Below the pieces are notes generated by a model. The model was given only the letters and a program-made list of their open reading frames with translations. It made no database searches and was not told the origin of the DNA. A DNA stretch of 64,000 nucleotides from Sphingobacterium litopenaei (lineage in GTDB: Bacteria > Bacteroidota > Bacteroidia > Sphingobacteriales > Sphingobacteriaceae), in assembly GCF_014692495.1 (NCBI RefSeq), contig NZ_JACOIJ010000012.1:1-64000 (forward strand), in the 5' to 3' direction. The translations under genes and the position numbers were made by a program. Shown here piece after piece: positions 1-64,000 of this stretch (position 1 is its first letter; every line of letters starts with the position of its first letter).

Positions 1-122
1 AAGGATTAAAAATAATATCGTCAGGAACTGGCGATTACACGGGCGGAGACTCAAATAAGACTTTGGCAACAAAGCACAAGTCTGTGAAGCCCGAAGCCCA
101 TTTGTCTTTAGCAAATGGGTAG
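1..122 (+). CDS. 3' end of an unrecognised gene (partial)
   Basis: The frame that begins at base 3 stays open for 39 codons from the window edge to a TAG at 120-122. Its end reads LKIISSGTGDYTGG followed by a basic segment and a tail HLSLANG. The composition (Gly, Ser, Thr, Lys, few rare residues) looks like real protein, but I do not recognise a family. The last 15 bases overlap the end of the convergent DoxX gene. A start would lie to the left of the window, so the length and domain content cannot be judged. It may also be a chance open frame. Confidence 0.4.
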   Translation, partial: GLKIISSGTGDYTGGDSNKTLATKHKSVKPEAHLSLANG

Positions 123-523
123 TTCACCAACGCTATATTTCCCTGCTCCGGCAATAGCCAATGCTATGAAAACTAACATTAATTCCATCGGATGTGAAGC
201 TTTAATAATTCCATCGCCATTTGCTAAGTGCGAAATAGAAACAATAAGCATAGTGAAAGCTAATACGCAAGCTGTGGGACGTGTGAATAAGCCAAGAATG
301 ATTAAAGCTGCTCCTACACTTTCCGCTGCCATTGCTGCAAATCCCCAAAAAGAAGTCATAAAAGTTATACCTATTTTGTGCATGGCTGTTCCTAATTTTT
401 CCCAATTTTCGGGGTCTTTAACTATTTTAGGCATTCCATGAAAGCCAGCATAGAACCTCCGATAGCGACTCTTATAATTAATAATCCTACATCTTTGCGA
501 ATGTGGGTGATGGATCTACTCAT
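108..523 (-). pseudogene. DoxX family membrane protein, frameshifted
   Basis: DoxX-family proteins are small four-helix inner-membrane proteins, often linked to redox or quinone functions. The main part (108-434) keeps helices such as SVGAALIILGLFTRPTACVL and ends AGKYSVGELPIC. The missing N-terminus lies upstream in another frame: an ATG at 521-523 encodes MSRSITHIRKDVGLLIIRVA and continues to MLAF at about 440, where the frame breaks. Adding one C at about 439/440 restores MLAFHGMPKI, the usual family junction, and gives about 138 residues, the normal length. So one base is missing, either a real mutation or a sequencing error. It lies 18 bp after the LD-carboxypeptidase gene and is probably cotranscribed with it. 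Confidence 0.8.
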
Positions 524-541
524 AGTTAGATATGATTTTTA

Positions 542-1441
542 TTATAAATATGTCAGTGTAATTTTTTCTTCTTCTACTGTAAGTTGTACTTCTTTACCCA
601 AAATCAAAGCTCTATTATCCTCCATATGTCCTGCAGGAAATCCGAAAGCAATAGGATATTCATACTCGCGAACTTTATCCATAATGATATCCTCAAAACG
701 TTGTCCAAAAGCTGGGTCTGAATCTTTTAAATCGGTAAAACCACCCACAATTAACCCCGCTAATTTATCCAATTTTCCCGCTCTTTTTAAAGTCCAAAGC
801 ATTCGATCAATATTGTAATGTGATTCACCTACATCTTCGATGAATAGTATTTTACCTTCATAATCTACGTCAGAAGGAGAAGCCAATACACTCTGCAATA
901 AAGCTAAATTTCCTCCCGTTAGGATACCTTTGGATGTTCCATTACGATTGGGATAGATAGAGTTGGAATATGAAATATCAACATTCTCTCCAAAAAGTGC
1001 ATTTCTTAATGTAGTAAGCGATTCTTCACTAGCATCCAAAAAAGATTTAACCATTTGCCCATGGATAGTAGGTATTTGAAAGTTATGTTGAATATGACTA
1101 TGGATGGCTGTAATATCGCTGAAACCAACTATCCATTTTGGTCTTTTCTCAAAAGATGAAAAATCGATTTGGTCAATAATACGTACACATCCATATCCTC
1201 CGCGACCTGCTATGATAGCTTTTATTTCAGGATTATCCAATGCTTCTTGAAAATCCTTGGCTCTTAGTGTGTCACTGCCTGCAAACTGATGGTGTTGAGC
1301 TGTTACAGAAGAATAAATTATAGGTTCTAATCCCCAATTTTTCAGTACCTCATAAGCTTCCGTTAAGTCTACACTAATATAACTGGCTGGGCAAATAACG
1401 GCTATCTTATCACCTTTTTTCAATGGTTGGGGAGTATTCAT
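542..1441 (-). CDS. LD-carboxypeptidase (S66 serine peptidase)
   Basis: S66 peptidases remove the terminal D-alanine from murein tetrapeptides in the cytoplasm during cell-wall recycling. With the start at MNTPQPLKKGDKIAVICPAS the protein has 299 residues, the normal size. The longer open frame adds 30 low-complexity residues that look untranslated. The catalytic triad is visible: nucleophile Ser108 in GFSDITAIH, Glu202 in FIEDVGE and His272 in PAGHMEDN. The glycine-rich GRGGYG at 79-84 also fits the family. It is divergent from metG and is followed closely by the frameshifted DoxX gene. No muropeptide permease is adjacent. The family assignment is firm; the exact substrate is inferred. Confidence 0.88.
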   Translation of the reverse strand: MNTPQPLKKGDKIAVICPASYISVDLTEAYEVLKNWGLEPIIYSSVTAQHHQFAGSDTLRAKDFQEALDNPEIKAIIAGRGGYGCVRIIDQIDFSSFEKRPKWIVGFSDITAIHSHIQHNFQIPTIHGQMVKSFLDASEESLTTLRNALFGENVDISYSNSIYPNRNGTSKGILTGGNLALLQSVLASPSDVDYEGKILFIEDVGESHYNIDRMLWTLKRAGKLDKLAGLIVGGFTDLKDSDPAFGQRFEDIIMDKVREYEYPIAFGFPAGHMEDNRALILGKEVQLTVEEEKITLTYL

Positions 1442-1538
1442 ATTCAATGTTTTAAACGTATATTTTTCAATGTAAATAATTATTGAAGACTTTTTAGAAT
1501 ATTTTGAGCAAGCCTTATTTATTAAGGACAAATTGAAT

Positions 1539-1546
1539 TATCTTTG
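1539..1546 (+). promoter_or_regulatory. -7 box of the metG promoter
   Basis: TATCTTTG matches the Bacteroidota -7 consensus TAnnTTTG exactly. It lies 43 bp before the metG start codon, so transcription would begin about 1551-1555. I see no good TTTG at the expected -33 spacing. Confidence 0.55.
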
Positions 1547-1589
1547 TACTCTAATTTTTAAAAAGTTTTCACCTTAAAAATACAATATA

Positions 1590-3659
1590 TTGAGCAATTT
1601 GTCTAAAAAACGTTATACGATAACTTCGGCTTTGCCGTATGCAAATGGTCCTTTGCATATCGGTCACTTGGCTGGAGCATATATTCCGGGCGATATTTTT
1701 GTGCGCTTTTTGCGTCTGAACAATAAAGATGTGGTGTATGTGTGCGGTTCGGATGAACATGGTGCTGCCATTACGATACGTGCTAAAAAAGAAGGTGTTA
1801 CACCAAGAGAAGTAATTGATAAATACAATAAGCAGATCAAAGAATCTTTCGAAAACTTTGGTATTTCATTTGATATTTACCACCGTACTTCAGAGCCTGT
1901 TCATCATGAATTATCACAAGAGTTTTTCTTGAATTTGTATGAAAAAGGTGAATTTATTGAAAAGTTCTCTGAGCAATATTACGACGAAGAATTTAACCAA
2001 TTCTTAGCGGATAGATATATTACTGGTACATGTCCTCACTGTCAGAATGAAGGCGCCTATGGTGACCAATGCGAAAAATGTGGTACATCATTGAGTCCTA
2101 CAGATTTGATTAATCCGAAATCTACTTTGAGTGGCAAAACACCTATTCTTAAAGAAACAAAACACTGGTATCTGCCATTGGATAAATATCAACCTTGGTT
2201 GGAAGAATGGTTAATCGAGGGTAAAAAGAATGAATTGAAATCCAATGTATTTGGTCAATGCTCTTCTTGGTTGAAATCAGGCTTGCAACCTCGTTCAATG
2301 ACACGTGATTTGGATTGGGGAGTTGATGTTCCTTTAGAAGAAGCAAAAGGTAAAAAGTTGTATGTGTGGTTAGATGCGCCAATAGGTTATATTTCAGCGA
2401 CTAAACAATGGGCTATTGACAATGGCAAAAACTGGGAAGATTATTGGAAGAAACAAGCGAATTCGGAGGACGATTCGACGTTGATTCACTTTATCGGGAA
2501 AGATAATATCGTATTCCACTGTATTATTTTTCCGGCGATATTACATGCGCATGGTGAATATATCTTGCCAGAAAATGTACCAGCAAACGAATTCTTAAAT
2601 TTAGAAGGTGACAAACTTTCTACTTCACGTAACCACGCCGTGTGGTTGCACGAATATTTGGAAGAATTCCCAGATAAGCAAGATGAACTACGTTATGTGT
2701 TGACTTCAATCCTTCCTGAAACATCAGATTCGGAGTTTACATGGAAAGATTTCCAAGCACGTGTTAATAATGAATTGGTTGCGATTTTAGGAAACTTTGT
2801 AAATCGTGTAATGGTTCTTTCACACAAATACTTTGACGGTAAAGTAGTGAAAGGTTCAGAATTTAATGACACAGATAATGCTGTTTTCGACGAATTGGCA
2901 AAATATCCTGGATTAATTGAGCAATCTATCGGTAACTACCGTTTCCGTGAAGCGCTTTCTCACTTTATGAATGCAGCACGTTTGGGTAATAAATATTTGG
3001 CTGACGAAGAGCCTTGGAAAGTTTACAAAACTGATGAAGAGCGTGTTAAAACAGTATTAAATGTCGCGACTCAAATCGTAGCAAATTTGGCTATTCTGGC
3101 GCAGCCCTTTTTGCCTAAGACTTCAGCTAAATTGTTCGAAATGCTAGAACTTCCACAGCAAAATTGGGATAAAGCAGGTACGAAAGATCTTATCTCTACA
3201 AATGCTCAATTGGGTGAAGTTCAAATGTTGTTCGAAAAAATCACAGACGAACAAGTTGAAGCACAATTGCAAAAATTAGCAGAGGCGAAAGCAGCGAATG
3301 CGATTGCGAACACTTCTGTTTCTCCTGCAAAACCAAATATTTCTTTTGATGACTTCATGAAATTGGATATCCGTGTTGGAACAATTTTAGAAGCGGAGAA
3401 AGTGGCGAAAACAAAGAAATTGTTGAAGTTGAAAATCGATACGGGTATTGACCAACGTACGGTAGTTTCGGGTATTGCTGAATTCTTTGCACCAGAAGAT
3501 ATCGTTGGCAAACAAGTTTCAATTTTAGTAAACCTAGAGCCTCGCGAAATCAAAGGTATTCAGTCTCAAGGTATGATTTTGATGGCTGAAGATGCGGATG
3601 GTAGATTAGACTTTGTAAATCCTACTTCGGGTATTAAATCAGGTAGTACGGTAAGATAG
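1590..3659 (+). CDS. metG: methionyl-tRNA synthetase
   Basis: Charges tRNA-Met with methionine in the cytoplasm. The 689 residues comprise a class I Rossmann catalytic domain with HIGH at 23-26, a zinc knuckle with Cys148, Cys151, Cys161 and Cys164 (CPHC and CEKC), the KMSKS loop present as KLSTS near 341-345, an anticodon-binding helical domain, and a C-terminal EMAPII-like tRNA-binding domain from about 588 ([12 protein letters not shown]) to the end. The start is TTG: no ATG lies nearby, and [20 protein letters not shown] is the expected N-terminus. A -7 box precedes it and a strong hairpin follows it. It appears to be monocistronic. Confidence 0.97.
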
Positions 3660-3682
3660 TCTTGGACTAAGATATATAGTGG

Positions 3683-3714
3683 AAAGAGCAAAGATGTTTA
3701 CGCCTTTGCTCTTT
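3683..3714. terminator. terminator after metG
   Basis: Perfect 11-bp stem AAAGAGCAAAG / CTTTGCTCTTT around a 10-nt loop, with a short T-run on the + strand. It sits between the convergent metG and brnQ genes and serves metG best. Confidence 0.8.
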
Positions 3715-3765
3715 TTATGGATACTAATTTATTTCTGTTGTTTTTGACAAATACCCAATCAATTT

Positions 3766-5061
3766 TTAAAGCGTTGCCAGCTTTTTGGCTTTACTCATTA
3801 GCAAGCCTATAATGAATCCAATGAAGGAAGGTAATATCCAGCCTAAGTCTATATCAAAAAATGGTAGGAGATTAAATCGTGAAATCCATTCCGGACTTAA
3901 TAATCCCAATATTTTTAAAACTCCAATAATAGCAATTAATGTAGCACCAATTAATGCCCCTATGTAAGGTTGTTTAGTCTTTACAAAGCTTCCAAATAGT
4001 ATGATATATAATACTAAAGTGATGACAATAGGATAAACAAATGCAAGTGGAGGGTAAGCAAATTTAATGATGTTGTCAACTCCGGTCACAGCTAAAGCAG
4101 CAGAAACCACACAACAAAGAGTTACCAACAATTTATAACTCAATTTTCCCCCAGATAAATCTGAGAAAAAAGAACCTACAGCTGAAGTTAAAGCAATAGA
4201 AGTGGTAAGGCATGCCAAAGCGATACTGATAGAAATAGCGATCATACCATAATCTCCTAAAGTGCTTTTAGCAATATGAATCAATAAGGCCGATCGACTG
4301 ATGCTCGCATCCGCAATATTCGAGGTCGCCCCTAAATATACTAATCCTCCGTATATTATAAACAGACAGATAGCTGATAGGGCCCCTGAAGATATGACTA
4401 CCGAACTTTTCTCTTGTACGCTGTTATAGCCTTTGGCTTTTGCTGCATGGATAATTATTCCAGCGAAAATCACCGAAGCTAATACATCCAATGTTTGATA
4501 ACCTTCGGTAAATCCTAGTGAAAAAGAATCTAAAGCCGTTAATGAGCTACTGGAATATTCTCCTAGTGGATTAAATATTCCAACTGCAATCAGTAAAAGT
4601 AGTAATATAAGAAGGGCCGGGGTAAGAATATTTCCAATGATATCCACTACTTTTGACGGAACAATAGTCAACGCCCAAGTGATCCCGAAAAAAAGTATAG
4701 AAGAAACTATAGGATTAAAATTTGGAAAATTTGGAAGAAGCCCTACTTCGTAAGTTGTGGCTGCAGTTCTTGGGATAGCGATCAATGGACCAATACATAG
4801 CATAATTATAAATCCTAAAATAGGAGCTAATTTTGGATGCACTTTGTTACCTAAGTCTTGTAAAGAATTGCCAGATTTAACGATAGAAAGAATTCCTAAA
4901 AAAGGCAATAGTATCCCTGTTAAGCCAAAAGCCAATATGGTAATCCAAACATGATCGCCAATTTGTAATCCAATAAAGGGAGGTAGTAATAAATTGCCTG
5001 CTCCAAAGAACATTGCAAATAGGGCAAATCCAATAGTAATAATGTCTTGGTTCTTCTTCAT
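3766..5061 (-). CDS. brnQ: branched-chain amino acid carrier (LIVCS family)
   Basis: Sodium- or proton-coupled uptake of leucine, isoleucine and valine across the inner membrane. The 431-residue protein is almost entirely hydrophobic, with about 12 predicted helices. The family signature FFGAGNLLLPP lies at 18-28, and the loop with GPLIAIPRTAATTYEVG is characteristic. Length and N-terminus (MKKNQDIITIGFALFAMFFG) match BrnQ. It begins 9 bp after folP and is probably cotranscribed with it, although no functional link between folate synthesis and amino-acid uptake is evident. Confidence 0.93.
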   Translation of the reverse strand: MKKNQDIITIGFALFAMFFGAGNLLLPPFIGLQIGDHVWITILAFGLTGILLPFLGILSIVKSGNSLQDLGNKVHPKLAPILGFIIMLCIGPLIAIPRTAATTYEVGLLPNFPNFNPIVSSILFFGITWALTIVPSKVVDIIGNILTPALLILLLLLIAVGIFNPLGEYSSSSLTALDSFSLGFTEGYQTLDVLASVIFAGIIIHAAKAKGYNSVQEKSSVVISSGALSAICLFIIYGGLVYLGATSNIADASISRSALLIHIAKSTLGDYGMIAISISIALACLTTSIALTSAVGSFFSDLSGGKLSYKLLVTLCCVVSAALAVTGVDNIIKFAYPPLAFVYPIVITLVLYIILFGSFVKTKQPYIGALIGATLIAIIGVLKILGLLSPEWISRFNLLPFFDIDLGWILPSFIGFIIGLLMSKAKKLATL

Positions 5062-5070
5062 TAGGTAGGG

Positions 5071-5910
5071 TTAGAATAATAGGTGGGTAAGTTGTTTAGC
5101 TTCTTTCACGTCGTGCACACGAAGAATTTGCACACCTCTCTCCAATAATAAGGTGTTTAAAGCTGTAGTGGCATTTAACGATTCTTGAGGCGTAACGCCT
5201 AATTTTTTATAAATCATTGATTTTCGAGAAATACCGCCCAATATTGGTAGACCGTGATAATGCAATTCATTTACACGCAGTAGCAATTCATAATTTTGTT
5301 CTATAGTTTTGGCGAAGCCAAATCCGGGATCAAGAATAATATCTTTTACACCCAATTCTCTTAATTTTGAAATCTTATCTCCTAAATCTACGGCCACATC
5401 ATTTACTACATCATCATAGTCAGTTAGTTGTTGCATGGTCTCAGGTGTGCCTCGCATATGCATTAGAATATACGGTACTTTTAATTCAGCTACGGTCTTA
5501 AACATATCTTCGTCCAAAAGTCCTCCTGAAATATCATTGATAATATGTGCGCCTGACTTAATAGAAGCTTTTGCGACATCCGCTCTGAAGGTGTCAATAG
5601 AAAGTGGAATTTGAGGGAATTCTTCTACAAGAGCTTCAATAATAGGAATAGCTCTGTCTATTTCCTCTTGTGAAGATATCATTGGTGCTCCTGGGCGGGA
5701 TGAATAAGCACCTACATCAATAATATCGACACCATCATTTATCATATGAGAAGCGTGATCAATAGCATTCTCTAAGGAATTGTGTTTTCCACCATCAAAG
5801 AAAGAGTCAGGAGTAATATTAAGAATTCCCATGATTATAGGTTTCTCAAACGTCATCAACGAGCCTTTGATATTGATAGATTGGCATGGGGAAGGCTTTA
5901 GCATCTTCAT
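5071..5910 (-). CDS. folP: dihydropteroate synthase
   Basis: Joins p-aminobenzoate to the pterin pyrophosphate in folate synthesis; it is the sulfonamide target. The TIM-barrel signatures are present: GILNITPDSFFDGG at 28-41, the DVGAYSSRPGA loop at 66-76, and the GGISRKS phosphate-binding motif near 225-230. At 279 residues it has the usual length. The start at residue 1 or 3 is kept because INIKGSL upstream of the barrel is part of the family N-terminus. Only 16 bp separate the start from the terminator of the preceding DUF4920 gene, so its promoter must overlap that hairpin or transcription must read through. Confidence 0.95.
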   Translation of the reverse strand: MKMLKPSPCQSINIKGSLMTFEKPIIMGILNITPDSFFDGGKHNSLENAIDHASHMINDGVDIIDVGAYSSRPGAPMISSQEEIDRAIPIIEALVEEFPQIPLSIDTFRADVAKASIKSGAHIINDISGGLLDEDMFKTVAELKVPYILMHMRGTPETMQQLTDYDDVVNDVAVDLGDKISKLRELGVKDIILDPGFGFAKTIEQNYELLLRVNELHYHGLPILGGISRKSMIYKKLGVTPQESLNATTALNTLLLERGVQILRVHDVKEAKQLTHLLF

Positions 5911-5926
5911 AACTGTAAAAATATAA

Positions 5927-5956
5927 AAAAGGCTGTAATTTTCACTACAGCCTTTT
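5927..5956 (-). terminator. terminator of the dapD-tsaC-DUF4920 run
   Basis: Perfect 11-bp stem (AAAAGGCTGTA / TACAGCCTTTT on the + strand) with an 8-nt loop. Read leftward it ends in a run of six T, so it terminates the DUF4920 gene just before folP. Confidence 0.82.
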
Positions 5957-5976
5957 GGTTCTGGTATTTGAAAATA

Positions 5977-6456
5977 TTATTTCACTACTAATACGCCATC
6001 AGCCACAATGTTGATGTCTGTTTTAGGTTGCGTAATCTTAGCAATTTCTTCTGCACTTTTGCCAGCATCTTCTGCATTATGTTGCAATTGTTTTACAGAA
6101 AGCTCTTTCACTTTAGCTTTGCCTTCTAATACTACAGTTTTGCCTACAATATCAGTAGGAACAAAATATCCGTAATCTTTGAAGCGAACCATAATTGGCT
6201 CTTCTTGACCTTCACGCTTTAATGTTAGAAAACATCCTTTCTTTTTACAAACACCTATCACTTCACCCTCTATTTTACCCGTGTATTCTTTTTTAGATTT
6301 TAGGGTGTTTTCCAATTTTTGTACTGAAATCGCATTTTTGTTGTTGATAGCTTTGCCATATTGCACACCTGCTTTAGCGGGTTTGATATTTTCTTGTGCA
6401 AAAGCAACTGTAGTTAATGCGATTAAGCATGCACAAAGGCTAATTAACTTTTTCAT
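5977..6456 (-). CDS. secreted DUF4920 protein
   Basis: Start chosen at MKKLISLCACLIALTTVAFA, a clear signal peptide ending AFAQ; the longer frame adds nine residues that run into tsaC. The mature part (about 138 residues) carries the DUF4920 core: EGEVIGVCKKKGCFLTLKRE, with the conserved Cys pair, followed by IMVRFKDYGYFVPTDIVGK, typical of a small beta-barrel (OB-like) fold. The C-terminal half has a lysine-rich helix and a last strand ADGVLVVK. The molecular role of the family is unknown. The gene starts 7 bp after tsaC, so the two are cotranscribed, and a terminator follows immediately. Confidence 0.85.
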   Translation of the reverse strand: MKKLISLCACLIALTTVAFAQENIKPAKAGVQYGKAINNKNAISVQKLENTLKSKKEYTGKIEGEVIGVCKKKGCFLTLKREGQEEPIMVRFKDYGYFVPTDIVGKTVVLEGKAKVKELSVKQLQHNAEDAGKSAEEIAKITQPKTDINIVADGVLVVK

Positions 6457-6463
6457 GGTATTA

Positions 6464-7045
6464 TTATTTACGTATAAATTCAAATTTTCCAGATGGATCC
6501 AACTTCATGATAATTGAAGGTTTGCCTTTTGCGGTATCTTGTTGCCCAAATTTAACAACATAGTCTACACCTTCTTTAATTTCACCCGCGATTTCATCGA
6601 AATTCGCAGCGGATGGTTGTCCACTAAGATTGGCTGAAGTAGAAATGATAGGTTTTCTAAATCGCTGCAACAATTGTTGGCAGAAAGGATGATCTACAAT
6701 ACGTATGCCTATACTACCATCTTCTGCAATTGCATTTTCAGCTAGATTCTTAGCACCTGAATAAATGATAGTCATTGGTCTATCCGTTGCTTCGATTAAT
6801 TCATAAGCTACATCTGGAATATCCTTTACATAGCTTGCCAACTGATTGTCGTTGTGCAGCAGGATAAGCATACTTTTGCTTTTATCTCTTCCTTTCAAAG
6901 CAAATACCTTTTCCACCGCTTCTGCATTAGTAGCATCACAGCCGATTCCCCAAATGGTATCCGTGGGATACAAAATGAGTCCGCCGTTTTTTAATGTTTC
7001 TAAAGCCTGATTAATATCCTCTCTATCCACAAATGTATTCGCCAT
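6464..7045 (-). CDS. tsaC: L-threonylcarbamoyladenylate synthase (YrdC/Sua5 family)
   Basis: Makes threonylcarbamoyl-AMP from threonine, bicarbonate and ATP for the t6A37 modification of ANN-decoding tRNAs. The YrdC fold is recognised by LYPTDTIWGIGCDATN near 25-40, the basic loop KGRDKSKSM at 51-59 and ISTSANLSGQPSA near 145-157. I prefer the start at MANTFVDRED (193 residues), 16 bp after dapD; a longer form beginning MLFNNKLID would overlap dapD by 11 bp. There is no C-terminal Sua5 domain, so it is the short TsaC type. It sits in a run dapD-tsaC-DUF4920. Confidence 0.93.
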   Translation of the reverse strand: MANTFVDREDINQALETLKNGGLILYPTDTIWGIGCDATNAEAVEKVFALKGRDKSKSMLILLHNDNQLASYVKDIPDVAYELIEATDRPMTIIYSGAKNLAENAIAEDGSIGIRIVDHPFCQQLLQRFRKPIISTSANLSGQPSAANFDEIAGEIKEGVDYVVKFGQQDTAKGKPSIIMKLDPSGKFEFIRK

Positions 7046-7061
7046 ATCTATTAATTTGTTA

Positions 7062-7883
7062 TTAAACAGCAACGTTATGCTCGCGCAAAGCGTCGTTTAA
7101 TGAAGTTTTCTTGTCTGTTGATTCTTTACGTTGACCAATGATCAAGGCACATGGTACTTGATATTCGCCAGCAGGGAATTTCTTAGTGTAAGAACCAGGT
7201 ATTACTACCGAACGAGCTGGCACATATCCTTTGTATTCTTTTGGCTCTGGACCTGAAACGTCGATAATCTTAGTAGAAGCTGTTAATACGACGTTAGCAC
7301 CTAATACTGCTTCAGTTTCAACACGAACACCTTCAACCACAATAGCACGAGAACCTACGAATACGTTGTCTTCAATGATAACTGGAGAAGCTTGGACTGG
7401 TTCCAATACACCACCAATTCCAACACCGCCTGATAAGTGTACGTTTTTACCAATTTGTGCACATGATCCAACTGTAGCCCATGTATCCACCATGGTACCT
7501 TCGTCAACAAATGCACCAATATTTACGTAGGAAGGCATCATAATTACACCTTTAGCCAAATAAGCTCCATAACGAGCAGAAGCACCAGGTACTACACGTA
7601 CCCCCAATTCTTTATAGTTGGTTTTTAATTTCATTTTATCGTGGTAAACGAAAGGCGCATTTTCGATCACTTTCATATCACGAATAGGGAAATAAAGAAT
7701 AACTGCTTTTTTTATCCAGTCATTTACGTGCCAGCGATTTCCAAGCGGTTCAGCTACACGTAATTCACCATTATCCAATTTCATAATGATGGACTGTACA
7801 GCCTCAAAGTATTCTTTATTGCCTAATAATTGTCTATCTTCCCAAGCTTCTTCGATTAATTTTTGAAGTTTTTGAATTTCCAT
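7062..7883 (-). CDS. dapD: tetrahydrodipicolinate N-succinyltransferase
   Basis: Succinylates tetrahydrodipicolinate with succinyl-CoA in the diaminopimelate/lysine pathway. The 273 residues show an N-terminal helical domain (MEIQKLQKLIEEAWEDRQLL), then hexapeptide repeats forming a left-handed beta-helix, for example GTMVDTWATVGSCAQIGKNV near 129-148, and the C-terminal SVVIPGSYTKKFPAGEY segment. Length and order match trimeric DapD. It is the first gene of the leftward run with tsaC and the DUF4920 gene. The upstream CATATTTG differs from the -7 consensus at one position. Confidence 0.96.
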   Translation of the reverse strand: MEIQKLQKLIEEAWEDRQLLGNKEYFEAVQSIIMKLDNGELRVAEPLGNRWHVNDWIKKAVILYFPIRDMKVIENAPFVYHDKMKLKTNYKELGVRVVPGASARYGAYLAKGVIMMPSYVNIGAFVDEGTMVDTWATVGSCAQIGKNVHLSGGVGIGGVLEPVQASPVIIEDNVFVGSRAIVVEGVRVETEAVLGANVVLTASTKIIDVSGPEPKEYKGYVPARSVVIPGSYTKKFPAGEYQVPCALIIGQRKESTDKKTSLNDALREHNVAV

Positions 7884-7988
7884 TTTCTTATATAAATCTC
7901 TAAATATTAACTACAAATATGCTCATTTTTCTGCAAATCAATAGCGTGTAGAAGTCATTATTTTGAAAGAATGTTAGTATTTTTGGAT

Positions 7989-8399
7989 ATGGCAAGTGAA
8001 TCGGAAAAATTACGTATTGATAAATATTTGTGGGCTATTCGTATCTTCAAAACTCGTAGCTTGGCTACGGAAGCTTGCAAAGCCGGACGTGTGAAGCTGA
8101 ATGGACAAAATATAAAACCTTCTTATGTTGTCAAAGTAGGAGAGATCTACGCTATTCAAAAAGGAATTGAACGAAAAGTAATCTTAGTGACAGGATTGTT
8201 GGAAAGAAGAGTAGATGCCAAAACAGCTGTTCAATATTATGAAGATCATACTCCAGTAGAGGAAACCTATGGTTTTAAATCGGTGTTCCAAGCTCCAATC
8301 TTAAAGCGTGATAGAGGAACAGGACGTCCAACCAAACGTGATCGTCGTGAAATAGATGATCTAAAGGCCAGTGAATGGTGGGATCAGGAAGAAGATTAG
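7989..8399 (+). CDS. S4-domain RNA-binding protein, Hsp15 (HslR) family
   Basis: Hsp15-type proteins bind stalled 50S subunits that carry nascent peptidyl-tRNA after heat stress. The S4 RNA-binding domain covers about residues 6-65 (LRIDKYLWAIRIFKTRSLA, then GRVKLNGQNIKPSYVVKVGE). The tail is very basic, DRGTGRPTKRDRREID, as in HslR. I chose MASESEKLRID (136 residues) as the start; six more codons are open upstream. TATTTTTG, a -7-like box at 7978-7985, lies immediately before this ATG and would make the transcript nearly leaderless, but this is uncertain. A long bidirectional hairpin follows. Confidence 0.85.
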   Translation: MASESEKLRIDKYLWAIRIFKTRSLATEACKAGRVKLNGQNIKPSYVVKVGEIYAIQKGIERKVILVTGLLERRVDAKTAVQYYEDHTPVEETYGFKSVFQAPILKRDRGTGRPTKRDRREIDDLKASEWWDQEED

Positions 8400-8418
8400 T
8401 TTAAGACATTGGAAACAT

Positions 8419-8462
8419 AAAAAAGCAAAATCCTCAAAGTTATTTGAGGATTTTGCTTTTTT
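8419..8462. terminator. bidirectional terminator between the Hsp15 gene and gltA
   Basis: Perfect 20-bp stem with a 4-nt loop GTTA. The core is GCAAAATCCTCAAA paired with TTTGAGGATTTTGC, flanked by A6 and T6 so that it works in both directions for the convergent genes. Confidence 0.92.
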
Positions 8463-8476
8463 ATAAGGATAATAGA

Positions 8477-9763
8477 TTATCTATTTTCTAAGTCTACGTA
8501 TTCACGATCCACTTCGCCAGTATATACTTGACGTGGACGGCCGATAGGCTCTTTGTTGTCACGCATTTCTTTCCATTGTGCGATCCATCCCGGAAGACGA
8601 CCTAACGCAAATAATACCGTAAACATTTCTGCGTTGAAACCTAATGCACGGTAGATAATACCTGAGTAGAAGTCAACGTTTGGATATAATTTTCTATCGA
8701 TAAAGTATTGATCAGATAATGCAGCTTGTTCTAAACCTTTAGCAATATCCAATACTGGATCTTGTACTCCTAATTTTTCTAATACTTCGTCAGCTGCTTT
8801 TTTGATGATTTTAGCACGTGGATCGAAGTTTTTGTACACACGGTGACCAAAGCCCATCAAACGGAATGGATCGTTTTTGTCTTTAGCTTTAGCTAAGTAT
8901 TTCTCTACATCCCCACCGTCTTTTTTGATATCTTCCAACATCTCAATTACAGCTTGGTTAGCACCACCGTGAAGAGGACCCCACAAAGCATTGATACCTG
9001 CTGAGATAGAAGCATATAAGTTAGCATTTGACGAACCAACGATACGTACTGTAGAAGCTGAACAGTTCTGCTCGTGATCTGCGTGTAATATTAACAATAC
9101 GCGCATTGCATCCAATACAGCGTCATCAAAGATTTTATCACAGTTTACTTCACCAAAAATCATGTTCATGAAGTTGTCGATATAACCCAAATCTTTTTTA
9201 GGGTATACAACTGGATGACCTAATGATTTCTTTTGAATCCATGAAACAATTGTCGGCATTTTACCGATCAAGTTTACGATAGTTTGGTATTCCTCTTCTT
9301 CGTTTTGATTTGGATTTAAAGATTCTGGATAGAATGCTGATAAAGCACCGACTAAACATGAAAGCTGACCCATTGGGTGAGATTTTGATGGGAATCCAGC
9401 GAAGAAGTTTTTCATATCTTCGTGAACCATCATTTGACCTTTGATGTCAGATCTGAATTTTTCTAAAACTTGTTTAGAAGGTAATTCGCCATAAATCAAT
9501 AAATAAGCAACTTCTAAGAAAGTTGATTTTTCTGCTAATTCCTCAATTTTATAGCCGCGGTATTTTAGAATACCTTTTTCGCCATCCAAAAATGTAATAG
9601 CACTTTTAGTAGCACCCGTATTTTTGAATCCCGGGTCTAATGTAATATATCCTGATTGGTCTCTTAATTTTGAAATATCAATAGCTTTTTCGTTCTCAGT
9701 TCCTGTGATTACAGATAACTCAAGCGTCTTGCCATTTAAATTTATAGATGCTGTTTCCGACAT
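8477..9763 (-). CDS. gltA: citrate synthase (type II)
   Basis: Condenses acetyl-CoA and oxaloacetate, the entry step of the TCA cycle. From MSETASINLNGKTLELSVIT the protein has 428 residues, as usual for Bacteroidota. The longer open frame adds 25 hydrophobic residues that overlap the promoter. Catalytic residues are His265 (WGPLHGGAN), His307 (GFGHRVYK) and Asp364 (PNVDFYSG), and the signature HADHEQNCSAST starts at 227. The N-terminal small domain is typical of the NADH-sensitive hexameric type. A promoter with a good -7 box lies 20 bp before the start. It stands alone and faces the Hsp15 gene across a shared terminator. Confidence 0.96.
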   Translation of the reverse strand: MSETASINLNGKTLELSVITGTENEKAIDISKLRDQSGYITLDPGFKNTGATKSAITFLDGEKGILKYRGYKIEELAEKSTFLEVAYLLIYGELPSKQVLEKFRSDIKGQMMVHEDMKNFFAGFPSKSHPMGQLSCLVGALSAFYPESLNPNQNEEEEYQTIVNLIGKMPTIVSWIQKKSLGHPVVYPKKDLGYIDNFMNMIFGEVNCDKIFDDAVLDAMRVLLILHADHEQNCSASTVRIVGSSNANLYASISAGINALWGPLHGGANQAVIEMLEDIKKDGGDVEKYLAKAKDKNDPFRLMGFGHRVYKNFDPRAKIIKKAADEVLEKLGVQDPVLDIAKGLEQAALSDQYFIDRKLYPNVDFYSGIIYRALGFNAEMFTVLFALGRLPGWIAQWKEMRDNKEPIGRPRQVYTGEVDREYVDLENR

Positions 9764-9783
9764 AATCAATTTTCTTGTATACA

Positions 9784-9815
9784 CAAAAGTATAAAATTCG
9801 ATAAGAAAAACTAAA
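9784..9815 (-). promoter_or_regulatory. gltA promoter
   Basis: Read leftward, TTTAG (9811-9815) is separated by 19 bp from TACTTTTG (9784-9791), an exact TAnnTTTG -7 box. The -33 element differs from TTTG, but the spacing is the expected one. Confidence 0.6.
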
Positions 9816-9933
9816 CTTAAAACAAGTTTAAATGACATTTATCAGTCATAAATTAAAAATTTTCATAAGTCTAACTATCTGATTATCTAATTCTGTCAAA
9901 AACCTGAGAAATAATTTACGAAAAATTTGTTAT

Positions 9934-9952
9934 TCTACGAGATATTCGTAGA
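9934..9952. promoter_or_regulatory. probable BlaI operator
   Basis: TCTACGA GATAT TCGTAGA is a perfect 7-bp inverted repeat with a 5-bp spacer, 28 bp before the blaI-like start codon. It ends just before a -7-like TAGTATTG (9954-9961). A further half-site CTACGA overlaps the start codon (9976-9981). BlaI/MecI repressors bind such dyads at their own promoters, so autoregulation is inferred. Confidence 0.6.
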
Positions 9953-9980
9953 TTAGTATTGTGATTGAAAATGTACTACG

Positions 9981-10352
9981 ATGAAATTAGAGAAACTTAC
10001 TATACAAGAAGAAGAAGCAATGTTGTCTGTTTGGCAATTAAAGGGCGGTTTTGTAAAAGAAATCTTAGATAATATGAAGCCCGAAGAACAAGTTCCTTAT
10101 ACTACACTAGCTTCTACAATTAAGAATTTAGAACGAAAAGGTTACGTAAAAGCTGTAAAATACGCGAATGCTAAACGATATGAGCCTATCATTACGTTAG
10201 AAGAGTATCGTGCAAAGTTTATGAATTTTTTTGTGGGTGACTATTTTAAAAATTCTTACAAGGAAATGGTTTCCTTCTTTATTAAAGAAGAAAAATTGAG
10301 TGAAAAAGAATTGGAAGAGCTGATGGAAATGATCAAGCATAATAAATCCTGA
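9981..10352 (+). CDS. BlaI/MecI/CopY family transcriptional repressor
   Basis: Dimeric winged-helix repressor of about 123 residues. The DNA-binding domain covers roughly 1-75 ([20 protein letters not shown], then [20 protein letters not shown] with the recognition helix and wing). The C-terminal half is helical ([20 protein letters not shown]) and serves dimerisation. It is followed 4 bp later by an M56 peptidase gene, the usual partner that cleaves or inactivates the repressor on receiving a signal. A dyad operator lies upstream. There is no beta-lactamase nearby, so the regulon is probably something other than beta-lactam resistance. Confidence 0.93.
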
Positions 10353-10356
10353 TGCA

Positions 10357-12639
10357 ATGGAAAATCTACTAACCTACATACTTCAAGTAAACCTTTTATT
10401 GGCTTTAATTTATTTCGGGTACCACTTCCTTCTGAAAGGGTTGACTTTTTATGTACTAAATAGGATTTATTTTATAATAGCCAGTATATATGCTTTTGTA
10501 TATCAATTTATAGATATTAAAACTTGGTTTACTAAAAGTGAAGTAATTGATACAGCATTTCTGCCTGAATTTATTACTCCTGTTTTTTTGAATAATTCTG
10601 CAAGTTCTGGAATATCACTATTGGATATTATTATTGCTGTGTTCAGTACGGTAGCAATTGTTTTTGTGCTAAAATTTTTGGTTCAACTATTTAGTTTGCT
10701 TCGTATTCACTTAAATTCTAAAGATGCTACATGGCATTCCTATTTATTCCGTAACGTCTTATTTCCAGTAGTTCCTTTTTCATTCTTCAATAAAATATAT
10801 ATTCATAAAGAGCAACATCGAGAAATCGAGTTGCAAGATATTTTCGCACACGAAATTGTACATGTGAGAGGCCATCACACAGTAGATATTTTGTTGTTCG
10901 AAATAATATTGGTGTTTTGTTGGTACAATCCCTTCGTATGGCTGATGCGCAAAGCTGTACGTCAAAATTTAGAATTCCTGACTGATCAACAGGTGCTAAA
11001 TAAAGGGGTAGACAAGCAAACCTATCAATATTCGTTACTACATGTCACCAAGCAAGGTGCTGCGGTGGGTATTAGTAACCAATTTAATTTTAAAACCCTA
11101 AAAAAGCGCATTATGATGATGAACAAAAAACGCTCTTCCAAATTGGAATTGAGCAAGTATGCTTTCTTACTTCCTGTCTTGTTGATCGCAGGAGCGTCCT
11201 TTACGGTAAGTAAAGCAGAAAAGAATATTGAAAAAATAGTGGAGAAATCACAAAACACCACCGTGTTAGACGAGAGTTTAAAAGTAAAAATGCAAGGTGA
11301 AGTTGGTGAATTATTAAAGAATACGATTGGTACGGATATTATCTCCGTCGATACCAGTCAAAAAATTTATAATGCGGATTATCCGTTAGCTCCTTCAACT
11401 TTTAACAGAGAAGAATTAAGAGGTAAGAATCTATATTTCGAAATTGATGAAAAGTTGGTCTCGCTAGATGACTTTTATGATTTCCCTAGATCCGACATTT
11501 ATGCAGTAGATATTTATACGGATAAAGAGTATATCCAGAAGAAGATCGGTAAGGAGAACGTAGAAGGATATTTTGTGATTACTTCGCGTGATTGGATTGC
11601 GAAAAATTATCCGGTAGAGCAGTTGCAAAAGATGGTGAACGAGGGCAACGAACGAGGCCTAACTTTTACAGTAGAAGAAAATGGTAAAAAACGGATAATA
11701 AAAGGTCAATCTGCAGATTATGAAGCCTTGAAGAAGTTATCTCCTTTCTATGAATATGAATCAGATAAAAAGAAGAAAAGTGTTCAAACTCAAGTAGATG
11801 TCAGAAGACTGAAAGGCAAGTCTGAAATTGATAAAACAAAGAAATTTATATACGATTACGACGGTAAGATTCTCTCTAAAAGTGAATTTTTAGCAATTGC
11901 TGATGAGAACTTAAAGCAATTAACACAAATGATGTCAAGATCGGTTATGAAGGGAAAATACAGTTCGTTAGTATCTAACTGGGAAGATTATGACGGTGTA
12001 ATACACGCAATCTCAGCTCAAGGTGAAGAAAAATTAAAAGAACAAAGAGAAAAAGCCTTATATGTCGTTGATGGAGTAGAAAAAGGAAAGGGTTTTGATT
12101 TATCGAGCATAAAGCCAGATGATATAGAATCTATTTCTGTATTGAAAGATCAAAGTGCTATTGCTTTGTATGGAGATAATGGTAAGGATGGTGTGATTAC
12201 AATCACTACAAAACACAATTCATCGGCGCGCATAAAAGAAAGGTCAAATGATGAAATAGGGATTTTTTTAAAAAATGATGATGACTCAAACACCAATACG
12301 CGAAGTCCAGGTATAAGACTAGAGGGGAAAAAATCAATAAATGAAATACCTAAAGAAGAGCGACCACTTTTTGTCATCGATGATAAAGCTCAGAACTTAG
12401 ATTTTGATATAAATTCTTTAAATTCTAATGATATAGAGTCCGTATCGGTTTTTAAAGGAAGTAGCTACATAGCTGAATTTGGTGATAACGCTAAGAATGG
12501 TGTTATTAAAATTGTTACCAAGAAAAATAAAAACAAAGAGGTTGTGATAACTGGTTACAAATCAAAGGAAAGTGACTCTGTTAAAGTTAATACTAAGGGA
12601 GCTATAAAGGATATAACAGTTACAGGTTATAAAAAATAA
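10357..12639 (+). CDS. BlaR1-like M56 peptidase with TonB-plug-like repeats
   Basis: Membrane zinc peptidase that presumably senses a signal and inactivates the adjacent BlaI repressor. The N-terminal 280 residues hold several membrane helices and the zinc site HEIVH (His165, Glu166, His169), with Glu206 in NLEFLTDQQ as probable third ligand. After a helix near 265-280 ([18 protein letters not shown]) comes a long periplasmic region instead of a penicillin-binding domain. This region contains two copies of a TonB-receptor plug motif: about 567-618 ([19 protein letters not shown]) and 671-725 ([19 protein letters not shown]), each ending GVI-I-TK. The C-terminus has VVITGYK and ITVTGYKK, like the linker that precedes SusC plugs. 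The ligand is unknown. Confidence 0.88.
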
Positions 12640-12658
12640 AATAAGTATTTATTAAAGA

Positions 12659-12687
12659 CAAATAGCACTCAACTTGAGTGCTATTTG
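12659..12687. terminator. bidirectional terminator between the M56 gene and the carbonic anhydrase gene
   Basis: CAAATAGCACTCAA and TTGAGTGCTATTTG are perfect complements with one base between them, giving a stem of about 12-13 bp followed by TTTT on the + strand and a T-rich stretch on the other. Confidence 0.8.
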
Positions 12688-12716
12688 TTTTAAGATTTAA
12701 TATGAGATATTAAATC

Positions 12717-13364
12717 TTATTTATAAGCGAATACTTCACCCAGATCTTCGTTACTTGTAAAAGTACAGCCTAAGTCAGTTAATTCACCCGTACCAATGTT
12801 GATCACCATACCGTGTACAGCTAAATCGTCACGGTCCTTCCAAGCATTTTGTACGATAGAAGTAGTACAAAGGTTGAAAACCTGCTCTTTAACATTTAAT
12901 TCAATAAGACGATTTACTTTATCCTCGTGATTTTCGATAGCATCAATTTCAGCAGCGTGAAGACGATAGACATCTTTAATGTGGCACAACCAGTTGTCAA
13001 TTACACCAAATTGTTGACGGCTCAAAGAAGCAGCTACACCGCCACAACCGTAATGACCTGCAATGATTACGTGTTTTACTTTCAATACATTAACCGCATA
13101 ATCCAATACAGATAACATACTCATGTCAGAGTGGATTACCATGTTAGCAATATTACGGTGTACAAATACTTCACCTGGTTTTTTACCTGTGATTTCATTT
13201 GCCGGAACTCTACTATCCGCACATCCAATCCAAAGTACTTCAGGGCTTTGACCTTTCGCTAACTGTTGAAATCTTCCTGATTCGTCTTGTTTTACGAAAT
13301 CAACCCACTCTCTGTTACCTTCTAATATTTTCTCAAATCCTAATTCTAAGTCTTTGTTACCCAT
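12717..13364 (-). CDS. can: beta-class carbonic anhydrase
   Basis: Interconverts CO2 and bicarbonate in the cytoplasm. The 215-residue protein has the beta-class zinc ligands Cys48, Asp50 (GCADSRVP), His104 and Cys107 (AGHYGCGG), and the conserved VHRNIANM segment. Length is typical of bacterial Can. It lies directly downstream of a SulP transporter on the same strand, with a 76-bp gap. Such SulP/carbonic anhydrase pairs are a known arrangement for bicarbonate uptake and hydration. A 13-bp palindrome overlaps its stop codon, but it lacks a T-run. Confidence 0.96.
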   Translation of the reverse strand: MGNKDLELGFEKILEGNREWVDFVKQDESGRFQQLAKGQSPEVLWIGCADSRVPANEITGKKPGEVFVHRNIANMVIHSDMSMLSVLDYAVNVLKVKHVIIAGHYGCGGVAASLSRQQFGVIDNWLCHIKDVYRLHAAEIDAIENHEDKVNRLIELNVKEQVFNLCTTSIVQNAWKDRDDLAVHGMVINIGTGELTDLGCTFTSNEDLGEVFAYK

Positions 13365-13440
13365 TTTGTTAAATTTATTTTGTGAGTCTCTAAACTAGGA
13401 GACCAAGTTAAAGTTTTTGTGATAATTAATACTATAATTT

Positions 13441-15009
13441 TTAAACTATTCTTTGAAGTTTAGCCTTCTTTGTACGTACAGACTTTCGTTTGTACGATAC
13501 ATCTTGTAATTCTATGTCTAAACCTTTGCTCATGGCATTTTGTTCAAAGTCTTTTAAAACTTCTAACACATCTTTATCGATGAACTTACTATTCTTGCCG
13601 TCTATAACCACTTTCTCTACGGAACGAGGTAGACTGTATAGTTTTTGTTGAATTGGCACTTTATTCAAAAATGAAACCTCTTCAGCTAATGTCAATACTG
13701 CTGTTTGTTCTTCTGTAATTTCAAACTTATATGCATTTTGCATATTGGCACGAAGGATATAAAATGTTGCAACCAATATACCTATACCTACACCCATCAA
13801 TAGATCCGTGAAAACTATCGCAACTACTGTAGTCGCAAATGGAATAAATTGATCTAAGCCTTTGCGGAACATTTGTTGAAATAAAGCTGGCTTAGCCAAT
13901 TTATAACCTGTATGCAATAGAATAGCAGCCAAACACGCTAATGGAATTAAGTTGATAATCGAAGGAATCGCTAATAAAGCAACTAATAGCCAAAAGCCGT
14001 GTAGAATTGACGATTGTCTTGTACGGCCCCCTGAATTCACGTTTGCTGATGAACGTACGATAACTGAAGTCATAGGCAAACCTCCTAAGAAACCTGAAGT
14101 CATATTACCCACACCTTGTGCTATTAATTCGCGATTGGTTGGCGAATTTCTTTTAAATGGATCCAATTTATCTACCGCTTCCAAACTTAATAAAGTCTCT
14201 AAACTAGCAATGATGGCTAAGGTAAAAGCTACTACCCAAACTTCTTTGTTTAAAATTTGAGAAAAATCTGGAAGTACAAATAAACCTGTAAATTCAGCCA
14301 GTGAAGAAACAGAAGGAATAGATACAAAATGACTTGGAATTAAAGCCATACTTGTTCCTTGGAAGGCGTATCCTAATCCTACACCGATAAGTACAACAAC
14401 TAGCGGTGCTGGCATTTTGTTCAAATATTTAATGGATGGCCAGAAGATAAGTACTAAAAGAGACAAGGCACAAATGATGGTAGCTCCTAAATTAATACTT
14501 GAGAAAATAGTGTCCGCATAGGCTGCGACCCCGCCACCATTGTCCATTTCAAATGCGTGACTTTCGGTCATACCGAAGGCTAACGGTAATTGTTTCAAAA
14601 TAATGGTGATACCAATAGCAGCAAGCATACCTAAAATTACAGAGGATGGGAAATAATTTCCAATCATACCTGCTTTCACCACACCTAATATTAATTGAAT
14701 AACACCTGCTAACATCACTGCTAACAAGAAGGTTTCATATGCGCCTAATTTTTGTATAGCACCAAAAACGATGACAGTCAAACCTGCCGCTGGACCAGAG
14801 ACACTCAATGGTGACCCCGAAATAGCACCTACAACAATTCCACCAATGACACCTGTCAATACTCCAGCAAACAAAGGTGCTCCTGAGGCCATGGCAATAC
14901 CCAAACATAAAGGCAAAGCAACAAGGAAAACTACAATTGATGCTGGAAAATCATATTTTAAATCCCTTTTCGATAATTTAAGAAAAGCGGACGTACGAGT
15001 TCCTAACAT
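13441..15009 (-). CDS. SulP family anion transporter (probable bicarbonate transporter)
   Basis: Inner-membrane SLC26/SulP carrier of 522 residues: a short basic N-terminus, then about 10-14 hydrophobic helices (DFPASIVVFLVALPLCLGIA at the start, the SGPAAGLTVIVFGAI helix, GGLPMTSVIVRSSANVNSGG in the conserved loop), and a C-terminal cytoplasmic STAS-like domain from about 420 (VEKVVIDGKNSKFIDKDVLE). The neighbouring beta-carbonic anhydrase on the same strand argues for bicarbonate rather than sulfate as the substrate. This is inference from context; the sequence alone does not decide. Confidence 0.88.
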   Translation of the reverse strand: MLGTRTSAFLKLSKRDLKYDFPASIVVFLVALPLCLGIAMASGAPLFAGVLTGVIGGIVVGAISGSPLSVSGPAAGLTVIVFGAIQKLGAYETFLLAVMLAGVIQLILGVVKAGMIGNYFPSSVILGMLAAIGITIILKQLPLAFGMTESHAFEMDNGGGVAAYADTIFSSINLGATIICALSLLVLIFWPSIKYLNKMPAPLVVVLIGVGLGYAFQGTSMALIPSHFVSIPSVSSLAEFTGLFVLPDFSQILNKEVWVVAFTLAIIASLETLLSLEAVDKLDPFKRNSPTNRELIAQGVGNMTSGFLGGLPMTSVIVRSSANVNSGGRTRQSSILHGFWLLVALLAIPSIINLIPLACLAAILLHTGYKLAKPALFQQMFRKGLDQFIPFATTVVAIVFTDLLMGVGIGILVATFYILRANMQNAYKFEITEEQTAVLTLAEEVSFLNKVPIQQKLYSLPRSVEKVVIDGKNSKFIDKDVLEVLKDFEQNAMSKGLDIELQDVSYKRKSVRTKKAKLQRIV

Positions 15010-15134
15010 ATTATAAATTGTTTAATAATTATCTAAATACATGAGTTGACACACACGAAAATCATACTGTACTTGGTTTCAAGTACAATAAAAAAATAGC
15101 GAATACATCACCCAATAAAAATTTTGGATAAAGA

Positions 15135-15494
15135 TTAACAGTTAGGAGGCGGGGTAGGAACTCTAGGATGAAAACTGCAAATAGATTTTTCGTCTTTTAA
15201 ATAATCGCGCTGTTTACTTGAGTTTTCAACAGTAGGATTAAAACTTAAATCAATTGCATCCGGTTTGAATATCTTTACACCATGTTCATGCAAATCTTCA
15301 TTATTGGAGTTGGTGTTTTTAGCGCCTGTCTCTAATTCCAATTGCATGACAATTTGTAATACCGTGCCTTTGTCAAGCACATCTATAAACATTGGTGTAG
15401 CAGAAATGAGCATTTTCGAAAAGAAGACAAAAAAACATAGCTTAGCAGCTATTATCCTTTTTGCTTTATTAAACATCGAAAATTTACTTCTCAT
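15135..15494 (-). CDS. small secreted or membrane-anchored protein of unknown function
   Basis: 119 residues with a basic N-terminus and one hydrophobic segment (AAKLCFFVFFSKMLISATP, about 16-34) that could be a signal peptide or anchor. A polar, Asn/Glu/Lys-rich middle follows, then a proline-rich end, FHPRVPTPPPNC. Small proteins with a terminal proline run are common in this phylum but have no assigned role. It lies 125 bp upstream of the SulP gene on the same strand. An open frame exists on the opposite strand, but this one has the more protein-like composition. Confidence 0.55.
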   Translation of the reverse strand: MRSKFSMFNKAKRIIAAKLCFFVFFSKMLISATPMFIDVLDKGTVLQIVMQLELETGAKNTNSNNEDLHEHGVKIFKPDAIDLSFNPTVENSSKQRDYLKDEKSICSFHPRVPTPPPNC

Positions 15495-15686
15495 ACTGAC
15501 ACAAAAATAACTTTTATAGCCAAATTAACAAGAGGAAATAGAATTTTGTTGTGAAATTGTGACAAAAACATTATAAAATTTTAAATAATTGATTTTTTAA
15601 TAATTTAATTCTAATGATTTGTTCATCTTTAAAAATGATATAACCTATTTTGTATATTTACTTTAAATAATACTAAGACAAAGCAT

Positions 15687-17234
15687 ATGAAACAAAACTT
15701 CATCGAAAAGATAACAACTTCCTATCAACCCAAAGGTGAATTTATACAATTAGGTTCAGGTATTTTGAACGGTGAAGTTGTCACTGACGCCAAAGTGAAT
15801 TTAGCACTCAAAATGATGAATCGCCATGGACTCATCGCAGGTGCTACAGGTACTGGAAAAACCAGAACCTTACAATTGATAGCAGAGCAGCTCTCTGACA
15901 AGGGGGTTCCTGTATTCATGTTGGATGTCAAAGGAGATTTGTCTGGGTTAGCAGAAGAAGGAAAAACAAATGATGCATTGATTGAAAGAGGCAACGCTGT
16001 AGGTATTCCTTTTGTGCCTTCTAGTTTTCCTATCGAAATATTTTCTTTGACAGGTAAGTTGGGCGCATCGATGCGATTGACTGTCGAAGATTTTGGACCT
16101 GTCATGCTGGCTAGGATTTTAGATTTAAATGATACACAAACAGGCGTTCTGAGTGTAATATTTAAATATGCACAAGACAAAACTATGCCTTTAGTCGATT
16201 TTAATGACTTAAAGAAACTGTTGTCCTATTTATCCGAAGGAGCGGGCGCAGCAGAAATAAAGGATGATTATGGCAAAATAAGTTCAGCAAGTTCAGGTGC
16301 AATACTACGAAAAATAGTAGCTATAGAACAGCAAGGTGTGTCACATATTTTTGGAGAAAAGGAATTTGAAATTCAGGATTTATTTGGAAAAGTAGATGGA
16401 AAGGGTGTTATCACTTTATTGAATATTTCGGATATTCAGGACCAACCTTTATTATATTCTACATTTTTGTTGAGCTTACTAGCGCAGTTATTCAAAAAGC
16501 TGCCCGAAGTAGGAGATTTGGATAAACCTAAATTGGTTTTCTTTTTGGATGAAGCACATTTATTGTTTAATGGAGCTTCTAAGGCTTTTTTATCGCAGAT
16601 TGAGCAGATTATTCGATTGATTCGTTCCAAAGGTGTTGGTGTATTTTTTTGTACGCAGGCTGCGACCGACGTTTCCGAAAGTGTATTGAGCCAGTTGGGG
16701 AATAGAGTGCAGCATGCTTTACGTGCTTTTACGCCAAATGATGCTGAGAATCTAAGAAAAACCGTAAAAACATATCCTACTTCTCAATTCTATGAGATAG
16801 ATAAGGTGCTTACCTCCTTAGGAACAGGGCAGGCATTGGTCACCGTTTTAAATGACAAAGGTATTCCTACAGAAGTAGTCGCTACTCACCTCGTGCCAGC
16901 AAGAGCAGTGATGGGACCATGTTCGGGACAGACTTACGATCAAGTGATCAAACAATCCGATTTCTTTCAGAAATATCAAGAAAGAATAGAAAGAAGATCA
17001 GCAGCCGAAATTATCGAGGAGAAAGAGGCTCTGGATGAACAGTTGGCTGCTAAAGAAAAGGCAAGTCAAGAAGCGGCAAAACAAGCACAAAAACCGCGAG
17101 CTACTTCTTCAAGAAGACAAACACCATTAGAGGCAGCTCAAACGCAAGCCAGCCGTACATTAGCACGCGAAGGTGTCAAATTATTAGGTAAAATTGCAAC
17201 TGGAATATTGAATGCTTTCTTAAAAAAGAAATAG
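15687..17234 (+). CDS. HerA-like ATPase (DUF853 family)
   Basis: P-loop ATPase of 515 residues related to the HerA/FtsK superfamily of DNA pumps. Walker A is GATGTGKT at 52-59 and Walker B is LVFFLDEAH with Asp288-Glu289; the arginine-finger region is FFCTQAATDVSESVLSQLG. The C-terminus is a Lys/Ala/Gln-rich linker (about 425-490) and a short amphipathic tail, as usual for the DUF853 group. In other bacteria HerA partners with NurA nuclease; none is adjacent. The exact role is unknown. The next gene has its own -7 box at this gene's stop codon. Confidence 0.88.
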   Translation: MKQNFIEKITTSYQPKGEFIQLGSGILNGEVVTDAKVNLALKMMNRHGLIAGATGTGKTRTLQLIAEQLSDKGVPVFMLDVKGDLSGLAEEGKTNDALIERGNAVGIPFVPSSFPIEIFSLTGKLGASMRLTVEDFGPVMLARILDLNDTQTGVLSVIFKYAQDKTMPLVDFNDLKKLLSYLSEGAGAAEIKDDYGKISSASSGAILRKIVAIEQQGVSHIFGEKEFEIQDLFGKVDGKGVITLLNISDIQDQPLLYSTFLLSLLAQLFKKLPEVGDLDKPKLVFFLDEAHLLFNGASKAFLSQIEQIIRLIRSKGVGVFFCTQAATDVSESVLSQLGNRVQHALRAFTPNDAENLRKTVKTYPTSQFYEIDKVLTSLGTGQALVTVLNDKGIPTEVVATHLVPARAVMGPCSGQTYDQVIKQSDFFQKYQERIERRSAAEIIEEKEALDEQLAAKEKASQEAAKQAQKPRATSSRRQTPLEAAQTQASRTLAREGVKLLGKIATGILNAFLKKK

Positions 17235-17242
17235 TATATTTG
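17235..17242 (+). promoter_or_regulatory. -7 box of the nucleotidyltransferase gene
   Basis: TATATTTG, an exact TAnnTTTG match, starts one base after the stop codon of the HerA-like gene and 29 bp before the next start codon. Confidence 0.5.
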
Positions 17243-17270
17243 CGAAAAATTAATTATTTACTAAAGCAAT

Positions 17271-18182
17271 ATGGGAAAACCTACTTTATTAGTTCTTGCA
17301 GCAGGGATGGCAAGTCGTTATGGATCTTTAAAGCAAGTTGATGAATTTGGTCCTCACGGTGAAACGATAGTCGATTATTCGATTTATGATGCTATCCAAG
17401 CAGGATTTGGAAAAGTAGTATTTATAATACGTAAAGAATTTGAGGACGTAATGCGTTCTAAATTTGATGCTAAACTTGAAGGAAAAATCGAAGTTGATTA
17501 TGCTTTTCAGGATTTCGATTTGACTAAATTCGGTGTAGATCGCGTTATTGAACGTTCAAAACCATGGGGAACTGCACATGCGGTTATGAGCGCTAAAGAT
17601 AAGGTTGAAGGGGCTTTTTGTGTTATCAATGCGGATGATTTCTATGGTACGGATTCTTTCATCAAAATGGCAAAATTCTTAAATGAAGAAGTCACAGATA
17701 AACATATGGCGCTGATGGGTTTTGCTGTAGGTAACACAATGTCTGACTATGGTTATGTATCGCGTGGTGTTTGTGAAGTAAGTGCAGCGGGTAATATGGC
17801 CTCGGTAACAGAACGTACAAATATCTATTATAAAGGTGAAGGTGCTGGTCGTAAAATCGTATTCAATGAAAATGACGTAGAATATGAATTGGACCCGCAA
17901 ACGCGCGTATCCATGAATTTTTGGGGTTTTACACCTAAAGTTTTTGATGTGTGTTTAGATTTATTCCCGGCTTTCGTGGAAGAAAATGCGGAAAATCCTA
18001 AAGCTGAATTCTTTATTCCTTCTATTCCAGATTATATGGTAAAACATGGAATGGCAGATTTCAAAGTGATTCCTACTTCATCTAAATGGTTTGGAGTTAC
18101 TTATCCCGAAGATAAGCCAATTGTACAAGAGAGTATCTCTGCTTTAGTGGCACAAGGTGCATATCCTGAAAAACTTTTCTAG
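17271..18182 (+). CDS. sugar-phosphate nucleotidyltransferase family protein
   Basis: 303-residue enzyme of the NTP-transferase fold that activates sugar phosphates as NDP-sugars. The nucleotide-binding signature is LAAGMASRYGSLKQ at 9-22, and the metal-binding Asp pair is in VINADDFYG near 127-135. WGTAHAVMSAK just before it is also typical. The substrate cannot be told from the sequence: the family includes glucose-1-phosphate uridylyl- and mannose-1-phosphate guanylyltransferases. No polysaccharide genes are adjacent. It has its own predicted -7 box and is followed by a strong terminator. Confidence 0.85.
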   Translation: MGKPTLLVLAAGMASRYGSLKQVDEFGPHGETIVDYSIYDAIQAGFGKVVFIIRKEFEDVMRSKFDAKLEGKIEVDYAFQDFDLTKFGVDRVIERSKPWGTAHAVMSAKDKVEGAFCVINADDFYGTDSFIKMAKFLNEEVTDKHMALMGFAVGNTMSDYGYVSRGVCEVSAAGNMASVTERTNIYYKGEGAGRKIVFNENDVEYELDPQTRVSMNFWGFTPKVFDVCLDLFPAFVEENAENPKAEFFIPSIPDYMVKHGMADFKVIPTSSKWFGVTYPEDKPIVQESISALVAQGAYPEKLF

Positions 18183-18214
18183 ACTATTGATGTTTATTAG
18201 ATAATAAATATATG

Positions 18215-18240
18215 AAGTGCAAAATTTTTATTTTGCACTT
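18215..18240 (+). terminator. terminator after the nucleotidyltransferase gene
   Basis: Perfect 11-bp stem AAGTGCAAAAT / ATTTTGCACTT with a TTTT loop, followed by five more T. Confidence 0.88.
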
Positions 18241-18257
18241 TTTTTATGACTTAAATT

Positions 18258-18944
18258 ATGAGATTTATCAAAATGTTGCTGTATTTCATTGCTGCGCTTC
18301 TTCTCTTTATTCTATTGTATTTTGCATTGGATGCGATTTTGTCTAGAATTCCAGCTTTGAAGAAAGAAATTTCAGATTCACAAACTAAGTATACTATTTA
18401 TTTGCTGTCGAATGATGTGCATACAGATCTTGTTTTACCCGTACAAACAGATATCGTGGATTGGAGAACTATATTTCCCACAGAGAATAACAAAAGTAAG
18501 GAAACAAATTATGCTTGGGTAGGATTAGGTTGGGGTGATAAAGGTTTTTATTTGAATACGCCTGAATGGAAGGATTTAACTTTCAAAACGGCTTTTGTGG
18601 CTATGGTGGGAATAGGGGAGACGGCATTACATGTGACCTATCATCCTGAAATGATAGAAAATAATCTTTGTTATAAAATTGAAATTGATGAAGAGCAATA
18701 CAAAATTCTTATGCACTATGTATTAGAAAGTTTGGAAACGAAAGATGATAAAGAGCCGATTTTAATTCAGACTACCGCACAATATGGAAATACAGATGCC
18801 TTCTATGAAGCTTTAGGCTCATATAGTATGCTTTATTCGTGCAATACCTGGACCAATAATGCTTTGAAAAAAGCAAATCTTCCTTCAGGAATTTGGACGG
18901 TTTTCGATAAAGGGATATTAAGGTGGTATGGGTATGGAAAGTAA
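18258..18944 (+). CDS. TIGR02117/DUF2459 family protein
   Basis: 228 residues with an N-terminal membrane anchor (LLYFIAALLLFILLYFALDA, about 7-26), then a soluble domain outside the membrane. The conserved motifs of this uncharacterised family are visible: SNDVHTDLVLPVQ near 51-63, VGLGWGDKGFYLNTPEW near 88-104, and a late YSCNTWTNNALKKA. The His, Asp, Cys and Asn residues look like a papain-like or amidase-type active site, but no function is established. It lies between two terminators, so it is probably a single-gene unit with its own weak promoter. Confidence 0.8.
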   Translation: MRFIKMLLYFIAALLLFILLYFALDAILSRIPALKKEISDSQTKYTIYLLSNDVHTDLVLPVQTDIVDWRTIFPTENNKSKETNYAWVGLGWGDKGFYLNTPEWKDLTFKTAFVAMVGIGETALHVTYHPEMIENNLCYKIEIDEEQYKILMHYVLESLETKDDKEPILIQTTAQYGNTDAFYEALGSYSMLYSCNTWTNNALKKANLPSGIWTVFDKGILRWYGYGK

Positions 18945-19057
18945 GATATTTATTACATTTTGTAAAAAATATTTGTCATAATGTAACAAGAGTTTTATCT
19001 CTAATATTTTAATTATAAAGGTTTTATGAATTATATTTGGGGAATAAACCAAACCAT

Positions 19058-19273
19058 ATGAACTTTTATCCTCTTTTTGGACGTTTAGGACGCATTATTA
19101 TTGCAACTGTTTTATTAATTACAGCTGTAAATTATGTTCAGGAATCTCTGTGCGATATAAAAGTTGTTGAAATCGCTAGGAATATAGAAGGCGAATTTTC
19201 AATTCAATTTGATGAGATTGGTGTTAAATTGGCTTTAAATGATAGTACCTTCATGTTAAAGGTTGAAGCCTGA
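19058..19273 (+). CDS. small membrane-anchored protein of unknown function
   Basis: 71 residues from an ATG (MNFYPLFGRLGRII); a TTG seven codons upstream is also in frame. One hydrophobic helix (IIIATVLLITAVNYVQESL, about 13-31) is followed by a short acidic domain with beta-strand character (EFSIQFDEIGVKLALN). I do not recognise a family. A strong bidirectional terminator lies 29 bp downstream, which supports a real transcript. Small size keeps confidence moderate. Confidence 0.5.
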   Translation: MNFYPLFGRLGRIIIATVLLITAVNYVQESLCDIKVVEIARNIEGEFSIQFDEIGVKLALNDSTFMLKVEA

Positions 19274-19301
19274 TTTTTGAGATTTATTTGCTAATCGAAT
19301 A

Positions 19302-19334
19302 AAAAATCCCCTCAGAATTTCTGAGGGGATTTTT
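19302..19334. terminator. bidirectional terminator before dnaK's 3' end
   Basis: Perfect 14-bp stem AAAAATCCCCTCAG / CTGAGGGGATTTTT with a 5-nt loop, flanked by A and T runs; it serves the convergent small gene and dnaK. Confidence 0.9.
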
Positions 19335-19352
19335 ATGTATTATAGGTGAGGA

Positions 19353-21257
19353 TTATTTAACCTCTTCGAATTCTACATCTTGTACATCGTCACCACCTTG
19401 GTTGTCTGATTGAGATTGACCAGCATCACCTTGTGGTTGTGCACCACCTTGTTGTGAAGCAGCGTACATTTCTTCAGAAGCAGCATTCCAAGCATTTTGT
19501 AATTCTGCAGAAGCCGTATCGATGTCAGCGAAATTACGAGCTGCGTAAGCTGCTTTTAATTTCTCTAAACCAGCTTCGATAGGCGCTTTTTTGTCCGCTG
19601 AGATTTTATCACCGTATTCTTTCAATTGTTTTTCAGTTGAGAATACTAATGCATCAGCAGCATTGATTTTATCTGCTTCTTCTTTTAATTTTTTATCCGC
19701 TTCAGCATTCGCTTCTGCTTCTTGTTTCATTTTTTGAATTTCTTCGTCTGATAAACCTGAAGAAGCTTCGATACGGATATTTTGCTCTTTACCAGTAGCT
19801 TTATCTTTAGCAGATACTTTGATGATACCATTTGCATCAATATCAAAGATAACTTCGATTTGAGGAATACCGCGAGGGGCAGGAGGAATATCCGCCAATT
19901 GGAAACGACCTAAAGTACGGTTTTGTGAGGCCATTGGACGTTCACCTTGCAATACGTGAATTTCTACTGAAGGTTGGTTGTCAGATGCTGTAGAGAATAC
20001 TTCTGATTTCTTAGTAGGAATAGTTGTATTCGCTTCGATCAATTTAGTGAATACACCACCCATAGTTTCGATACCTAAAGAAAGTGGAGTAACGTCTAAT
20101 AACAATACATCTTTTACTTCACCTGTCAATACACCACCTTGGATAGCAGCACCTAAAGCAACAACTTCGTCAGGGTTAACACCTTTTGAAGGCTCTTTAC
20201 CGAAGAATTCTTTTACTGCTTCTACGATAGCAGGGATACGAGTAGAACCACCTACTAAGATAATTTCATCGATATCCGAAGTGCTGTAACCCGCATTTTT
20301 CAATGCTGTACGACAAGGGTCGATAGTACGTTTTACTAAATCAGCTACTAAAGTCTCAAATTTAGCACGAGATAATGTACGTACTAAGTGTTTAGGACCT
20401 GTAGCATCAGCAGTAATGTATGGTAAGTTGATTTCTGTTGAAGTAGTGCTTGAAAGTTCGATTTTAGCTTTTTCAGCAGCTTCTTTCAAACGTTGTAACG
20501 CCATAGCGTCATTTTTCAAATCGAAACCATTGTTTTCTGCTTTGAACTCATCGTTCAACCAGTTAATGATTGTATTATCAAAGTCATCACCACCCAAGTG
20601 CGTATCACCGTCAGTTGATTTTACTTCGAATACACCGTCTCCTAATTCAAGAACAGAAACGTCATGTGTACCACCACCACAGTCGAACACTACGATTTTC
20701 ATATCTTTGTTTGCTTTGTCAAGACCGTAAGCTAAGGCAGCAGCAGTAGGTTCGTTGATAATACGTTCTACTTTCAAACCTGCGATTTCACCAGCTTCTT
20801 TCGTTGCCTGACGTTGCGCATCGTTAAAGTAAGCAGGCACAGTGATTACCGCACGAGTTACTTCTTGACCTAAATAATCTTCAGCAGTTTTCTTCATTTT
20901 CTGAAGCGTCATAGCTGAGATTTCTTGAGGTGTATATTTACGGTCATCAATCTCCACACGAGGAGTATTGTTGTCACCTTTTACTACTTTGTATGGAACA
21001 TGTGAGATTTCTTTTTGAGCTTCGTCAAAAGAAGTACCCATGAAACGTTTGATAGAATAAATCGTTTTGTGTGGGTTAGTGATTGCTTGACGTTTTGCAG
21101 GATCACCTACTTTACGTTCACCACCATCTACAAATGCTACGATAGAAGGAGTAGTACGTTTACCTTCGTTGTTAGCAATTACTACTGGCTCGTTACCCTC
21201 CATTACAGCAACACATGAGTTCGTAGTTCCTAAGTCGATTCCTATTATTTTAGACAT
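19353..21257 (-). CDS. dnaK: Hsp70 chaperone DnaK
   Basis: ATP-dependent chaperone that works with DnaJ and GrpE. Starting at [15 protein letters not shown] the protein has 634 residues; the longer frame adds 22 residues of promoter region. The ATPase domain (1-380) contains [12 protein letters not shown] and [17 protein letters not shown], then the linker [14 protein letters not shown], the peptide-binding domain with [16 protein letters not shown], the helical lid, and a Gln/Gly-rich tail ending [10 protein letters not shown]. The Cys-containing DCGGGTHD form in place of DLGGGTFD is mildly unusual. dnaJ and grpE are not next to it. Upstream lies a sigma-54-like motif instead of a clear TAnnTTTG box. 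Confidence 0.98.
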
Positions 21258-21303
21258 ATTATGAATATTGTTTTTTACTAATTTTAAAATTTGATAAGTA
21301 TAT

Positions 21304-21320
21304 AACAACCCTTGTGCCAA
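21304..21320 (-). promoter_or_regulatory. possible sigma-54-type promoter of dnaK
   Basis: Read leftward, TTGGCACAAGGGTTGTT resembles the sigma-54 consensus YTGGCACGRNNNTTGCW, with 2 mismatches and the correct GG to TTG spacing. It ends 46 bp before the dnaK start. The -12 GC is GT here. No exact TAnnTTTG was seen in this interval. Confidence 0.35.
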
Positions 21321-21401
21321 CAACTATTCTGCCTCAAAAATGTAATATAATATCACAAAATGTCTTAAAAATGCCACATTCATGTGACAAATTGTCTTCG
21401 A

Positions 21402-22301
21402 TTAGTAAATTAATTGTTCTTGAATCTGTCTTCTTGCCGTATTACTGTCACGTCCACGTTGAAAAATTCTGCCAAAACTTTTGACAAAATCGTCCAACGT
21501 TATCGCACTTGCCTTTTTGTCTTTCCAATCGTTAGGAGTGGTATCATTGGTATAATCTACTTTTGTTGCCCAATACTGAATATGCATTTCTGGAATAGCC
21601 AAACCTAATATCATTCCTGGTAATCCACTACTCAAGGCAGGTCCTGCTGATACAGGAATTTGGTCCGTGTAAAAGGCTACTAAGTATAATGAATCCGGAG
21701 TAGATCCATTGACACGTCTACATTCAAAACCTGCAATTTCTCTATACTCGTCTGTGAATCGCCAAGTGATATTGTTTAAGCTGTCCGAAATAATATATTT
21801 TTCGTCAATTTCCAATTGTACATTGCTAGTTCCTTTTTTTAGATCTTGATAAAATACTTTTGAATTATTGTTGACCCTTCCGCGAGGAGCACCACCTACT
21901 ACATTCATCTGCATAGCACCTCCACGACCTCCACCAAAATTTCCTCCTCTGGCACCACCACCAGCTCCACCTCTTATATTCATTCTGTTTCCCGAATTAT
22001 TTGAAGCACTACTTTCTTCAGCAAAAGGATCTATTGTCAAAACGGTACTGTTTTCATCAAAATAAAGAAGCATCTTTTGAGTGGTTGATTCTGGCATATT
22101 ATCCAAGCTGAATCCACCACCACCGCCACCGAATCTCATCATCATTGATGGATCAACATTTTGTGTCATACTACGCATGCGTGCTTTGGTAAAGGTTACT
22201 TTATCAAAAGCAATTTTTCCTCTGGTGCCAAAATAGGCGTATTGTGCTTGGGTGTATGAGATGCTTAATAGTAATATGAGCGTTGTTATAATTTTAGTCA
22301 T
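21402..22301 (-). CDS. GLPGLI family protein with glycine-rich insert
   Basis: 299-residue secreted protein with a signal peptide (MTKIITTLILLLSISYTQAQ). The family motif is present as SSGLPGMILGLAI near 221-233, preceded by the usual VAFYTDQIPVSAGP segment. Before it lie two glycine-rich stretches: FGGGGGGFSL near 57-66 and an Arg/Gly-rich tract near 103-140 (RGGAGGGARGGNFGGGRGGA), longer than I expect in this family. Its start codon overlaps the end of the upstream outer-membrane gene by 8 bp, so translation is probably coupled. GLPGLI proteins commonly pair with such TonB-receptor-like proteins; the function is unknown. Confidence 0.88.
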   Translation of the reverse strand: MTKIITTLILLLSISYTQAQYAYFGTRGKIAFDKVTFTKARMRSMTQNVDPSMMMRFGGGGGGFSLDNMPESTTQKMLLYFDENSTVLTIDPFAEESSASNNSGNRMNIRGGAGGGARGGNFGGGRGGAMQMNVVGGAPRGRVNNNSKVFYQDLKKGTSNVQLEIDEKYIISDSLNNITWRFTDEYREIAGFECRRVNGSTPDSLYLVAFYTDQIPVSAGPALSSGLPGMILGLAIPEMHIQYWATKVDYTNDTTPNDWKDKKASAITLDDFVKSFGRIFQRGRDSNTARRQIQEQLIY

Positions 22302-24996
22302 TGCTTTTCTTTCCTAAATTTTTGTTAAAATCCCATTTCAATCCAAATAATACATATCGCGTCAACATAAGTTGAGTAGATTCCGAAAATTGTGTGTCCG
22401 ATACATTTCTATTCGTCGTATTGTAGGTTTTGAAAATATCAAATGCTTTTATGCTAGCTACTAAACTTTGATTTTTTAATAGCTTTTTACTCAATTCTAC
22501 ATTGGTATAAAATTGTTGAATACTTTCTTTGTACAATTTTGTTGGACCTTCTATGCTGTAATTAATATGTGTCGTAATATTAAATTGTTTTGGTAAAAAA
22601 TATTTTAAGAAGGCGCTACCTCCTGTACTCAAATTGGTGTAATTTAAATCCTGCTGAAGGCTGTTTCGTTGGTTATTAGCATTTACGCGCCAATTGAAGT
22701 CGTAATCCAAACCTTTAGAATCTTGTTCATTGAAGCTGAATCCTGTAAGGATGGAAGCATTTTGGGTGTTATTTAATTCATATTGACCTTGATTGTCTCT
22801 TGAACCATCCTGAGAATATCTGGTGTAAGTAAAGCCATTCGTATAGTTAGCTCCAGAGAAAATGTTGAATTGTACTTTGCGATCAAAGATAGGTTTGCCA
22901 TAGTTTGTATTCAAGCTTGCATTCCAACTTGTTTTGCCCATTACATTCACATAAGTGCTAGTAGTCAAAGTATCCGTTACCGTACGTTTATTTACAATTG
23001 GGTTATTTTTAAAAGCTATGGATGAATTAATGTTCCAACTGGTGCCTTTTAATAAACTCATAGTATTATAATTCAATCTGAAACTGTTGTTTACAGCGCG
23101 TTTCAAATTCGGATTACCTTCTTGCACAAAAATAGGCGAAGTTTGTGGCTGTGTAGGTTGCAATTGAGAGAATGACGGTACATCAAAGTTATTTTGATAG
23201 GAAGCATTAATGTTCTTACGGTTTGATATTTTGTAATTACCATTAATATTTAAATCATTATCCCAAAACGTTCTGTCCAAATCGATATCATGGTAAGAAT
23301 CATTTAGCGATTGATCCCTATAATTTGTCCTATTGGATAAGGAAAAATTAAATTTCTCTGCATTGTAATTTAAGTTCGCTACTACGCTTTGGTTGCTGGT
23401 TTTGTTTATTAAGTTTTGTGAATATTGTTCATCTAGTGTTCTGCCTGTAGCTGTATTATTAAATGCATCAACTTTATTCGTGTTGTTGTTGTAGCCAAAA
23501 TTATAGCCTAAAGTAAAATGTAATTGTTGCGTTATTCTGTCAGAGAATTGAAGCTGCGTAGAAAAATTATTTCTGTTATTGTCCGTAAAACGATTCTGAT
23601 CGACAATAGTTTCTCTATTAGTCTCATACAAGTAAGTGCGTTGAAAAACATCGCTTTCTTGATTTGATTGACTTATTTCATTGTTTAGATTCAAGTTTAT
23701 TGAACGACCATTCTTATTTAAGCGTTTGCGGTAATTAATGCGAATTTCGTTCGAGAGGTCATCTCCAAAATTACTATTTGTGCTATTGTAATCTCGAACA
23801 GAATCGGTTTCATTATTAAGCATAAGGCTTTTGGAGCCACTAAATCCTGTATTTTGGGATTTGTTTGCATTTACATGCACCTCCATATTGGAAGTCGAAT
23901 CAATTCTCCATCTAAATTGTGATCGTATATTGTGGGACTGATTCGCATTTTCGTTGTTGGATGTACTGTTTGTTTCTTGGATTTTATCCGCTGAAACTAT
24001 TTCTTTATTATAACTCTCACGCTCATTTCTATTGCTGGCATCATTGAAGTTATAATTCGCGTTGACATTTACCTTTTTATTAAAAAGTTGATTTTCGTAG
24101 TTCGCGCCCACTGAAGTGTTTTTTGGCTCACCTGTAATCTGGCTATTCATGCGAAGGCTTCCTTCACGACCACCAGAGGAAGCGCCCATATTATTGGTGT
24201 TGGCTGTGATACCAATCCGTTCAGTTCGGTTGAATTTGGCAGCAAAAAGATTTGCCGTATACAACTCTTCGGTGCCCACATGACCTTCGACATTGCCGAA
24301 AATTCCTACACGAGCTTCTTCTTTAAGAAGGACATTGACCGTTTGGAAACGTTGTCCATCGTCAATACCTGTCAATTCAGCTTGCTCGGATTTACGTTCA
24401 TAAACTTGTACTTTATCTACTGCGTCCGCACGAATATTACGAATGGCAATTTTAGGATCGTATCCGAAAAATTCCTCGCCATCAATTAATACTTTGGAAA
24501 CAGATTTGCCATGTGCTGTAATTGCTCCATCACCTGAAACAGTTAGCCCCGGAAGTCTTCTTAATAAATCTTCTAGCTTGGCATTTTTTTCAGTTTCGAA
24601 ACTTCCAGCATCATATTCTATGGTATCTCCTTTAATACGGATCGGGATTTTTCCAGTTACCACCACTTCTTCTATCAGGTTGGCTTGAGAGCTCAAAAGA
24701 ATATTTTCTAAAGTGGTATTCTTATTCAGTTTGACGGGTTGGGAATACAATTCGAATTGGGGGTAGGATACAATTAGTATGTAATCCTCTTGATTAATTT
24801 TCTTGAACTCGAAATTTCCGTTTTCATTTGCTCGCGTATGATATTTTAAAATAGAATCTTGATTTAATAAAATTATCGTAGCGTTGGTAAGTGGTGTATT
24901 ATCTGCCTTGTCGAGAATCCGTCCGTTTAAATTGGATTGCGCTAAGGCAAGGTTTGAAATTAATATTCCTAAAAAAAATAAAAAAGTACTTTTCAT
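22294..24996 (-). CDS. outer-membrane beta-barrel, TonB-receptor-like protein
   Basis: 900 residues: signal peptide (MKSTFLFFLGILISNLALAQ), a CarboxypepD-regulatory-like domain (about 21-110, NGRILDKADNTPLTNATIIL), a plug-like domain (about 111-230, with EVVVTGKIPIRIKGDTIEY, LRRLPGLTVSGDGAI and KVLIDGEEFFGYDPKIA), then a long Asn/Ser/Thr-rich barrel ending YVLFGLKWDFNKNLGKKSND. This is the OMP_b-brl_3 type found with GLPGLI proteins, with which it overlaps by 8 bp. Transport or export of peptides has been suggested for such pairs but is unproven. Opposite-strand frames inside it are shadows. Confidence 0.88.
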   Translation of the reverse strand: MKSTFLFFLGILISNLALAQSNLNGRILDKADNTPLTNATIILLNQDSILKYHTRANENGNFEFKKINQEDYILIVSYPQFELYSQPVKLNKNTTLENILLSSQANLIEEVVVTGKIPIRIKGDTIEYDAGSFETEKNAKLEDLLRRLPGLTVSGDGAITAHGKSVSKVLIDGEEFFGYDPKIAIRNIRADAVDKVQVYERKSEQAELTGIDDGQRFQTVNVLLKEEARVGIFGNVEGHVGTEELYTANLFAAKFNRTERIGITANTNNMGASSGGREGSLRMNSQITGEPKNTSVGANYENQLFNKKVNVNANYNFNDASNRNERESYNKEIVSADKIQETNSTSNNENANQSHNIRSQFRWRIDSTSNMEVHVNANKSQNTGFSGSKSLMLNNETDSVRDYNSTNSNFGDDLSNEIRINYRKRLNKNGRSINLNLNNEISQSNQESDVFQRTYLYETNRETIVDQNRFTDNNRNNFSTQLQFSDRITQQLHFTLGYNFGYNNNTNKVDAFNNTATGRTLDEQYSQNLINKTSNQSVVANLNYNAEKFNFSLSNRTNYRDQSLNDSYHDIDLDRTFWDNDLNINGNYKISNRKNINASYQNNFDVPSFSQLQPTQPQTSPIFVQEGNPNLKRAVNNSFRLNYNTMSLLKGTSWNINSSIAFKNNPIVNKRTVTDTLTTSTYVNVMGKTSWNASLNTNYGKPIFDRKVQFNIFSGANYTNGFTYTRYSQDGSRDNQGQYELNNTQNASILTGFSFNEQDSKGLDYDFNWRVNANNQRNSLQQDLNYTNLSTGGSAFLKYFLPKQFNITTHINYSIEGPTKLYKESIQQFYTNVELSKKLLKNQSLVASIKAFDIFKTYNTTNRNVSDTQFSESTQLMLTRYVLFGLKWDFNKNLGKKSND

Positions 24997-25094
24997 TCAC
25001 AATGGTTCTTGGTTGCCAAAATTAGATATAAAGAGTTGTAAAAGGTTTAATCGAGATGCAACAATATAATGACAAAAATTTATTAATAATGAGG

Positions 25095-25102
25095 TACTTT
25101 TG
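25095..25102 (+). promoter_or_regulatory. -7 box of the thioredoxin-like gene
   Basis: TACTTTTG matches TAnnTTTG exactly and lies 26 bp before the start codon. No convincing -33 element was seen. Confidence 0.5.
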
Positions 25103-25128
25103 CGGAGATTATAAAATTACATAGCTAT

Positions 25129-25695
25129 ATGAACTTTGAAGATTACTTAAATTATTTCGAACAAATCATTTTACATCCTGAGAAATATCCTGTTTATCAA
25201 GATCCGAACTATTATAATTATGCAAAACTAAATTGGTCAAGAACCAACCGTTGGTTGAATAAATTCGAGCCATCAGACGATACTAAAGCGGTGATTGCAG
25301 CGATAAAAGAACCGCAAACTTGGATTATTATTACAGAGCCATGGTGTGGCGATGCGGCACATTCCGTACCTCAGTTGATTAATATCGCGGAAATTAATCC
25401 AAATATCAAAGTTGAAATTCATTTGCGTGATGAAGAGCCGTTTTTGATTGATAATTATTTAACGAATGGAGGTAAGTCAATTCCAAAATTAGTTATCAGA
25501 AATGAGAAGAATGAAGATATTGCTGTTTGGGGTCCTCGTCCCGAAAAGTTGCAAGAGGTATTTTTACAATGGAAATCCGAAGGCCTAGAATTCGATGGGA
25601 TAAAAGAATTGCTTCAAAAATGGTACAACGCGGATAAAGGTGTTGAAATACAAAATGATATTGTAAAATTATTATCTTTAGTACAACAATCTTAA
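25129..25695 (+). CDS. thioredoxin-fold protein with a single-cysteine WCGDA motif
   Basis: 188 residues with a thioredoxin-like core in the middle: TWIIITEPWCGDAAHSVPQL near 64-83 and IPKLVIRNEKNEDIAVWG near 121-138, including the cis-proline strand. The active site is WCGDA with one cysteine instead of CxxC, the form seen in the uncharacterised thioredoxin family of this phylum, so it is unlikely to act as a classical disulfide reductase. There is no signal peptide, so it is cytoplasmic. It is followed 5 bp later by an MmcQ/YjbR gene and is cotranscribed with it. Confidence 0.82.
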   Translation: MNFEDYLNYFEQIILHPEKYPVYQDPNYYNYAKLNWSRTNRWLNKFEPSDDTKAVIAAIKEPQTWIIITEPWCGDAAHSVPQLINIAEINPNIKVEIHLRDEEPFLIDNYLTNGGKSIPKLVIRNEKNEDIAVWGPRPEKLQEVFLQWKSEGLEFDGIKELLQKWYNADKGVEIQNDIVKLLSLVQQS

Positions 25696-25700
25696 AATCA

Positions 25701-26057
25701 ATGCATATTGAAGAGCTAAGAGAATATTGTTTAGGTCTAGCGCCTTCGGTGACAGAAGAAATGCCTTTTGGACCTGATACGCTAGTTTTTAAAATTGGTG
25801 GTAAAATATTTTTGTTAGTTGGTCTTGATCAAGTTCAAGATTTGAGCTTCAATGTAAAATGTGATCCAGAATATGCCGTAGAACTAAGAGAAAAATATGA
25901 GCAGACCGTAATACCGGGCTACCACATGAATAAAAAACATTGGAATACGGTTTATATCGGGAGAGAACTGCATGATAAGCAACTCCAGGAATTGATAGAT
26001 CACAGTTATGAATTAGTGGTGAAATCTCTTCCAAAAAGTGTTCGAGATAGCATATAA
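25701..26057 (+). CDS. MmcQ/YjbR family protein
   Basis: 118 residues that cover the whole small alpha/beta family fold: MHIEELREYCLGLAPSVTEE, the TLVFKIGGKIFLLV strands, the NVKCDPEYAVELREKY segment and the characteristic PGYHMNKKHWNTVYI motif near 73-87. Proteins of this family have a double-wing fold and are annotated as possible DNA-binding proteins, without a proven function. It forms a two-gene unit with the thioredoxin-like gene and ends at a hairpin shared with the convergent oxygenase gene. Confidence 0.88.
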   Translation: MHIEELREYCLGLAPSVTEEMPFGPDTLVFKIGGKIFLLVGLDQVQDLSFNVKCDPEYAVELREKYEQTVIPGYHMNKKHWNTVYIGRELHDKQLQELIDHSYELVVKSLPKSVRDSI

Positions 26058-26063
26058 AATAAT

Positions 26064-26093
26064 AAGAGCGGTAATCTTAGGATTGCCGCTCTT
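26064..26093 (+). terminator. terminator after the MmcQ/YjbR gene
   Basis: 13-bp stem AAGAGCGGTAATC / GATTGCCGCTCTT with one T-G wobble and a 4-nt loop, between convergent genes. The wobble pair is favourable only in the + strand RNA. Confidence 0.78.
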
Positions 26094-26100
26094 GTCTTTG

Positions 26101-27063
26101 TTACATTTTCAAGCCAATTTCTCTTAATCTTTCGTCTAAGTATTGACCAGCTGTGTAATCTTCATAAGCTTTTGGATATTCTTCAGAAATACATGAATCC
26201 AAACAAGCTAAGCTCATGCTTGCTTTAGGATGTAAGAAGAATGGGATTGAATAACGTGAAGTTTTCATCAATTCACGAGGAGGGTTAACCACTCTATGCG
26301 TTGTTGATTTCAACTTATTGTTTGTTAAGCGTTGTAACATATCTCCCACATTGATTACGATGTCTTCTCCTTTAGCTTTGATAGGGAACCAATCTCCATC
26401 TTTAGTCAAGACTTCCAAACCATCGGCACTAGCACCAATTAATAATGTAATCAAGTTGATGTCCTCGTGCGCGCCAGCACGTACAGCATCTGGAGCAAGT
26501 GCATCAGGATCTTCAATTGGGAAATAGTGAATAGCTCTTAGAATAGAATTACCGTTGATAACAAATTTTTCAAAGTAATCTTCTTCTAAATCTAGGTATG
26601 AAGCAATCGCTTTTAGTAAATTGCGTCCTGCATCTTCTAATTTTTTATAAATCTCGGCAGTGATTTCGTTAAAACGAGGTAATTCTGCCACTTGTGGATT
26701 GTCTGGAAAATCAGCTTTGGAATACTCTTCACCAACAATAGTTTGTCCTCTTTGCCAGAATTCTTTTAAATCTGGTACCTTAGCGTCTTTCGCTTTTTCT
26801 CTTCCTTTGCTCGTGTAGCCACGTTGACCAGCCAATTCTGGGTATTCGTATTGATCCTTTATTTCTTGTGGAAGATCAAAGAATTCTTTCACAACTTTAT
26901 AAAGCTCATCAATTAATTCTGGGCTAAGTCCATGATTTGCAATGGTAACGAAACCCGTTTCATTGAAAGCTTTACCAATATCTTGTACAAATTGAGCGCG
27001 CTGTTCGGCTGTACCTTGCGTATAATGTTGCAAGTCTAGTCGAGGAATATTTACTAGTGCCAT
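26101..27063 (-). CDS. isopenicillin-N-synthase-like 2OG-Fe(II) oxygenase
   Basis: 320-residue cytoplasmic non-haem iron oxygenase. N-terminal DIOX_N domain (VNIPRLDLQHY, then GFVTIANHGLSPELIDELY), and a C-terminal jelly roll with the iron ligands His199, Asp201 (GAHEDINLITLL) and His256 (TTHRVVNP), plus Arg270 and Ser272 of the RxS motif that binds 2-oxoglutarate. Substrate unknown; the plant-like family includes ethylene-forming and flavonoid enzymes, so homology does not settle it. It is divergent from the marR-fad operon, with a 285-bp shared upstream region containing promoters for both. Confidence 0.9.
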   Translation of the reverse strand: MALVNIPRLDLQHYTQGTAEQRAQFVQDIGKAFNETGFVTIANHGLSPELIDELYKVVKEFFDLPQEIKDQYEYPELAGQRGYTSKGREKAKDAKVPDLKEFWQRGQTIVGEEYSKADFPDNPQVAELPRFNEITAEIYKKLEDAGRNLLKAIASYLDLEEDYFEKFVINGNSILRAIHYFPIEDPDALAPDAVRAGAHEDINLITLLIGASADGLEVLTKDGDWFPIKAKGEDIVINVGDMLQRLTNNKLKSTTHRVVNPPRELMKTSRYSIPFFLHPKASMSLACLDSCISEEYPKAYEDYTAGQYLDERLREIGLKM

Positions 27064-27082
27064 AGTTTTGTGTTTGTTTTTG

Positions 27083-27090
27083 CAAAGTTA
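27083..27090 (-). promoter_or_regulatory. -7 box of the oxygenase gene
   Basis: Read leftward, TAACTTTG is an exact TAnnTTTG match, 19 bp before the start codon. A clear -33 element is not seen. Confidence 0.5.
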
Positions 27091-27270
27091 ATGGATTATT
27101 AACAGAATGCGTATTGATTATGTTTATAACCTATTATATATTTGGCGTAAATTATAGATAATCAGTGTTTAAAAGTTTTCCACATTTGAAATTTACTATA
27201 ATTATATCATTAACCAATTAAGTGCTTGATTCTTTTCAGACACTTTTTTATTAAAAATGCAACTTTATTC

Positions 27271-27301
27271 TTGAATTATTGAATTCTAATGTATAGATTT
27301 G
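27271..27301 (+). promoter_or_regulatory. promoter of the marR-fad operon
   Basis: TTG at 27271-27273, a 20-bp spacer, and TAGATTTG at 27294-27301, an exact -7 box. Transcription would start about 27306-27310, inside the operator that follows directly. Confidence 0.65.
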
Positions 27302-27315
27302 TTATGCTTGCATAA
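27302..27315. promoter_or_regulatory. probable MarR operator over the fad transcription start
   Basis: TTATGC TT GCATAA is a perfect 6-bp inverted repeat beginning one base after the -7 box, 34 bp before the marR start codon. The size and symmetry fit a MarR dimer site, and the position would block transcription. That the encoded MarR protein binds it is inferred. Confidence 0.6.
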
Positions 27316-27348
27316 TAAACTTAGGTGTACCATTTATCCAAATCGACT

Positions 27349-27798
27349 ATGAGCCAGAACAAAACGATTGACTATTTTTTGAAAGCCGCATGGCAAACTG
27401 TAGCAAATAAGTACAATACAATAGCTACACAGTATGGGTTTACACAGGCCGCAGGATATATTTTGATTAATATCCATAGAGAAGGAACTCCTGTGTCACA
27501 GATTGCAAATTCTACAGGTGTGAAGACAACTTCATTGTCTCGTGTACTGGCGAATTTGGAGAGTTTAGGATTTATCTACCGTGAAGCAAGCGATGTAGAT
27601 AAACGTTCTGTGAAAGTATTTTTAACGCCATTAGGGGTTGAAAAAAGAAAAATAGCAAAAGATGTTGTAAAAGGCTTCAATGAATTTTTAGATGCAGAAT
27701 TCTCAGAAAAAGAAAGACAACTTCTGGCGAATATGCTTGTTAAAATAAATGATTTGGCAAATAAGTACGAGCCGCAAGTCACATTAGAAGAAAAATGA
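27349..27798 (+). CDS. MarR family transcriptional regulator
   Basis: 149 residues from MSQNKTIDYFLKAAWQTVAN; eight further codons upstream are open but less likely. The winged helix-turn-helix is clear: AAGYILINIHREGTPVSQIA, then GVKTTSLSRVLANLESLGFI and the wing REASDVDKRSVKVFLTPLG. Terminal helices serve dimerisation. It is the first gene of the beta-oxidation operon (15 bp before fadB) and has a dyad operator over the predicted start, so it probably represses the operon and responds to an acyl-CoA or fatty acid, as FadR-like regulators do elsewhere. The ligand is inferred. Confidence 0.92.
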   Translation: MSQNKTIDYFLKAAWQTVANKYNTIATQYGFTQAAGYILINIHREGTPVSQIANSTGVKTTSLSRVLANLESLGFIYREASDVDKRSVKVFLTPLGVEKRKIAKDVVKGFNEFLDAEFSEKERQLLANMLVKINDLANKYEPQVTLEEK

Positions 27799-27813
27799 TA
27801 ACTATATAAACTT

Positions 27814-30240
27814 ATGAAGAGAAGTATTAAAAAAGTAGCTGTGTTAGGTTCGGGGGTGATGGGCTCACGTATCGCATGCCACTTTGCTAATATTGGTGTA
27901 GAAGTGTTGCTCTTGGATATTGCTCCGAGAGAATTACTACCCGCCGAAGAAGCAAAAGGGCTGACACTCGAAAGTGCTGCGGTACGCAATCGTATCGTCA
28001 ATACCTCACTCGAGACTGCCATTAAATCTAATCCAGCGCCTCTATTTAGCAAATCCTTCGCTAAGCGAATACAAACTGGGAATTTTGAGGATGATATGTC
28101 CAAAATTTCACAAGTAGACTGGATTATCGAAGTAGTAGTCGAACGATTAGATATAAAGAAATCAGTGTTTGATCAGGTAGAAAAATATCGCAAGCAAGGT
28201 ACCCTGATCACTTCAAACACTTCGGGTATTCCTATTCATATGATGAATGAAGGACGTTCAGAAGACTTTAAGGCTCATTTTTGTGGTACACACTTTTTTA
28301 ATCCTCCGCGATATCTGCAATTGCTAGAGATTATTCCAACTGCAGATACCAAGAAAGAGGTAGTCGATTTCCTAATGGAGTTTGGCGATAAGATGTTGGG
28401 TAAAACGGTGGTATTATGCAAGGATACACCAGCATTTATAGGTAATAGGATAGGTGTGTATTCGATGTTAGCTTTGACACATTTGGTTGATCAATTGGAT
28501 TTAACAGTCGAAGAAGTCGATAAATACACAGGTCCAGCTATGGGACATCCAAAATCTGCTACTTTCCGTACAGCGGATGTTGTAGGTTTAGATACTTTAG
28601 TCAATGTAGCGAATGGGGTGGATCAGAATGCACCAAATGATGAAGCCAAAGGTGTTTTCAAATTGCCTGCTTACATTACCAAAATGGTGGAAAATAAATG
28701 GCTGGGAGAAAAAACGAAAAAAGGTTTTTATGAAAAGGTAAAAGCTACGGATGGTAGTTCTGAAATTTTGTCTTTGAACTTAAAAACTTTGGAATTTGGC
28801 TCGCAGCAAAAAGTGAAATCTTCAACACTAGAAGCGACTAAATTGGTTGAAGATATTCGCAAGCGTATGAAAGTATATGAGCAAGGAACAGACAAAGCGG
28901 CTACGCTTTTCCGCGCGATGCACTATCCATTGTTTGAATATGTTTCTAAGCGTGTTCCTGAAATTACGGATGACTTTTTCCGTATTGATGATGCCATGCG
29001 TGCAGGTTTCGGCTGGGAAATAGGCCCATTTGAAGTTTGGGATGCATTAGGTGTACGTGAAACTTTAGCTAAAATTCAAGCAGAAGAAAAGCGCCTTCCA
29101 GGTCAAACGGGTGAAGTAGCACAGTGGGTGCATGATATGTTAGCCTCAGGTGCTGAAAGTTTTTATAAGGTAGAAAATGGTGTTCGCCATTATTATGATA
29201 TAGCAAGCAAATCGTATAAACCAATTCCGGGGACGGAAGAATTAATTGTATTAGACCATATTCGTGATTCTAAAACGATTTGGAAAAATTCGGGTGTTTC
29301 CATTATTGATCTGGGTGATGGAATCATTAACTGTGAATTCCATACCAAGATGAATACTATTGGTGGTGATGTGATTCAGGGTATTAACAAAGCAATTGAT
29401 CTAGCGGAAAAAGAATATCGTGGATTGGTGATTTCCAATGATGGTAAAAATTTCTCCGCAGGAGCGAATATCGGGATGATATTTATGATGGCGGTAGAAC
29501 AAGATTACGATGAGTTGAATATGGCGGTTCGTATGTTCCAAAATACAGCGATGCGTCTTCGGTATTCATCAATTCCTGTAGTTGCAGCTCCATTTCAATT
29601 AACTTTAGGTGGTGGTTGTGAGTTCTCTATGCACGCTGATTTTGTGCAGTTACACGCGGAAACGTATATGGGTTTAGTTGAATTTGGGGTTGGTGTAATT
29701 CCCGGCGGTGGCGGTTCGAAAGAATTTGCTTTACGCGCTTCGGATGAATACAAAGATGATCAGATTGTACAAAATACGTTAAAAGATCGATTCTTGACTA
29801 TTGGTCAAGCGAAAGTGTCAACTTCGGCTGTAGAAGCTTTCGAGTTAGGTTATTTGCAAAAAGGTAAACATGCGATTACGATGAATCGTTCACGTTTATT
29901 AGCAGACGCAAAAGCAAAAGCGATTGAATTGGCAGATGCGGGTTATGTACAGCCGATTCCACGTACGGATATCAAAGTATTAGGTAACCAAGGTTTGGGA
30001 ATTGTTTATGTGGGAGCTGACTCAATGCGTGCTGGTAAATACATTTCAGATCACGACAAGAAAATATCCGAAAAACTAGGTTATGTAATGTGTGGGGGCG
30101 ACCTCTCTGCACCAACGGAAGTTTCGGAACAATACTTACTCGACTTAGAACGCAAAGCTTTCTTAGAATTATGTGCCGAACGCAAAACATTAGAGCGTAT
30201 ACAGCATATGTTAACTAAGGGTAAGCCTTTGAGGAATTAG
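27814..30240 (+). CDS. fadB: 3-hydroxyacyl-CoA dehydrogenase / enoyl-CoA hydratase
   Basis: Bifunctional beta-oxidation enzyme of 808 residues, in the FadN-like order with the dehydrogenase first. The NAD-binding motif VAVLGSGVMGSRIACHFANI starts at 8; the dehydrogenase active-site region follows (GTHFFNPPRYLQLLEIIPT near 160-178). The second HAD C-terminal domain is around 340-450, and the crotonase domain fills the last third, with NFSAGANIGM near 546-555 and VIPGGGGSKEF near 628-638. It converts enoyl-CoA to 3-ketoacyl-CoA for the thiolase encoded downstream. The gap to that thiolase (432 bp) is filled by a four-helix-bundle gene. Confidence 0.94.
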   Translation: MKRSIKKVAVLGSGVMGSRIACHFANIGVEVLLLDIAPRELLPAEEAKGLTLESAAVRNRIVNTSLETAIKSNPAPLFSKSFAKRIQTGNFEDDMSKISQVDWIIEVVVERLDIKKSVFDQVEKYRKQGTLITSNTSGIPIHMMNEGRSEDFKAHFCGTHFFNPPRYLQLLEIIPTADTKKEVVDFLMEFGDKMLGKTVVLCKDTPAFIGNRIGVYSMLALTHLVDQLDLTVEEVDKYTGPAMGHPKSATFRTADVVGLDTLVNVANGVDQNAPNDEAKGVFKLPAYITKMVENKWLGEKTKKGFYEKVKATDGSSEILSLNLKTLEFGSQQKVKSSTLEATKLVEDIRKRMKVYEQGTDKAATLFRAMHYPLFEYVSKRVPEITDDFFRIDDAMRAGFGWEIGPFEVWDALGVRETLAKIQAEEKRLPGQTGEVAQWVHDMLASGAESFYKVENGVRHYYDIASKSYKPIPGTEELIVLDHIRDSKTIWKNSGVSIIDLGDGIINCEFHTKMNTIGGDVIQGINKAIDLAEKEYRGLVISNDGKNFSAGANIGMIFMMAVEQDYDELNMAVRMFQNTAMRLRYSSIPVVAAPFQLTLGGGCEFSMHADFVQLHAETYMGLVEFGVGVIPGGGGSKEFALRASDEYKDDQIVQNTLKDRFLTIGQAKVSTSAVEAFELGYLQKGKHAITMNRSRLLADAKAKAIELADAGYVQPIPRTDIKVLGNQGLGIVYVGADSMRAGKYISDHDKKISEKLGYVMCGGDLSAPTEVSEQYLLDLERKAFLELCAERKTLERIQHMLTKGKPLRN

Positions 30241-30260
30241 TCTTGGAGTATTGAGTATTA

Positions 30261-30659
30261 AGTAGTGAGAATTGAGTATGCATAAGTTTCGCGAATTGGT
30301 TGTTTGGCAAAAGGCTATGGATTTAGCCACCTCAGTATATCTGAGTACTGAAAACCTACCTATCACGGAAAAGTTTGGTCTTTTAAGCCAAATTAGAAGA
30401 TGTGCTGTTTCAATTTGTTCTAACATTGCTGAAGGTGCAGGACGAAACACAAAAGGTGAATTTATTCAGTTTTTGGGAATGGCAAACGGTTCGGCGTATG
30501 AATTGGAGACACAATTAGAACTGCTTAATAGATTGAAGTATATAGATGATTCGATTAAGAATAAACTATGTGATGAAGTAGAAGCTGTACAAAAGATGCT
30601 TTAAAATTTAATGAAATCAATAAAGTAATCTCAATACGCAATACACATTACGCACTACT
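30261..30659. repeat. imperfect inverted repeats bracketing the four-helix-bundle gene
   Basis: The left arm 30261-30279 (AGTAGTGAGAATTGAGTAT) matches the reverse complement of the right arm 30641-30659 (AGTAGTGCGTAATGTGTAT) at 15 of 19 positions. Outside and inside the arms are further degenerate units such as GTATTGAGTATT and CAATACGCAATAC. The arms enclose the four-helix-bundle ORF, so the operon mRNA could fold into a stem with the ORF in the loop. Confidence 0.6.
30278..30604 (+). CDS. four-helix-bundle protein (23S rRNA IVP family), slightly shortened
   Basis: 108 residues from ATG (MHKFRELVVWQKAMDLA). The family pattern is clear: FGLLSQIRRCAVSICSNIAE near 35-54, GEFIQFLGMANGSAYELETQ near 62-81, and a last helix VEAVQKML. 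Homologues are the proteins encoded in intervening sequences of 23S rRNA and many stray copies in Bacteroidota; their role is unknown. The TAA after KML sits where a Tyr or Asn codon is usual, and the frame continues NLMKSIK to a second TAA at 30629-30631, so the last helix may be cut by a nonsense change. It lies between fadB and fadA in the same orientation, flanked by inverted repeats. Confidence 0.85.
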   Translation: MHKFRELVVWQKAMDLATSVYLSTENLPITEKFGLLSQIRRCAVSICSNIAEGAGRNTKGEFIQFLGMANGSAYELETQLELLNRLKYIDDSIKNKLCDEVEAVQKML

Positions 30660-30672
30660 AAAACACAAACAA

Positions 30673-31848
30673 ATGGAAGCATATATAGTAGCAGGATATC
30701 GTACCGCAGTAGGGAAGGCGCCGAGAGGTGGTTTTCGGTTTATGCGTGCAGACGATTTAGCAGCAGAAGTTATAAAACATTTAGTGGCATCAGTGCCCAA
30801 TTTAAATAAAGATGAAATTGACGATGTAATTGTCGGTAATGCGATGCCAGAGGCAGAACAAGGTATGAATATGGCGCGTTTCATTTCCTTAATGGGATTG
30901 GATACGGACAAAGTACCTGGCGTGACAGTTAATCGTTACTGTGCATCAGGATTAGACACCATTGCCACAGCTACAGCTAAGATTAAAACCGGCATGGCGG
31001 ATATTATTATCGCTGGTGGTGCTGAGGTGATGTCAGGAATGCCGTTTGGAGGTTGGAAAATTGTTCCAAATCCAAAAGTAGCGAAATTCCATCCCGATTG
31101 GTATTGGGGAATGGGCTTAACAGCGGAAGCTGTAGCTCATGACTTCAAGGTTTCACGTGAAGACCAAGATGCTTTTGCCTTAAAATCACACCAAAAAGCT
31201 GTAAATGCTATAAAGAGTGGGGTCTTCAAAGATGAGATCGTTCCTATTAAAATCAAAGAAAACTACATCAAAGATGGAAAAATGGCGTCTCGTGAATATG
31301 TTGTTGATTCAGATGAAGGTCCTCGTGCGGATTCTTCATTAGAAGCTTTGGCGAAGCTAAGACCTGTATTTGCGGCAGATGGAGTCGTTACAGCTGGTAA
31401 CTCTTCGCAAACTTCGGATGGAGCAGCCTTTGTGTTGGTAATGTCTGAACGTAAAGTAAAAGAATTGGGGTTAAAGCCAATTGCAAAATTGATTTCTTAT
31501 GCGGTAGCAGGTGTACCCCCACGTATCATGGGAATTGGTCCTATTGCAGCGATTCCAAAAGCTTTGGAAATGGCTGGTTTGAAAAAAGAGGATATAGATT
31601 TGTTCGAATTGAACGAAGCTTTTGCTTCACAATCTTTAGCCGTAATCCGTGAGTTAGGTTTGGATGAATCCAAAATTAACGTTAACGGAGGCGCGATAGC
31701 TTTGGGGCATCCTCTGGGCTGTACTGGTGCGAAATTGACTGTTCAGGTGTTGAATGAGTTGAAACGTCGCGGAGGAAAATATGGCATGGTAACTATGTGT
31801 GTGGGAACAGGTCAAGGCGCAGCAGGAATTTTTGAATTATTAGACTAG
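30673..31848 (+). CDS. fadA: acetyl-CoA acyltransferase (thiolase)
   Basis: Cleaves 3-ketoacyl-CoA to acetyl-CoA and a shortened acyl-CoA, the last beta-oxidation step. 391 residues, the normal thiolase length. Catalytic residues: nucleophile Cys90 (NRYCASGLDT), His346 (ALGHPLGCTGA) and Cys376 (MCVGTGQGAAG). The N-terminus MEAYIVAGYRTAVGKAPRGG is typical. It follows the fadB gene after the four-helix-bundle insert and precedes fadE after a decayed second copy. All run in the same direction as one operon. Confidence 0.95.
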   Translation: MEAYIVAGYRTAVGKAPRGGFRFMRADDLAAEVIKHLVASVPNLNKDEIDDVIVGNAMPEAEQGMNMARFISLMGLDTDKVPGVTVNRYCASGLDTIATATAKIKTGMADIIIAGGAEVMSGMPFGGWKIVPNPKVAKFHPDWYWGMGLTAEAVAHDFKVSREDQDAFALKSHQKAVNAIKSGVFKDEIVPIKIKENYIKDGKMASREYVVDSDEGPRADSSLEALAKLRPVFAADGVVTAGNSSQTSDGAAFVLVMSERKVKELGLKPIAKLISYAVAGVPPRIMGIGPIAAIPKALEMAGLKKEDIDLFELNEAFASQSLAVIRELGLDESKINVNGGAIALGHPLGCTGAKLTVQVLNELKRRGGKYGMVTMCVGTGQGAAGIFELLD

Positions 31849-31867
31849 GGTAAGAGCAAGGACGAAA

Positions 31868-32280
31868 GGAAAAAAGAGTAAAGATGAATTTCGGATGCAC
31901 AATTTTAGGAAACTTACGATTTGGCTTAAGGCTATACAACTGACTAAAGATATTTACTTAGTTGTAGGTGAGATGTCGAATGATGAAAAGTTCGGTTTGA
32001 CAAGTCAAATAAAAGGATGCAGTGTATCTATTCCATCGAATATAGCTGAAGATTCGTCTCGTTCTTCAAATAGAGTAATTTAGTCACTTTTTAAAAATAG
32101 CTTTAGGTTCCTGTTTTGAATTAGAAACACAATTAATATTATAAAAAGAATTAGGTTTATTAAATAGTAATCAAGTTGACCTTCTGATAACGAAGGTAAT
32201 AGAAATAGAAAAGGGGATATCGCAACTTATCAAAAATTTAGAATCTAAGATATAAGTCCTTATTCCTTTATCTTTTCTCC
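31868..32280. repeat. purine-rich inverted repeats bracketing the decayed four-helix-bundle gene
   Basis: Left arm 31868-31883 (GGAAAAAAGAGTAAAG) and the reverse complement of 32266-32280 (GGAGAAAAGATAAAG) agree at 14 positions with one gap. AAGGA and AAGGAC-like units flank both. The repeat sequence differs from that around the first copy, although the arrangement is the same. Confidence 0.45.
31895..32255 (+). pseudogene. decayed four-helix-bundle gene
   Basis: The intact part reads MHNFRKLTIWLKAIQLTKDI, then FGLTSQIKGCSVSIPSNIAE, matching the copy between fadB and fadA. After SSRSSNRV the frame breaks; the continuation FLKIALGSCFELETQLIL is in another frame, is then hit by a TAA, and resumes KELGLLNSNQVDLLITKVIE to a final LESKI and stop at 32253-32255. 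One frameshift and one nonsense change in about 120 codons make it a pseudogene. It occupies the fadA-fadE gap. Confidence 0.88.
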
Positions 32281-32296
32281 TTAACCATTATAAAAT

Positions 32297-34081
32297 ATGA
32301 GCAACAATACAACAATCAAAGGGGGAGAGTTTGTTATTAAAGAAACTCCATATACAGATATTTTTATTCCAGAAGAATTTGATGAAGAAGCACAGATGAT
32401 TCGTCAAACCTGTTTAGATTTCTTAGATACAGAGGTATTAAACAAGTTGGATGCCATTGATGCACAGGAAGAAGGTCTGATGCAAAGTTTACTAGACAAA
32501 TCTGGTGAATTGGGTATGTTGGGTGTGTCGATTCCAGATGAGTACGGCGGTTTTGGTAAAAGCTTCAATACTTCTATGCTAGTAGCGGATGCTGTAGGTG
32601 GAGGTTTCTCTTTTGCCGTTGCATTATCAGCGCACACCGGTATTGGTACGTTGCCAATTTTATATTACGGTAACCCGGAGCAAAAAGCGAAATACATTCC
32701 GAAATTGGGAACTGGGGAATGGAAAGCTGCATATTGTTTGACAGAGCCAAATTCTGGTTCTGATGCTAATTCGGGACGTACTTCGGCAAAATTAAATGCT
32801 GAAGGAACACATTATTTGATTAACGGTCAAAAAATGTGGATCACTAATGGTGGATTTGCAGATATTTTTATCGTCTTTGCAAAAATCGATGATGATAAAA
32901 ATCTTACAGCTTTCATCGTAGAGAAAGATTTCGGTGGTATAACGATGAATCCAGAGGAACACAAATTAGGTATCAAAGGTTCTTCTACACGTCAGATTTT
33001 CTTCAACGATTGTCCTGTTCCGGTTGAAAATATGCTTTCGGAGCGTGAAAATGGATTTAAAATCGCTGTAAATATCTTAAATATTGGTCGTATCAAATTA
33101 GGTGCTGCGACTATTGGTTCGGCTCGTTCGGTTATTTCGAGAGCTGTGAACTATGCAAATGAGCGTGTACAATTCAATTTGCCTATTTCAAAATTCGGCG
33201 CTATTCGCTATAAATTAGCTGAAATGGCTACGCGTTTGTTCGCGACAGAATCGGCGGCTTATCGTGCTGGACAAAATATTGATGATGCATATGATGCTTT
33301 AGTAGCTGGTGGTATGGATGAAGCAAAAGCTAAATTAAAATCCGTAGAACAATTTGCTATCGAATGTGCGATTATCAAAGTTTGGTGTTCTGAGATGTTG
33401 GATTACGTGGTAGATGAAGGTGTACAAATCTATGGTGGAATGGGTTATTCTGCAGAAGCACCGATGGAAAGAGCCTATCGCGATTCACGTATCAATCGTA
33501 TTTTTGAAGGTACGAACGAAGTTAACCGTTTGTTGGTTGTGGATATGTTGTTGAAACGTGCGATGAAAGGTGAATTAGACTTAATGGGCCCTGCGCAAGC
33601 AGTAGCTAGTGAATTGATGTCTATTCCTGACTTTGGTGAAGAAGATGATAAACCATTTGCGGCAGAGAAAAAAATCATTGCAAACTTGAAAAAAGCAGGT
33701 TTGCTAGTAGCTGGTGCTGCGGTGCAAAAATTAATGATGTCTTTAGCGAAAGAGCAAGAGATCTTAATGAATATTGCTGACGTGATTGGCTACGTTTATG
33801 TTGCAGAATCGGTGTTATTGCGTGCTGAAAAATTGTATTACACGAAAGGCGAAGAAGCGTCTTCACTTGCTACCGATATGGCTCGTGTGTATTTGTATAC
33901 TACTATTGATAAAGTCAATGTAGCAGCAAAAGAAGCATTATATTCATTCGGCGAAGGTGATGAACTAAATATGATGTTAGTGGGTATACGCCGTTTTACC
34001 AAAGCTCAACCTTTCAATGTGAAAGAAGCACGTCAACGTATTGCACGTAAATTGATAGAAGAAAATAAGTACTGTTTTTAA
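32297..34081 (+). CDS. acyl-CoA dehydrogenase
   Basis: FAD enzyme that introduces the trans-2 double bond in the first beta-oxidation step. 594 residues: the usual dehydrogenase core (about 30-410) with CLTEPNSGSDANSG near 149-162 and WITNGGFADIFIVFAKID near 179-196, the GYSAEAPMERAYRDSRINRI segment near 381-400 followed by FEGTNEVNR, and an extra C-terminal helical region of about 180 residues, as in the long FadE/VLCAD-like bacterial enzymes. It is the last gene of the marR-fad operon and is followed by a strong terminator. The preferred chain length cannot be read from the sequence. Confidence 0.94.
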   Translation: MSNNTTIKGGEFVIKETPYTDIFIPEEFDEEAQMIRQTCLDFLDTEVLNKLDAIDAQEEGLMQSLLDKSGELGMLGVSIPDEYGGFGKSFNTSMLVADAVGGGFSFAVALSAHTGIGTLPILYYGNPEQKAKYIPKLGTGEWKAAYCLTEPNSGSDANSGRTSAKLNAEGTHYLINGQKMWITNGGFADIFIVFAKIDDDKNLTAFIVEKDFGGITMNPEEHKLGIKGSSTRQIFFNDCPVPVENMLSERENGFKIAVNILNIGRIKLGAATIGSARSVISRAVNYANERVQFNLPISKFGAIRYKLAEMATRLFATESAAYRAGQNIDDAYDALVAGGMDEAKAKLKSVEQFAIECAIIKVWCSEMLDYVVDEGVQIYGGMGYSAEAPMERAYRDSRINRIFEGTNEVNRLLVVDMLLKRAMKGELDLMGPAQAVASELMSIPDFGEEDDKPFAAEKKIIANLKKAGLLVAGAAVQKLMMSLAKEQEILMNIADVIGYVYVAESVLLRAEKLYYTKGEEASSLATDMARVYLYTTIDKVNVAAKEALYSFGEGDELNMMLVGIRRFTKAQPFNVKEARQRIARKLIEENKYCF

Positions 34082-34118
34082 GAATAAATAGTTTTATTTA
34101 AGTTGATTAATTATAGAG

Positions 34119-34136
34119 GCCCGCTAAGAAGCGGGC
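34119..34136 (+). terminator. terminator of the fad operon
   Basis: GCCCGCT / AGCGGGC, a 7-bp GC-rich stem with loop AAGA, followed by seven T (34137-34143). Confidence 0.92.
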
Positions 34137-34291
34137 TTTTTTTATGCCCATTAAGAGAATTTAAACTATAAATTATTGATACTAAAATTTTATTAATGTT
34201 AATTTATTAAAATAAGTATTTGAAATTGAGTTGTTTACTTAATAATGTATATAAAATCTATAAAATTAGTAGACTTTTTATTTTTTGTTTT

Positions 34292-34299
34292 TATATTTG
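34292..34299 (+). promoter_or_regulatory. -7 box before the first leader ORF
   Basis: TATATTTG matches TAnnTTTG exactly and lies 64 bp before the leader ORF start and 286 bp before the receptor, so the transcript would carry a long leader. Confidence 0.55.
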
Positions 34300-34363
34300 C
34301 ATCGTCATGTATGTAAGTACTTAACAATAAGCTATTAATCAACCATAAATAAAAATTTAAAAA

Positions 34364-34462
34364 ATGACACAATTTTATAAAGAACAATACAAAGAATTGG
34401 TAGTGAGGATAATAGAATTTAAACAAAATCTTTATCAAGGAAGGATGCGAATGCGTAGATAG
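34364..34462 (+). CDS. 32-residue leader ORF upstream of the TonB receptor
   Basis: ATG to TAG, 32 codons: it begins MTQFYKEQYKELVVR and ends NLYQGRMRMRR. It lies 123 bp before the receptor ATG, in the same direction, between a -7 box and a pair of alternative hairpins. The last codons (ATGCGAATGCGT AGA) share the ten bases ATGCGAATGC with the end of a second small ORF before the SusC gene at 38149-38244, whose peptide ends KMRMHA. Position, size and shared ending suggest a regulatory leader peptide whose translation is sensed. No known family is recognised; the function is inferred. Confidence 0.6.
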   Translation: MTQFYKEQYKELVVRIIEFKQNLYQGRMRMRR

Positions 34463-34468
34463 TTTCTT

Positions 34469-34510
34469 TTCCCTTATGTATATAGATAGGGGAAGTGTGA
34501 GGCTTCCCCT
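34469..34510 (+). promoter_or_regulatory. attenuator-like alternative hairpins
   Basis: Three segments follow the leader stop codon: TTCCCTTAT (34469-34477), ATAGGGGAAG (34486-34495) and CTTCCCCT (34503-34510). The middle one can pair with either neighbour: 9 bp with one G-U pair on the left, or 8 bp AGGGGAAG/CTTCCCCT on the right. The right hairpin is followed by TGATTTTGTT, a weak T-rich tract. This is the layout of a leader-peptide attenuator. Confidence 0.5.
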
Positions 34511-34585
34511 TGATTTTGTTAATAATGAACAAGTTTTCAATTGGCGTTGTCACTTGTAATATTCACTACTAAACGATTTAAAATT

Positions 34586-37180
34586 ATGAATTATAAAGCT
34601 ATTTATAGCATATCTTTTGGATTATCTTTATTGCTAGGTACTGCTGGAGCAGTGCAAGCACAACAAAAAGATCCTAAACCTATTATCAATGCTTCTTTAA
34701 TCGGTACAATTATCGATGCTGACACCAAAGAGCCTATTGCAGGTGTTACCGTACAGTTGGATGCAGTAACTCACCAAGTTAAAACAGATAGAGATGGTAA
34801 ATTTCAATTTGTAACTGGTCAAAAATTACCATTTACGGTTATCGTATCATATTTGGGATACGAAACCCAAAAATTAGTTATAGAAACTTCACCTGCTGTC
34901 ATTGAATTAAAACAAAGCGTAAATTCCTTGGAGCAAGTTTTCGTAACTTCCCGCCGTCGTACAGAACAAATTCAGGATATTCCGATTCCCGTATCTCTAG
35001 TACGAGCTAGTGTTATTGAAGATGCAGGTGCTTTCAATGTTAACCGTATTAAAGAAGTTATTCCTTCTGTCCAATTATATGCTTCTAATGCACGTAATAC
35101 GACCTTAAATATACGTGGTTTGGGCTCTACTTATGGATTAACAAACGATGGAATTGATCCTGGTGTAGGTTTTTACTTAGATGGTGTGTATTTAGCACGT
35201 CCAGCAGCTACCGCATTGGATTTTATTGATATCGAGCAAATCGAGGTGTTGCGTGGCCCTCAAGGTACTTTATTCGGAAAGAATACCACTTCGGGTGCAT
35301 TTAATATTACCTCACGTCTTCCATCATTTGTTCCAGGAGCTAACTTTGAAGTGAGCTATGGTAACTACGGTTATGTGCAAGGTAAAGCTTCGATCACAGG
35401 TCCAATTGTGAAAGATAAATTGGCGGCAAGAGTTTCTTTTTCAGGAACACAACGTGATGGTCTATTATACAATGTGCACTATGACCGTCAAATCAATGAT
35501 ATCAATAACTTAGGTCTTCGTGGACAATTGTTATACACACCTTCTGAAAATTTGAAGGTTACGTTGACGGGTGATAGAACTATTCAAAAACCTGATGGTT
35601 ATGGATGGGCTGTGGCTGGAGTAGTACAAAACCAACGTTCGGAATACAGACAATTCAATAAGATCATTGAAGATTTAGGGTATGAAATTCCTTATAAGAG
35701 CGCTTTTGAACGTAAAGTTGATTTAGATACACGCTCAAAGGCAGATAATGAATTAGGTGGGGTTTCTTTAAACTTCGATTACAAAATAGGTAACGGTACA
35801 TTGACTTCCACTTCAGCTTGGCGCTATTGGAATTGGGTACCATTAAATGACCGTGATTATTTAGGAATTCCAGTATATACCATTTCATCTGGTAATTCTA
35901 CACACGATCAATGGTCTCAAGAATTCCGCTATTCAGGTAATATCAACGAAAAAATCAGTGGTGTAATTGGTGTATTTGGTTTATGGCAAGATCTAAGAAC
36001 TGATCCTGTACATACTGAAGAAGCTGGAGATGCGCTATGGCGTTTCCAACAGAATAATGCTTCCGCTACTCAATGGGCTACTGGATTAATTGACAAAGTA
36101 GGTATCCGAACAAATTACGGAATCAAAAGTACAAGTTTAGCAGTATTTGGACAGATTGATTGGGCAATAACAGATAAAATTCACGTATTACCAGGTTTAC
36201 GCTATAATTATGATAAGAAAGTAGCAGATTACGATCGTAAGAAATATATCGAAAATAATATTCAATATACAGAAGCACAATTAGCTGCAGTAAATAGTAT
36301 CTATTCAAATCAACAATTTGATATAGATGCAGATGCTGGTAATTTATCGGGACAATTGTCATTACAATATAAATTCAATCCGAACTACAATGTTTTCGTG
36401 ACTTATTCCAAATCTTACAAACCTATTGGTATCAACGTGGGAGGTTTGCCCGTGATTGATGGAAAAGTGGCAACAGAATTAGCAGAAGTAAAACCTGAAT
36501 CTGTAAATCACTACGAATTTGGGGTGAAAACCAACCCTACGGGTAATGCTTTCTTAAACTTGACAATTTTCCAAACAAATATTAAAGATTACCAAACACA
36601 AGTACAAACACCAGACCCAGGCGTAAATAGGGGTTATTTGGCAAATGCTGAAAAAGTAAGCGTAAAAGGTTTGGAATTAGACGGTAGTATCCGTGCAAGT
36701 AAATATCTACGTGTAAATGCTGCTTTTGCTTATACCGATGGTAAATACGATTCATTCACGAATGCACCAGTTCCATTGGAAGAAGTAGGTGGAGCACAAG
36801 CCTTCAAAGATGTTTCAGGAGGTGAATTGCCAGGTCTTTCTAAATATTCTTGGACTATCGCTCCAGAATTTACGGTAAAAGGGGATTTATTGGGGCTTCA
36901 AGGTAACTACTTCTTAGGCGTAGATGCATTTTATCGTTCGAAATTCTCATCTAGTCCGTCGCCATCACAATATTTAAATATTGATGCATATACCTTGGTT
37001 AATGCGCGTTTAGGGTTCCGTGCAAGTAATGGTCTCTCAGTTATTGCTTGGAGCAGAAACATAACAAATATAGATTATTACGAGCAATTACTAGCTGCTC
37101 CCGGCAACTTCGGTCAATATGGTGGTGTAGTGGGTGATCCACGTTCATATGGTGTGACTTTACGTTACAATTGGAGATAA
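34586..37180 (+). CDS. TonB-dependent receptor
   Basis: 864 residues. Signal peptide MNYKAIYSISFGLSLLLGTA to about 27; CarboxypepD-regulatory-like domain about 30-113 (NASLIGTIIDADTKEPIAGV); plug about 120-240 with RRRTEQIQDIPIPVSLVRAS, LNIRGLGSTYG and LRGPQGTLFGKNTTSGAF; then a 22-strand barrel ending GVTLRYNWR. The plug is the classical siderophore-receptor type, unlike the SusC gene downstream, yet the N-terminal domains of the two are almost the same. I start at the ATG after a run of TTG-initiated codons. A TSUP permease follows 36 bp later. The substrate is probably a small sulfur compound, by context only. Confidence 0.92.
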   Translation: MNYKAIYSISFGLSLLLGTAGAVQAQQKDPKPIINASLIGTIIDADTKEPIAGVTVQLDAVTHQVKTDRDGKFQFVTGQKLPFTVIVSYLGYETQKLVIETSPAVIELKQSVNSLEQVFVTSRRRTEQIQDIPIPVSLVRASVIEDAGAFNVNRIKEVIPSVQLYASNARNTTLNIRGLGSTYGLTNDGIDPGVGFYLDGVYLARPAATALDFIDIEQIEVLRGPQGTLFGKNTTSGAFNITSRLPSFVPGANFEVSYGNYGYVQGKASITGPIVKDKLAARVSFSGTQRDGLLYNVHYDRQINDINNLGLRGQLLYTPSENLKVTLTGDRTIQKPDGYGWAVAGVVQNQRSEYRQFNKIIEDLGYEIPYKSAFERKVDLDTRSKADNELGGVSLNFDYKIGNGTLTSTSAWRYWNWVPLNDRDYLGIPVYTISSGNSTHDQWSQEFRYSGNINEKISGVIGVFGLWQDLRTDPVHTEEAGDALWRFQQNNASATQWATGLIDKVGIRTNYGIKSTSLAVFGQIDWAITDKIHVLPGLRYNYDKKVADYDRKKYIENNIQYTEAQLAAVNSIYSNQQFDIDADAGNLSGQLSLQYKFNPNYNVFVTYSKSYKPIGINVGGLPVIDGKVATELAEVKPESVNHYEFGVKTNPTGNAFLNLTIFQTNIKDYQTQVQTPDPGVNRGYLANAEKVSVKGLELDGSIRASKYLRVNAAFAYTDGKYDSFTNAPVPLEEVGGAQAFKDVSGGELPGLSKYSWTIAPEFTVKGDLLGLQGNYFLGVDAFYRSKFSSSPSPSQYLNIDAYTLVNARLGFRASNGLSVIAWSRNITNIDYYEQLLAAPGNFGQYGGVVGDPRSYGVTLRYNWR

Positions 37181-37216
37181 TAATTCGGTTAATTCACTCA
37201 ATTAATATGCTAAGAC

Positions 37217-38122
37217 ATGAGTAATAAAGTTCAAGCTATTGACGTTCCGACACCTTTGGTGAAGAAGAAAATACTATCGCCTATAGTAGGATTGATATTA
37301 TTATTGAAAGTAGTTATTATCGCTTATTTTGGATATATGCTTGTTCAGGCAGTACAGAATAATACGGTAAATTTCGACAGCACATTCTTCTTATTTATTC
37401 TTGCAGGATTCTTTGCACAGCTGATAGATGGAGCTTTAGGTATGGCCTATGGCGTGAGCTGTACAACTTTATTACTCAGTCTTGGAATATCACCAAAATT
37501 AGCATCTGCAAGTGTGCATACTTCGGAGATTTTCACTACAGGAGTATCTGGATTGTCTCATATCAGATTTAATAATTTAGACAAGAAGCTTTTCTTCAAG
37601 ATAGTTTTTACAGGGGTTTTGGGTGCATCTTTGGGGGCGTATTTGCTGTCGGATTTAATTGATGGCGCAGTAATAAAACCTTATATATCTGTTTATCTTG
37701 TTTTCTTGGGAGGCTATTTAATTTATAAAGCTATTCGCAAAAATGTGGAAGGCAAACCTAAAAGAAAATATGCGCCAGTACTTGCACTATTTGGTGGATT
37801 GTTGGATGCAATAGGTGGCGGTGGCTGGGGACCGATTGTTACTTCTAACCTTTTGAGTCAAGGGCATAATCCACGCAAAACTATAGGTACAGTAAACACA
37901 GCAGAATTTTTCGTAACATACTTTGCTACTATAGTTTTCATTTTCGTTCTTGGAGTTCAGCATTTAGATATTGTTTTGGGATTGGTAATCGGAGGAGTCC
38001 TGGCAGCGCCAATTGGGGCTTATGTAGCTTCAAAAGTAAATCCTAAGACCTTATTAATACTCGTAGGAACGTTGGTGGTCCTAACTTCTATATGGAGCTT
38101 GATTAATATATTTTTAAAATAA
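37217..38122 (+). CDS. TSUP family permease (TauE/SafE-like)
   Basis: 301-residue inner-membrane protein with about eight helices in two homologous halves. The first half contains GFFAQLIDGALGMAYGVSCT near 71-90 and the second ALFGGLLDAIGGGGWGPIVT near 191-210; these paired Gly/Asp-rich motifs are the TauE/SafE signature. The family moves sulfite, sulfoacetate, taurine-derived or other sulfur anions. It sits between the TonB receptor and the second leader ORF, 36 bp after the receptor. With the YeiH-type exporter further down it makes sulfur-compound handling the best guess for this locus. Confidence 0.9.
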   Translation: MSNKVQAIDVPTPLVKKKILSPIVGLILLLKVVIIAYFGYMLVQAVQNNTVNFDSTFFLFILAGFFAQLIDGALGMAYGVSCTTLLLSLGISPKLASASVHTSEIFTTGVSGLSHIRFNNLDKKLFFKIVFTGVLGASLGAYLLSDLIDGAVIKPYISVYLVFLGGYLIYKAIRKNVEGKPKRKYAPVLALFGGLLDAIGGGGWGPIVTSNLLSQGHNPRKTIGTVNTAEFFVTYFATIVFIFVLGVQHLDIVLGLVIGGVLAAPIGAYVASKVNPKTLLILVGTLVVLTSIWSLINIFLK

Positions 38123-38148
38123 TTCTTTACTATCACAACCTTATCAAC

Positions 38149-38244
38149 ATGAAAAACAAAGCAAATTCTAAACTAGGGAACAGCGTTAGTAAAGATTTAA
38201 TCATTCTTTATACTATCTGTTACAAAATGCGAATGCACGCCTAA
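38149..38244 (+). CDS. 31-residue leader ORF upstream of susC
   Basis: ATG to TAA: it begins MKNKANSKLGNSVSKDLIIL and ends TICYKMRMHA. It starts 26 bp after the TSUP permease and ends 133 bp before the SusC ATG, nearly the same distance as the first leader ORF from its receptor. The shared ten bases ATGCGAATGC encode the MRM of the ending. The peptide bodies are otherwise unrelated, as expected if only the end is under selection. In the following gap GGCTT (38298-38302), CAAGC (38320-38324) and GCTTG (38346-38350) could form competing weak stems. No known family. Confidence 0.55.
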   Translation: MKNKANSKLGNSVSKDLIILYTICYKMRMHA

Positions 38245-38377
38245 TTAGTTTAATCTACATATATTAAAGTTCTCGGGAGGTGGGCACAACTCTAGAGGCT
38301 TTATCAACGGTCATTCATGCAAGCGTTTTGATATCTATAAAAGCTGCTTGTTGTAAATAACTTTAATCTTACTTAAA

Positions 38378-41300
38378 ATGAAAAATAAGAGTGTATTTTT
38401 ATACGCCCTAGCTATATTATTGTCTATATCGTCGGGCTTTTGGAATCCGATAAAAGCGCAAGAAACAAAACCTATTATCAATGCTTCTTTAGTAGGAACC
38501 GTAATCGATGCAGATACTAAAGAACCCATCGAAGGCGCGACTATTCAGTTGGAAGCTGTAACACATAGTGTAAAAACAGATCGCCAGGGAAAATTTCAAT
38601 TTGTTACAGGGCAGAAATTACCATTCACTGCAACGATATCTTATGTAGGCTACGAATCGCAAATCTTTGTATTCAAAACATCACCTGCAGTAGTAGAACT
38701 AAAACCAAAATCTAATGGATTAGATGAGGTGGTAGTAGTAGGGTATGGAACGCAGAAGAAAAAGGACGTGGTAGGTTCCGTTGCTAAAGTGAGTGGTCAA
38801 GCTTTAGAGGATATTCAGAGTTCTGGAGTGGACCAACTTTTACAAGGACAAGCGTCGGGTGTTTTAGTTTCTGCTAATTCATCGGTGCCTGGAACAGGTA
38901 TATTTTTACGTGTTAGGGGTTCAACTTCTATTAATGCTAGCAATAATCCCTTATATGTCGTTGATGGGGTATTCATCAATAATACAAGTCTCCAAACTAT
39001 AGGAACAGGGGGACAAGAGACTTCTCCTTTAGCGGATATTAACCCTTCCGATATTGAATCAATAGAAATATTAAAAGATGCTAGTGCTACGGCTATTTAT
39101 GGTGCAAGAGGAGCAAATGGTGTGGTAATTATTACTACAAAAAGAGGTAAGGCTGGGAAAAATAATATTGGATTTAGTCTTTCAAAATCATATTCAAATG
39201 CGCCGAAAAAATGGAAAACGTTAACTGCAGAACAGGAAGCAATACTCCAAAATGAAACATGGATAAATGATGGAAAGGATTTTAGTAAAAGACCATTTCG
39301 TCCCGTAAGCGATGGAGGTAAAGGAAATCCAGAAGATCTCACTACTTATGATAGAATTGGGCTTATATTTCAAACCGCAGAAAGTGAAAATGTTGATTTA
39401 TCGCTTAGTGGGGGCAATGAAAAAACGCAGTATTATTTAGGTGGTAGCTTTGCCAATCAAGAAGCTATTGTTAAGCCTGATTGGTTTAAAAGGTATAACA
39501 TTAAAATAAATCTAGATAACAAGATCACGGAAAAAGTGAAGGTTGGTACAAGTACAAGTTTGGTACGAACGATTCGGAATATGAGTGCCAACGGAAATGT
39601 GCCTAATGGAACAGTAAATGGGGCATTATATACTCCATCTTATTATCCAATATTTACAAGCGATGGTAATTATAACCGTCCAGTGTTCTTTGAAAACCCC
39701 TTAGCAACTATTAATGAATCAAACTTTAAAGCGGAAGGTTCAAGGGTTATTAGTAACGTATATGGTTCATATTCAATTTTGAAAAATTTAATTTTCAAAA
39801 CAAGTTGGAGTATTGATTTCAACGAAAACTATGAAAACAACTACTACAATAGTAAAATGTTTTTAGGTCAACCTAATGGGGAGGCTACCTCTGCCACATC
39901 ACGATTAACTTCTTTGATAAATGAGCAGACACTGTCCTATCTCACAACTATCAATGATAACAACCAATTATCTTTGGTAATCGGAAATACGTTGCAAAAG
40001 GAGTCTCATGACCTGACGAGTGTCACGGGGATTGGATTTCCATCCGACGAATTTACAAAAATTGCATCTTCTGCAACTCAATATGGTACTTCTAGGTCAA
40101 CAGCGTCAGCTTTAGTATCCTTTTTTGGGAAGGGAACATATATTTACGCTGACAAATATATATTAGATGCAAGTATTCGTGCAGATGGATCTTCACGTTT
40201 TGGAAAGGAAAATAGATGGGCTTATTTTCCATCAATTGGTGGAGCTTGGAGAATTTCCCAAGAATCCTTCTTAGCAGATATTCAATGGTTAAGCGATTTA
40301 AAATTAAAGGCAAGTTACGGTATTACAGGAAATCAAAATGGTATAAACGATTTCTCCTCTCGAGGATTGTGGTCGGGTGGCTATAATTACTTAAATGCTT
40401 CTGGTATATTTCCTTCTCAATTGGCAAATCCTAATTTGAAATGGGAAACAACTTCGCAGTTTAATGCTGGATTTGAGATAGGATTCATCAAAAACAATTT
40501 TAATATCGAGTTCAATTATTACGATAAGTATACTAAAGACTTATTATTGTCCAATCCTATATCTTCTAAATTAGGTTTTAGCTCACAACTATCAAATGTT
40601 GGGGAAATGAGCAATAAGGGCTTTGAGTTTGCTTTTAATGGAAAATTGGTTGACAAAGCAAATTTTAAATGGAACACAAATCTTAATATTTCTAGAAATA
40701 TTAATCTTATTGAGAAGTTAAACTCTACTATTCTATTGAATAGAACAATACTCAAAGAAGGCAATCCTTTATATTCTTTTTATGCACATAAGCAGATCGG
40801 TGTAAATCCAGAAAACGGTGAGGTACTTTTCGAAGATTTAAATAATGATGGTTTAGCTACTGATGCTGATTTACAAATTATCGGAAATGCATGGCCAAAA
40901 TTCACAGGAGGCTTTAATAATGACTTCTTCCTTTGGGACAAGTTGGATATCAAATCTTTATTTTATTTTTCTGTAGGTAACAAAATGTGGAATAATACAA
41001 GGTATCGTATGGGGCATGGTGGCTCTAGAAATGATGCTTTTGCTATGTTGGAAGAACAGTTAAATAGATGGCAAAAACCTGGAGATATTACCGATGTACC
41101 TAGAATGACTGCTTCGGGAAACAATGCAAGCATTATTCCAAGTCGCTTTATGGAAGACGGTTCCTATTTGCGTCTACGCAATGTTTCCTTAGGATATCAT
41201 TTTAAAGGAAAAGTGTTAGAGCGTGCTCACATTAAAAACTTAAGACTTTATTTGGCAGCTACGAATCTTTTAACTTTTACTAAATACTCAGGAGTAGATC

Positions 41301-41404
41301 CGGAAGTAAACACTACAGGAGCTGATCAAAACCAAATTGGTTACGATCAAGCTATTGCTCCTCAACCTAGAACTTTTCAATTAGGTGTTAACTTAACATT
41401 ATAG
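38378..41404 (+). CDS. SusC/RagA family TonB-linked outer membrane protein
   Basis: 1008 residues. Signal peptide (MKNKSVFLYALAILLSISSG) to about 28, CarboxypepD-regulatory-like domain about 30-110 (NASLVGTVIDADTKEPIEGA), the SusC linker DEVVVVGYGTQKKKDVVGSV near 117-136, a plug with DPSxxESIEILKDASATAIYGAR-type motif near 225-245 and GVVIITTKRG, and a barrel ending PRTFQLGVNLTL. It forms the TonB-driven lid-and-barrel importer with the SusD lipoprotein encoded 2 bp downstream. No glycan enzymes are nearby, which argues against a polysaccharide substrate. A leader ORF precedes it. Confidence 0.94.
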   Translation: MKNKSVFLYALAILLSISSGFWNPIKAQETKPIINASLVGTVIDADTKEPIEGATIQLEAVTHSVKTDRQGKFQFVTGQKLPFTATISYVGYESQIFVFKTSPAVVELKPKSNGLDEVVVVGYGTQKKKDVVGSVAKVSGQALEDIQSSGVDQLLQGQASGVLVSANSSVPGTGIFLRVRGSTSINASNNPLYVVDGVFINNTSLQTIGTGGQETSPLADINPSDIESIEILKDASATAIYGARGANGVVIITTKRGKAGKNNIGFSLSKSYSNAPKKWKTLTAEQEAILQNETWINDGKDFSKRPFRPVSDGGKGNPEDLTTYDRIGLIFQTAESENVDLSLSGGNEKTQYYLGGSFANQEAIVKPDWFKRYNIKINLDNKITEKVKVGTSTSLVRTIRNMSANGNVPNGTVNGALYTPSYYPIFTSDGNYNRPVFFENPLATINESNFKAEGSRVISNVYGSYSILKNLIFKTSWSIDFNENYENNYYNSKMFLGQPNGEATSATSRLTSLINEQTLSYLTTINDNNQLSLVIGNTLQKESHDLTSVTGIGFPSDEFTKIASSATQYGTSRSTASALVSFFGKGTYIYADKYILDASIRADGSSRFGKENRWAYFPSIGGAWRISQESFLADIQWLSDLKLKASYGITGNQNGINDFSSRGLWSGGYNYLNASGIFPSQLANPNLKWETTSQFNAGFEIGFIKNNFNIEFNYYDKYTKDLLLSNPISSKLGFSSQLSNVGEMSNKGFEFAFNGKLVDKANFKWNTNLNISRNINLIEKLNSTILLNRTILKEGNPLYSFYAHKQIGVNPENGEVLFEDLNNDGLATDADLQIIGNAWPKFTGGFNNDFFLWDKLDIKSLFYFSVGNKMWNNTRYRMGHGGSRNDAFAMLEEQLNRWQKPGDITDVPRMTASGNNASIIPSRFMEDGSYLRLRNVSLGYHFKGKVLERAHIKNLRLYLAATNLLTFTKYSGVDPEVNTTGADQNQIGYDQAIAPQPRTFQLGVNLTL

Positions 41405-41406
41405 TA

Positions 41407-42741
41407 ATGCAAAAAAATCTAATCATAATCACAATATTATTTTTGTTTTCATCTTGTGCCAATTTTCTTGAGGTAGAACCTGAATTGGCTGTAAGTGATG
41501 AACAATCGATAACTAATGGAAAAGGAGCCGCAGCCGCGTTGAATGGGGTTTATAACAAATTGGCTTCTGATAGTTACCATGGTGTTTCTTTTCGATTTAT
41601 TACCAATCTTTCAGGTGATAATTTAAGATGGGTTGGTAACAGTCCTAGTAATCGGGAGTTTGATGTTTTTGAAGTCTTTACTTCTAATTCAAGAGTTGAA
41701 AGTTTATGGAATGCCATCTATAGCACGATTAATGGAGCAAACCATATAATCTCTAAGGTGCCTGACATACAGGATCAAGCGTTTACAGATGCGGAAAGAG
41801 CTCGCATACTTGGCGAAGCGTATTTTATACGTGCATTGAATTATTTTGATCTTGTACGATTGTGGGGAGGTGTTCCTATAGTAGTGAAACCCACAGGCTC
41901 TATAGAAGATGGATTAGGAATTGCTCGTTCGGATAAAGCTGCGGTATATGAACAGATATTATCGGATCTAGAGAAAGCAGAGCAGTATTTAGAACTTACT
42001 ACCGTTAAGTCGAGAGCATCTAAAGGGGCAGTATGGGCTTTTAGAAGTACACTTTATTTGTATCTGGAAAGATGGCAAGAAGCGGTAAATAATGCAAATA
42101 AGGTGATTGAAGAAACTACCATATATCAATTGAATAAAAGCTATTCGGATTTTTACTTATCAAAAAATACTGCTGAATCAATTTTTGAAATTGACTATAC
42201 TATCAATAACCGCAATAACTATGCGATTAATTGGCTTCCTGGATCTTTAGGAGGAAGAAGAGAATTTTTACCGACGGATGATCTGATAAATCTTCTTAAT
42301 AATCCTCTTGTAGGTGGTGATCGCAGGAACTTACTACTATTAGATCAGGATATTTACTATGGTAATATGGATTTTAAACCTGCTACGGGGATTGATCAAG
42401 TTTATGTCTTCCGACTTGCAGAAATATTTCTCAATAGAGCTGAAGCTAATGTTAAGCTTAAAAAATTAGCTGATGCAAATAATGACCTGAAAAAGGTACG
42501 TGCAAGAGCAAATGTTTCGGAAGTTTCTGATTATGCAAATGAAGAAGAATTAGAGAGACAAATACAATTAGAACGTAGATTAGAATTTGCATTTGAAGGA
42601 AAACGATGGTTTGATTTAATAAGAACCAATAAGGCTAAATCTACATTAGGTATAACAAAAGATTACAAATTATTACTCCCTATTCCGCAACAATTAATCT
42701 TTGTTGATAAAGAAATTGAACAAAATGAAGGATACAAATAA
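41407..42741 (+). CDS. SusD/RagB family surface lipoprotein
   Basis: 444 residues with a lipoprotein signal: MQKNLIIITILFLFSSC, lipidated Cys17. The family features are visible: DEQSITNGKGAAAALNGVYN near 37-56, the TPR-like ARILGEAYFIRALNYFDLVR near 132-151 and RLWGGVPIVV, and the C-terminal FEGKRWFDLIR and PIPQQLI motifs. It acts as the ligand-binding lid of the SusC barrel. At 444 residues it is somewhat shorter than typical SusD (about 500), mostly in the loop region before the last helices. It is translated directly after SusC, with a 2-bp gap. Confidence 0.94.
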   Translation: MQKNLIIITILFLFSSCANFLEVEPELAVSDEQSITNGKGAAAALNGVYNKLASDSYHGVSFRFITNLSGDNLRWVGNSPSNREFDVFEVFTSNSRVESLWNAIYSTINGANHIISKVPDIQDQAFTDAERARILGEAYFIRALNYFDLVRLWGGVPIVVKPTGSIEDGLGIARSDKAAVYEQILSDLEKAEQYLELTTVKSRASKGAVWAFRSTLYLYLERWQEAVNNANKVIEETTIYQLNKSYSDFYLSKNTAESIFEIDYTINNRNNYAINWLPGSLGGRREFLPTDDLINLLNNPLVGGDRRNLLLLDQDIYYGNMDFKPATGIDQVYVFRLAEIFLNRAEANVKLKKLADANNDLKKVRARANVSEVSDYANEEELERQIQLERRLEFAFEGKRWFDLIRTNKAKSTLGITKDYKLLLPIPQQLIFVDKEIEQNEGYK

Positions 42742-42753
42742 AATTATATAAAT

Positions 42754-43587
42754 ATGAAAAGTTTAAAAACTTTAATAATTGCATTTGGAATAGTTTCAAC
42801 TGCATTCGCACAAGGAAAATATACTGTTACGGGTACAAGATTTTTATTGCCTTTATTTGAACAATTTAATGAACCGTTACAAGAAGAAGGATTTGATAAA
42901 TTATTTGAGGCTACATCTAGAAATCCAAAGGCCGATATTACAGCCACTGCTACACCAAAAGTGCTTCCCGCTGCAAAGGAAGGTTATAAACAAATTGGCT
43001 TAGCTAAGATTGTTTATTTACCTGTTGTTAACACAAAGCACCCCGATATTAAAACACTATTGGAAAAAGGTATTCGCGTGGATGAACTTAAAAGTATATT
43101 TTTTAAAGACAAGGGAGATGCCGGATTTAAACCAAATTCTAATTTCAATGTATTAACTCGTAGCGCTTGTGCAGCGGTTTCATTTTCTAGTTTTTTAAAG
43201 GAGGATATTAAAACGCTTGTCAATGACTATGATAAAATAGAAAATGACAGTTTGTTAATAGATCTTGTTACCAAAGACACCTTAGCCATCACCTTTTTAG
43301 ATCCTTCTAATATTTATGATATTAACACAGGAAAGATAAAGTATGGAATAACTGTTTTGCCAATAGATTTAAACAATAATGGTACTATAGACAGTGATGA
43401 AAACTTTTATTCAGACCGTAAGGTACTAATAGAAAGACTTAAAAAGGATAAAATTGAATTGCCTTCGGGTCTACTAACAGTCACCATATCTGAAAAAGAA
43501 AATGCATATTTTTCAAAATATGTGAACTGGGTTAAAGAAAAAGGAGATCCAATCATAGAGAATTTTGGTTTTTTACCACTAAATTAG
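42754..43587 (+). CDS. secreted PstS-like substrate-binding protein
   Basis: 277 residues with a signal peptide (MKSLKTLIIAFGIVSTAFAQ). The mature protein resembles the periplasmic phosphate-binding (PBP-like) fold: TVTGTRFLLPLFEQFNEPLQ, then KQIGLAKIVYLPVVNTKHPD, RVDELKSIFFKDKGDAGFKP and LTRSACAAVSFSSFL, the last like the oxyanion-binding SGT/RS loop of PstS. No ABC permease or ATPase is adjacent, so it may deliver an oxyanion or sulfonate to the TSUP or YeiH-type carriers, or act with the SusCD pair. The gene starts 12 bp after the SusD gene. Family placement is moderate; function is inferred. Confidence 0.65.
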   Translation: MKSLKTLIIAFGIVSTAFAQGKYTVTGTRFLLPLFEQFNEPLQEEGFDKLFEATSRNPKADITATATPKVLPAAKEGYKQIGLAKIVYLPVVNTKHPDIKTLLEKGIRVDELKSIFFKDKGDAGFKPNSNFNVLTRSACAAVSFSSFLKEDIKTLVNDYDKIENDSLLIDLVTKDTLAITFLDPSNIYDINTGKIKYGITVLPIDLNNNGTIDSDENFYSDRKVLIERLKKDKIELPSGLLTVTISEKENAYFSKYVNWVKEKGDPIIENFGFLPLN

Positions 43588-43605
43588 TTCCATAGTAATT
43601 AAACC

Positions 43606-45039
43606 TTGGCAAAATACGACGCAATAATAGTTGGTTCTGGACCGAATGGTTTTGCTGCTGCAATTACTTTGCAGCAGCAAGGTCTTTCTACGTTAATTGT
43701 AGAAGGAGCGGGTACCATAGGTGGGGGAATGCGGACGAAGGAACTGACACTGTCAGGATTTAAACATGATGTCTGCTCGGCTATACATCCGATGGCTATG
43801 GCATCACCCTTTATGTGTTCTATTCCTTTGGAAGTATACGGTTTGTCTTTTGAATATGCAAAATTCGAAGCTGCGCATCCTTTATTGGGTGATGAAGGAA
43901 CTGTTTTACATCGCAGTTTGGAACAAACCATTGAAGAACTAGGAGAAGATGGCGAATACTACAGAAGTTTGATAGAGCCAGTCGCTAAGAATTGGGAAAG
44001 GCTAGCGAAGGATACTATGGGACCATTTGGATTTCCCAAATACCCATTGAATCTTGCTGCTTTTGGTTTGCATGCGATACAACCTGCTTCGTGGTTGGCA
44101 AAGCACTTTAAAACTGAAAAAGCAAAAGCCTTATGGGCGGGAATGGCAGCTCACGGTATACAGCCCTTGGATAATTTAACCACTTCAGCAATAGGTTTAG
44201 TTTTGTTGGGAGTAGGACATCGGTATGGTTGGGCTATTCCCAAAGGAGGTTCACAAGCTATTGCGAATGCTTTAGAGTCTTATTATTTATCCTTAGGAGG
44301 AAAGATTCAGACTGGTTTCTGGTTGAAGAACAAGTTCGATTTGCCCGAGCATAAAGTATTATTATTGGATCTTACACCAAAACAATTATTAGATATTGAA
44401 GGATTGGGTTTGTCGTCATTGTATACCAAACAATTGCATCGATACAAGCAAGGGATGGGGGTATTCAAAATAGATTGGGCACTTTCTGAAGAAACCCCAT
44501 TTACCGACTTGCGCGCACGTCAGGCAGCAACTGTACATATCGGCGGAACATTCAATGATATTGCACTCTCAGAATATGATGGTCATCGTGGAAGAGTTTC
44601 GGATAAACCCTTCGTACTTTTTACGCAACAAAGTCAATTTGACAAAACTAGGGCGCCAGAAGGGAAACATACGGGGTGGGCATATTGTCACGTGCCCAAT
44701 AGTTCAACAGTGGATTATACCGAAATAATAGAGAATCAAATCGAGCGGTTTGCGCCAGGATTCAAAGACACCATCTTAGGGAAACATACATTTAGTCCTG
44801 CAAAGCTGGAAGAATATAACCCCAATTATATAGGAGGCGATATCAATGGCGGCATCATGGATATTTCGCAATTATATACGCGTCCTACGCTTTCATTGAA
44901 TCCGCACCGAACATCCAACAAATCAGTTTACCTCTGTTCGTCCGCTACGCCTCCAGGTGGTGGGGTGCATGGCATGTGTGGTTTTCATGCGGCTCGATTG
45001 GCTTTGAAAGACCATTTTAATATTTCAGTAAGTTTATAA
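43606..45039 (+). CDS. FAD-dependent oxidoreductase, phytoene-desaturase-like
   Basis: 477 residues. The start is TTG: the Rossmann motif IIVGSGPNGFAAAI begins at residue 7, so no later start is possible and no ATG lies upstream before a stop. Further features are GAGTIGGGMRTKEL near 34-47 and a C-terminal GGVHGMCGFHAARLAL that closes the FAD site, as in the CrtI/NAD(P)-FAD oxidoreductase group. No carotenoid genes are adjacent, so the substrate is unknown. It overlaps the next gene by 1 bp (TAATG) and follows the binding-protein gene by 18 bp. Confidence 0.82.
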   Translation: MAKYDAIIVGSGPNGFAAAITLQQQGLSTLIVEGAGTIGGGMRTKELTLSGFKHDVCSAIHPMAMASPFMCSIPLEVYGLSFEYAKFEAAHPLLGDEGTVLHRSLEQTIEELGEDGEYYRSLIEPVAKNWERLAKDTMGPFGFPKYPLNLAAFGLHAIQPASWLAKHFKTEKAKALWAGMAAHGIQPLDNLTTSAIGLVLLGVGHRYGWAIPKGGSQAIANALESYYLSLGGKIQTGFWLKNKFDLPEHKVLLLDLTPKQLLDIEGLGLSSLYTKQLHRYKQGMGVFKIDWALSEETPFTDLRARQAATVHIGGTFNDIALSEYDGHRGRVSDKPFVLFTQQSQFDKTRAPEGKHTGWAYCHVPNSSTVDYTEIIENQIERFAPGFKDTILGKHTFSPAKLEEYNPNYIGGDINGGIMDISQLYTRPTLSLNPHRTSNKSVYLCSSATPPGGGVHGMCGFHAARLALKDHFNISVSL

Positions 45040-45959
45040 TGGCGCAGAAAAGAATTGTATTAGCAGGAGGAACGGGGAATATAGGCAAATTGCTGACCTT
45101 GATTTTGATTCATTTGGATTATCAGGTGATAATTTTTAGTAGAAGGGAGCTAAAATCTTCTCACCCTAATATCCAATATATCAAATGGGATGGTGAAAGC
45201 CTTGGTAACTGGGTACAAGAGATGGAAGGTATTGATACTCTAATCAATCTGAGTGGAAAATCTATCCAATGTCGCTTCACGGATGATAATAAAAAGATTT
45301 TGTTAGAATCCCGCATTGTGCCTACACGAATTTTGGGTGAAGCTATTGCTACTTTAGGTTCTCCACCTCGGTTATGGATCAATTTTTCTGGCATATCCCT
45401 TTTCGAAGGTGTAGAAGGATTAAATAATGAAGAATCCACATCCTTTGGAAAAACTTTTTTAGCCCATCTTACTCAAGAATGGGAAAAGACTTTTGTTGAA
45501 GCTAATACGCCTGCCACAAAGAAAGTAATCTTACGATTGAGTCCAGTTTTATCTACAAAATTCGGTATGTTCAAGGAACTACTGCCGCTGGCAAAACTCG
45601 GGTTAGGAGGAAAAGTAGGCGATGGAAATCAGCAAATAGCCTGGATTCACGAACTGGATTTAGTTCGTCTGGTCATGTGGATTATCAATCTTGAATCTCC
45701 ATCTGCATTGTATCATGCATGCGCTCCCGAGCCAGAGTCGAATAAAGAATTTATGAAAAATTTGCGGAAAGCGGCAGGAATGCCTATTGGGATGCCTTTG
45801 CCTGCTCTTTTCGCTAAACTTGGAGCTTATTTCAAAGGTGTAGAAAGTGATATGTTGTTACTGACGAACGCTGTTTCGACTACGCGTACTTTGCAAGAAG
45901 GCTTTATATTTAATTATCCAAATACTCAAAAAGCATTTGAACATCTAACTAAAAAATAA
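45039..45959 (+). CDS. TIGR01777 family NAD(P)-dependent oxidoreductase
   Basis: 306 residues of the extended SDR/epimerase type. NAD(P)-binding motif GGTGNIGKLL at 10-19; DTLINLSGKSIQCRFTDDNK near 67-86, the signature of the TIGR01777 (YfcH/SULA) group; ILESRIVPTRILGEAI-like segment follows; a C-terminal DUF1731-like domain with FAKLGAYFKGVESDMLLL. The reaction is unknown. It is translationally coupled to the FAD oxidoreductase by a 1-bp overlap and followed 14 bp later by the YeiH-type gene. In the tail region the last codons are Lys-rich. Confidence 0.88.
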   Translation: MAQKRIVLAGGTGNIGKLLTLILIHLDYQVIIFSRRELKSSHPNIQYIKWDGESLGNWVQEMEGIDTLINLSGKSIQCRFTDDNKKILLESRIVPTRILGEAIATLGSPPRLWINFSGISLFEGVEGLNNEESTSFGKTFLAHLTQEWEKTFVEANTPATKKVILRLSPVLSTKFGMFKELLPLAKLGLGGKVGDGNQQIAWIHELDLVRLVMWIINLESPSALYHACAPEPESNKEFMKNLRKAAGMPIGMPLPALFAKLGAYFKGVESDMLLLTNAVSTTRTLQEGFIFNYPNTQKAFEHLTKK

Positions 45960-45973
45960 CAATACAATAAATT

Positions 45974-47227
45974 ATGTCAACAAAAAGAATAGCATTTACT
46001 GAAGATTGGGTCGTGGTGATTTTGGGATTGGGCTTAGTCCTGGTAGCCTTATTGGGCTTCATCATTCCAAAGCCAAGTTTCAGCTGGGAATCCACTTCAG
46101 AATTGACTTCTAAAGTGCTTTCCGTATCGAATTTAACAAAAATTGGAAGCCAATTTATTACCGTTTATATTACAGCGATTTTGGGCGCATTGTTACTGAA
46201 CAAATCAATTAAATCCTTGCTTATCGTTTTTCCGTCGGTTTTTGTATTGACCATTTTTGCCTTGATTTTGGCAGGAAATGCAACCGTAAAAGAATATAAC
46301 CTCGAAGCCGTAATTTTTGCGTTAGGGATTGGTTTGTTGATTAGCAATACTTTCACCTTACCAGAATGGTTCAAAAATGCATTAAGCACTGAATTGTATG
46401 TGAAAATAGGTTTAGTCCTGTTAGGAACTACAGTAATTTTTGGGGACATACTTAAAGCAGGCTCGCTGGGTTTAATACAAGCTTTAGTAGTGGTGATTTC
46501 CGTATGGTATTTTGCTTTTTGGATTTGTAAAAAGTTGAAGATCGATAAAGAAATGTCCTTAATGCTGGCAAGTGCGGTTTCGATTTGTGGCGTTTCGGCA
46601 GCAATCGCGACATCTGGAGCCATCAAAGGTGACAGCAAAAAATTGTCCTACGTCATCTCTTTGGTGTTAATTACCGCCATTCCAATGATGATTTTTATGC
46701 CATACTTAGCTGAATGGATGGGGTTATCACAAGAAGTTACAGGCGCTTGGTTGGGTGGTTCTATCGATACAACAGGAGCTGTGGTAGCTTCTGGTTCACT
46801 AGTGGGTGAAGAAGCGTTAAAAATCAGTACTATTGTTAAGTTCTCACAAAATGTATTGTTAGGTATAGCTGCCTTTGCAATTAGCATTTATTGGACTTAT
46901 GCTAAATCCGTAGACGATGAAACCAAAAAAGAAAAACCTACATTGAAAATCATTTGGGAGCGTTTTCCAAAATTTGTTATCGGATTTGTCTTTGCTTCTT
47001 TGCTTTTCTCTTTCGTTATTTCTCCTGAAACAAATAATTTGGTTAAGGAAAGCTTGAAAAGCTTACAGAGTTTGTGGTTTGTTTTAGCATTTACTTCCAT
47101 TGGCTTGGAAACCAATTTTAAAGACCTTTTCCAACACAGTAATAAAAAACCTTTATATGCATTTTTGATTGCGCAGACCTTTAATATTTTGGTCACTTTA
47201 GGGATTGCATTGATATTATTCCAATAA
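45974..47227 (+). CDS. YeiH family putative sulfate exporter (UPF0324)
   Basis: 417-residue inner-membrane protein with about 10-11 helices. Recognisable segments are FALGIGLLISNTFTLPEWFK near 115-134, the LASAVSICGVSAAIATSGAI helix near 196-215, and GAWLGGSIDTTGAVVASGSL near 258-277, all characteristic of the YeiH/PSE family. Some members are annotated as sulfate exporters, with weak experimental support. It is the last transport gene of the receptor locus, 48 bp before the sigma factor gene. Confidence 0.88.
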   Translation: MSTKRIAFTEDWVVVILGLGLVLVALLGFIIPKPSFSWESTSELTSKVLSVSNLTKIGSQFITVYITAILGALLLNKSIKSLLIVFPSVFVLTIFALILAGNATVKEYNLEAVIFALGIGLLISNTFTLPEWFKNALSTELYVKIGLVLLGTTVIFGDILKAGSLGLIQALVVVISVWYFAFWICKKLKIDKEMSLMLASAVSICGVSAAIATSGAIKGDSKKLSYVISLVLITAIPMMIFMPYLAEWMGLSQEVTGAWLGGSIDTTGAVVASGSLVGEEALKISTIVKFSQNVLLGIAAFAISIYWTYAKSVDDETKKEKPTLKIIWERFPKFVIGFVFASLLFSFVISPETNNLVKESLKSLQSLWFVLAFTSIGLETNFKDLFQHSNKKPLYAFLIAQTFNILVTLGIALILFQ

Positions 47228-47275
47228 TTTTATGGAAAACCGTATCTTAAAGCATCATTAAAGCAAATAAAGTGA

Positions 47276-47824
47276 ATGAACGAAAAGGAGCTTCTATTAC
47301 AATATAAGGCTACAGGTGGTCTGGATGTATTGGGCAAGTTGTATGCTCCTTATATGTCGTTGCTGTATGGTGTGTGTTTCAAGTATTTACAGGATGCGGA
47401 GCAAAGTCAAGATGCTGTGATGCAGATTTTTGAAGAGCTTATTCTTAAGTTGCGTACACACGAGGTGGATAATTTTAAAAGTTGGCTGCATGTGTACACC
47501 AAAAATTATTGTTTGATGCAATTGCGTAGAGACAAACGTCGTCCGCAGGTGGATATAGAAGAAAATCTTTTCGAAAGCGAGCAGAAGTTAAGTGCATTGA
47601 ATGAGGACAGGTGGGAGGAGAAAGATTTTGAGAAACTCGAAGGTTGTATGCAGACCCTGAATTTTGAGCAGGAACAATGTGTTCGTTTATTTTATTTGGA
47701 ACAAAAATGTTATAAGGATATCGCAGAACAGACGGGCTTTGACTTGAATAAAGTCAAAAGCGCGATTCAAAATGGGAAGCGTAATCTGAAAATCTGTATG
47801 GAGAATAAGAAAAATGGAAAATAA
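47276..47824 (+). CDS. ECF-type RNA polymerase sigma factor
   Basis: 182 residues with sigma region 2 at about 20-90 (YLQDAEQSQDAVMQIFEELI, then NFKSWLHVYTKNYCLMQLRR, the -10 recognition helix) and region 4 at about 120-180 (LNFEQEQCVRLFYLEQKCYK, IAEQTGFDLNKVKSAIQNGK, the -35 helix). It lacks region 3, as ECF factors do. It overlaps an anti-sigma-like gene by 11 bp. It follows the YeiH gene and may direct the receptor locus or the decayed barrel gene downstream; this is inference. Confidence 0.9.
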   Translation: MNEKELLLQYKATGGLDVLGKLYAPYMSLLYGVCFKYLQDAEQSQDAVMQIFEELILKLRTHEVDNFKSWLHVYTKNYCLMQLRRDKRRPQVDIEENLFESEQKLSALNEDRWEEKDFEKLEGCMQTLNFEQEQCVRLFYLEQKCYKDIAEQTGFDLNKVKSAIQNGKRNLKICMENKKNGK

Positions 47825-48464
47825 TTACCAACTGTCTCGTATTCATAATTATGTACATGGCTTGATGAGCCGTGATGAAATGCATGCGCTGGAGCGAGAA
47901 GCATTGGATGACCCATTTTTGCAGGATGCGATAGATGGATACAAATTACAGCAAGGAGTAGATGTCAAGCAATTAAGTCTATTGCAACAACGACTGGCGG
48001 AGCGTGTAGAAGTTCAGGCTTCCGAACGTGATAAGCGTTTTTATAGTTGGCAACGATTAGCTATAGCGATGGCATCGGGCGTGTTGTTTTTAACGGTTTG
48101 TACGTTGATTTTAATGCGCTATTTGCCTCAACAAAAAGCATCTGCCTTAACAGAGGTGGAATTGATGGATGATGCTGCTTGGGAGTATACTATTCAGCAG
48201 TCAGATGGCAATAATGTAGAACCCGTTGAAGGTTGGGATAATTTTGAATTATATCTATTACAGAATTTGCATCCCGAAAATAAAATTGAAAGCTCGGCTC
48301 AAATATCGTTTGTCGTTCAAGCTGGAAAAGTTTCGGAATTAAATATCTCGGGAATAGATAAGGAAAATAAGATGTGGCTGGAAGATATTATTCAAAATAA
48401 ATTCAATTGGAAGGGACAGATCGCAAATTTTTATATTGTTTATAACAAGTTGAATATTAAATAA
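47814..48464 (+). CDS. probable anti-sigma factor (membrane protein)
   Basis: 216 residues: a cytoplasmic N-terminal helical part (IHNYVHGLMSRDEMHALERE), with no His-Cys zinc motif, then one membrane helix near 83-105 (LAIAMASGVLFLTVCTLILM), and a periplasmic domain of about 110 residues with a strand-rich end (QISFVVQAGKVSELNISGID, then FNWKGQIANFYIVYNK) reminiscent of TonB C-terminal domains. The 11-bp overlap with the ECF sigma gene and the topology fit an anti-sigma factor. The signal and partner are unknown. Confidence 0.75.
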   Translation: MENNYQLSRIHNYVHGLMSRDEMHALEREALDDPFLQDAIDGYKLQQGVDVKQLSLLQQRLAERVEVQASERDKRFYSWQRLAIAMASGVLFLTVCTLILMRYLPQQKASALTEVELMDDAAWEYTIQQSDGNNVEPVEGWDNFELYLLQNLHPENKIESSAQISFVVQAGKVSELNISGIDKENKMWLEDIIQNKFNWKGQIANFYIVYNKLNIK

Positions 48465-48538
48465 CATTCTATATTGGAATGAGTATGTTTGAGTAATTGT
48501 ATTTGTTTTAATATATTCATAGTTTGTTAACTTAAATT

Positions 48539-49016
48539 ATGAATAAAAAAATTCTTTATTAGTTATAGGGCTGATAATGTCCTTAATTTCTGCTGCTTAA
48601 GTACAAAGACATCGAATTTCTTTTATTACTGAATTTGGGAGGGAGAATTTAGTACAGTACAATGAATTAGGTGTATGGGGAATTTCTTATGATTTTCAAT
48701 TTAAAAGAAATCAATATATAGGAGCTTACGTTGCATTAAAAACCATACTCAATTAATAGGAATAGATTATCAATCAAATCTCAACTTAATTGCCGATAGA
48801 TTAAAATTCAATCTTGGAGCTGGCTCAGGAGTTCATTTTTATCAAAAGAAAGGTTTGGATGGAAAGGCAACAATATTAACTGGGATTGGAGGTTTTACTT
48901 ACAATCTTTCTAAACCTATTTCAATCTTTGCGAATTATCGACCAAAGTTAGATATACCATCTCTAGATGTATTCTCTGCTTCAGATATTAGAATTGGTGT
49001 AGGTTATAGGTTTTAA
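48539..49016 (+). pseudogene. decayed outer-membrane beta-barrel gene
   Basis: No intact ORF spans this stretch, but joined frames give one protein: MNKKIL, a frameshift, then LVIGLIMSLISAA with a TAA where AAQ is expected (CAA to TAA at a signal cleavage site), then VQRHRISFITEFGRENLVQY and GISYDFQFKRNQYIGAYVAL, another frameshift near 48745, then HTQLIGIDYQSNLNLIADRL to a final FSASDIRIGVGYRF and stop. Two frameshifts and one nonsense change over about 160 codons. The alternating strands and the terminal Phe indicate a small outer-membrane barrel. It was probably the third gene of the sigma/anti-sigma unit. Confidence 0.82.
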
Positions 49017-49017
49017 C

Positions 49018-49057
49018 AAAAAAGTCCTTTCTGTGAATTATCAGAAAGGACTTTTTT
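49018..49057. terminator. bidirectional terminator
   Basis: Perfect 16-bp stem AAAAAAGTCCTTTCTG / CAGAAAGGACTTTTTT with an 8-nt loop, between the pseudogene and the convergent nitroreductase gene. Confidence 0.9.
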
Positions 49058-49073
49058 GTTATAAATACCTTGA

Positions 49074-49637
49074 CTACTCTTCCCAACGGATTTTATCCTC
49101 TATAGGAGAGCGAACTGGTTCGCGAGGTTCAGCATTGTGGTGTCCTAAATAGAATAGACCAATACATTTTTGGTTTTCTTCTAATTTTAAGAATTCACCT
49201 AAATGGTTGATTAATCCTGGTGTTGCCCAATATCCCCCAATATTTAAAGAATGAGCTGCTAACCAAATATTTTGAACGGCACAAGCTGTAGCTGCTAATT
49301 CTTCCCATTCTGGTAAATCACCTGTATAGTTTACAATAATTGCGATAGCAACATTTGATTGTGTAGCTTTTTTCGCCATATTTTGCTCTGCTACTTCAGA
49401 ATATTTTTCTGCAGGTGTAATGTTTTTATAGATACGTGCTAATTCGGATCCTAAACGTTGTAAACCATCTTTTTGGAATACCACAAAACGCCATGGTTGT
49501 GTACGTTTGTGCGTAGGAGCAGCATTCGCTGCTTCTAAAATCGTCAAAAGATCTTCTTTTGAAATATCTTGATCCGTAAAACTGTTTTGGTTGACCGTTC
49601 TACGGTATTGAATTGCTTTTAAAACTTCGTTTGACAT
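49074..49637 (-). CDS. nitroreductase family protein
   Basis: 187-residue FMN enzyme of the NfsB/FRP fold. N-terminal FMN-phosphate motif in AIQYRRTVNQNSFTDQDISK (Arg pair near 12-13), APTHKRTQPWRFVVFQ near 40-55, and the C-terminal GLFYLGHHNAEPREP that closes the flavin pocket. Short length and the THKRTQPW motif resemble the YdjA/TdsD-like subgroup. Substrate unknown. It lies 17 bp downstream of pepT on the same strand, so the two are probably cotranscribed, and ends at a strong terminator. Confidence 0.9.
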   Translation of the reverse strand: MSNEVLKAIQYRRTVNQNSFTDQDISKEDLLTILEAANAAPTHKRTQPWRFVVFQKDGLQRLGSELARIYKNITPAEKYSEVAEQNMAKKATQSNVAIAIIVNYTGDLPEWEELAATACAVQNIWLAAHSLNIGGYWATPGLINHLGEFLKLEENQKCIGLFYLGHHNAEPREPVRSPIEDKIRWEE

Positions 49638-49654
49638 AAAATTGATTTAATTAA

Positions 49655-50917
49655 TTACGCTTTTTCTTCCCAAAGTGTAGCGATGTGAAGAATAGTTTTC
49701 ACGGCTTTCTCCATATCTTGTTTACTTACCCATTCCATTTTTCCGTGGAAGGCATGGCCACCAGCGAAAATATTGGGACATGGAAGTCCCATGAAAGATA
49801 ATCTTGAACCATCAGTACCGCCACGAATACTGCGACGTTCAGCTTTCATACCTGCACGCTCGATAGCTTCTAAACCTATCTCCATGATTTGTGGATATTG
49901 ATCCAATACTTCTTTCATGTTGCGGTATTGTTCTTTCGTATCGAACGTATAAGTAACTCCAGGGTATTGAGCAACCACTGCTTTCGCAACAGCTTCTAAT
50001 TCAGCTTCATGTTTTTCCAAATTTGCAGTGTCATGATCTCTCACAATAAAGGAGATAGTTGTTTTTTCTACAGAACCAGAGATTCCTGTGGGATGAACAA
50101 AACCTTGTTTACCCGATGTGCTTTCTGGTGATAAACGGTCTGTAGGGAGTGAATCCACAATTTTAGAAGCAATTTTAATAGCCGATTGCATTTTGCCTTT
50201 GGCAAATCCAGGGTGAACTGATACGCCATGGATAGTTATAGTAGCAGCATCAGCAGAGAATGTTTCATCTTCGATAGTTCCTGCTTTTTCACCGTCCATT
50301 GTATAGGCAAATTTAGCGCCTAAGCGTTCTAAATTCACAAAATCTACACCACGACCAATTTCTTCATCAGGTGTAAATAATATTTTGATATCTCCGTGTT
50401 TGATTTCTGGATGTTCGATTAACAATTTCGCAGCTTCCATGATCTCCGCTACACCAGCTTTGTCATCAGCACCTAATAATGTTGTACCCGAAGCGGTGAT
50501 AATATCATTTCCGATTTGGTCGGCTAAATCTTTGTGTTCAGCAAAACGAATCACTACAGCATTATCATCTGGCAAAACTAAATCTTGACCTTGGTAATTG
50601 CTATGAACAATAGGTTTTACATCTGTACCCGAACAATCTGGCGATGTATCTACGTGCGAACAAAAACAAATCGCGGGAACATCTTTCGTTGTATTAGAAG
50701 GAATAGTAGCATATACATAGCCATTTTCATCCAATTCGACATCCTGCGCACCGATAGCTTTCAATTCTTCTAACAACACTTTACTCAAATTGAGTTGTTT
50801 GGCTGTAGAAGGGAAAGTTACAGAATTGGGATCGGACTGCGTGTCGATCTGTACATAACGCATAAAACGTTCAGCAACAGAAAGATTTGATAGATTATTT
50901 ATAAAAGAATTATCCAT
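49655..50917 (-). CDS. pepT: peptidase T (tripeptidase)
   Basis: Removes the N-terminal residue of tripeptides in the cytoplasm; a dizinc M20 peptidase. 420 residues. Metal ligands and catalytic residues are in order: His88 and Asp90 (CSHVDTSPD), bridging Asp151 (GADDKAG), catalytic Glu185-Glu186 (PDEEIGRG), and a late AGGHAFHGKMEW containing the final His. The dimerisation domain lies between (about 215-325). The N-terminus MDNSFINNLSNLSVAERFMR is a few residues longer than the usual start but is the only good ATG. Confidence 0.95.
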   Translation of the reverse strand: MDNSFINNLSNLSVAERFMRYVQIDTQSDPNSVTFPSTAKQLNLSKVLLEELKAIGAQDVELDENGYVYATIPSNTTKDVPAICFCSHVDTSPDCSGTDVKPIVHSNYQGQDLVLPDDNAVVIRFAEHKDLADQIGNDIITASGTTLLGADDKAGVAEIMEAAKLLIEHPEIKHGDIKILFTPDEEIGRGVDFVNLERLGAKFAYTMDGEKAGTIEDETFSADAATITIHGVSVHPGFAKGKMQSAIKIASKIVDSLPTDRLSPESTSGKQGFVHPTGISGSVEKTTISFIVRDHDTANLEKHEAELEAVAKAVVAQYPGVTYTFDTKEQYRNMKEVLDQYPQIMEIGLEAIERAGMKAERRSIRGGTDGSRLSFMGLPCPNIFAGGHAFHGKMEWVSKQDMEKAVKTILHIATLWEEKA

Positions 50918-51025
50918 TTTAACATTTTTTGCACTACAAATGTAGTAAACCCCACAAGTTTTAAGGTATGTTTATTGTAAAGATGTTGAAAAGAGAAACG
51001 GGGAAGAGTGACTTCCCCATAGTTA

Positions 51026-51796
51026 TTATTTTTGTTTATCGACCCATCCAAACACTGATTCTAGTACACTTGAATTTCTTGCTCCGCCGATATTTTGTCT
51101 AATTTTTAATTCTTCACCTGCTATTTTAGTGAAAAGTCCATCGATAGCTTTTTGGGTTACATAAGCATTTAAATCAGTTTGAACTTTTTCTTTTGCGATA
51201 GGGAGTGCATTGTAGGCAGAAGTTAACTGTGTCCAATAGCTACTTACATTGTTTTTCCCTAAAGCGGATTCAACAATAGGACTGAATTTTTGAGTCAACG
51301 TAGCAGACGCCGTTCTTTTAAAGAAAGTTGTTGCAGCATCTTGTTGGGAACCCAATAAAATATTGAAAGCATCAGTTACAGTCATTTGTGATAGCGAATT
51401 CACGAAAACTGGGGCTGCTTCTTTTACAGCTGATTCTGCAGCTCTATTTAAGCTCAATACGAAATTGTCAACCAATTTGCCCATTCCTACAGAACGCAAG
51501 GCTTGTTCAACTTTTTGTGCCTCTTGAGGCATCAAAATTTTGACTATAGCATCGCCGTAAAACCCATTGTTCGCAGAAAGTGTATTGATACTATTTTGTA
51601 ATCCGTTACTTAATGCTTGTTTAATCCCGGTAGTAGCTTCTGCTTGTGTTATAGTTCTTGAATTAGAACCTGTTGTAGAAGTCGTTGTACCAGGAGCCGT
51701 TTGAGGCAATGTGCTTGCGATTTGGCTCATTGTCTCGCATCCTGTAAATAACGGAAGTGTAGCAATGCCTAATGCCAAGTATTTGATTGTTTTCAT
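51026..51796 (-). CDS. DUF4197 family lipoprotein
   Basis: 256 residues from MKTIKYLALGIATLPLFTGC; the lipobox LFTGC makes Cys20 the lipid-bearing residue, and the upstream in-frame ATG seven codons earlier would spoil the signal. The rest is a helical domain: ITQAEATTGIKQALSNGLQN, then ADGF-like NNGFYGDAIVKILMPQEAQK and FFKRTASATLTQKFSPIVES, typical of DUF4197, whose role is unknown. After the signal is a short Thr/Ser/Gly-rich spacer. It is followed by no close gene; the upstream EEP gene lies on the same strand. Confidence 0.87.
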   Translation of the reverse strand: MKTIKYLALGIATLPLFTGCETMSQIASTLPQTAPGTTTSTTGSNSRTITQAEATTGIKQALSNGLQNSINTLSANNGFYGDAIVKILMPQEAQKVEQALRSVGMGKLVDNFVLSLNRAAESAVKEAAPVFVNSLSQMTVTDAFNILLGSQQDAATTFFKRTASATLTQKFSPIVESALGKNNVSSYWTQLTSAYNALPIAKEKVQTDLNAYVTQKAIDGLFTKIAGEELKIRQNIGGARNSSVLESVFGWVDKQK

Positions 51797-51832
51797 ATTT
51801 AAACGATTGAAGCGCAAAAATACAAAAAGTTC

Positions 51833-52666
51833 TTACCACTCCATGTGTACCGAAACAGGAAAGTGATCTGAAGGATATTTACCAAGGTAAGTATCGGTCA
51901 GTATACCATATCTCAATATATTGAAAGGCTTCGAAACGAAAATATGATCAATACGACTTTTCTTTTCTAGACTTTTTCCCCAACCATTGAATGAAGAGTT
52001 AGGTTCATAGACGATAGGAGAAAGTTCGTACGTGTCTTGAATCGAAGGAGAGTTGGCTAAAGTAAAATAAGCTTCGTCTTTTTCATTCACGTTCAAATCT
52101 CCTGAAATGATAAGTGGGAGATTTGAAGCTAATTCTTTGGCTTTTTGAAGCATCAATTTAGCGCTTTCAGATCGCGCAATTCTTCCGACATGATCGAAAT
52201 GCGTATTCATCATAATAAATTGCTTGCCATTAGTTTTGTCTTCGAAAACACCCCAAGTACAGATGCGTGGTAATGCCGCGTCCCATCCTTTGTTAGGTTT
52301 TTCTGTGTCAGTTGGTGAAAGCCAGAATGTTCCGCTTTTAATGACTTTGAAGCGTTCTTTTTTATACCAGATAGCAGAATGTTCGCCTTTATCTTTGCCA
52401 TCATCTCGACCTACTCCAATCGAAGCATATTTGGGTAAAAGTTTTTGCATGTCATCCATTTGATCCTTAAATGCTTCTTGTACACCAAAAATATCAAAAT
52501 CATGGTATTTGATAAGGTTACAGACTTTTTCTTTTCTGTCAATCCACATGTTGCCCGAATCTACTTGATTCCGTTGACGGATGTTGTAGGTAGCTACATG
52601 TATGGATTGTGCGAAAACAGATAGTGCGCACCAAAAAAGTAAGGTTAAGATTATAATTTTTTTCAT
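51833..52666 (-). CDS. secreted endonuclease/exonuclease/phosphatase family protein
   Basis: 277 residues with a signal peptide (MKKIIILTLLFWCALSVFAQ). The EEP fold is clear: IHVATYNIRQRN at the start of the domain, DIFGVQEAFKDQMDDM with the metal-binding Glu, MNTHFDHVGRIARSES with the catalytic His, ISGDLNVNEKDEAY with Asp and Asn, and the terminal SDHFPVSVHMEW with the last His. It probably hydrolyses a phosphodiester outside the inner membrane. It is separated by 2 bp from the GDPD gene upstream, so the two are cotranscribed with the glycosidase gene before them. Confidence 0.9.
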   Translation of the reverse strand: MKKIIILTLLFWCALSVFAQSIHVATYNIRQRNQVDSGNMWIDRKEKVCNLIKYHDFDIFGVQEAFKDQMDDMQKLLPKYASIGVGRDDGKDKGEHSAIWYKKERFKVIKSGTFWLSPTDTEKPNKGWDAALPRICTWGVFEDKTNGKQFIMMNTHFDHVGRIARSESAKLMLQKAKELASNLPLIISGDLNVNEKDEAYFTLANSPSIQDTYELSPIVYEPNSSFNGWGKSLEKKSRIDHIFVSKPFNILRYGILTDTYLGKYPSDHFPVSVHMEW

Positions 52667-52668
52667 AA

Positions 52669-53430
52669 TTAGTTATTTAATATTTTTTGCAAAAGCTCAG
52701 GTTCGTCAGTTGTAATATAATCCACTTTGTTATCGATGAAATAACGCATTTCTTCTTCTGAATTTACAGTCCACACATTGATTTTCATTTTGCGGTCTTT
52801 GGCATCTTTAAAATATTGTGGTCTATTCTTAAAAACTCCAGAATTAAAATCCATTTCACTAAATCCATCATTGTATAAATCAATCGGGCTCTTATCACTG
52901 CCCAAATACTGTACACGTACTTTTTTATCTAATTTTTTGAGATGAAGACAGGCATCATAACTGAATGAAATGAAAACTGTTTTTTTCAGACCTTTCAATC
53001 TTTTTACCAAATTATAAGAATGTTCTGCAGCTTCTATAGAGCGTTCTTTTCCTAATACATTGGGTTTTATCTCAAAGATCATTTTAGTTCTTTTTTGTTT
53101 TAAACCCTCCTGCATATATTCTTCTGCAGTGGGTAATTTTTCACCATTAGACAATTTTTTCTGACTTAGCGTAGCATAATCATTCGTAGCTACATTTATA
53201 CCCTGATAATCATTGTTGTGGTTGACAATAAGGATATTATCTTTTGTAAGTGATACGTCAAATTCACTACCCCAAGCTTTCATCTCAATGGCATGTTTCA
53301 GTGCTGCAATAGAGTTTTGTGGTGCATTAGTCGTTTTCCAAGCACCACGATGAGCTATTATTTTCGTTTTTTGGGCATAGGAAGTAAGAGAAATTGCAAA
53401 AAGCATGCAAGCTAAAGTGATGTTTTTCAT
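52669..53430 (-). CDS. secreted glycerophosphodiester phosphodiesterase
   Basis: 253 residues with a signal peptide (MKNITLACMLFAISLTSYAQ). The GDPD TIM-barrel active site is present: His27-Arg28 in IIAHRGAWKTTNAPQNSIAA, the metal-binding Glu and Asp in SEFDVSLTKDN near 56-66, and the second His in VNHNNDYQG. It releases glycerol-3-phosphate from glycerophosphodiesters in the periplasm or outside. It is the middle gene of a three-gene secreted set for phosphodiester cleavage, 14 bp after the phosphodiester glycosidase and 2 bp before the EEP gene. Confidence 0.93.
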   Translation of the reverse strand: MKNITLACMLFAISLTSYAQKTKIIAHRGAWKTTNAPQNSIAALKHAIEMKAWGSEFDVSLTKDNILIVNHNNDYQGINVATNDYATLSQKKLSNGEKLPTAEEYMQEGLKQKRTKMIFEIKPNVLGKERSIEAAEHSYNLVKRLKGLKKTVFISFSYDACLHLKKLDKKVRVQYLGSDKSPIDLYNDGFSEMDFNSGVFKNRPQYFKDAKDRKMKINVWTVNSEEEMRYFIDNKVDYITTDEPELLQKILNN

Positions 53431-53444
53431 GGTTGTATAAAGGT

Positions 53445-54275
53445 TTAGTTAGTTAAGTAGATTATGTTCGAGACTTTTCTTTCGCCTTCGTGATCGAATT
53501 TATTGTTGTCCGAAGGATAATTCACAATACCATTATAGGGTTGGTTGATGATATACATGGCCGTACTGCCGCCGCCATCAAGATTCATGGCGTCTTGACA
53601 ACCATACCATTTCATTATATGTGCCAGTTCATGTAAATTCATTCCTTGTGATTGACTTCTACGTCCATCAACGGTAATAAGAATCAATTTATTGCCTTTC
53701 AGTCCAATCGCAGTGCGAGGATGTCTATTGTCATTGAATGCATTTTTGGAAAGTTGTGCTCTTGAATTTTGTGTCAAAAGTGAGGGACCGGCTAGTATAA
53801 TATTGGGATAAGAACCAATAATGGTAGAATCTGAAGTAATTTTCGTGGCTTTTTTATCGAAAGCTAAAAAAGCATTCGCTCTGTCGCTTGGATTAATCGT
53901 TGTGTTAATAACCTTATTTTCCACTTTGATATAATCCACAGCTCCACCATTTTTCATGTCAAAAAAGCCTCCATTTATGGCTACAAATGCTTTTACTTGT
54001 TTGGCTAGGGAACTGGTCAATTCGCGGCTTTTTGGCAAAGCTTTAATCCCTAATTTCTTCTGATTCTGTTTAAGATCAATTTCAATTATGTTTATGATTT
54101 GTGTAGAGTTGAATACCGCTGTGGTGGAGAGGTTTTTCCAGATTACTCCTTTGGCTACTTTTTGTGTCTGCCATTTCTGCTGGATAAATGCTAATGAATC
54201 CTGGGGAAGTCTAATTTGACTAAAAGCTATAAAAGGAAATAATAAGGTAAATAAAAAGGCAGTACTATTTTTCAT
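53445..54275 (-). CDS. secreted phosphodiester glycosidase (NAGPA family)
   Basis: 276 residues with a signal peptide (MKNSTAFLFTLLFPFIAFSQ). NAGPA-type domain: KAFVAINGGFFDMKNGGAVD near 88-107, RHPRTAIGLKGNKLILITVD near 191-210, and MNLDGGGSTAMYI near 236-248, the conserved catalytic-core motifs. The mammalian relative uncovers mannose-6-phosphate by removing N-acetylglucosamine; bacterial members act on sugar-phosphodiesters such as those in cell-wall polymers. It leads the three-gene leftward set with the GDPD and EEP genes, so the set probably scavenges phosphate or sugars from phosphodiester-linked polymers. Confidence 0.88.
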   Translation of the reverse strand: MKNSTAFLFTLLFPFIAFSQIRLPQDSLAFIQQKWQTQKVAKGVIWKNLSTTAVFNSTQIINIIEIDLKQNQKKLGIKALPKSRELTSSLAKQVKAFVAINGGFFDMKNGGAVDYIKVENKVINTTINPSDRANAFLAFDKKATKITSDSTIIGSYPNIILAGPSLLTQNSRAQLSKNAFNDNRHPRTAIGLKGNKLILITVDGRRSQSQGMNLHELAHIMKWYGCQDAMNLDGGGSTAMYIINQPYNGIVNYPSDNNKFDHEGERKVSNIIYLTN

Positions 54276-54319
54276 AATTACTGCCTAATTTAAATATCTT
54301 CTATTAATTTAATGCATGA

Positions 54320-54967
54320 TTAACGAATACCATTCCATTCATCATGAAATTGTTGCAAAAAGTCTTCCATGAACTGATGTCTATGTTCTGCAATAGACTT
54401 CGCCGTTGACGTATTCATTTTATCTTTTAGTAATAACAGTTTTTCATAGAAATGATTAATTGTAGGAGCAGAAGTGTTTTTATATTCTTCTTTACTCATA
54501 TGTTTTTTCGGTTTTACATTCGGGTCATAAATCTCACGATTTTTGTATCCTCCGTAATTAAATGCACGAGCAATTCCGATAGCGCCAATTGCATCTAAGC
54601 GATCTGCATCTTGCGCTACTTCAAGTTCTTTGGAATGGAAAGTGACTTCCCCCAAAGAGGCTTTGAAGGACATGTTAAGAATAATCTGTTGTACATGCTC
54701 AACTACTTCATTTTCCACACCGATGGATGTTAAAAATTCACCGGCCACACGTGGACCTATCGTTTCATCGCCATCATGAAATTTGCTATCAGCAATGTCA
54801 TGTAACAAGGCGGCTAGCTCACAAACCAAATGATTTGCTTCTTCATGCTGTAAAATTAATTTTGTGTTGTTCCAGACCCGCTGAATATGCCACCAATCGT
54901 GGCCTGATTCTGCAAATTTAAGCCTGTCCTGTACAAATGCTACGGTTAGATCAATTATTTGTTGCAT
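54320..54967 (-). CDS. HD-domain phosphohydrolase
   Basis: 215 residues, cytoplasmic. HD-superfamily metal ligands: His27 in GHDWWHIQRVW, His56-Asp57 in LLHDIADSKF, and a later Asp in QDADRLDAIGAIGIARAF near 124-141. The motif set and length match the YedJ-like HD hydrolases; nucleotide substrates are likely but not identified. Its start overlaps the end of the upstream RNA methyltransferase gene by 17 bp, so the two are translationally coupled. Confidence 0.88.
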   Translation of the reverse strand: MQQIIDLTVAFVQDRLKFAESGHDWWHIQRVWNNTKLILQHEEANHLVCELAALLHDIADSKFHDGDETIGPRVAGEFLTSIGVENEVVEHVQQIILNMSFKASLGEVTFHSKELEVAQDADRLDAIGAIGIARAFNYGGYKNREIYDPNVKPKKHMSKEEYKNTSAPTINHFYEKLLLLKDKMNTSTAKSIAEHRHQFMEDFLQQFHDEWNGIR

Positions 54968-56132
54968 GTGATTTTTCTTTTGTTCCGTCGTAAAGTTCGT
55001 ATTGTAATAATCTGCAGTCTAATTTACCATTAAAAAATTCAAATCTCCTAGAAGCTTTTAAACCAATTTTCTTTGCAAGGTCTGGATTCCCTGTAAAAAC
55101 ATAACCGCGGTAGCCTTTACACTCCTGTTTCATAAAGTCACCCACACGTTTGTAAGTGATTTCGAGCTTCGTATGCGTGCCCAAACGCTCCCCATATTCT
55201 GGATTGAACATGATAACTCCAGGTCCTTCAGGCACGGTAGTTTCAGCAAAATCACATACTTCGAAATCGATCAAATGTTCTACACCTGCAGTCTGTGCAT
55301 TCATTTTTGCAATTTCAATTGCTTGTGCTGAAATATCCGAAGCAATAATAGTTGGTATATTGTTTTTAACAGTTTTTTCTTTCAGCAATCTTCTTTCTTG
55401 GAAGAATACTTCTTCATTATATCCGATAAAGTGCATGAATGAATAGTTCATGCGTTGTAACCCTGGCATTCTCTTTTGCGCCATCAAAGCTGCTTCAATT
55501 GCCAAAGTACCCGAACCGCACATTGGATTAATAAAAGGAGTTTTTCCATCCCATTTTGTGGCCAAAATAGTTGATGAAGCTAATGCTTCCAACATAGGTG
55601 CTTTACCAGGATGTTTGCGGTAGCCGTGTTTTGCTAAGGTTTCACCAGAAGTATCTAAGAAAATTTCTGCACGTTCTTCGATCCAGTGTAAATGAATCAC
55701 TGCTTTGGACAGATCTGGTCCTGAATCGGGACGTACACCTTTTTTATCTTTGATTCTATCCACGATCGCATCTTTTACTTTTACATTAGCGAAAAGTGGT
55801 GTTGTAATCGTTTCGTTATGAACGTTGGATGTTACAGAAAAGTAGCCGTCAAAAGGTATAATATTTTCCCATTCAATCTTGACTAAAGCATTGTATAATT
55901 CTTTAGCATCACGTGCTCTAAATGAAGCTAATTCGTATAAAACCTGACTCGCCGTACGCAAATTTAAATTTAAGCGAATGCATTCATTGATAGATGCTTG
56001 TAGTTCTACTCCAGTGTTAAAAACTCTCTTTATTTCGTATCCTAATTCTGTAATTTCTTCTTGAAGGAATGGTGATAATCTTTTGTTACAAGTTATTATC
56101 ACTTTGCTTGCTGTGTTGAAAACTTCTTTCAT
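54951..56132 (-). CDS. THUMP-domain RNA methyltransferase (RlmL N-half type)
   Basis: 393 residues. An N-terminal ferredoxin-like/THUMP region (about 8-165, with ITCNKRLSPFLQEEITELGY) followed by a class I SAM methyltransferase: NPMCGSGTLAIEAALMAQKR near 202-221 is motif I, IIASDISAQAIEIAKMNAQT near 262-281 binds SAM, and MFNPEYGERLG near 304-314 is motif IV, with Glu in place of the second Pro of NPPY. The set resembles the m2G-forming half of RlmL (23S G2445). The C-terminus RLLQYELYDG is also conserved. It overlaps the HD gene by 17 bp. Confidence 0.87.
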   Translation of the reverse strand: MKEVFNTASKVIITCNKRLSPFLQEEITELGYEIKRVFNTGVELQASINECIRLNLNLRTASQVLYELASFRARDAKELYNALVKIEWENIIPFDGYFSVTSNVHNETITTPLFANVKVKDAIVDRIKDKKGVRPDSGPDLSKAVIHLHWIEERAEIFLDTSGETLAKHGYRKHPGKAPMLEALASSTILATKWDGKTPFINPMCGSGTLAIEAALMAQKRMPGLQRMNYSFMHFIGYNEEVFFQERRLLKEKTVKNNIPTIIASDISAQAIEIAKMNAQTAGVEHLIDFEVCDFAETTVPEGPGVIMFNPEYGERLGTHTKLEITYKRVGDFMKQECKGYRGYVFTGNPDLAKKIGLKASRRFEFFNGKLDCRLLQYELYDGTKEKSHATNN

Positions 56133-56201
56133 ATTTGTGCAAAGTTAATTAATCTTCGATGGAAAAAATGTGTAATTTTACGGTTTAATACAATTAATGA
56201 T

Positions 56202-56576
56202 ATGGAAATCAGAGGAAAAGTTCACGAAGTAGGTGCTGTACAACAGGTTACTGAGTCTTTTAAAAAGAGAGATTTGATCGTTGCATACGCAGAAAACCCA
56301 CAATTTGTGGAATATATTCGTTTTGAAGCGACACAAGATAGAGTTAATATTTTTGACAATTTGGCTGTAGGCGAAGAGATTGAAGTTTCTTTCAATTTAC
56401 GTGGTCGTCCTTGGACAAATGCACAAGGTGTAACAACTTATTTCAACTCATTAGTGGCTTGGAGAGTAACTAAATTAGCTAATACTGCTGCTGCTTCTGC
56501 ACCTTCATACAATGATATGCCAGCACCAGTAGATATCACTTCATCAGGTGCTGATGACGATGATTTACCTTTCTAA
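56202..56576 (+). CDS. DUF3127 protein with SSB-like acidic tip
   Basis: 124 residues, cytoplasmic. The DUF3127 core (about 1-92, MEIRGKVHEVGAVQQVTESF, then FNLRGRPWTNAQGVTTYFNS) looks like a single OB fold of the kind found in SSB and other nucleic-acid-binding proteins. A short Ala/Pro/Ser linker follows, and the protein ends SSGADDDDLPF. This tail resembles the SSB C-terminal tip (DDDIPF), which docks repair and replication enzymes. The family function is unknown; single-stranded DNA binding is inferred from fold and tail. A terminator follows. Confidence 0.85.
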   Translation: MEIRGKVHEVGAVQQVTESFKKRDLIVAYAENPQFVEYIRFEATQDRVNIFDNLAVGEEIEVSFNLRGRPWTNAQGVTTYFNSLVAWRVTKLANTAAASAPSYNDMPAPVDITSSGADDDDLPF

Positions 56577-56604
56577 TAGATAAAAACCGTATACTATATA
56601 CTTT

Positions 56605-56632
56605 AAAAGCTATCTCGAGAGAGATAGCTTTT
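56605..56632. terminator. terminator after the DUF3127 gene
   Basis: 12-bp stem AAAAGCTATCTC / GAGATAGCTTTT with loop GAGA, then a run of T; between convergent genes, so it may serve both. Confidence 0.87.
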
Positions 56633-56636
56633 TTTG

Positions 56637-57650
56637 TTACCCACTCACATATTTCCCGTAAGGAATTTTCCGCAATACATAAATAATCCCAATCGAAGTA
56701 ATTAAAGTCAGTAATGTGGCTAAAGGAATAACCCACAATGTACTCATGTGCTTTGAGAGGAATGGATGTATATAATTAAGTGGAAGGATATGTACTAAAT
56801 AAATTCCGAAACTGTATTCGTCAATAATTTTTATCCATGTTGGGAGTTCAGACTCCTTATTCACTATTTTCTGGAACAAAATAAATAATAAACCAGCAGC
56901 AAGTGCTGTATTTGGAAATACGTAATAATACCAGTGCGGATTATATTTATTAGCCGATAAACTCCAAGTATACGTCATATATGCTGTAAATACGGATATA
57001 GCTATATAACCTATCAAAGGTATCCATTTACTCCAATTGAACGATTTAATAGATAAATAATACCCCAATACCAAATAGCCCAAGTATCCTGAAAAGAAAG
57101 TTAAATCAAATTTGGGAAAATTTGGATAGTAGAATTTATTCATTAGAATCATCGAAGCAAACCACAATACTAGAAAAATTTCAATCTCCCGAATGCTGAC
57201 TTGGGTAATGATTTTACGGAGATAAGGAATAGCTAAATACAAACCAATGATCATGTATAGATACCACAAATGCGCATTGGCACCATGTAAAATTTTGTCT
57301 TGAGCTATGCTCATAATCCTTTCTGTGGATAGGGCATTGAAATTTGTATATCGATAGAAATAATAAATCAGATATATTATTGTCCAAAATAAAAATGGAT
57401 ACAGCAATTTGGTGATACGCTTTTTATAAAAAGACCAAGTGTCTTCGTCCTTGAGTAACAGCAATGCACCAGACAACATCACAAAAATAGCAACAGAACA
57501 ACGTGTTGCTGAATTAATCCAATTCGCATAGTTCCAATTAAAATCATCCGCATCAAAGCGATTCAAAAAACCTGTACTGGCATGAATCAATATGACAAAT
57601 ACTGTCGCAATGACACGTAAGTAGCTGATATAGTTGTTTTTTGTAGCCAT
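56637..57650 (-). CDS. acyltransferase family 3 membrane protein
   Basis: 337 residues from MATKNNYISYLRVIATVFVI; the open frame continues 24 low-complexity codons upstream that I leave out. About ten membrane helices. The family motif RVIATVFVILIHASTGFL near 12-29 carries the catalytic His, and the NWINSATRCSVAIFVMLSGA segment follows. Such proteins transfer acetyl or succinyl groups to polysaccharides or lipids at the membrane (O-antigen acetylase type). No polysaccharide cluster is adjacent, so the acceptor is unknown. It ends 5 bp from the shared terminator. Confidence 0.87.
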   Translation of the reverse strand: MATKNNYISYLRVIATVFVILIHASTGFLNRFDADDFNWNYANWINSATRCSVAIFVMLSGALLLLKDEDTWSFYKKRITKLLYPFLFWTIIYLIYYFYRYTNFNALSTERIMSIAQDKILHGANAHLWYLYMIIGLYLAIPYLRKIITQVSIREIEIFLVLWFASMILMNKFYYPNFPKFDLTFFSGYLGYLVLGYYLSIKSFNWSKWIPLIGYIAISVFTAYMTYTWSLSANKYNPHWYYYVFPNTALAAGLLFILFQKIVNKESELPTWIKIIDEYSFGIYLVHILPLNYIHPFLSKHMSTLWVIPLATLLTLITSIGIIYVLRKIPYGKYVSG

Positions 57651-57773
57651 TATGTAAAAATATCTATTATTGGAATAGGAATTGAACGTTTTGTTGTAAT
57701 GCTGGGGAATAAATTTCCGCATAAAGCTTGAAAAATAAGTATATTAGAAGAGACAATTTTATTTATATAAAAA

Positions 57774-58550
57774 ATGGGTTTTGCGACAAAGAAAAGTAAA
57801 CGATGGGAATTTGGACAACTAAAATGGACATTTTTGTCTATTTTATTGTTTGTTCCACCGATTCATCCGCTTGTGATGATGTCGCAGGCCTCCAAAAGTA
57901 AGGTGCGTTCTTGGTATGCGCTTGCTTGGATATTGTTATTTATACAGTTTGGATTGTTTTACTCGTTCTACTACTTTGCTGGTGCCATGTCTTCGGGTAT
58001 GTTGGCAACGGTATGTGGTTATATAGCTTCTTATATTGCGGGAAATGGCTTGTTGCTTAGTCAGTCGAAAGATTATTTGCAACGCATCGAATTATCGGAA
58101 GTAAGACAGTTGAGTTGGGTTAACAATATTGCGCATCAGCGCCGATTGGAATTGGCGCAGGCAGAAGTGGAAACGCCACAATCTTTTGTTACAAAACTGA
58201 TGTTTTATAAGAAGGAGATTCAAAATAGAAATTTGCAAGCTCATATTGAGAAGATTGTGCGGTTATTTCATCTGCTGGAACAACGTGATATTATGGAAGC
58301 CGAAAAATTCTTGGTAAGACACGGTACGGTTGTCAATGTTTTACGTGAATATTATGATTTACAACAAACACGATTAAATAATGCTATAACCTTAGAGTCC
58401 AAAAATAAACTGGAAACTGTATTGGTACAAGCTTCATCCGCAATAGAGTTGGATGTTACGAATTTGATTAAATATCGTTTGCTGGACGTTTCGGCAGAGT
58501 CTGATGTCTATATTCAAACGCTTAAAAATAAAAAACTACTTAATGACTAA
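57774..58550 (+). CDS. membrane protein, XpaC-like C-terminal domain
   Basis: 258 residues. Two or three N-terminal membrane helices (TFLSILLFVPPIHPLVMMSQ, WYALAWILLFIQFGLFYSFY, GMLATVCGYIASYIAGNGLL) and a helical cytoplasmic part from about 110 (NLQAHIEKIVRLFHLLEQRD, then FLVRHGTVVNVLREYYDLQQ) that resembles the XpaC/YceG-type domain. It starts 3 bp before the TelA-like gene ends the pair's gap, and XpaC-TelA pairs are common in other bacteria, which supports the call. The biochemical role is unknown; older names refer to phosphatase phenotype or tellurite resistance. Confidence 0.65.
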   Translation: MGFATKKSKRWEFGQLKWTFLSILLFVPPIHPLVMMSQASKSKVRSWYALAWILLFIQFGLFYSFYYFAGAMSSGMLATVCGYIASYIAGNGLLLSQSKDYLQRIELSEVRQLSWVNNIAHQRRLELAQAEVETPQSFVTKLMFYKKEIQNRNLQAHIEKIVRLFHLLEQRDIMEAEKFLVRHGTVVNVLREYYDLQQTRLNNAITLESKNKLETVLVQASSAIELDVTNLIKYRLLDVSAESDVYIQTLKNKKLLND

Positions 58551-58553
58551 ACT

Positions 58554-59660
58554 ATGAGTACAATAGACTTGACAACTTATGATGAAAATACACCGGGGAA
58601 AAGCTCTCAAGATATGCAAGTGAATTTTACACCTGAAGAGAAGGCTTTAATCCAACAATATAAAGACAAAATCAATCTGCAGTCGACCACTGATATTATT
58701 CAATTTGGTGTGGCCAGTCAAACAAAAGTTAGCAATTTTTCAAATGAAATATTGAAACAGGTACGTACAAAAGATATGGGTGGGGCGGAAGATATTTTGT
58801 TGAATCTGCGTACGGATATTAAGTCTTTTGATGAAAAATTAAATAAAAAGCCATTGATTCCTTTCTTCGACAACTTGAAGAAGAAGGTTCAGCGTCTGCG
58901 TACAGAATATGCTTCGGTTGAGAAAAATATTCATCAAATCGAATTAAAGTTAGAAGGCCATTACAAAAACCTTTTGAAGGATGTAAATATCTTCGATAAG
59001 CTTTTTCAAGAGAATCAAAATTACTTTAAAGAACTTTCTTTGCATATAGCAGCAGGAGAGGAGAAGCTACAGGAAGTACATAATGTTACGTTGCCACAAT
59101 TAAAACGAGAAGCGGAAGAATCTGGAGACCAACACAAAATTCAAGCGTACAAAGACATGGAACAACATGTGGTGCGTTTTGAGCGTAAAGTGCACGATTT
59201 GAAATTGACGCGTATGGTCGTATTGCAAACAGCGCCACAGATTCGCATGATTCAAAGCAACAGTTCATCCTTGATGGAGAAAATCCAATCCAGTATTGTG
59301 AATACTTTGCCCCTTTGGAAAAACCAAATGGTGTTGACATTGGGCATTGCGCATTCGCAACGTGCTTTGGAAGCTCAAAAAGCAGTTACAGATGCTACAA
59401 ATGAATTACTTCGCAAAAATTCGGAAATGCTTAAGGAATCTACCATTAGTGTAGCTCGTGAAACCGAGCGTGGTATTGTCGATATTGAGACTATCAAAAA
59501 AGCAAACAACGATATTATCCAGACTATCGAACAGGTTATCCAAATTCAACGTGATGGTCGGGAAAAACGAAAAGTTGTCGAGCAAGAATTACTACAGTCC
59601 GAAAATGAATTGAAACAGCAATTGCTGAAATCTTCGGATGAGAATAGATTAATTAACTAG
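58554..59660 (+). CDS. TelA/KlaA family toxic-anion-resistance protein
   Basis: 368 residues, soluble, mostly coiled-coil helix. The TelA-type core is clear: FTPEEKALIQQYKDKINLQS near 25-44, VSNFSNEILKQVRTKDMGGA near 60-79, LKKKVQRLRTEYASVEKNIH near 108-127, and APQIRMIQSNSSSLMEKIQS near 225-244, ending in a Glu/Gln/Leu-rich helix. The family was named for tellurite or toxic-anion resistance, but its chemistry is unknown. It begins 3 bp after the XpaC-like membrane protein and is cotranscribed with it; a strong terminator overlaps its stop codon. Confidence 0.85.
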   Translation: MSTIDLTTYDENTPGKSSQDMQVNFTPEEKALIQQYKDKINLQSTTDIIQFGVASQTKVSNFSNEILKQVRTKDMGGAEDILLNLRTDIKSFDEKLNKKPLIPFFDNLKKKVQRLRTEYASVEKNIHQIELKLEGHYKNLLKDVNIFDKLFQENQNYFKELSLHIAAGEEKLQEVHNVTLPQLKREAEESGDQHKIQAYKDMEQHVVRFERKVHDLKLTRMVVLQTAPQIRMIQSNSSSLMEKIQSSIVNTLPLWKNQMVLTLGIAHSQRALEAQKAVTDATNELLRKNSEMLKESTISVARETERGIVDIETIKKANNDIIQTIEQVIQIQRDGREKRKVVEQELLQSENELKQQLLKSSDENRLIN

Positions 59661-59694
59661 AAAGAGCCGCTTTTAGCGGCTCTTTCTAGTTAAT
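59652..59694. terminator. terminator overlapping the end of the telA-like gene
   Basis: Perfect 20-bp stem with loop TTT. The core CTAGAAAGAGCCGCT / AGCGGCTCTTTCTAG extends outward by ATTAA / TTAAT, with the telA stop codon inside the left arm. The RNA ends only in T-poor sequence, so part of its strength comes from the stem. Confidence 0.83.
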
Positions 59695-59785
59695 ACAAAG
59701 TTCTTTTCGCTTGTTTTTTGGATATCTCCCTTCGGTCGATATGACGTTGTTAGGTTTTGTCATTCTTATGATAAGAGAAATCTAA

Positions 59786-60736
59786 TTATTCCTCCACCAA
59801 AGAGATTTCATAAATATCAATTCTCTTGAAACTTTCGCCTTTTCCGTCTACAGTAACCTCTCTGTAAAGTTCGATATAAGTAGCAACTCCGTACAATGAA
59901 TTGTATTGATAGGTATTATGTAAGTAAATGTCCATATTAAAACCTTTTAATTCATTTTCATCAATAGGTTTTTCTTTATTTTCATATTTCTTGAAAAAAT
60001 CAAATACTTTTTCCATAAAATCGCCTTCTATTGTTTTTTCTTCAATTAAAGAGAAGTAATTATTCTCTTCATCGTATTCATCACAGTATAATACACCATT
60101 CAGGGCAATAGGAGTATTCAGTAAAGGAGCTACCATCTCTTCTTCAAATGGAATAGTGTCTTGAATATTGAAAGATCCACCTAAGGCAAAATGCAATGCT
60201 TGCACATCTTGGGCGTATGCAGAAATAAGTGTGGTAGGATCGATGGAACCTATAAACTCCTTTATAAATTCTAATGTTTTTTCATCATTCGTTTCTGCGC
60301 TTAGAATATTTAATAATGCTTCGAAGTCAGCCGAAATTTTTTCAGAAAGTATCACCTCATTGATAATGCGCTTAAATATTCCTAATTCATCCGTCTCATA
60401 ATCGAATTGAATGGTGGATAACTCTATAAGCTTTTGTTGTATACTTTCTTCTAAGTTACTCAACTGAGGTGTCGCAAATACATCTAAAGTTCGATAATAG
60501 CTGATAATATAGTTTGAATCTGTAGAGTCTTTTACAGTAATTTTAAAATTGAAGGAATTTTCAGTAGTTTTTGCATCTTTAGTACTACTAGAATCAATTG
60601 AGGTTTTTAAGACTGAATAATTTAAAGTTTCTCCTTTTGGAATATAAGATATTAGATTGACGATTTTTGTACTATCGGTTTGTGCGTAACAAAAATTGAA
60701 TAGTATTGTCGCAATAAGGAATAAGAGTCTTTTCAT
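59786..60736 (-). CDS. secreted protein of unknown function
   Basis: 316 residues with a signal peptide (MKRLLFLIATILFNFCYAQ). The mature part is acidic, rich in Asp, Glu, Ile and Leu, without cysteines in pairs or recognisable domains. It has a beta-strand-rich start (GETLNYSVLKTSIDSS, SFNFKITVKDSTDSNYIISY) and a helical middle, and ends VDGKGESFKRIDIYEISLVE. I do not recognise a family. It follows the convergent telA gene and lies 59 bp downstream of the lipoprotein-like gene, with a terminator between them. Confidence 0.7.
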   Translation of the reverse strand: MKRLLFLIATILFNFCYAQTDSTKIVNLISYIPKGETLNYSVLKTSIDSSSTKDAKTTENSFNFKITVKDSTDSNYIISYYRTLDVFATPQLSNLEESIQQKLIELSTIQFDYETDELGIFKRIINEVILSEKISADFEALLNILSAETNDEKTLEFIKEFIGSIDPTTLISAYAQDVQALHFALGGSFNIQDTIPFEEEMVAPLLNTPIALNGVLYCDEYDEENNYFSLIEEKTIEGDFMEKVFDFFKKYENKEKPIDENELKGFNMDIYLHNTYQYNSLYGVATYIELYREVTVDGKGESFKRIDIYEISLVEE

Positions 60737-60757
60737 ATTGGGTTAAAAATTTAAACT

Positions 60758-60785
60758 AAAAATGCCAATATTATTTGGCATTTTT
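60758..60785 (-). terminator. terminator of the fumC unit
   Basis: 11-bp stem AAAAATGCCAA / TTGGCATTTTT with a 6-nt loop; read leftward it is followed by T-rich sequence. It ends the fumC-lipoprotein transcript and separates it from the secreted-protein gene. Confidence 0.75.
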
Positions 60786-60795
60786 AATTTAAATT

Positions 60796-61329
60796 TTACA
60801 TTTCCCAACGTTTTTTAGGTACGCAGGTAATATCTTGTGTTTTGCGGAGTGTAATAGGTTTGGAATCAAATTTATTCTGTAGAACAATGGTATCTGCTGA
60901 AACAGAAATTATCTTAAATCGAGGCAAATATTGTCCTTGCTTATAGCAGCCAGAACCTTTTTGTTTCCAATTCGCTTTGGTATAAATACCTTCAACAATA
61001 AGGCTGTCTCCACGTTGTACATAAACACCTTTACCGTATTCTTTCCAATTCCCATTTTTATAGCATGAATCAGGAATCGTTTTGGTTTTAGCGTGGACAT
61101 TCATTACTGCATAAATTGAATCACATCGGAATGTGAATTCGTGTAAAGTATAAGATAAAAGTTGATCTTGATTGTCAACACTATCTTGCACCCACACACC
61201 TTGCAATTCTTTCACGCCTTCAGTTTGCATATCCGATTGGCGCTGGCAAGATATTGTCAATAAAAACATACCTATCAGGATAGATAGGTATGTATTATAA
61301 AAATGATATGTTTTCGAAGTTTTAATCAC
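60796..61329 (-). CDS. putative lipoprotein of unknown function
   Basis: About 177 residues if translation starts at GTG (61327-61329), 5 bp after the fumC stop; a longer form from an ATG at 61372-61374 would overlap fumC by 40 bp. The N-terminus YLSILIGMFLLTISCQRQ has a lipobox-like ISC, giving a lipidated Cys in either form. The mature part is Lys/Tyr/Trp-rich with repeated short motifs (GNWKEYGKGVYVQRGD, NWKQKGSGCYKQGQY), suggesting a lipocalin-like beta barrel. Unknown family. Its place directly behind fumC suggests cotranscription, not a shared function. Confidence 0.65.
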   Translation of the reverse strand: MIKTSKTYHFYNTYLSILIGMFLLTISCQRQSDMQTEGVKELQGVWVQDSVDNQDQLLSYTLHEFTFRCDSIYAVMNVHAKTKTIPDSCYKNGNWKEYGKGVYVQRGDSLIVEGIYTKANWKQKGSGCYKQGQYLPRFKIISVSADTIVLQNKFDSKPITLRKTQDITCVPKKRWEM

Positions 61330-61334
61330 TAAAC

Positions 61335-62732
61335 TTATTTTAAACTTCCAACCATATCTTCTGGTTTCACCCATTCGTCGAACTGTTCAGCAGTCACATA
61401 ACCTAATGCAATAGCTGTTTCTTTCAACGTAGAGTTGTTTTTATGAGCTGTTTGCGCGATTTCAGCAGCTTTGTAGTAACCAATTTTAGTGTTCAATGCT
61501 GTTACCAACATCAAAGAGTTATCTACTAATTCTTTGATACGCGCGTAATTTGGTTCGATACCAGAAGCACAGTGCTCTTCGAAAGATACACATGCATCAC
61601 CGATTAAGCGTGCAGATTGTAAAAAGTTCGCAGCCATTACAGGTTTGAATACATTCAATTCGTAGTGACCTTGTGTACCACCAATAGTGATAGCGACATC
61701 ATTACCCATTACTTGTGCAGCAACCATTGTCAATGCTTCACATTGTGTAGGGTTAACTTTACCAGGCATGATAGAAGAACCTGGTTCGTTTTCAGGAATT
61801 AAGATTTCGCCGATACCTGAACGTGGGCCTGAAGCTAACATACGGATGTCGTTAGCAATTTTGTTCAATGATACAGCCAATTGTTTCAATGCACCGTGTG
61901 TTTCCACGATAGCATCGTGAGAAGCTAAAGCTTCGAATTTATTTGGAGCAGTTACAAATGGAAGACCAGTAAATTCTGCAATATATTTAGCTACAGTAAC
62001 ATCGTAACCTTTTGGAGTGTTCAAACCTGTACCTACAGCAGTACCACCCAATGCAACTTCTGATAAATGTGCTAATGTATTTTTAACGGCTTTGATACCG
62101 TAATTCAATTGTGCTACATAACCTGATAATTCTTGACCTAAAGTCAATGGAGTTGCGTCCATTAAGTGCGTACGACCGATTTTTACAACGTTCATAAATT
62201 CTTGTGATTTACGTTGTAAAGTATCACGTAATTTTTCCACACCTGGAATAGTTACTTCAACTACAGCTTTGTAAGCAGCGATGTGCATGCCAGTAGGAAA
62301 TGTATCGTTAGAAGATTGCGATTTATTTACATCGTCATTCGCTTTCAATACAGGTTCACCTTCGCCGATTTTACCACCAGCCAATACTTGCGCACGGTTA
62401 GCGATTACTTCGTTTACGTTCATGTTTGATTGCGTACCCGAACCTGTTTGCCAGATTACTAATGGGAATTCGCTATCCAATTTACCCGCTAAGATTTCGT
62501 CACAAACTGCAGCGATAGCATCACGTTTTTCGATAGGTAATACTCCTAATTCGTGGTTAGCATAAGCAGCAGCTTTTTTCAAATAAGCAAAACCTTCAAT
62601 GATTTCTTTTGGCATGGAGCCTGAAGGTCCGATTTTAAAGTTATTACGTGAACGTTCAGTTTGTGCACCCCAGTATTTGTCTGCAGGTACTTGAACTTCA
62701 CCCATTGTATCTTTTTCTATTCTGAATGACAT
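61335..62732 (-). CDS. fumC: class II fumarate hydratase
   Basis: Interconverts fumarate and malate in the TCA cycle; iron-independent class II enzyme. 465 residues, the usual length. Signature [11 protein letters not shown] at 318-328, with the catalytic Ser on this mobile loop, and catalytic His189 in [11 protein letters not shown]. Other conserved runs: [20 protein letters not shown] near 94-113 and [15 protein letters not shown] near 140-154. A -7 box lies upstream. A putative lipoprotein gene follows 5 bp downstream. With gltA it gives two TCA-cycle genes in this window, not clustered. Confidence 0.97.
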
Positions 62733-62760
62733 GATAGTAAAGTTTTGTTTTTATGTGTGA

Positions 62761-62768
62761 CAAAGTTA
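62761..62768 (-). promoter_or_regulatory. -7 box of fumC
   Basis: Read leftward, TAACTTTG is an exact TAnnTTTG match, 28 bp before the fumC start codon. The same box sequence precedes the 2OG-Fe(II) oxygenase gene. No clear -33 element. Confidence 0.5.
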
Positions 62769-62870
62769 CTGAATTATATATAGAATAGGAACTTTGATTA
62801 TAGGAGCAAATGTCTGTTTTATTTCAAAAATTGTATATTTAAATGTTATATAAATCAAGAACTTTTTGCC

Positions 62871-63362
62871 ATGAAAAGATTATTTAGCCCTTTTGTCCTA
62901 TTTTCTCTACTTACTGTTATAAATTTTAATCTTTCCTGTGTTGGAGATAATACTTCGTCAGAAGAAGTGCAAGATTCCATTGCAGACACCCCTGAATCGA
63001 AAGATAGAATTTCCAATTCTATTCTTTGGACCTATGATGCATTAGGTGATTCGATGGTTCAAAAGGAAGCTCCAGCCTCTCTGTCTCTAAAAGGAGTGTT
63101 AGATACGTTAAATACCCGTTATTCTACGGCTAATCTTCAGTTACAAAAGCACTCTGGTGATACTCTTTTTGTGAAAATAGCAGATGTATCTTACTTACAG
63201 CAGCTAGGTTCTAGTGGTAATTATGGATTTATGGCTGAGATTGTTTACTCCTTGACAGAAATTCCTGATGTAAACTATGTCTATCTAGATTTTCAAGAAG
63301 TAGATCATGCTACACCAGGACTTTATTCGCGTAAAGATTTCGATAATAAAATATCACAATAA
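62871..63362 (+). CDS. putative lipoprotein of unknown function
   Basis: 163 residues. Signal peptide MKRLFSPFVLFSLLTVINFN followed by LSC, so Cys23 is probably lipidated. Then a Ser/Glu/Asp-rich spacer (SSEEVQDSIADTPESKDR) and a folded part with SLKGVLDTLNTRYSTANLQL, FVKIADVSYLQQLGSSGNYG and IPDVNYVYLDFQEVDHATPG, which looks like an alpha/beta domain of unknown type. It is divergent from fumC. Its stop codon directly abuts the stop codon of the convergent next gene, with no spacer. Confidence 0.72.
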   Translation: MKRLFSPFVLFSLLTVINFNLSCVGDNTSSEEVQDSIADTPESKDRISNSILWTYDALGDSMVQKEAPASLSLKGVLDTLNTRYSTANLQLQKHSGDTLFVKIADVSYLQQLGSSGNYGFMAEIVYSLTEIPDVNYVYLDFQEVDHATPGLYSRKDFDNKISQ

Positions 63363-63932
63363 TTACAGGCCTAATCTTTTTTGTAAATGCTCTTCGATGT
63401 AATGAAACAATTGGCGTGGCTTTAGCGTTCGCCAAGGAATTTCATTCAGAAAACCTCCTAGATTGATGTAATAATCAATGTTTTGAGATTGAAACTCTTC
63501 GAGTACGTGTTCGCGGAAATGTAAACCTGCTATCCATCCATCCTCAATATCTTGGAACCATTCTTCGTAGTAAGAGTCGTCAGAGCTATGAAAATTCAAT
63601 ACATTTTCGCCAATTAGAATGTATTTGGTAATGCCTTCTCCAATCATCATGTCTATAATCTCTCTTTTGAGCAGCATAATGTCATTATAGATGGCATCAT
63701 TCCATTCGCCTATCAGCTCAATTACAGCAAAACCTTTGTCATAATCCACAAATATTATTTTGAGGTATAATGTCTGTGAACCAAATTCGTCCCACTGTGG
63801 ATGTAAGAGGTAATTATATACTTGTTTGTCAAATTCAAACTCATTATATACAGTACCGTAGAATGGCGACTTTTCATCATCCGCTGCAATATAGTCATGT
63901 CTCCAATTGTAAAAAGGCTCTATCTCGTGCAT
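63363..63932 (-). CDS. cytoplasmic protein of unknown function
   Basis: 189 residues with no signal peptide or membrane segment. Rich in aromatic and acidic residues: MHEIEPFYNWRHDYIAADDE at the start, then NYLLHPQWDEFGSQTLYLKI and IIDMMIGEGITKYILIGENV, with an amphipathic C-terminus RTLKPRQLFHYIEEHLQKRL. I do not recognise a domain; it may be a family restricted to Sphingobacteriaceae. The coding probability is good: a long frame with balanced amino-acid use, ending tail to tail with the lipoprotein gene. Its promoter would lie at the right edge of the window. Confidence 0.7.
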   Translation of the reverse strand: MHEIEPFYNWRHDYIAADDEKSPFYGTVYNEFEFDKQVYNYLLHPQWDEFGSQTLYLKIIFVDYDKGFAVIELIGEWNDAIYNDIMLLKREIIDMMIGEGITKYILIGENVLNFHSSDDSYYEEWFQDIEDGWIAGLHFREHVLEEFQSQNIDYYINLGGFLNEIPWRTLKPRQLFHYIEEHLQKRLGL

Positions 63933-64000
63933 TATTTTTAATCTTATTCAAATATTAGTATTTATTTATTGATAATAAAGAATTTGGAATACAATTTGTT

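Follow-up and report, generated by a model that had tools for sequence, protein, structure and literature searches.

Two short ORFs before outer-membrane receptors of Sphingobacterium litopenaei are probable eroded members of a cysteine-coded leader peptide family

Why should two short ORFs, each lying just upstream of a different outer-membrane receptor gene, share the same ten bases at their ends? The question is raised by a 64,000-nucleotide stretch of the Sphingobacterium litopenaei genome, referred to here as the window. In it, leader ORF 1 (peptide MTQFYKEQYKELVVRIIEFKQNLYQGRMRMRR) stops 123 nt before the ATG of a TonB-dependent receptor gene (taken as 34586; the ORF list has TTG 34541), and leader ORF 2 (peptide MKNKANSKLGNSVSKDLIILYTICYKMRMHA) stops 133 nt before the start of a SusC/RagA gene at 38378 (Table 1). 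A preliminary description of this DNA had reported the two ORFs with their sizes, positions, orientation, distances and common ten bases (ATGCGAATGC), all of which we confirmed in the window. It had further judged the likeness hard to explain by chance and proposed that translation of the peptides controls the receptors, with Met and rare CGA (Arg) codons as the sensed element. Our comparison with related genomes suggests a different signal. The window ORFs appear to belong to a recurring family, seemingly not described before, of cysteine-coded leader peptides, and we put at roughly two in three the probability that these leaders are cysteine-codon-sensing, ribosome-mediated attenuators before sulfur-scavenging outer-membrane receptors.

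Table 1. Coordinates of the leaders, their predicted control elements and the neighbouring genes in the window
Feature	Position	Strand	Remarks
Palindromic operator-like site ATCTAT-N7-GTAGACTTT	34256..34277	+	From aligned upstream regions and a listing of 64 loci
Promoter box TATATTTG	34292..34299	+	72 nt before leader 1
Leader ORF 1	34364..34462	+	Ends GRMRMRR; CGA at 34448-34450; CGT where relatives have a Cys codon
Predicted attenuator strand 1 (TTTCCCTTAT)	34468..34477	+	Can pair with strand 2
Predicted attenuator strands 2 and 3	34488..34510	+	Terminator-like hairpin AGGGGAAGT-GTGAG-GCTTCCCCT, then TGATTTTGTT
E hairpin	34529..34557	+	ACAAGT arm, loop with TCAATTGGCGTTGTC, ACTTGT arm
TonB-dependent receptor, CarboxypepD_reg-like domain	34586..37180	+	Pfam PF00593, PF07715, PF13715
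TauE/SafE-family transporter between the two leaders	37217..38122	+	Pfam PF01925
Leader ORF 2	38149..38244	+	Ends CYKMRMHA; within putative operon
Leader 2-SusC stretch	38245..38377	+	Hairpin near SusC start, z -0.99
SusC/RagA family receptor	38378..41404	+	NCBIfam TIGR04056, E 3.3e-237
Remaining putative operon	41407..47227	+	SusD family, 277-aa protein, FAD oxidoreductase, epimerase family, YeiH-like (Cons_hypoth698)

The ten-base word occurs twice in the window, where 0.13 copies are expected, and none of 100 shuffles contained two copies. In the genome as a whole there are 12 copies, the same number as for the reversed control, and because the word is as common as its control, ATGCGAATGC on its own is weak evidence. 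When the 12 genomic places were read singly, only the two window copies stood at the end of a leader-like ORF. A pair of chance ORFs that happen to hold a common word would be in keeping with the genome count, but this reading is refuted by the recurrence of both position and codons across relatives, and its probability is close to nil. The earlier judgement about chance hence stands, although not for the word itself: it is the ORFs ending in (M)RMC before the homologous receptors of relatives that point to a non-chance origin. At the DNA level, window positions 34360-34600 have a match (E <= 0.001) in 71 of 93 genus genomes, most of these matches spanning only the surroundings of a hairpin element, here called E, without the leader.

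We searched for related loci in two ways. With the TauE gene between the window leaders as scan query, 31 named loci were obtained, many of which carry ORFs of about 30 codons upstream of receptors; the bodies of these ORFs are mostly unrelated, and their common end is MRMC, or RMC followed by zero to few residues. The second set was anchored on E and comprised 76 distinct E-like sites (at most three mismatches) followed within 15-45 nt by the start of an ORF of at least 200 aa, or 65 sites from Sphingobacterium and Parapedobacter once 11 from other genera were left out. The genes after these 65 sites are receptor-like in 64 cases (KPIINASLxG-like or PIINA-type start), the exception being L225. 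In a codon-blind ORF search, RMC lay within the last 14 residues at 47 of the 76 sites, and at 47 of the 65 Sphingobacterium and Parapedobacter sites there is an ORF whose end is at or close to Arg-Met-Cys; the 47 leaders stop 90-134 nt before the gene. The sites are related by descent, and these counts are not of independent events. A KPIINASLxG-like start, as at window positions 34586 and 38378, is a possible marker of the E-preceded receptor class.

In these leaders the Arg is CGA in all 47, against a CGA share of 12.8% among 2745 Arg codons in the ORFs of at least 300 aa at loci L172-L231. The Cys codon, by comparison, is TGT in 31 leaders and TGC in 16; the Cys wobble varies while the Arg wobble is fixed, the pattern that reading of Cys at the codon level should give. 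Constancy of the frame and of the Arg codon, with the Cys wobble left free, speaks for translation and decoding at this point. Searching for CGAATG 30-150 nt upstream of E gave a hit at 53 of the 65 sites (2.2% in shuffles), followed by a Cys codon in 47 of the 53. The family thus has the short ORF with one or more Cys codons near its end that is expected of a ribosome-mediated attenuator. Of the two elements that the preliminary description took to be sensed, the CGA codon is indeed under exceptional constraint. Met finds no support as the signal: it precedes the Arg in 31 of the 47 leaders and is missing from the other 16, and the residue that forms runs of 4-9 elsewhere is Cys. We rejected Met sensing on these grounds. 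The Met after the Arg is invariant, in a set that was itself found by RMC.

The window leaders look like derived members of this family. Six relatives of leader 1 (L013-L017 and L019) end MRMC where the window copy has MRMRR, and the two relatives found for leader 2 end CYKGRMCQ (L014) and CYKSRMCN (L019) where the window copy has CYKMRMHA. The shared word ATGCGAATGC would accordingly be an eroded form of a motif with the conserved core CGA ATG TGY (Arg-Met-Cys). In neither window leader is CGA-ATG followed by a Cys codon; leader 2 retains one Cys four codons before the CGA. The pair thus appears to have kept CGA-AUG and lost the Cys codon, and as given would itself be unable to sense cysteine at that position. 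This loss from both copies is why only Met and Arg had been seen at first, and the predicted recurrence of [RK]MRM[RHK] in relatives was found in a modified form only, as ...MRMC.

Five further sites have CGAATG without a following Cys codon. At L179, near position 2117, the ORF ends GRMR (CGA ATG CGT TAG), the same Cys-to-Arg loss as in window leader 1; the leader of L152 ends RMPCY; at L168, on the minus strand upstream of E at 1819, CGAATG is out of frame; and the occurrences at L172 and L223 look like chance. Cys would therefore seem dispensable in at least three lineages. Where the RMC leader would be, L168 has an ORF that contains three Cys codons and ends ..AECRCDCGSLIQ; the out-of-frame CGAATG lies within it.

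Sections of PMC8632094 report short motifs such as Arg-Leu-Arg in antibiotic-sensing leaders. An Arg-Met-Cys (MRM) end might similarly stall the ribosome as a nascent peptide, alone or with a small molecule, in which case Cys-tRNA would not be the signal; that the window retains MRM without C, and L179 RM without C, would fit such an arrest. We nevertheless find this explanation improbable. Known arrest peptides usually need tunnel residues, and the leader bodies are mostly unrelated in sequence. The CGA codon is invariant, rather than merely any Arg codon, which points to decoding, and Cys runs of 4-9 residues in other groups point to codon supply.

These Cys runs came from a tally at class and phylum level. 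RMCCC was found at 35 places in 32 of 395 genomes (reversed control, 6 places) and RMCCCC at 34 places in 30 of 395 (control, 3 places). We dropped this excess as evidence because the matches at L264, L272, L276, L277, L279 and L285 are an out-of-frame reading of NVLLLDEPTN in ABC-transporter genes; most of the other matches look like chance. When 30 loci of the RMCCCC search were read singly, seven proved leader-like, with an ATG start, a terminal Cys run and a gene downstream. Five of these, in Bacteroidia family f54, end in MRM followed by 6, 6, 7, 7 and 9 Cys and lie 51-53 nt before a 268-aa gene; a sixth f54 leader, which ends RMCCCC, is separated by 299 nt from a TonB receptor gene (Pfam Plug); and the seventh, in genus g2, ends MRMCCCCA 47 nt before a 268-aa gene called PhyH by Pfam. 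The Arg of all seven is CGA, although the search pattern allowed any [CA]GN.

The five f54 268-aa genes have starts similar to the g2 PhyH gene, and the PhyH-like gene behind the Cys-run leaders may perhaps have a role in organosulfur oxidation. A further MRMCCCCA leader was found in g2 (L290). In Parapedobacter indicus (L042), an RMRMCC leader lies 55 nt before a TonB receptor, P. pyrenivorans (L335) being similar, and the MRMCCC leaders of L160-L162 are several hundred nt away from the receptors that follow. Loci L307-L310, L312 and L314 carry the leaders with MRM and 4-9 Cys that stand 47-53 nt before a 268-aa gene (PhyH-like where run through Pfam). A class-wide search with MRNATGCGAATGTGY gave matches in 73 of 395 genomes; the 30 MRNATGCGAATGTGY loci read on the + strand (19 rows, mostly chance) do not show single-Cys MRMC outside the family.

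Mutually exclusive downstream hairpins, as expected of an attenuator, are present: a hairpin of strands 2 and 3 occurs in 44 of 52 leader-receptor stretches (none by the criterion used in the other 8), the best hairpin being of a different kind in 6 of the 44, and in 42 of the 44 a strand 1 is able to pair with strand 2. Strand 1 starts 19-24 nt after the first base of the CGA in 29 of these 42. Folding of window positions 34480-34525 gave z -2.95. Terminator-like sites number 3 in the window leader 1 region against 2.6 expected from shuffles, and the terminator-like hairpin of leader 1 recurs in relatives. Across 43 usable stretches, the 2:3 pairing scored 21.5 against 15.8 with permuted partners, a value reached in 0 of 300 permutations. 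The 1:2 pairing scored 14.3 against 13.6 (again 0 of 300, a small effect), and 11.1 when the letters of strand 1 were shuffled. Both permuted-partner tests are inflated by sequence kinship.

The comparison shows the family itself, where it sits, how its codons are conserved, the pairing of the hairpins and the genes around it; leader translation, a cysteine signal, termination and the direction of control we infer as follows. A ribosome translating the ancestral leader would reach CGA-AUG-UGY adjoining the stop codon. The invariant and presumably slow CGA may pace it just ahead of the sensing codon. A shortage of Cys-tRNA would keep the ribosome waiting, its P site over AUG and its A site over UGY. 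Ribosomes shield some 16 nt past the first base of the P-site codon, so the front edge would lie at about +19 from the CGA, approximately the first base of strand 1, and strand 1 would be free for strand 2. The 1:2 pairing would block the terminator-like 2:3 hairpin and the receptor would be on. With plentiful cysteine, the ribosome would move to the stop codon and cover strand 1, hairpin 2:3 would form and the receptor would be off.

The tract after strand 3 is T-rich in the window (TGATTTTGTT) and modest outside the window clade, and such weak U-tracts would suit a cysteine-coded leader that dispenses with intrinsic termination and is read out by Rho-dependent termination or translational coupling. 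This shares its signal with the attenuator and differs in the read-out; it has been proposed for actinobacterial polycysteine leaders. The leaders lying just 45-56 nt from the gene (the PhyH-like and Parapedobacter cases) would also favour it, as they leave too little room for a three-strand switch, and so would leader 2, which sits inside the operon with neither an E element nor a conserved three-strand switch between it and SusC. The three-strand arrangement, with its similar spacing in 29 of 42 stretches, speaks against such a read-out, which we think rather unlikely.

Upstream of leader 1, TATATTTG follows the pattern TAnnTTTG, which we take to be a Bacteroidota-type promoter box. TAnnTTTG was found within 220 nt upstream at 54 of 64 leader loci, compared with 14% of 2000 random stretches, and lies 62-80 nt before the leader start at 43 of the 59 box positions listed, a distance that would speak against leaderless transcripts beginning at the AUG of the ORF, as in the mycobacterial polycysteine attenuators. 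In 15 aligned loci the box is preceded by the palindrome AAAGTCTACT-N4-AGTAGACTTT, a dyad found in relatives of which the operator-like site of the window is a part. The pattern RTCTAYN7RTAGACWTT has its sole 0-mismatch site in the window genome at this place (34256-34277); the degenerate N7 operator pattern is not enriched, with 186 occurrences against 178 in the reversed control, and we rely on the exact site alone. A one-mismatch operator copy in the window genome (L378) precedes a hexapeptide-transferase gene, which on visual inspection looks similar to the serine acetyltransferase of L173.

The second conserved element is E, an invariant loop TCAATTGGCGTTGGC between variable complementary arms such as ACAAGT/ACTTGT, TCGTT/AACGA and CAGGT/ACCTG. 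The window genome has one exact copy, at 34537, with the end of its 16-mer 33 nt upstream of the receptor start; folded alone, the window E is unexceptional (z -0.99). Across sites, the E stem has on average 4.1 pairs, against 2.7 with permuted arms and 3.1 in the largest of 200 permutations (138 sites, chance matches from other genera included). With at most one mismatch, E was found in 110 of 301 family genomes and, among the rows listed, in 53 of 68 genomes of its own genus. No reversed-control match occurs among these genus rows, although such matches do occur elsewhere in the family. E ends 31-35 nt before the receptor start at 59 of 65 sites, and a further E (at most three mismatches) lies upstream of 33 of 64 leaders examined, mostly 25-42 nt before the leader start. 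Since this upstream copy is mostly 18-23 nt after the TAnnTTTG box, it probably lies close to where the mRNA begins. With its covarying arms and constant loop, E looks like an RNA hairpin that a factor recognises.

Could E then be the real regulator, acting through an RNA-binding protein or a small ligand, with the leader ORFs secondary? The fixed spacing, the second copy before the leader and the pairing of the arms would all be expected, and 18 of the 65 E-preceded receptors lack an RMC leader, a count that also weighs against the attenuator reading, which leaves E unexplained. We regard a purely E-based control as unlikely all the same. No E is listed beside leader 2 or its L014 and L019 relatives, the g2 genome G175 has an MRMCCCCA leader and no E with at most one mismatch, and the codon-level constraint in the ORFs would go unexplained. 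A riboswitch, SAM riboswitches included, was rejected, as Rfam gave no match in the window at gathering score. A relaxed search of window positions 34150-38400 gave only rli52 over 34415-34519 (E 4.1, 22.6 bits, 70 needed), and a search of six loci one unrelated weak match. E, without an Rfam match, flags the receptors of a likely sulfur regulon and offers a way of locating their genes.

Comparative evidence supports the reading of these ORFs as leaders and their recurrence before outer-membrane receptors in sulfur-related settings. One genome holds nine E sites within 91 kb; six ORFs of this stretch chosen for a sulfatase-like start were all six confirmed as sulfatases, and serine acetyltransferase (SATase_N), class-V aminotransferase and SrpI-like encapsulin genes are also present. 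Genes of these three kinds, the encapsulin being SrpI-like and of type 2A, lie beside an E-preceded receptor at L173 (14386-17944, minus strand). The aminotransferase there is perhaps a cysteine desulfurase, and, judging by the encapsulin neighbourhood, sulfur storage may belong to the E/receptor regulon.

In the window, orientation and spacing suggest that the genes from 34586 to 47227 form an operon, in which leader 2 would control the SusC/RagA receptor. The YeiH-like gene scored below the cut-off of TIGR00698, and the 277-aa protein (42754-43587) had no Pfam or NCBIfam match. Ten ORFs at 49-60 kb were rejected as sulfonate genes, being nitroreductase, M20 peptidase, DUF4197, GDPD, TelA and others. 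The TauE and YeiH-like families of the window operon count towards the sulfur context, and the window receptors themselves may well have a sulfur role.

Taken together, and on comparative evidence throughout, the Cys runs, the three-strand switch and the sulfatase island with its nine E sites support cysteine attenuation, and translation-based control of sulfur receptors would fit the evidence where Met sensing does not. Since both leaders of the window genome are without the Cys codon, they probably sense cysteine less well or not at all; the remainder of the leader 1 apparatus is still in place. The hairpin E would be a second element, probably binding a factor. More speculatively, the two may form a two-layer sulfur switch, a possibility we hold only tentatively. 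Two E hairpins alike in their loop, the first close to the mRNA 5' end and the second directly ahead of the receptor, would be bound by one sulfur-status factor and gate both leader and receptor; between them the CGA-AUG-UGY leader would use its slow CGA to place the ribosome for cysteine-dependent attenuation. If so, E would be a new regulatory RNA class, the type of switch would be new to Bacteroidota, and the window genome would represent a naturally occurring version from which the cysteine input has been removed. What makes the system of interest is an invariant Arg codon inside a regulatory peptide, and a mechanism by which Bacteroidota might time the building of sulfur-scavenging receptors and sulfatases.

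No known leader-peptide family accounts for these ORFs: neither the two window peptides nor five relatives matched any NCBIfam family at E <= 10, and this candidate was rejected. Among the literature matches listed there was no report of the RMC leader family or of E, 'MRMC' being mostly an imaging acronym. Attenuators of the trp and his type consist of a leader ORF, regulatory codons and mutually exclusive hairpins. The RMC family shares all three but differs from them in its weak U-tracts and in the position of strand 1, which lies just past the stop codon and not over the sensing codons, so that a stalled ribosome would leave it free. In a Flavobacterium, parts of PMC9723704 give clues for leader-peptide attenuation before amino-acid operons. 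The uORFC-8-2 motif before cysS in proteobacteria, as presented in sections of PMC8632094, is a Cys-codon leader ORF with a terminator, for which ribosome-mediated attenuation has been proposed; unlike the RMC leaders, it usually has two tandem Cys codons at positions 14-15 and cysS as its target, and those sections mention no Arg-Met core or second hairpin element.

Further close parallels are actinobacterial. Canestrari et al. 2020 reportedly describe polycysteine leaderless attenuators of mycobacteria, the ORFs being leaderless by the title of that work. According to parts of PMC1262725, leader ORFs with Cys-codon runs precede cys operons in Mycobacterium and Propionibacterium acnes and cbs in Bifidobacterium longum, and the Mycobacterium leaders showed no conserved terminator hairpin. 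Like the RMC leaders, these are short ORFs with Cys codons by the stop and sulfur genes downstream, with cysteine as the proposed signal. Unlike the mycobacterial leaders, the RMC family puts a fixed Arg(CGA)-Met ahead of the Cys and comes with E hairpins, a three-strand switch and a predicted promoter mostly 62-80 nt upstream; its targets are outer-membrane receptors and its hosts Bacteroidota. The cysteine-sensing leader family of Bacteroidota would thus be a variant of a principle known from Actinobacteria, with the hairpin E as a new companion.
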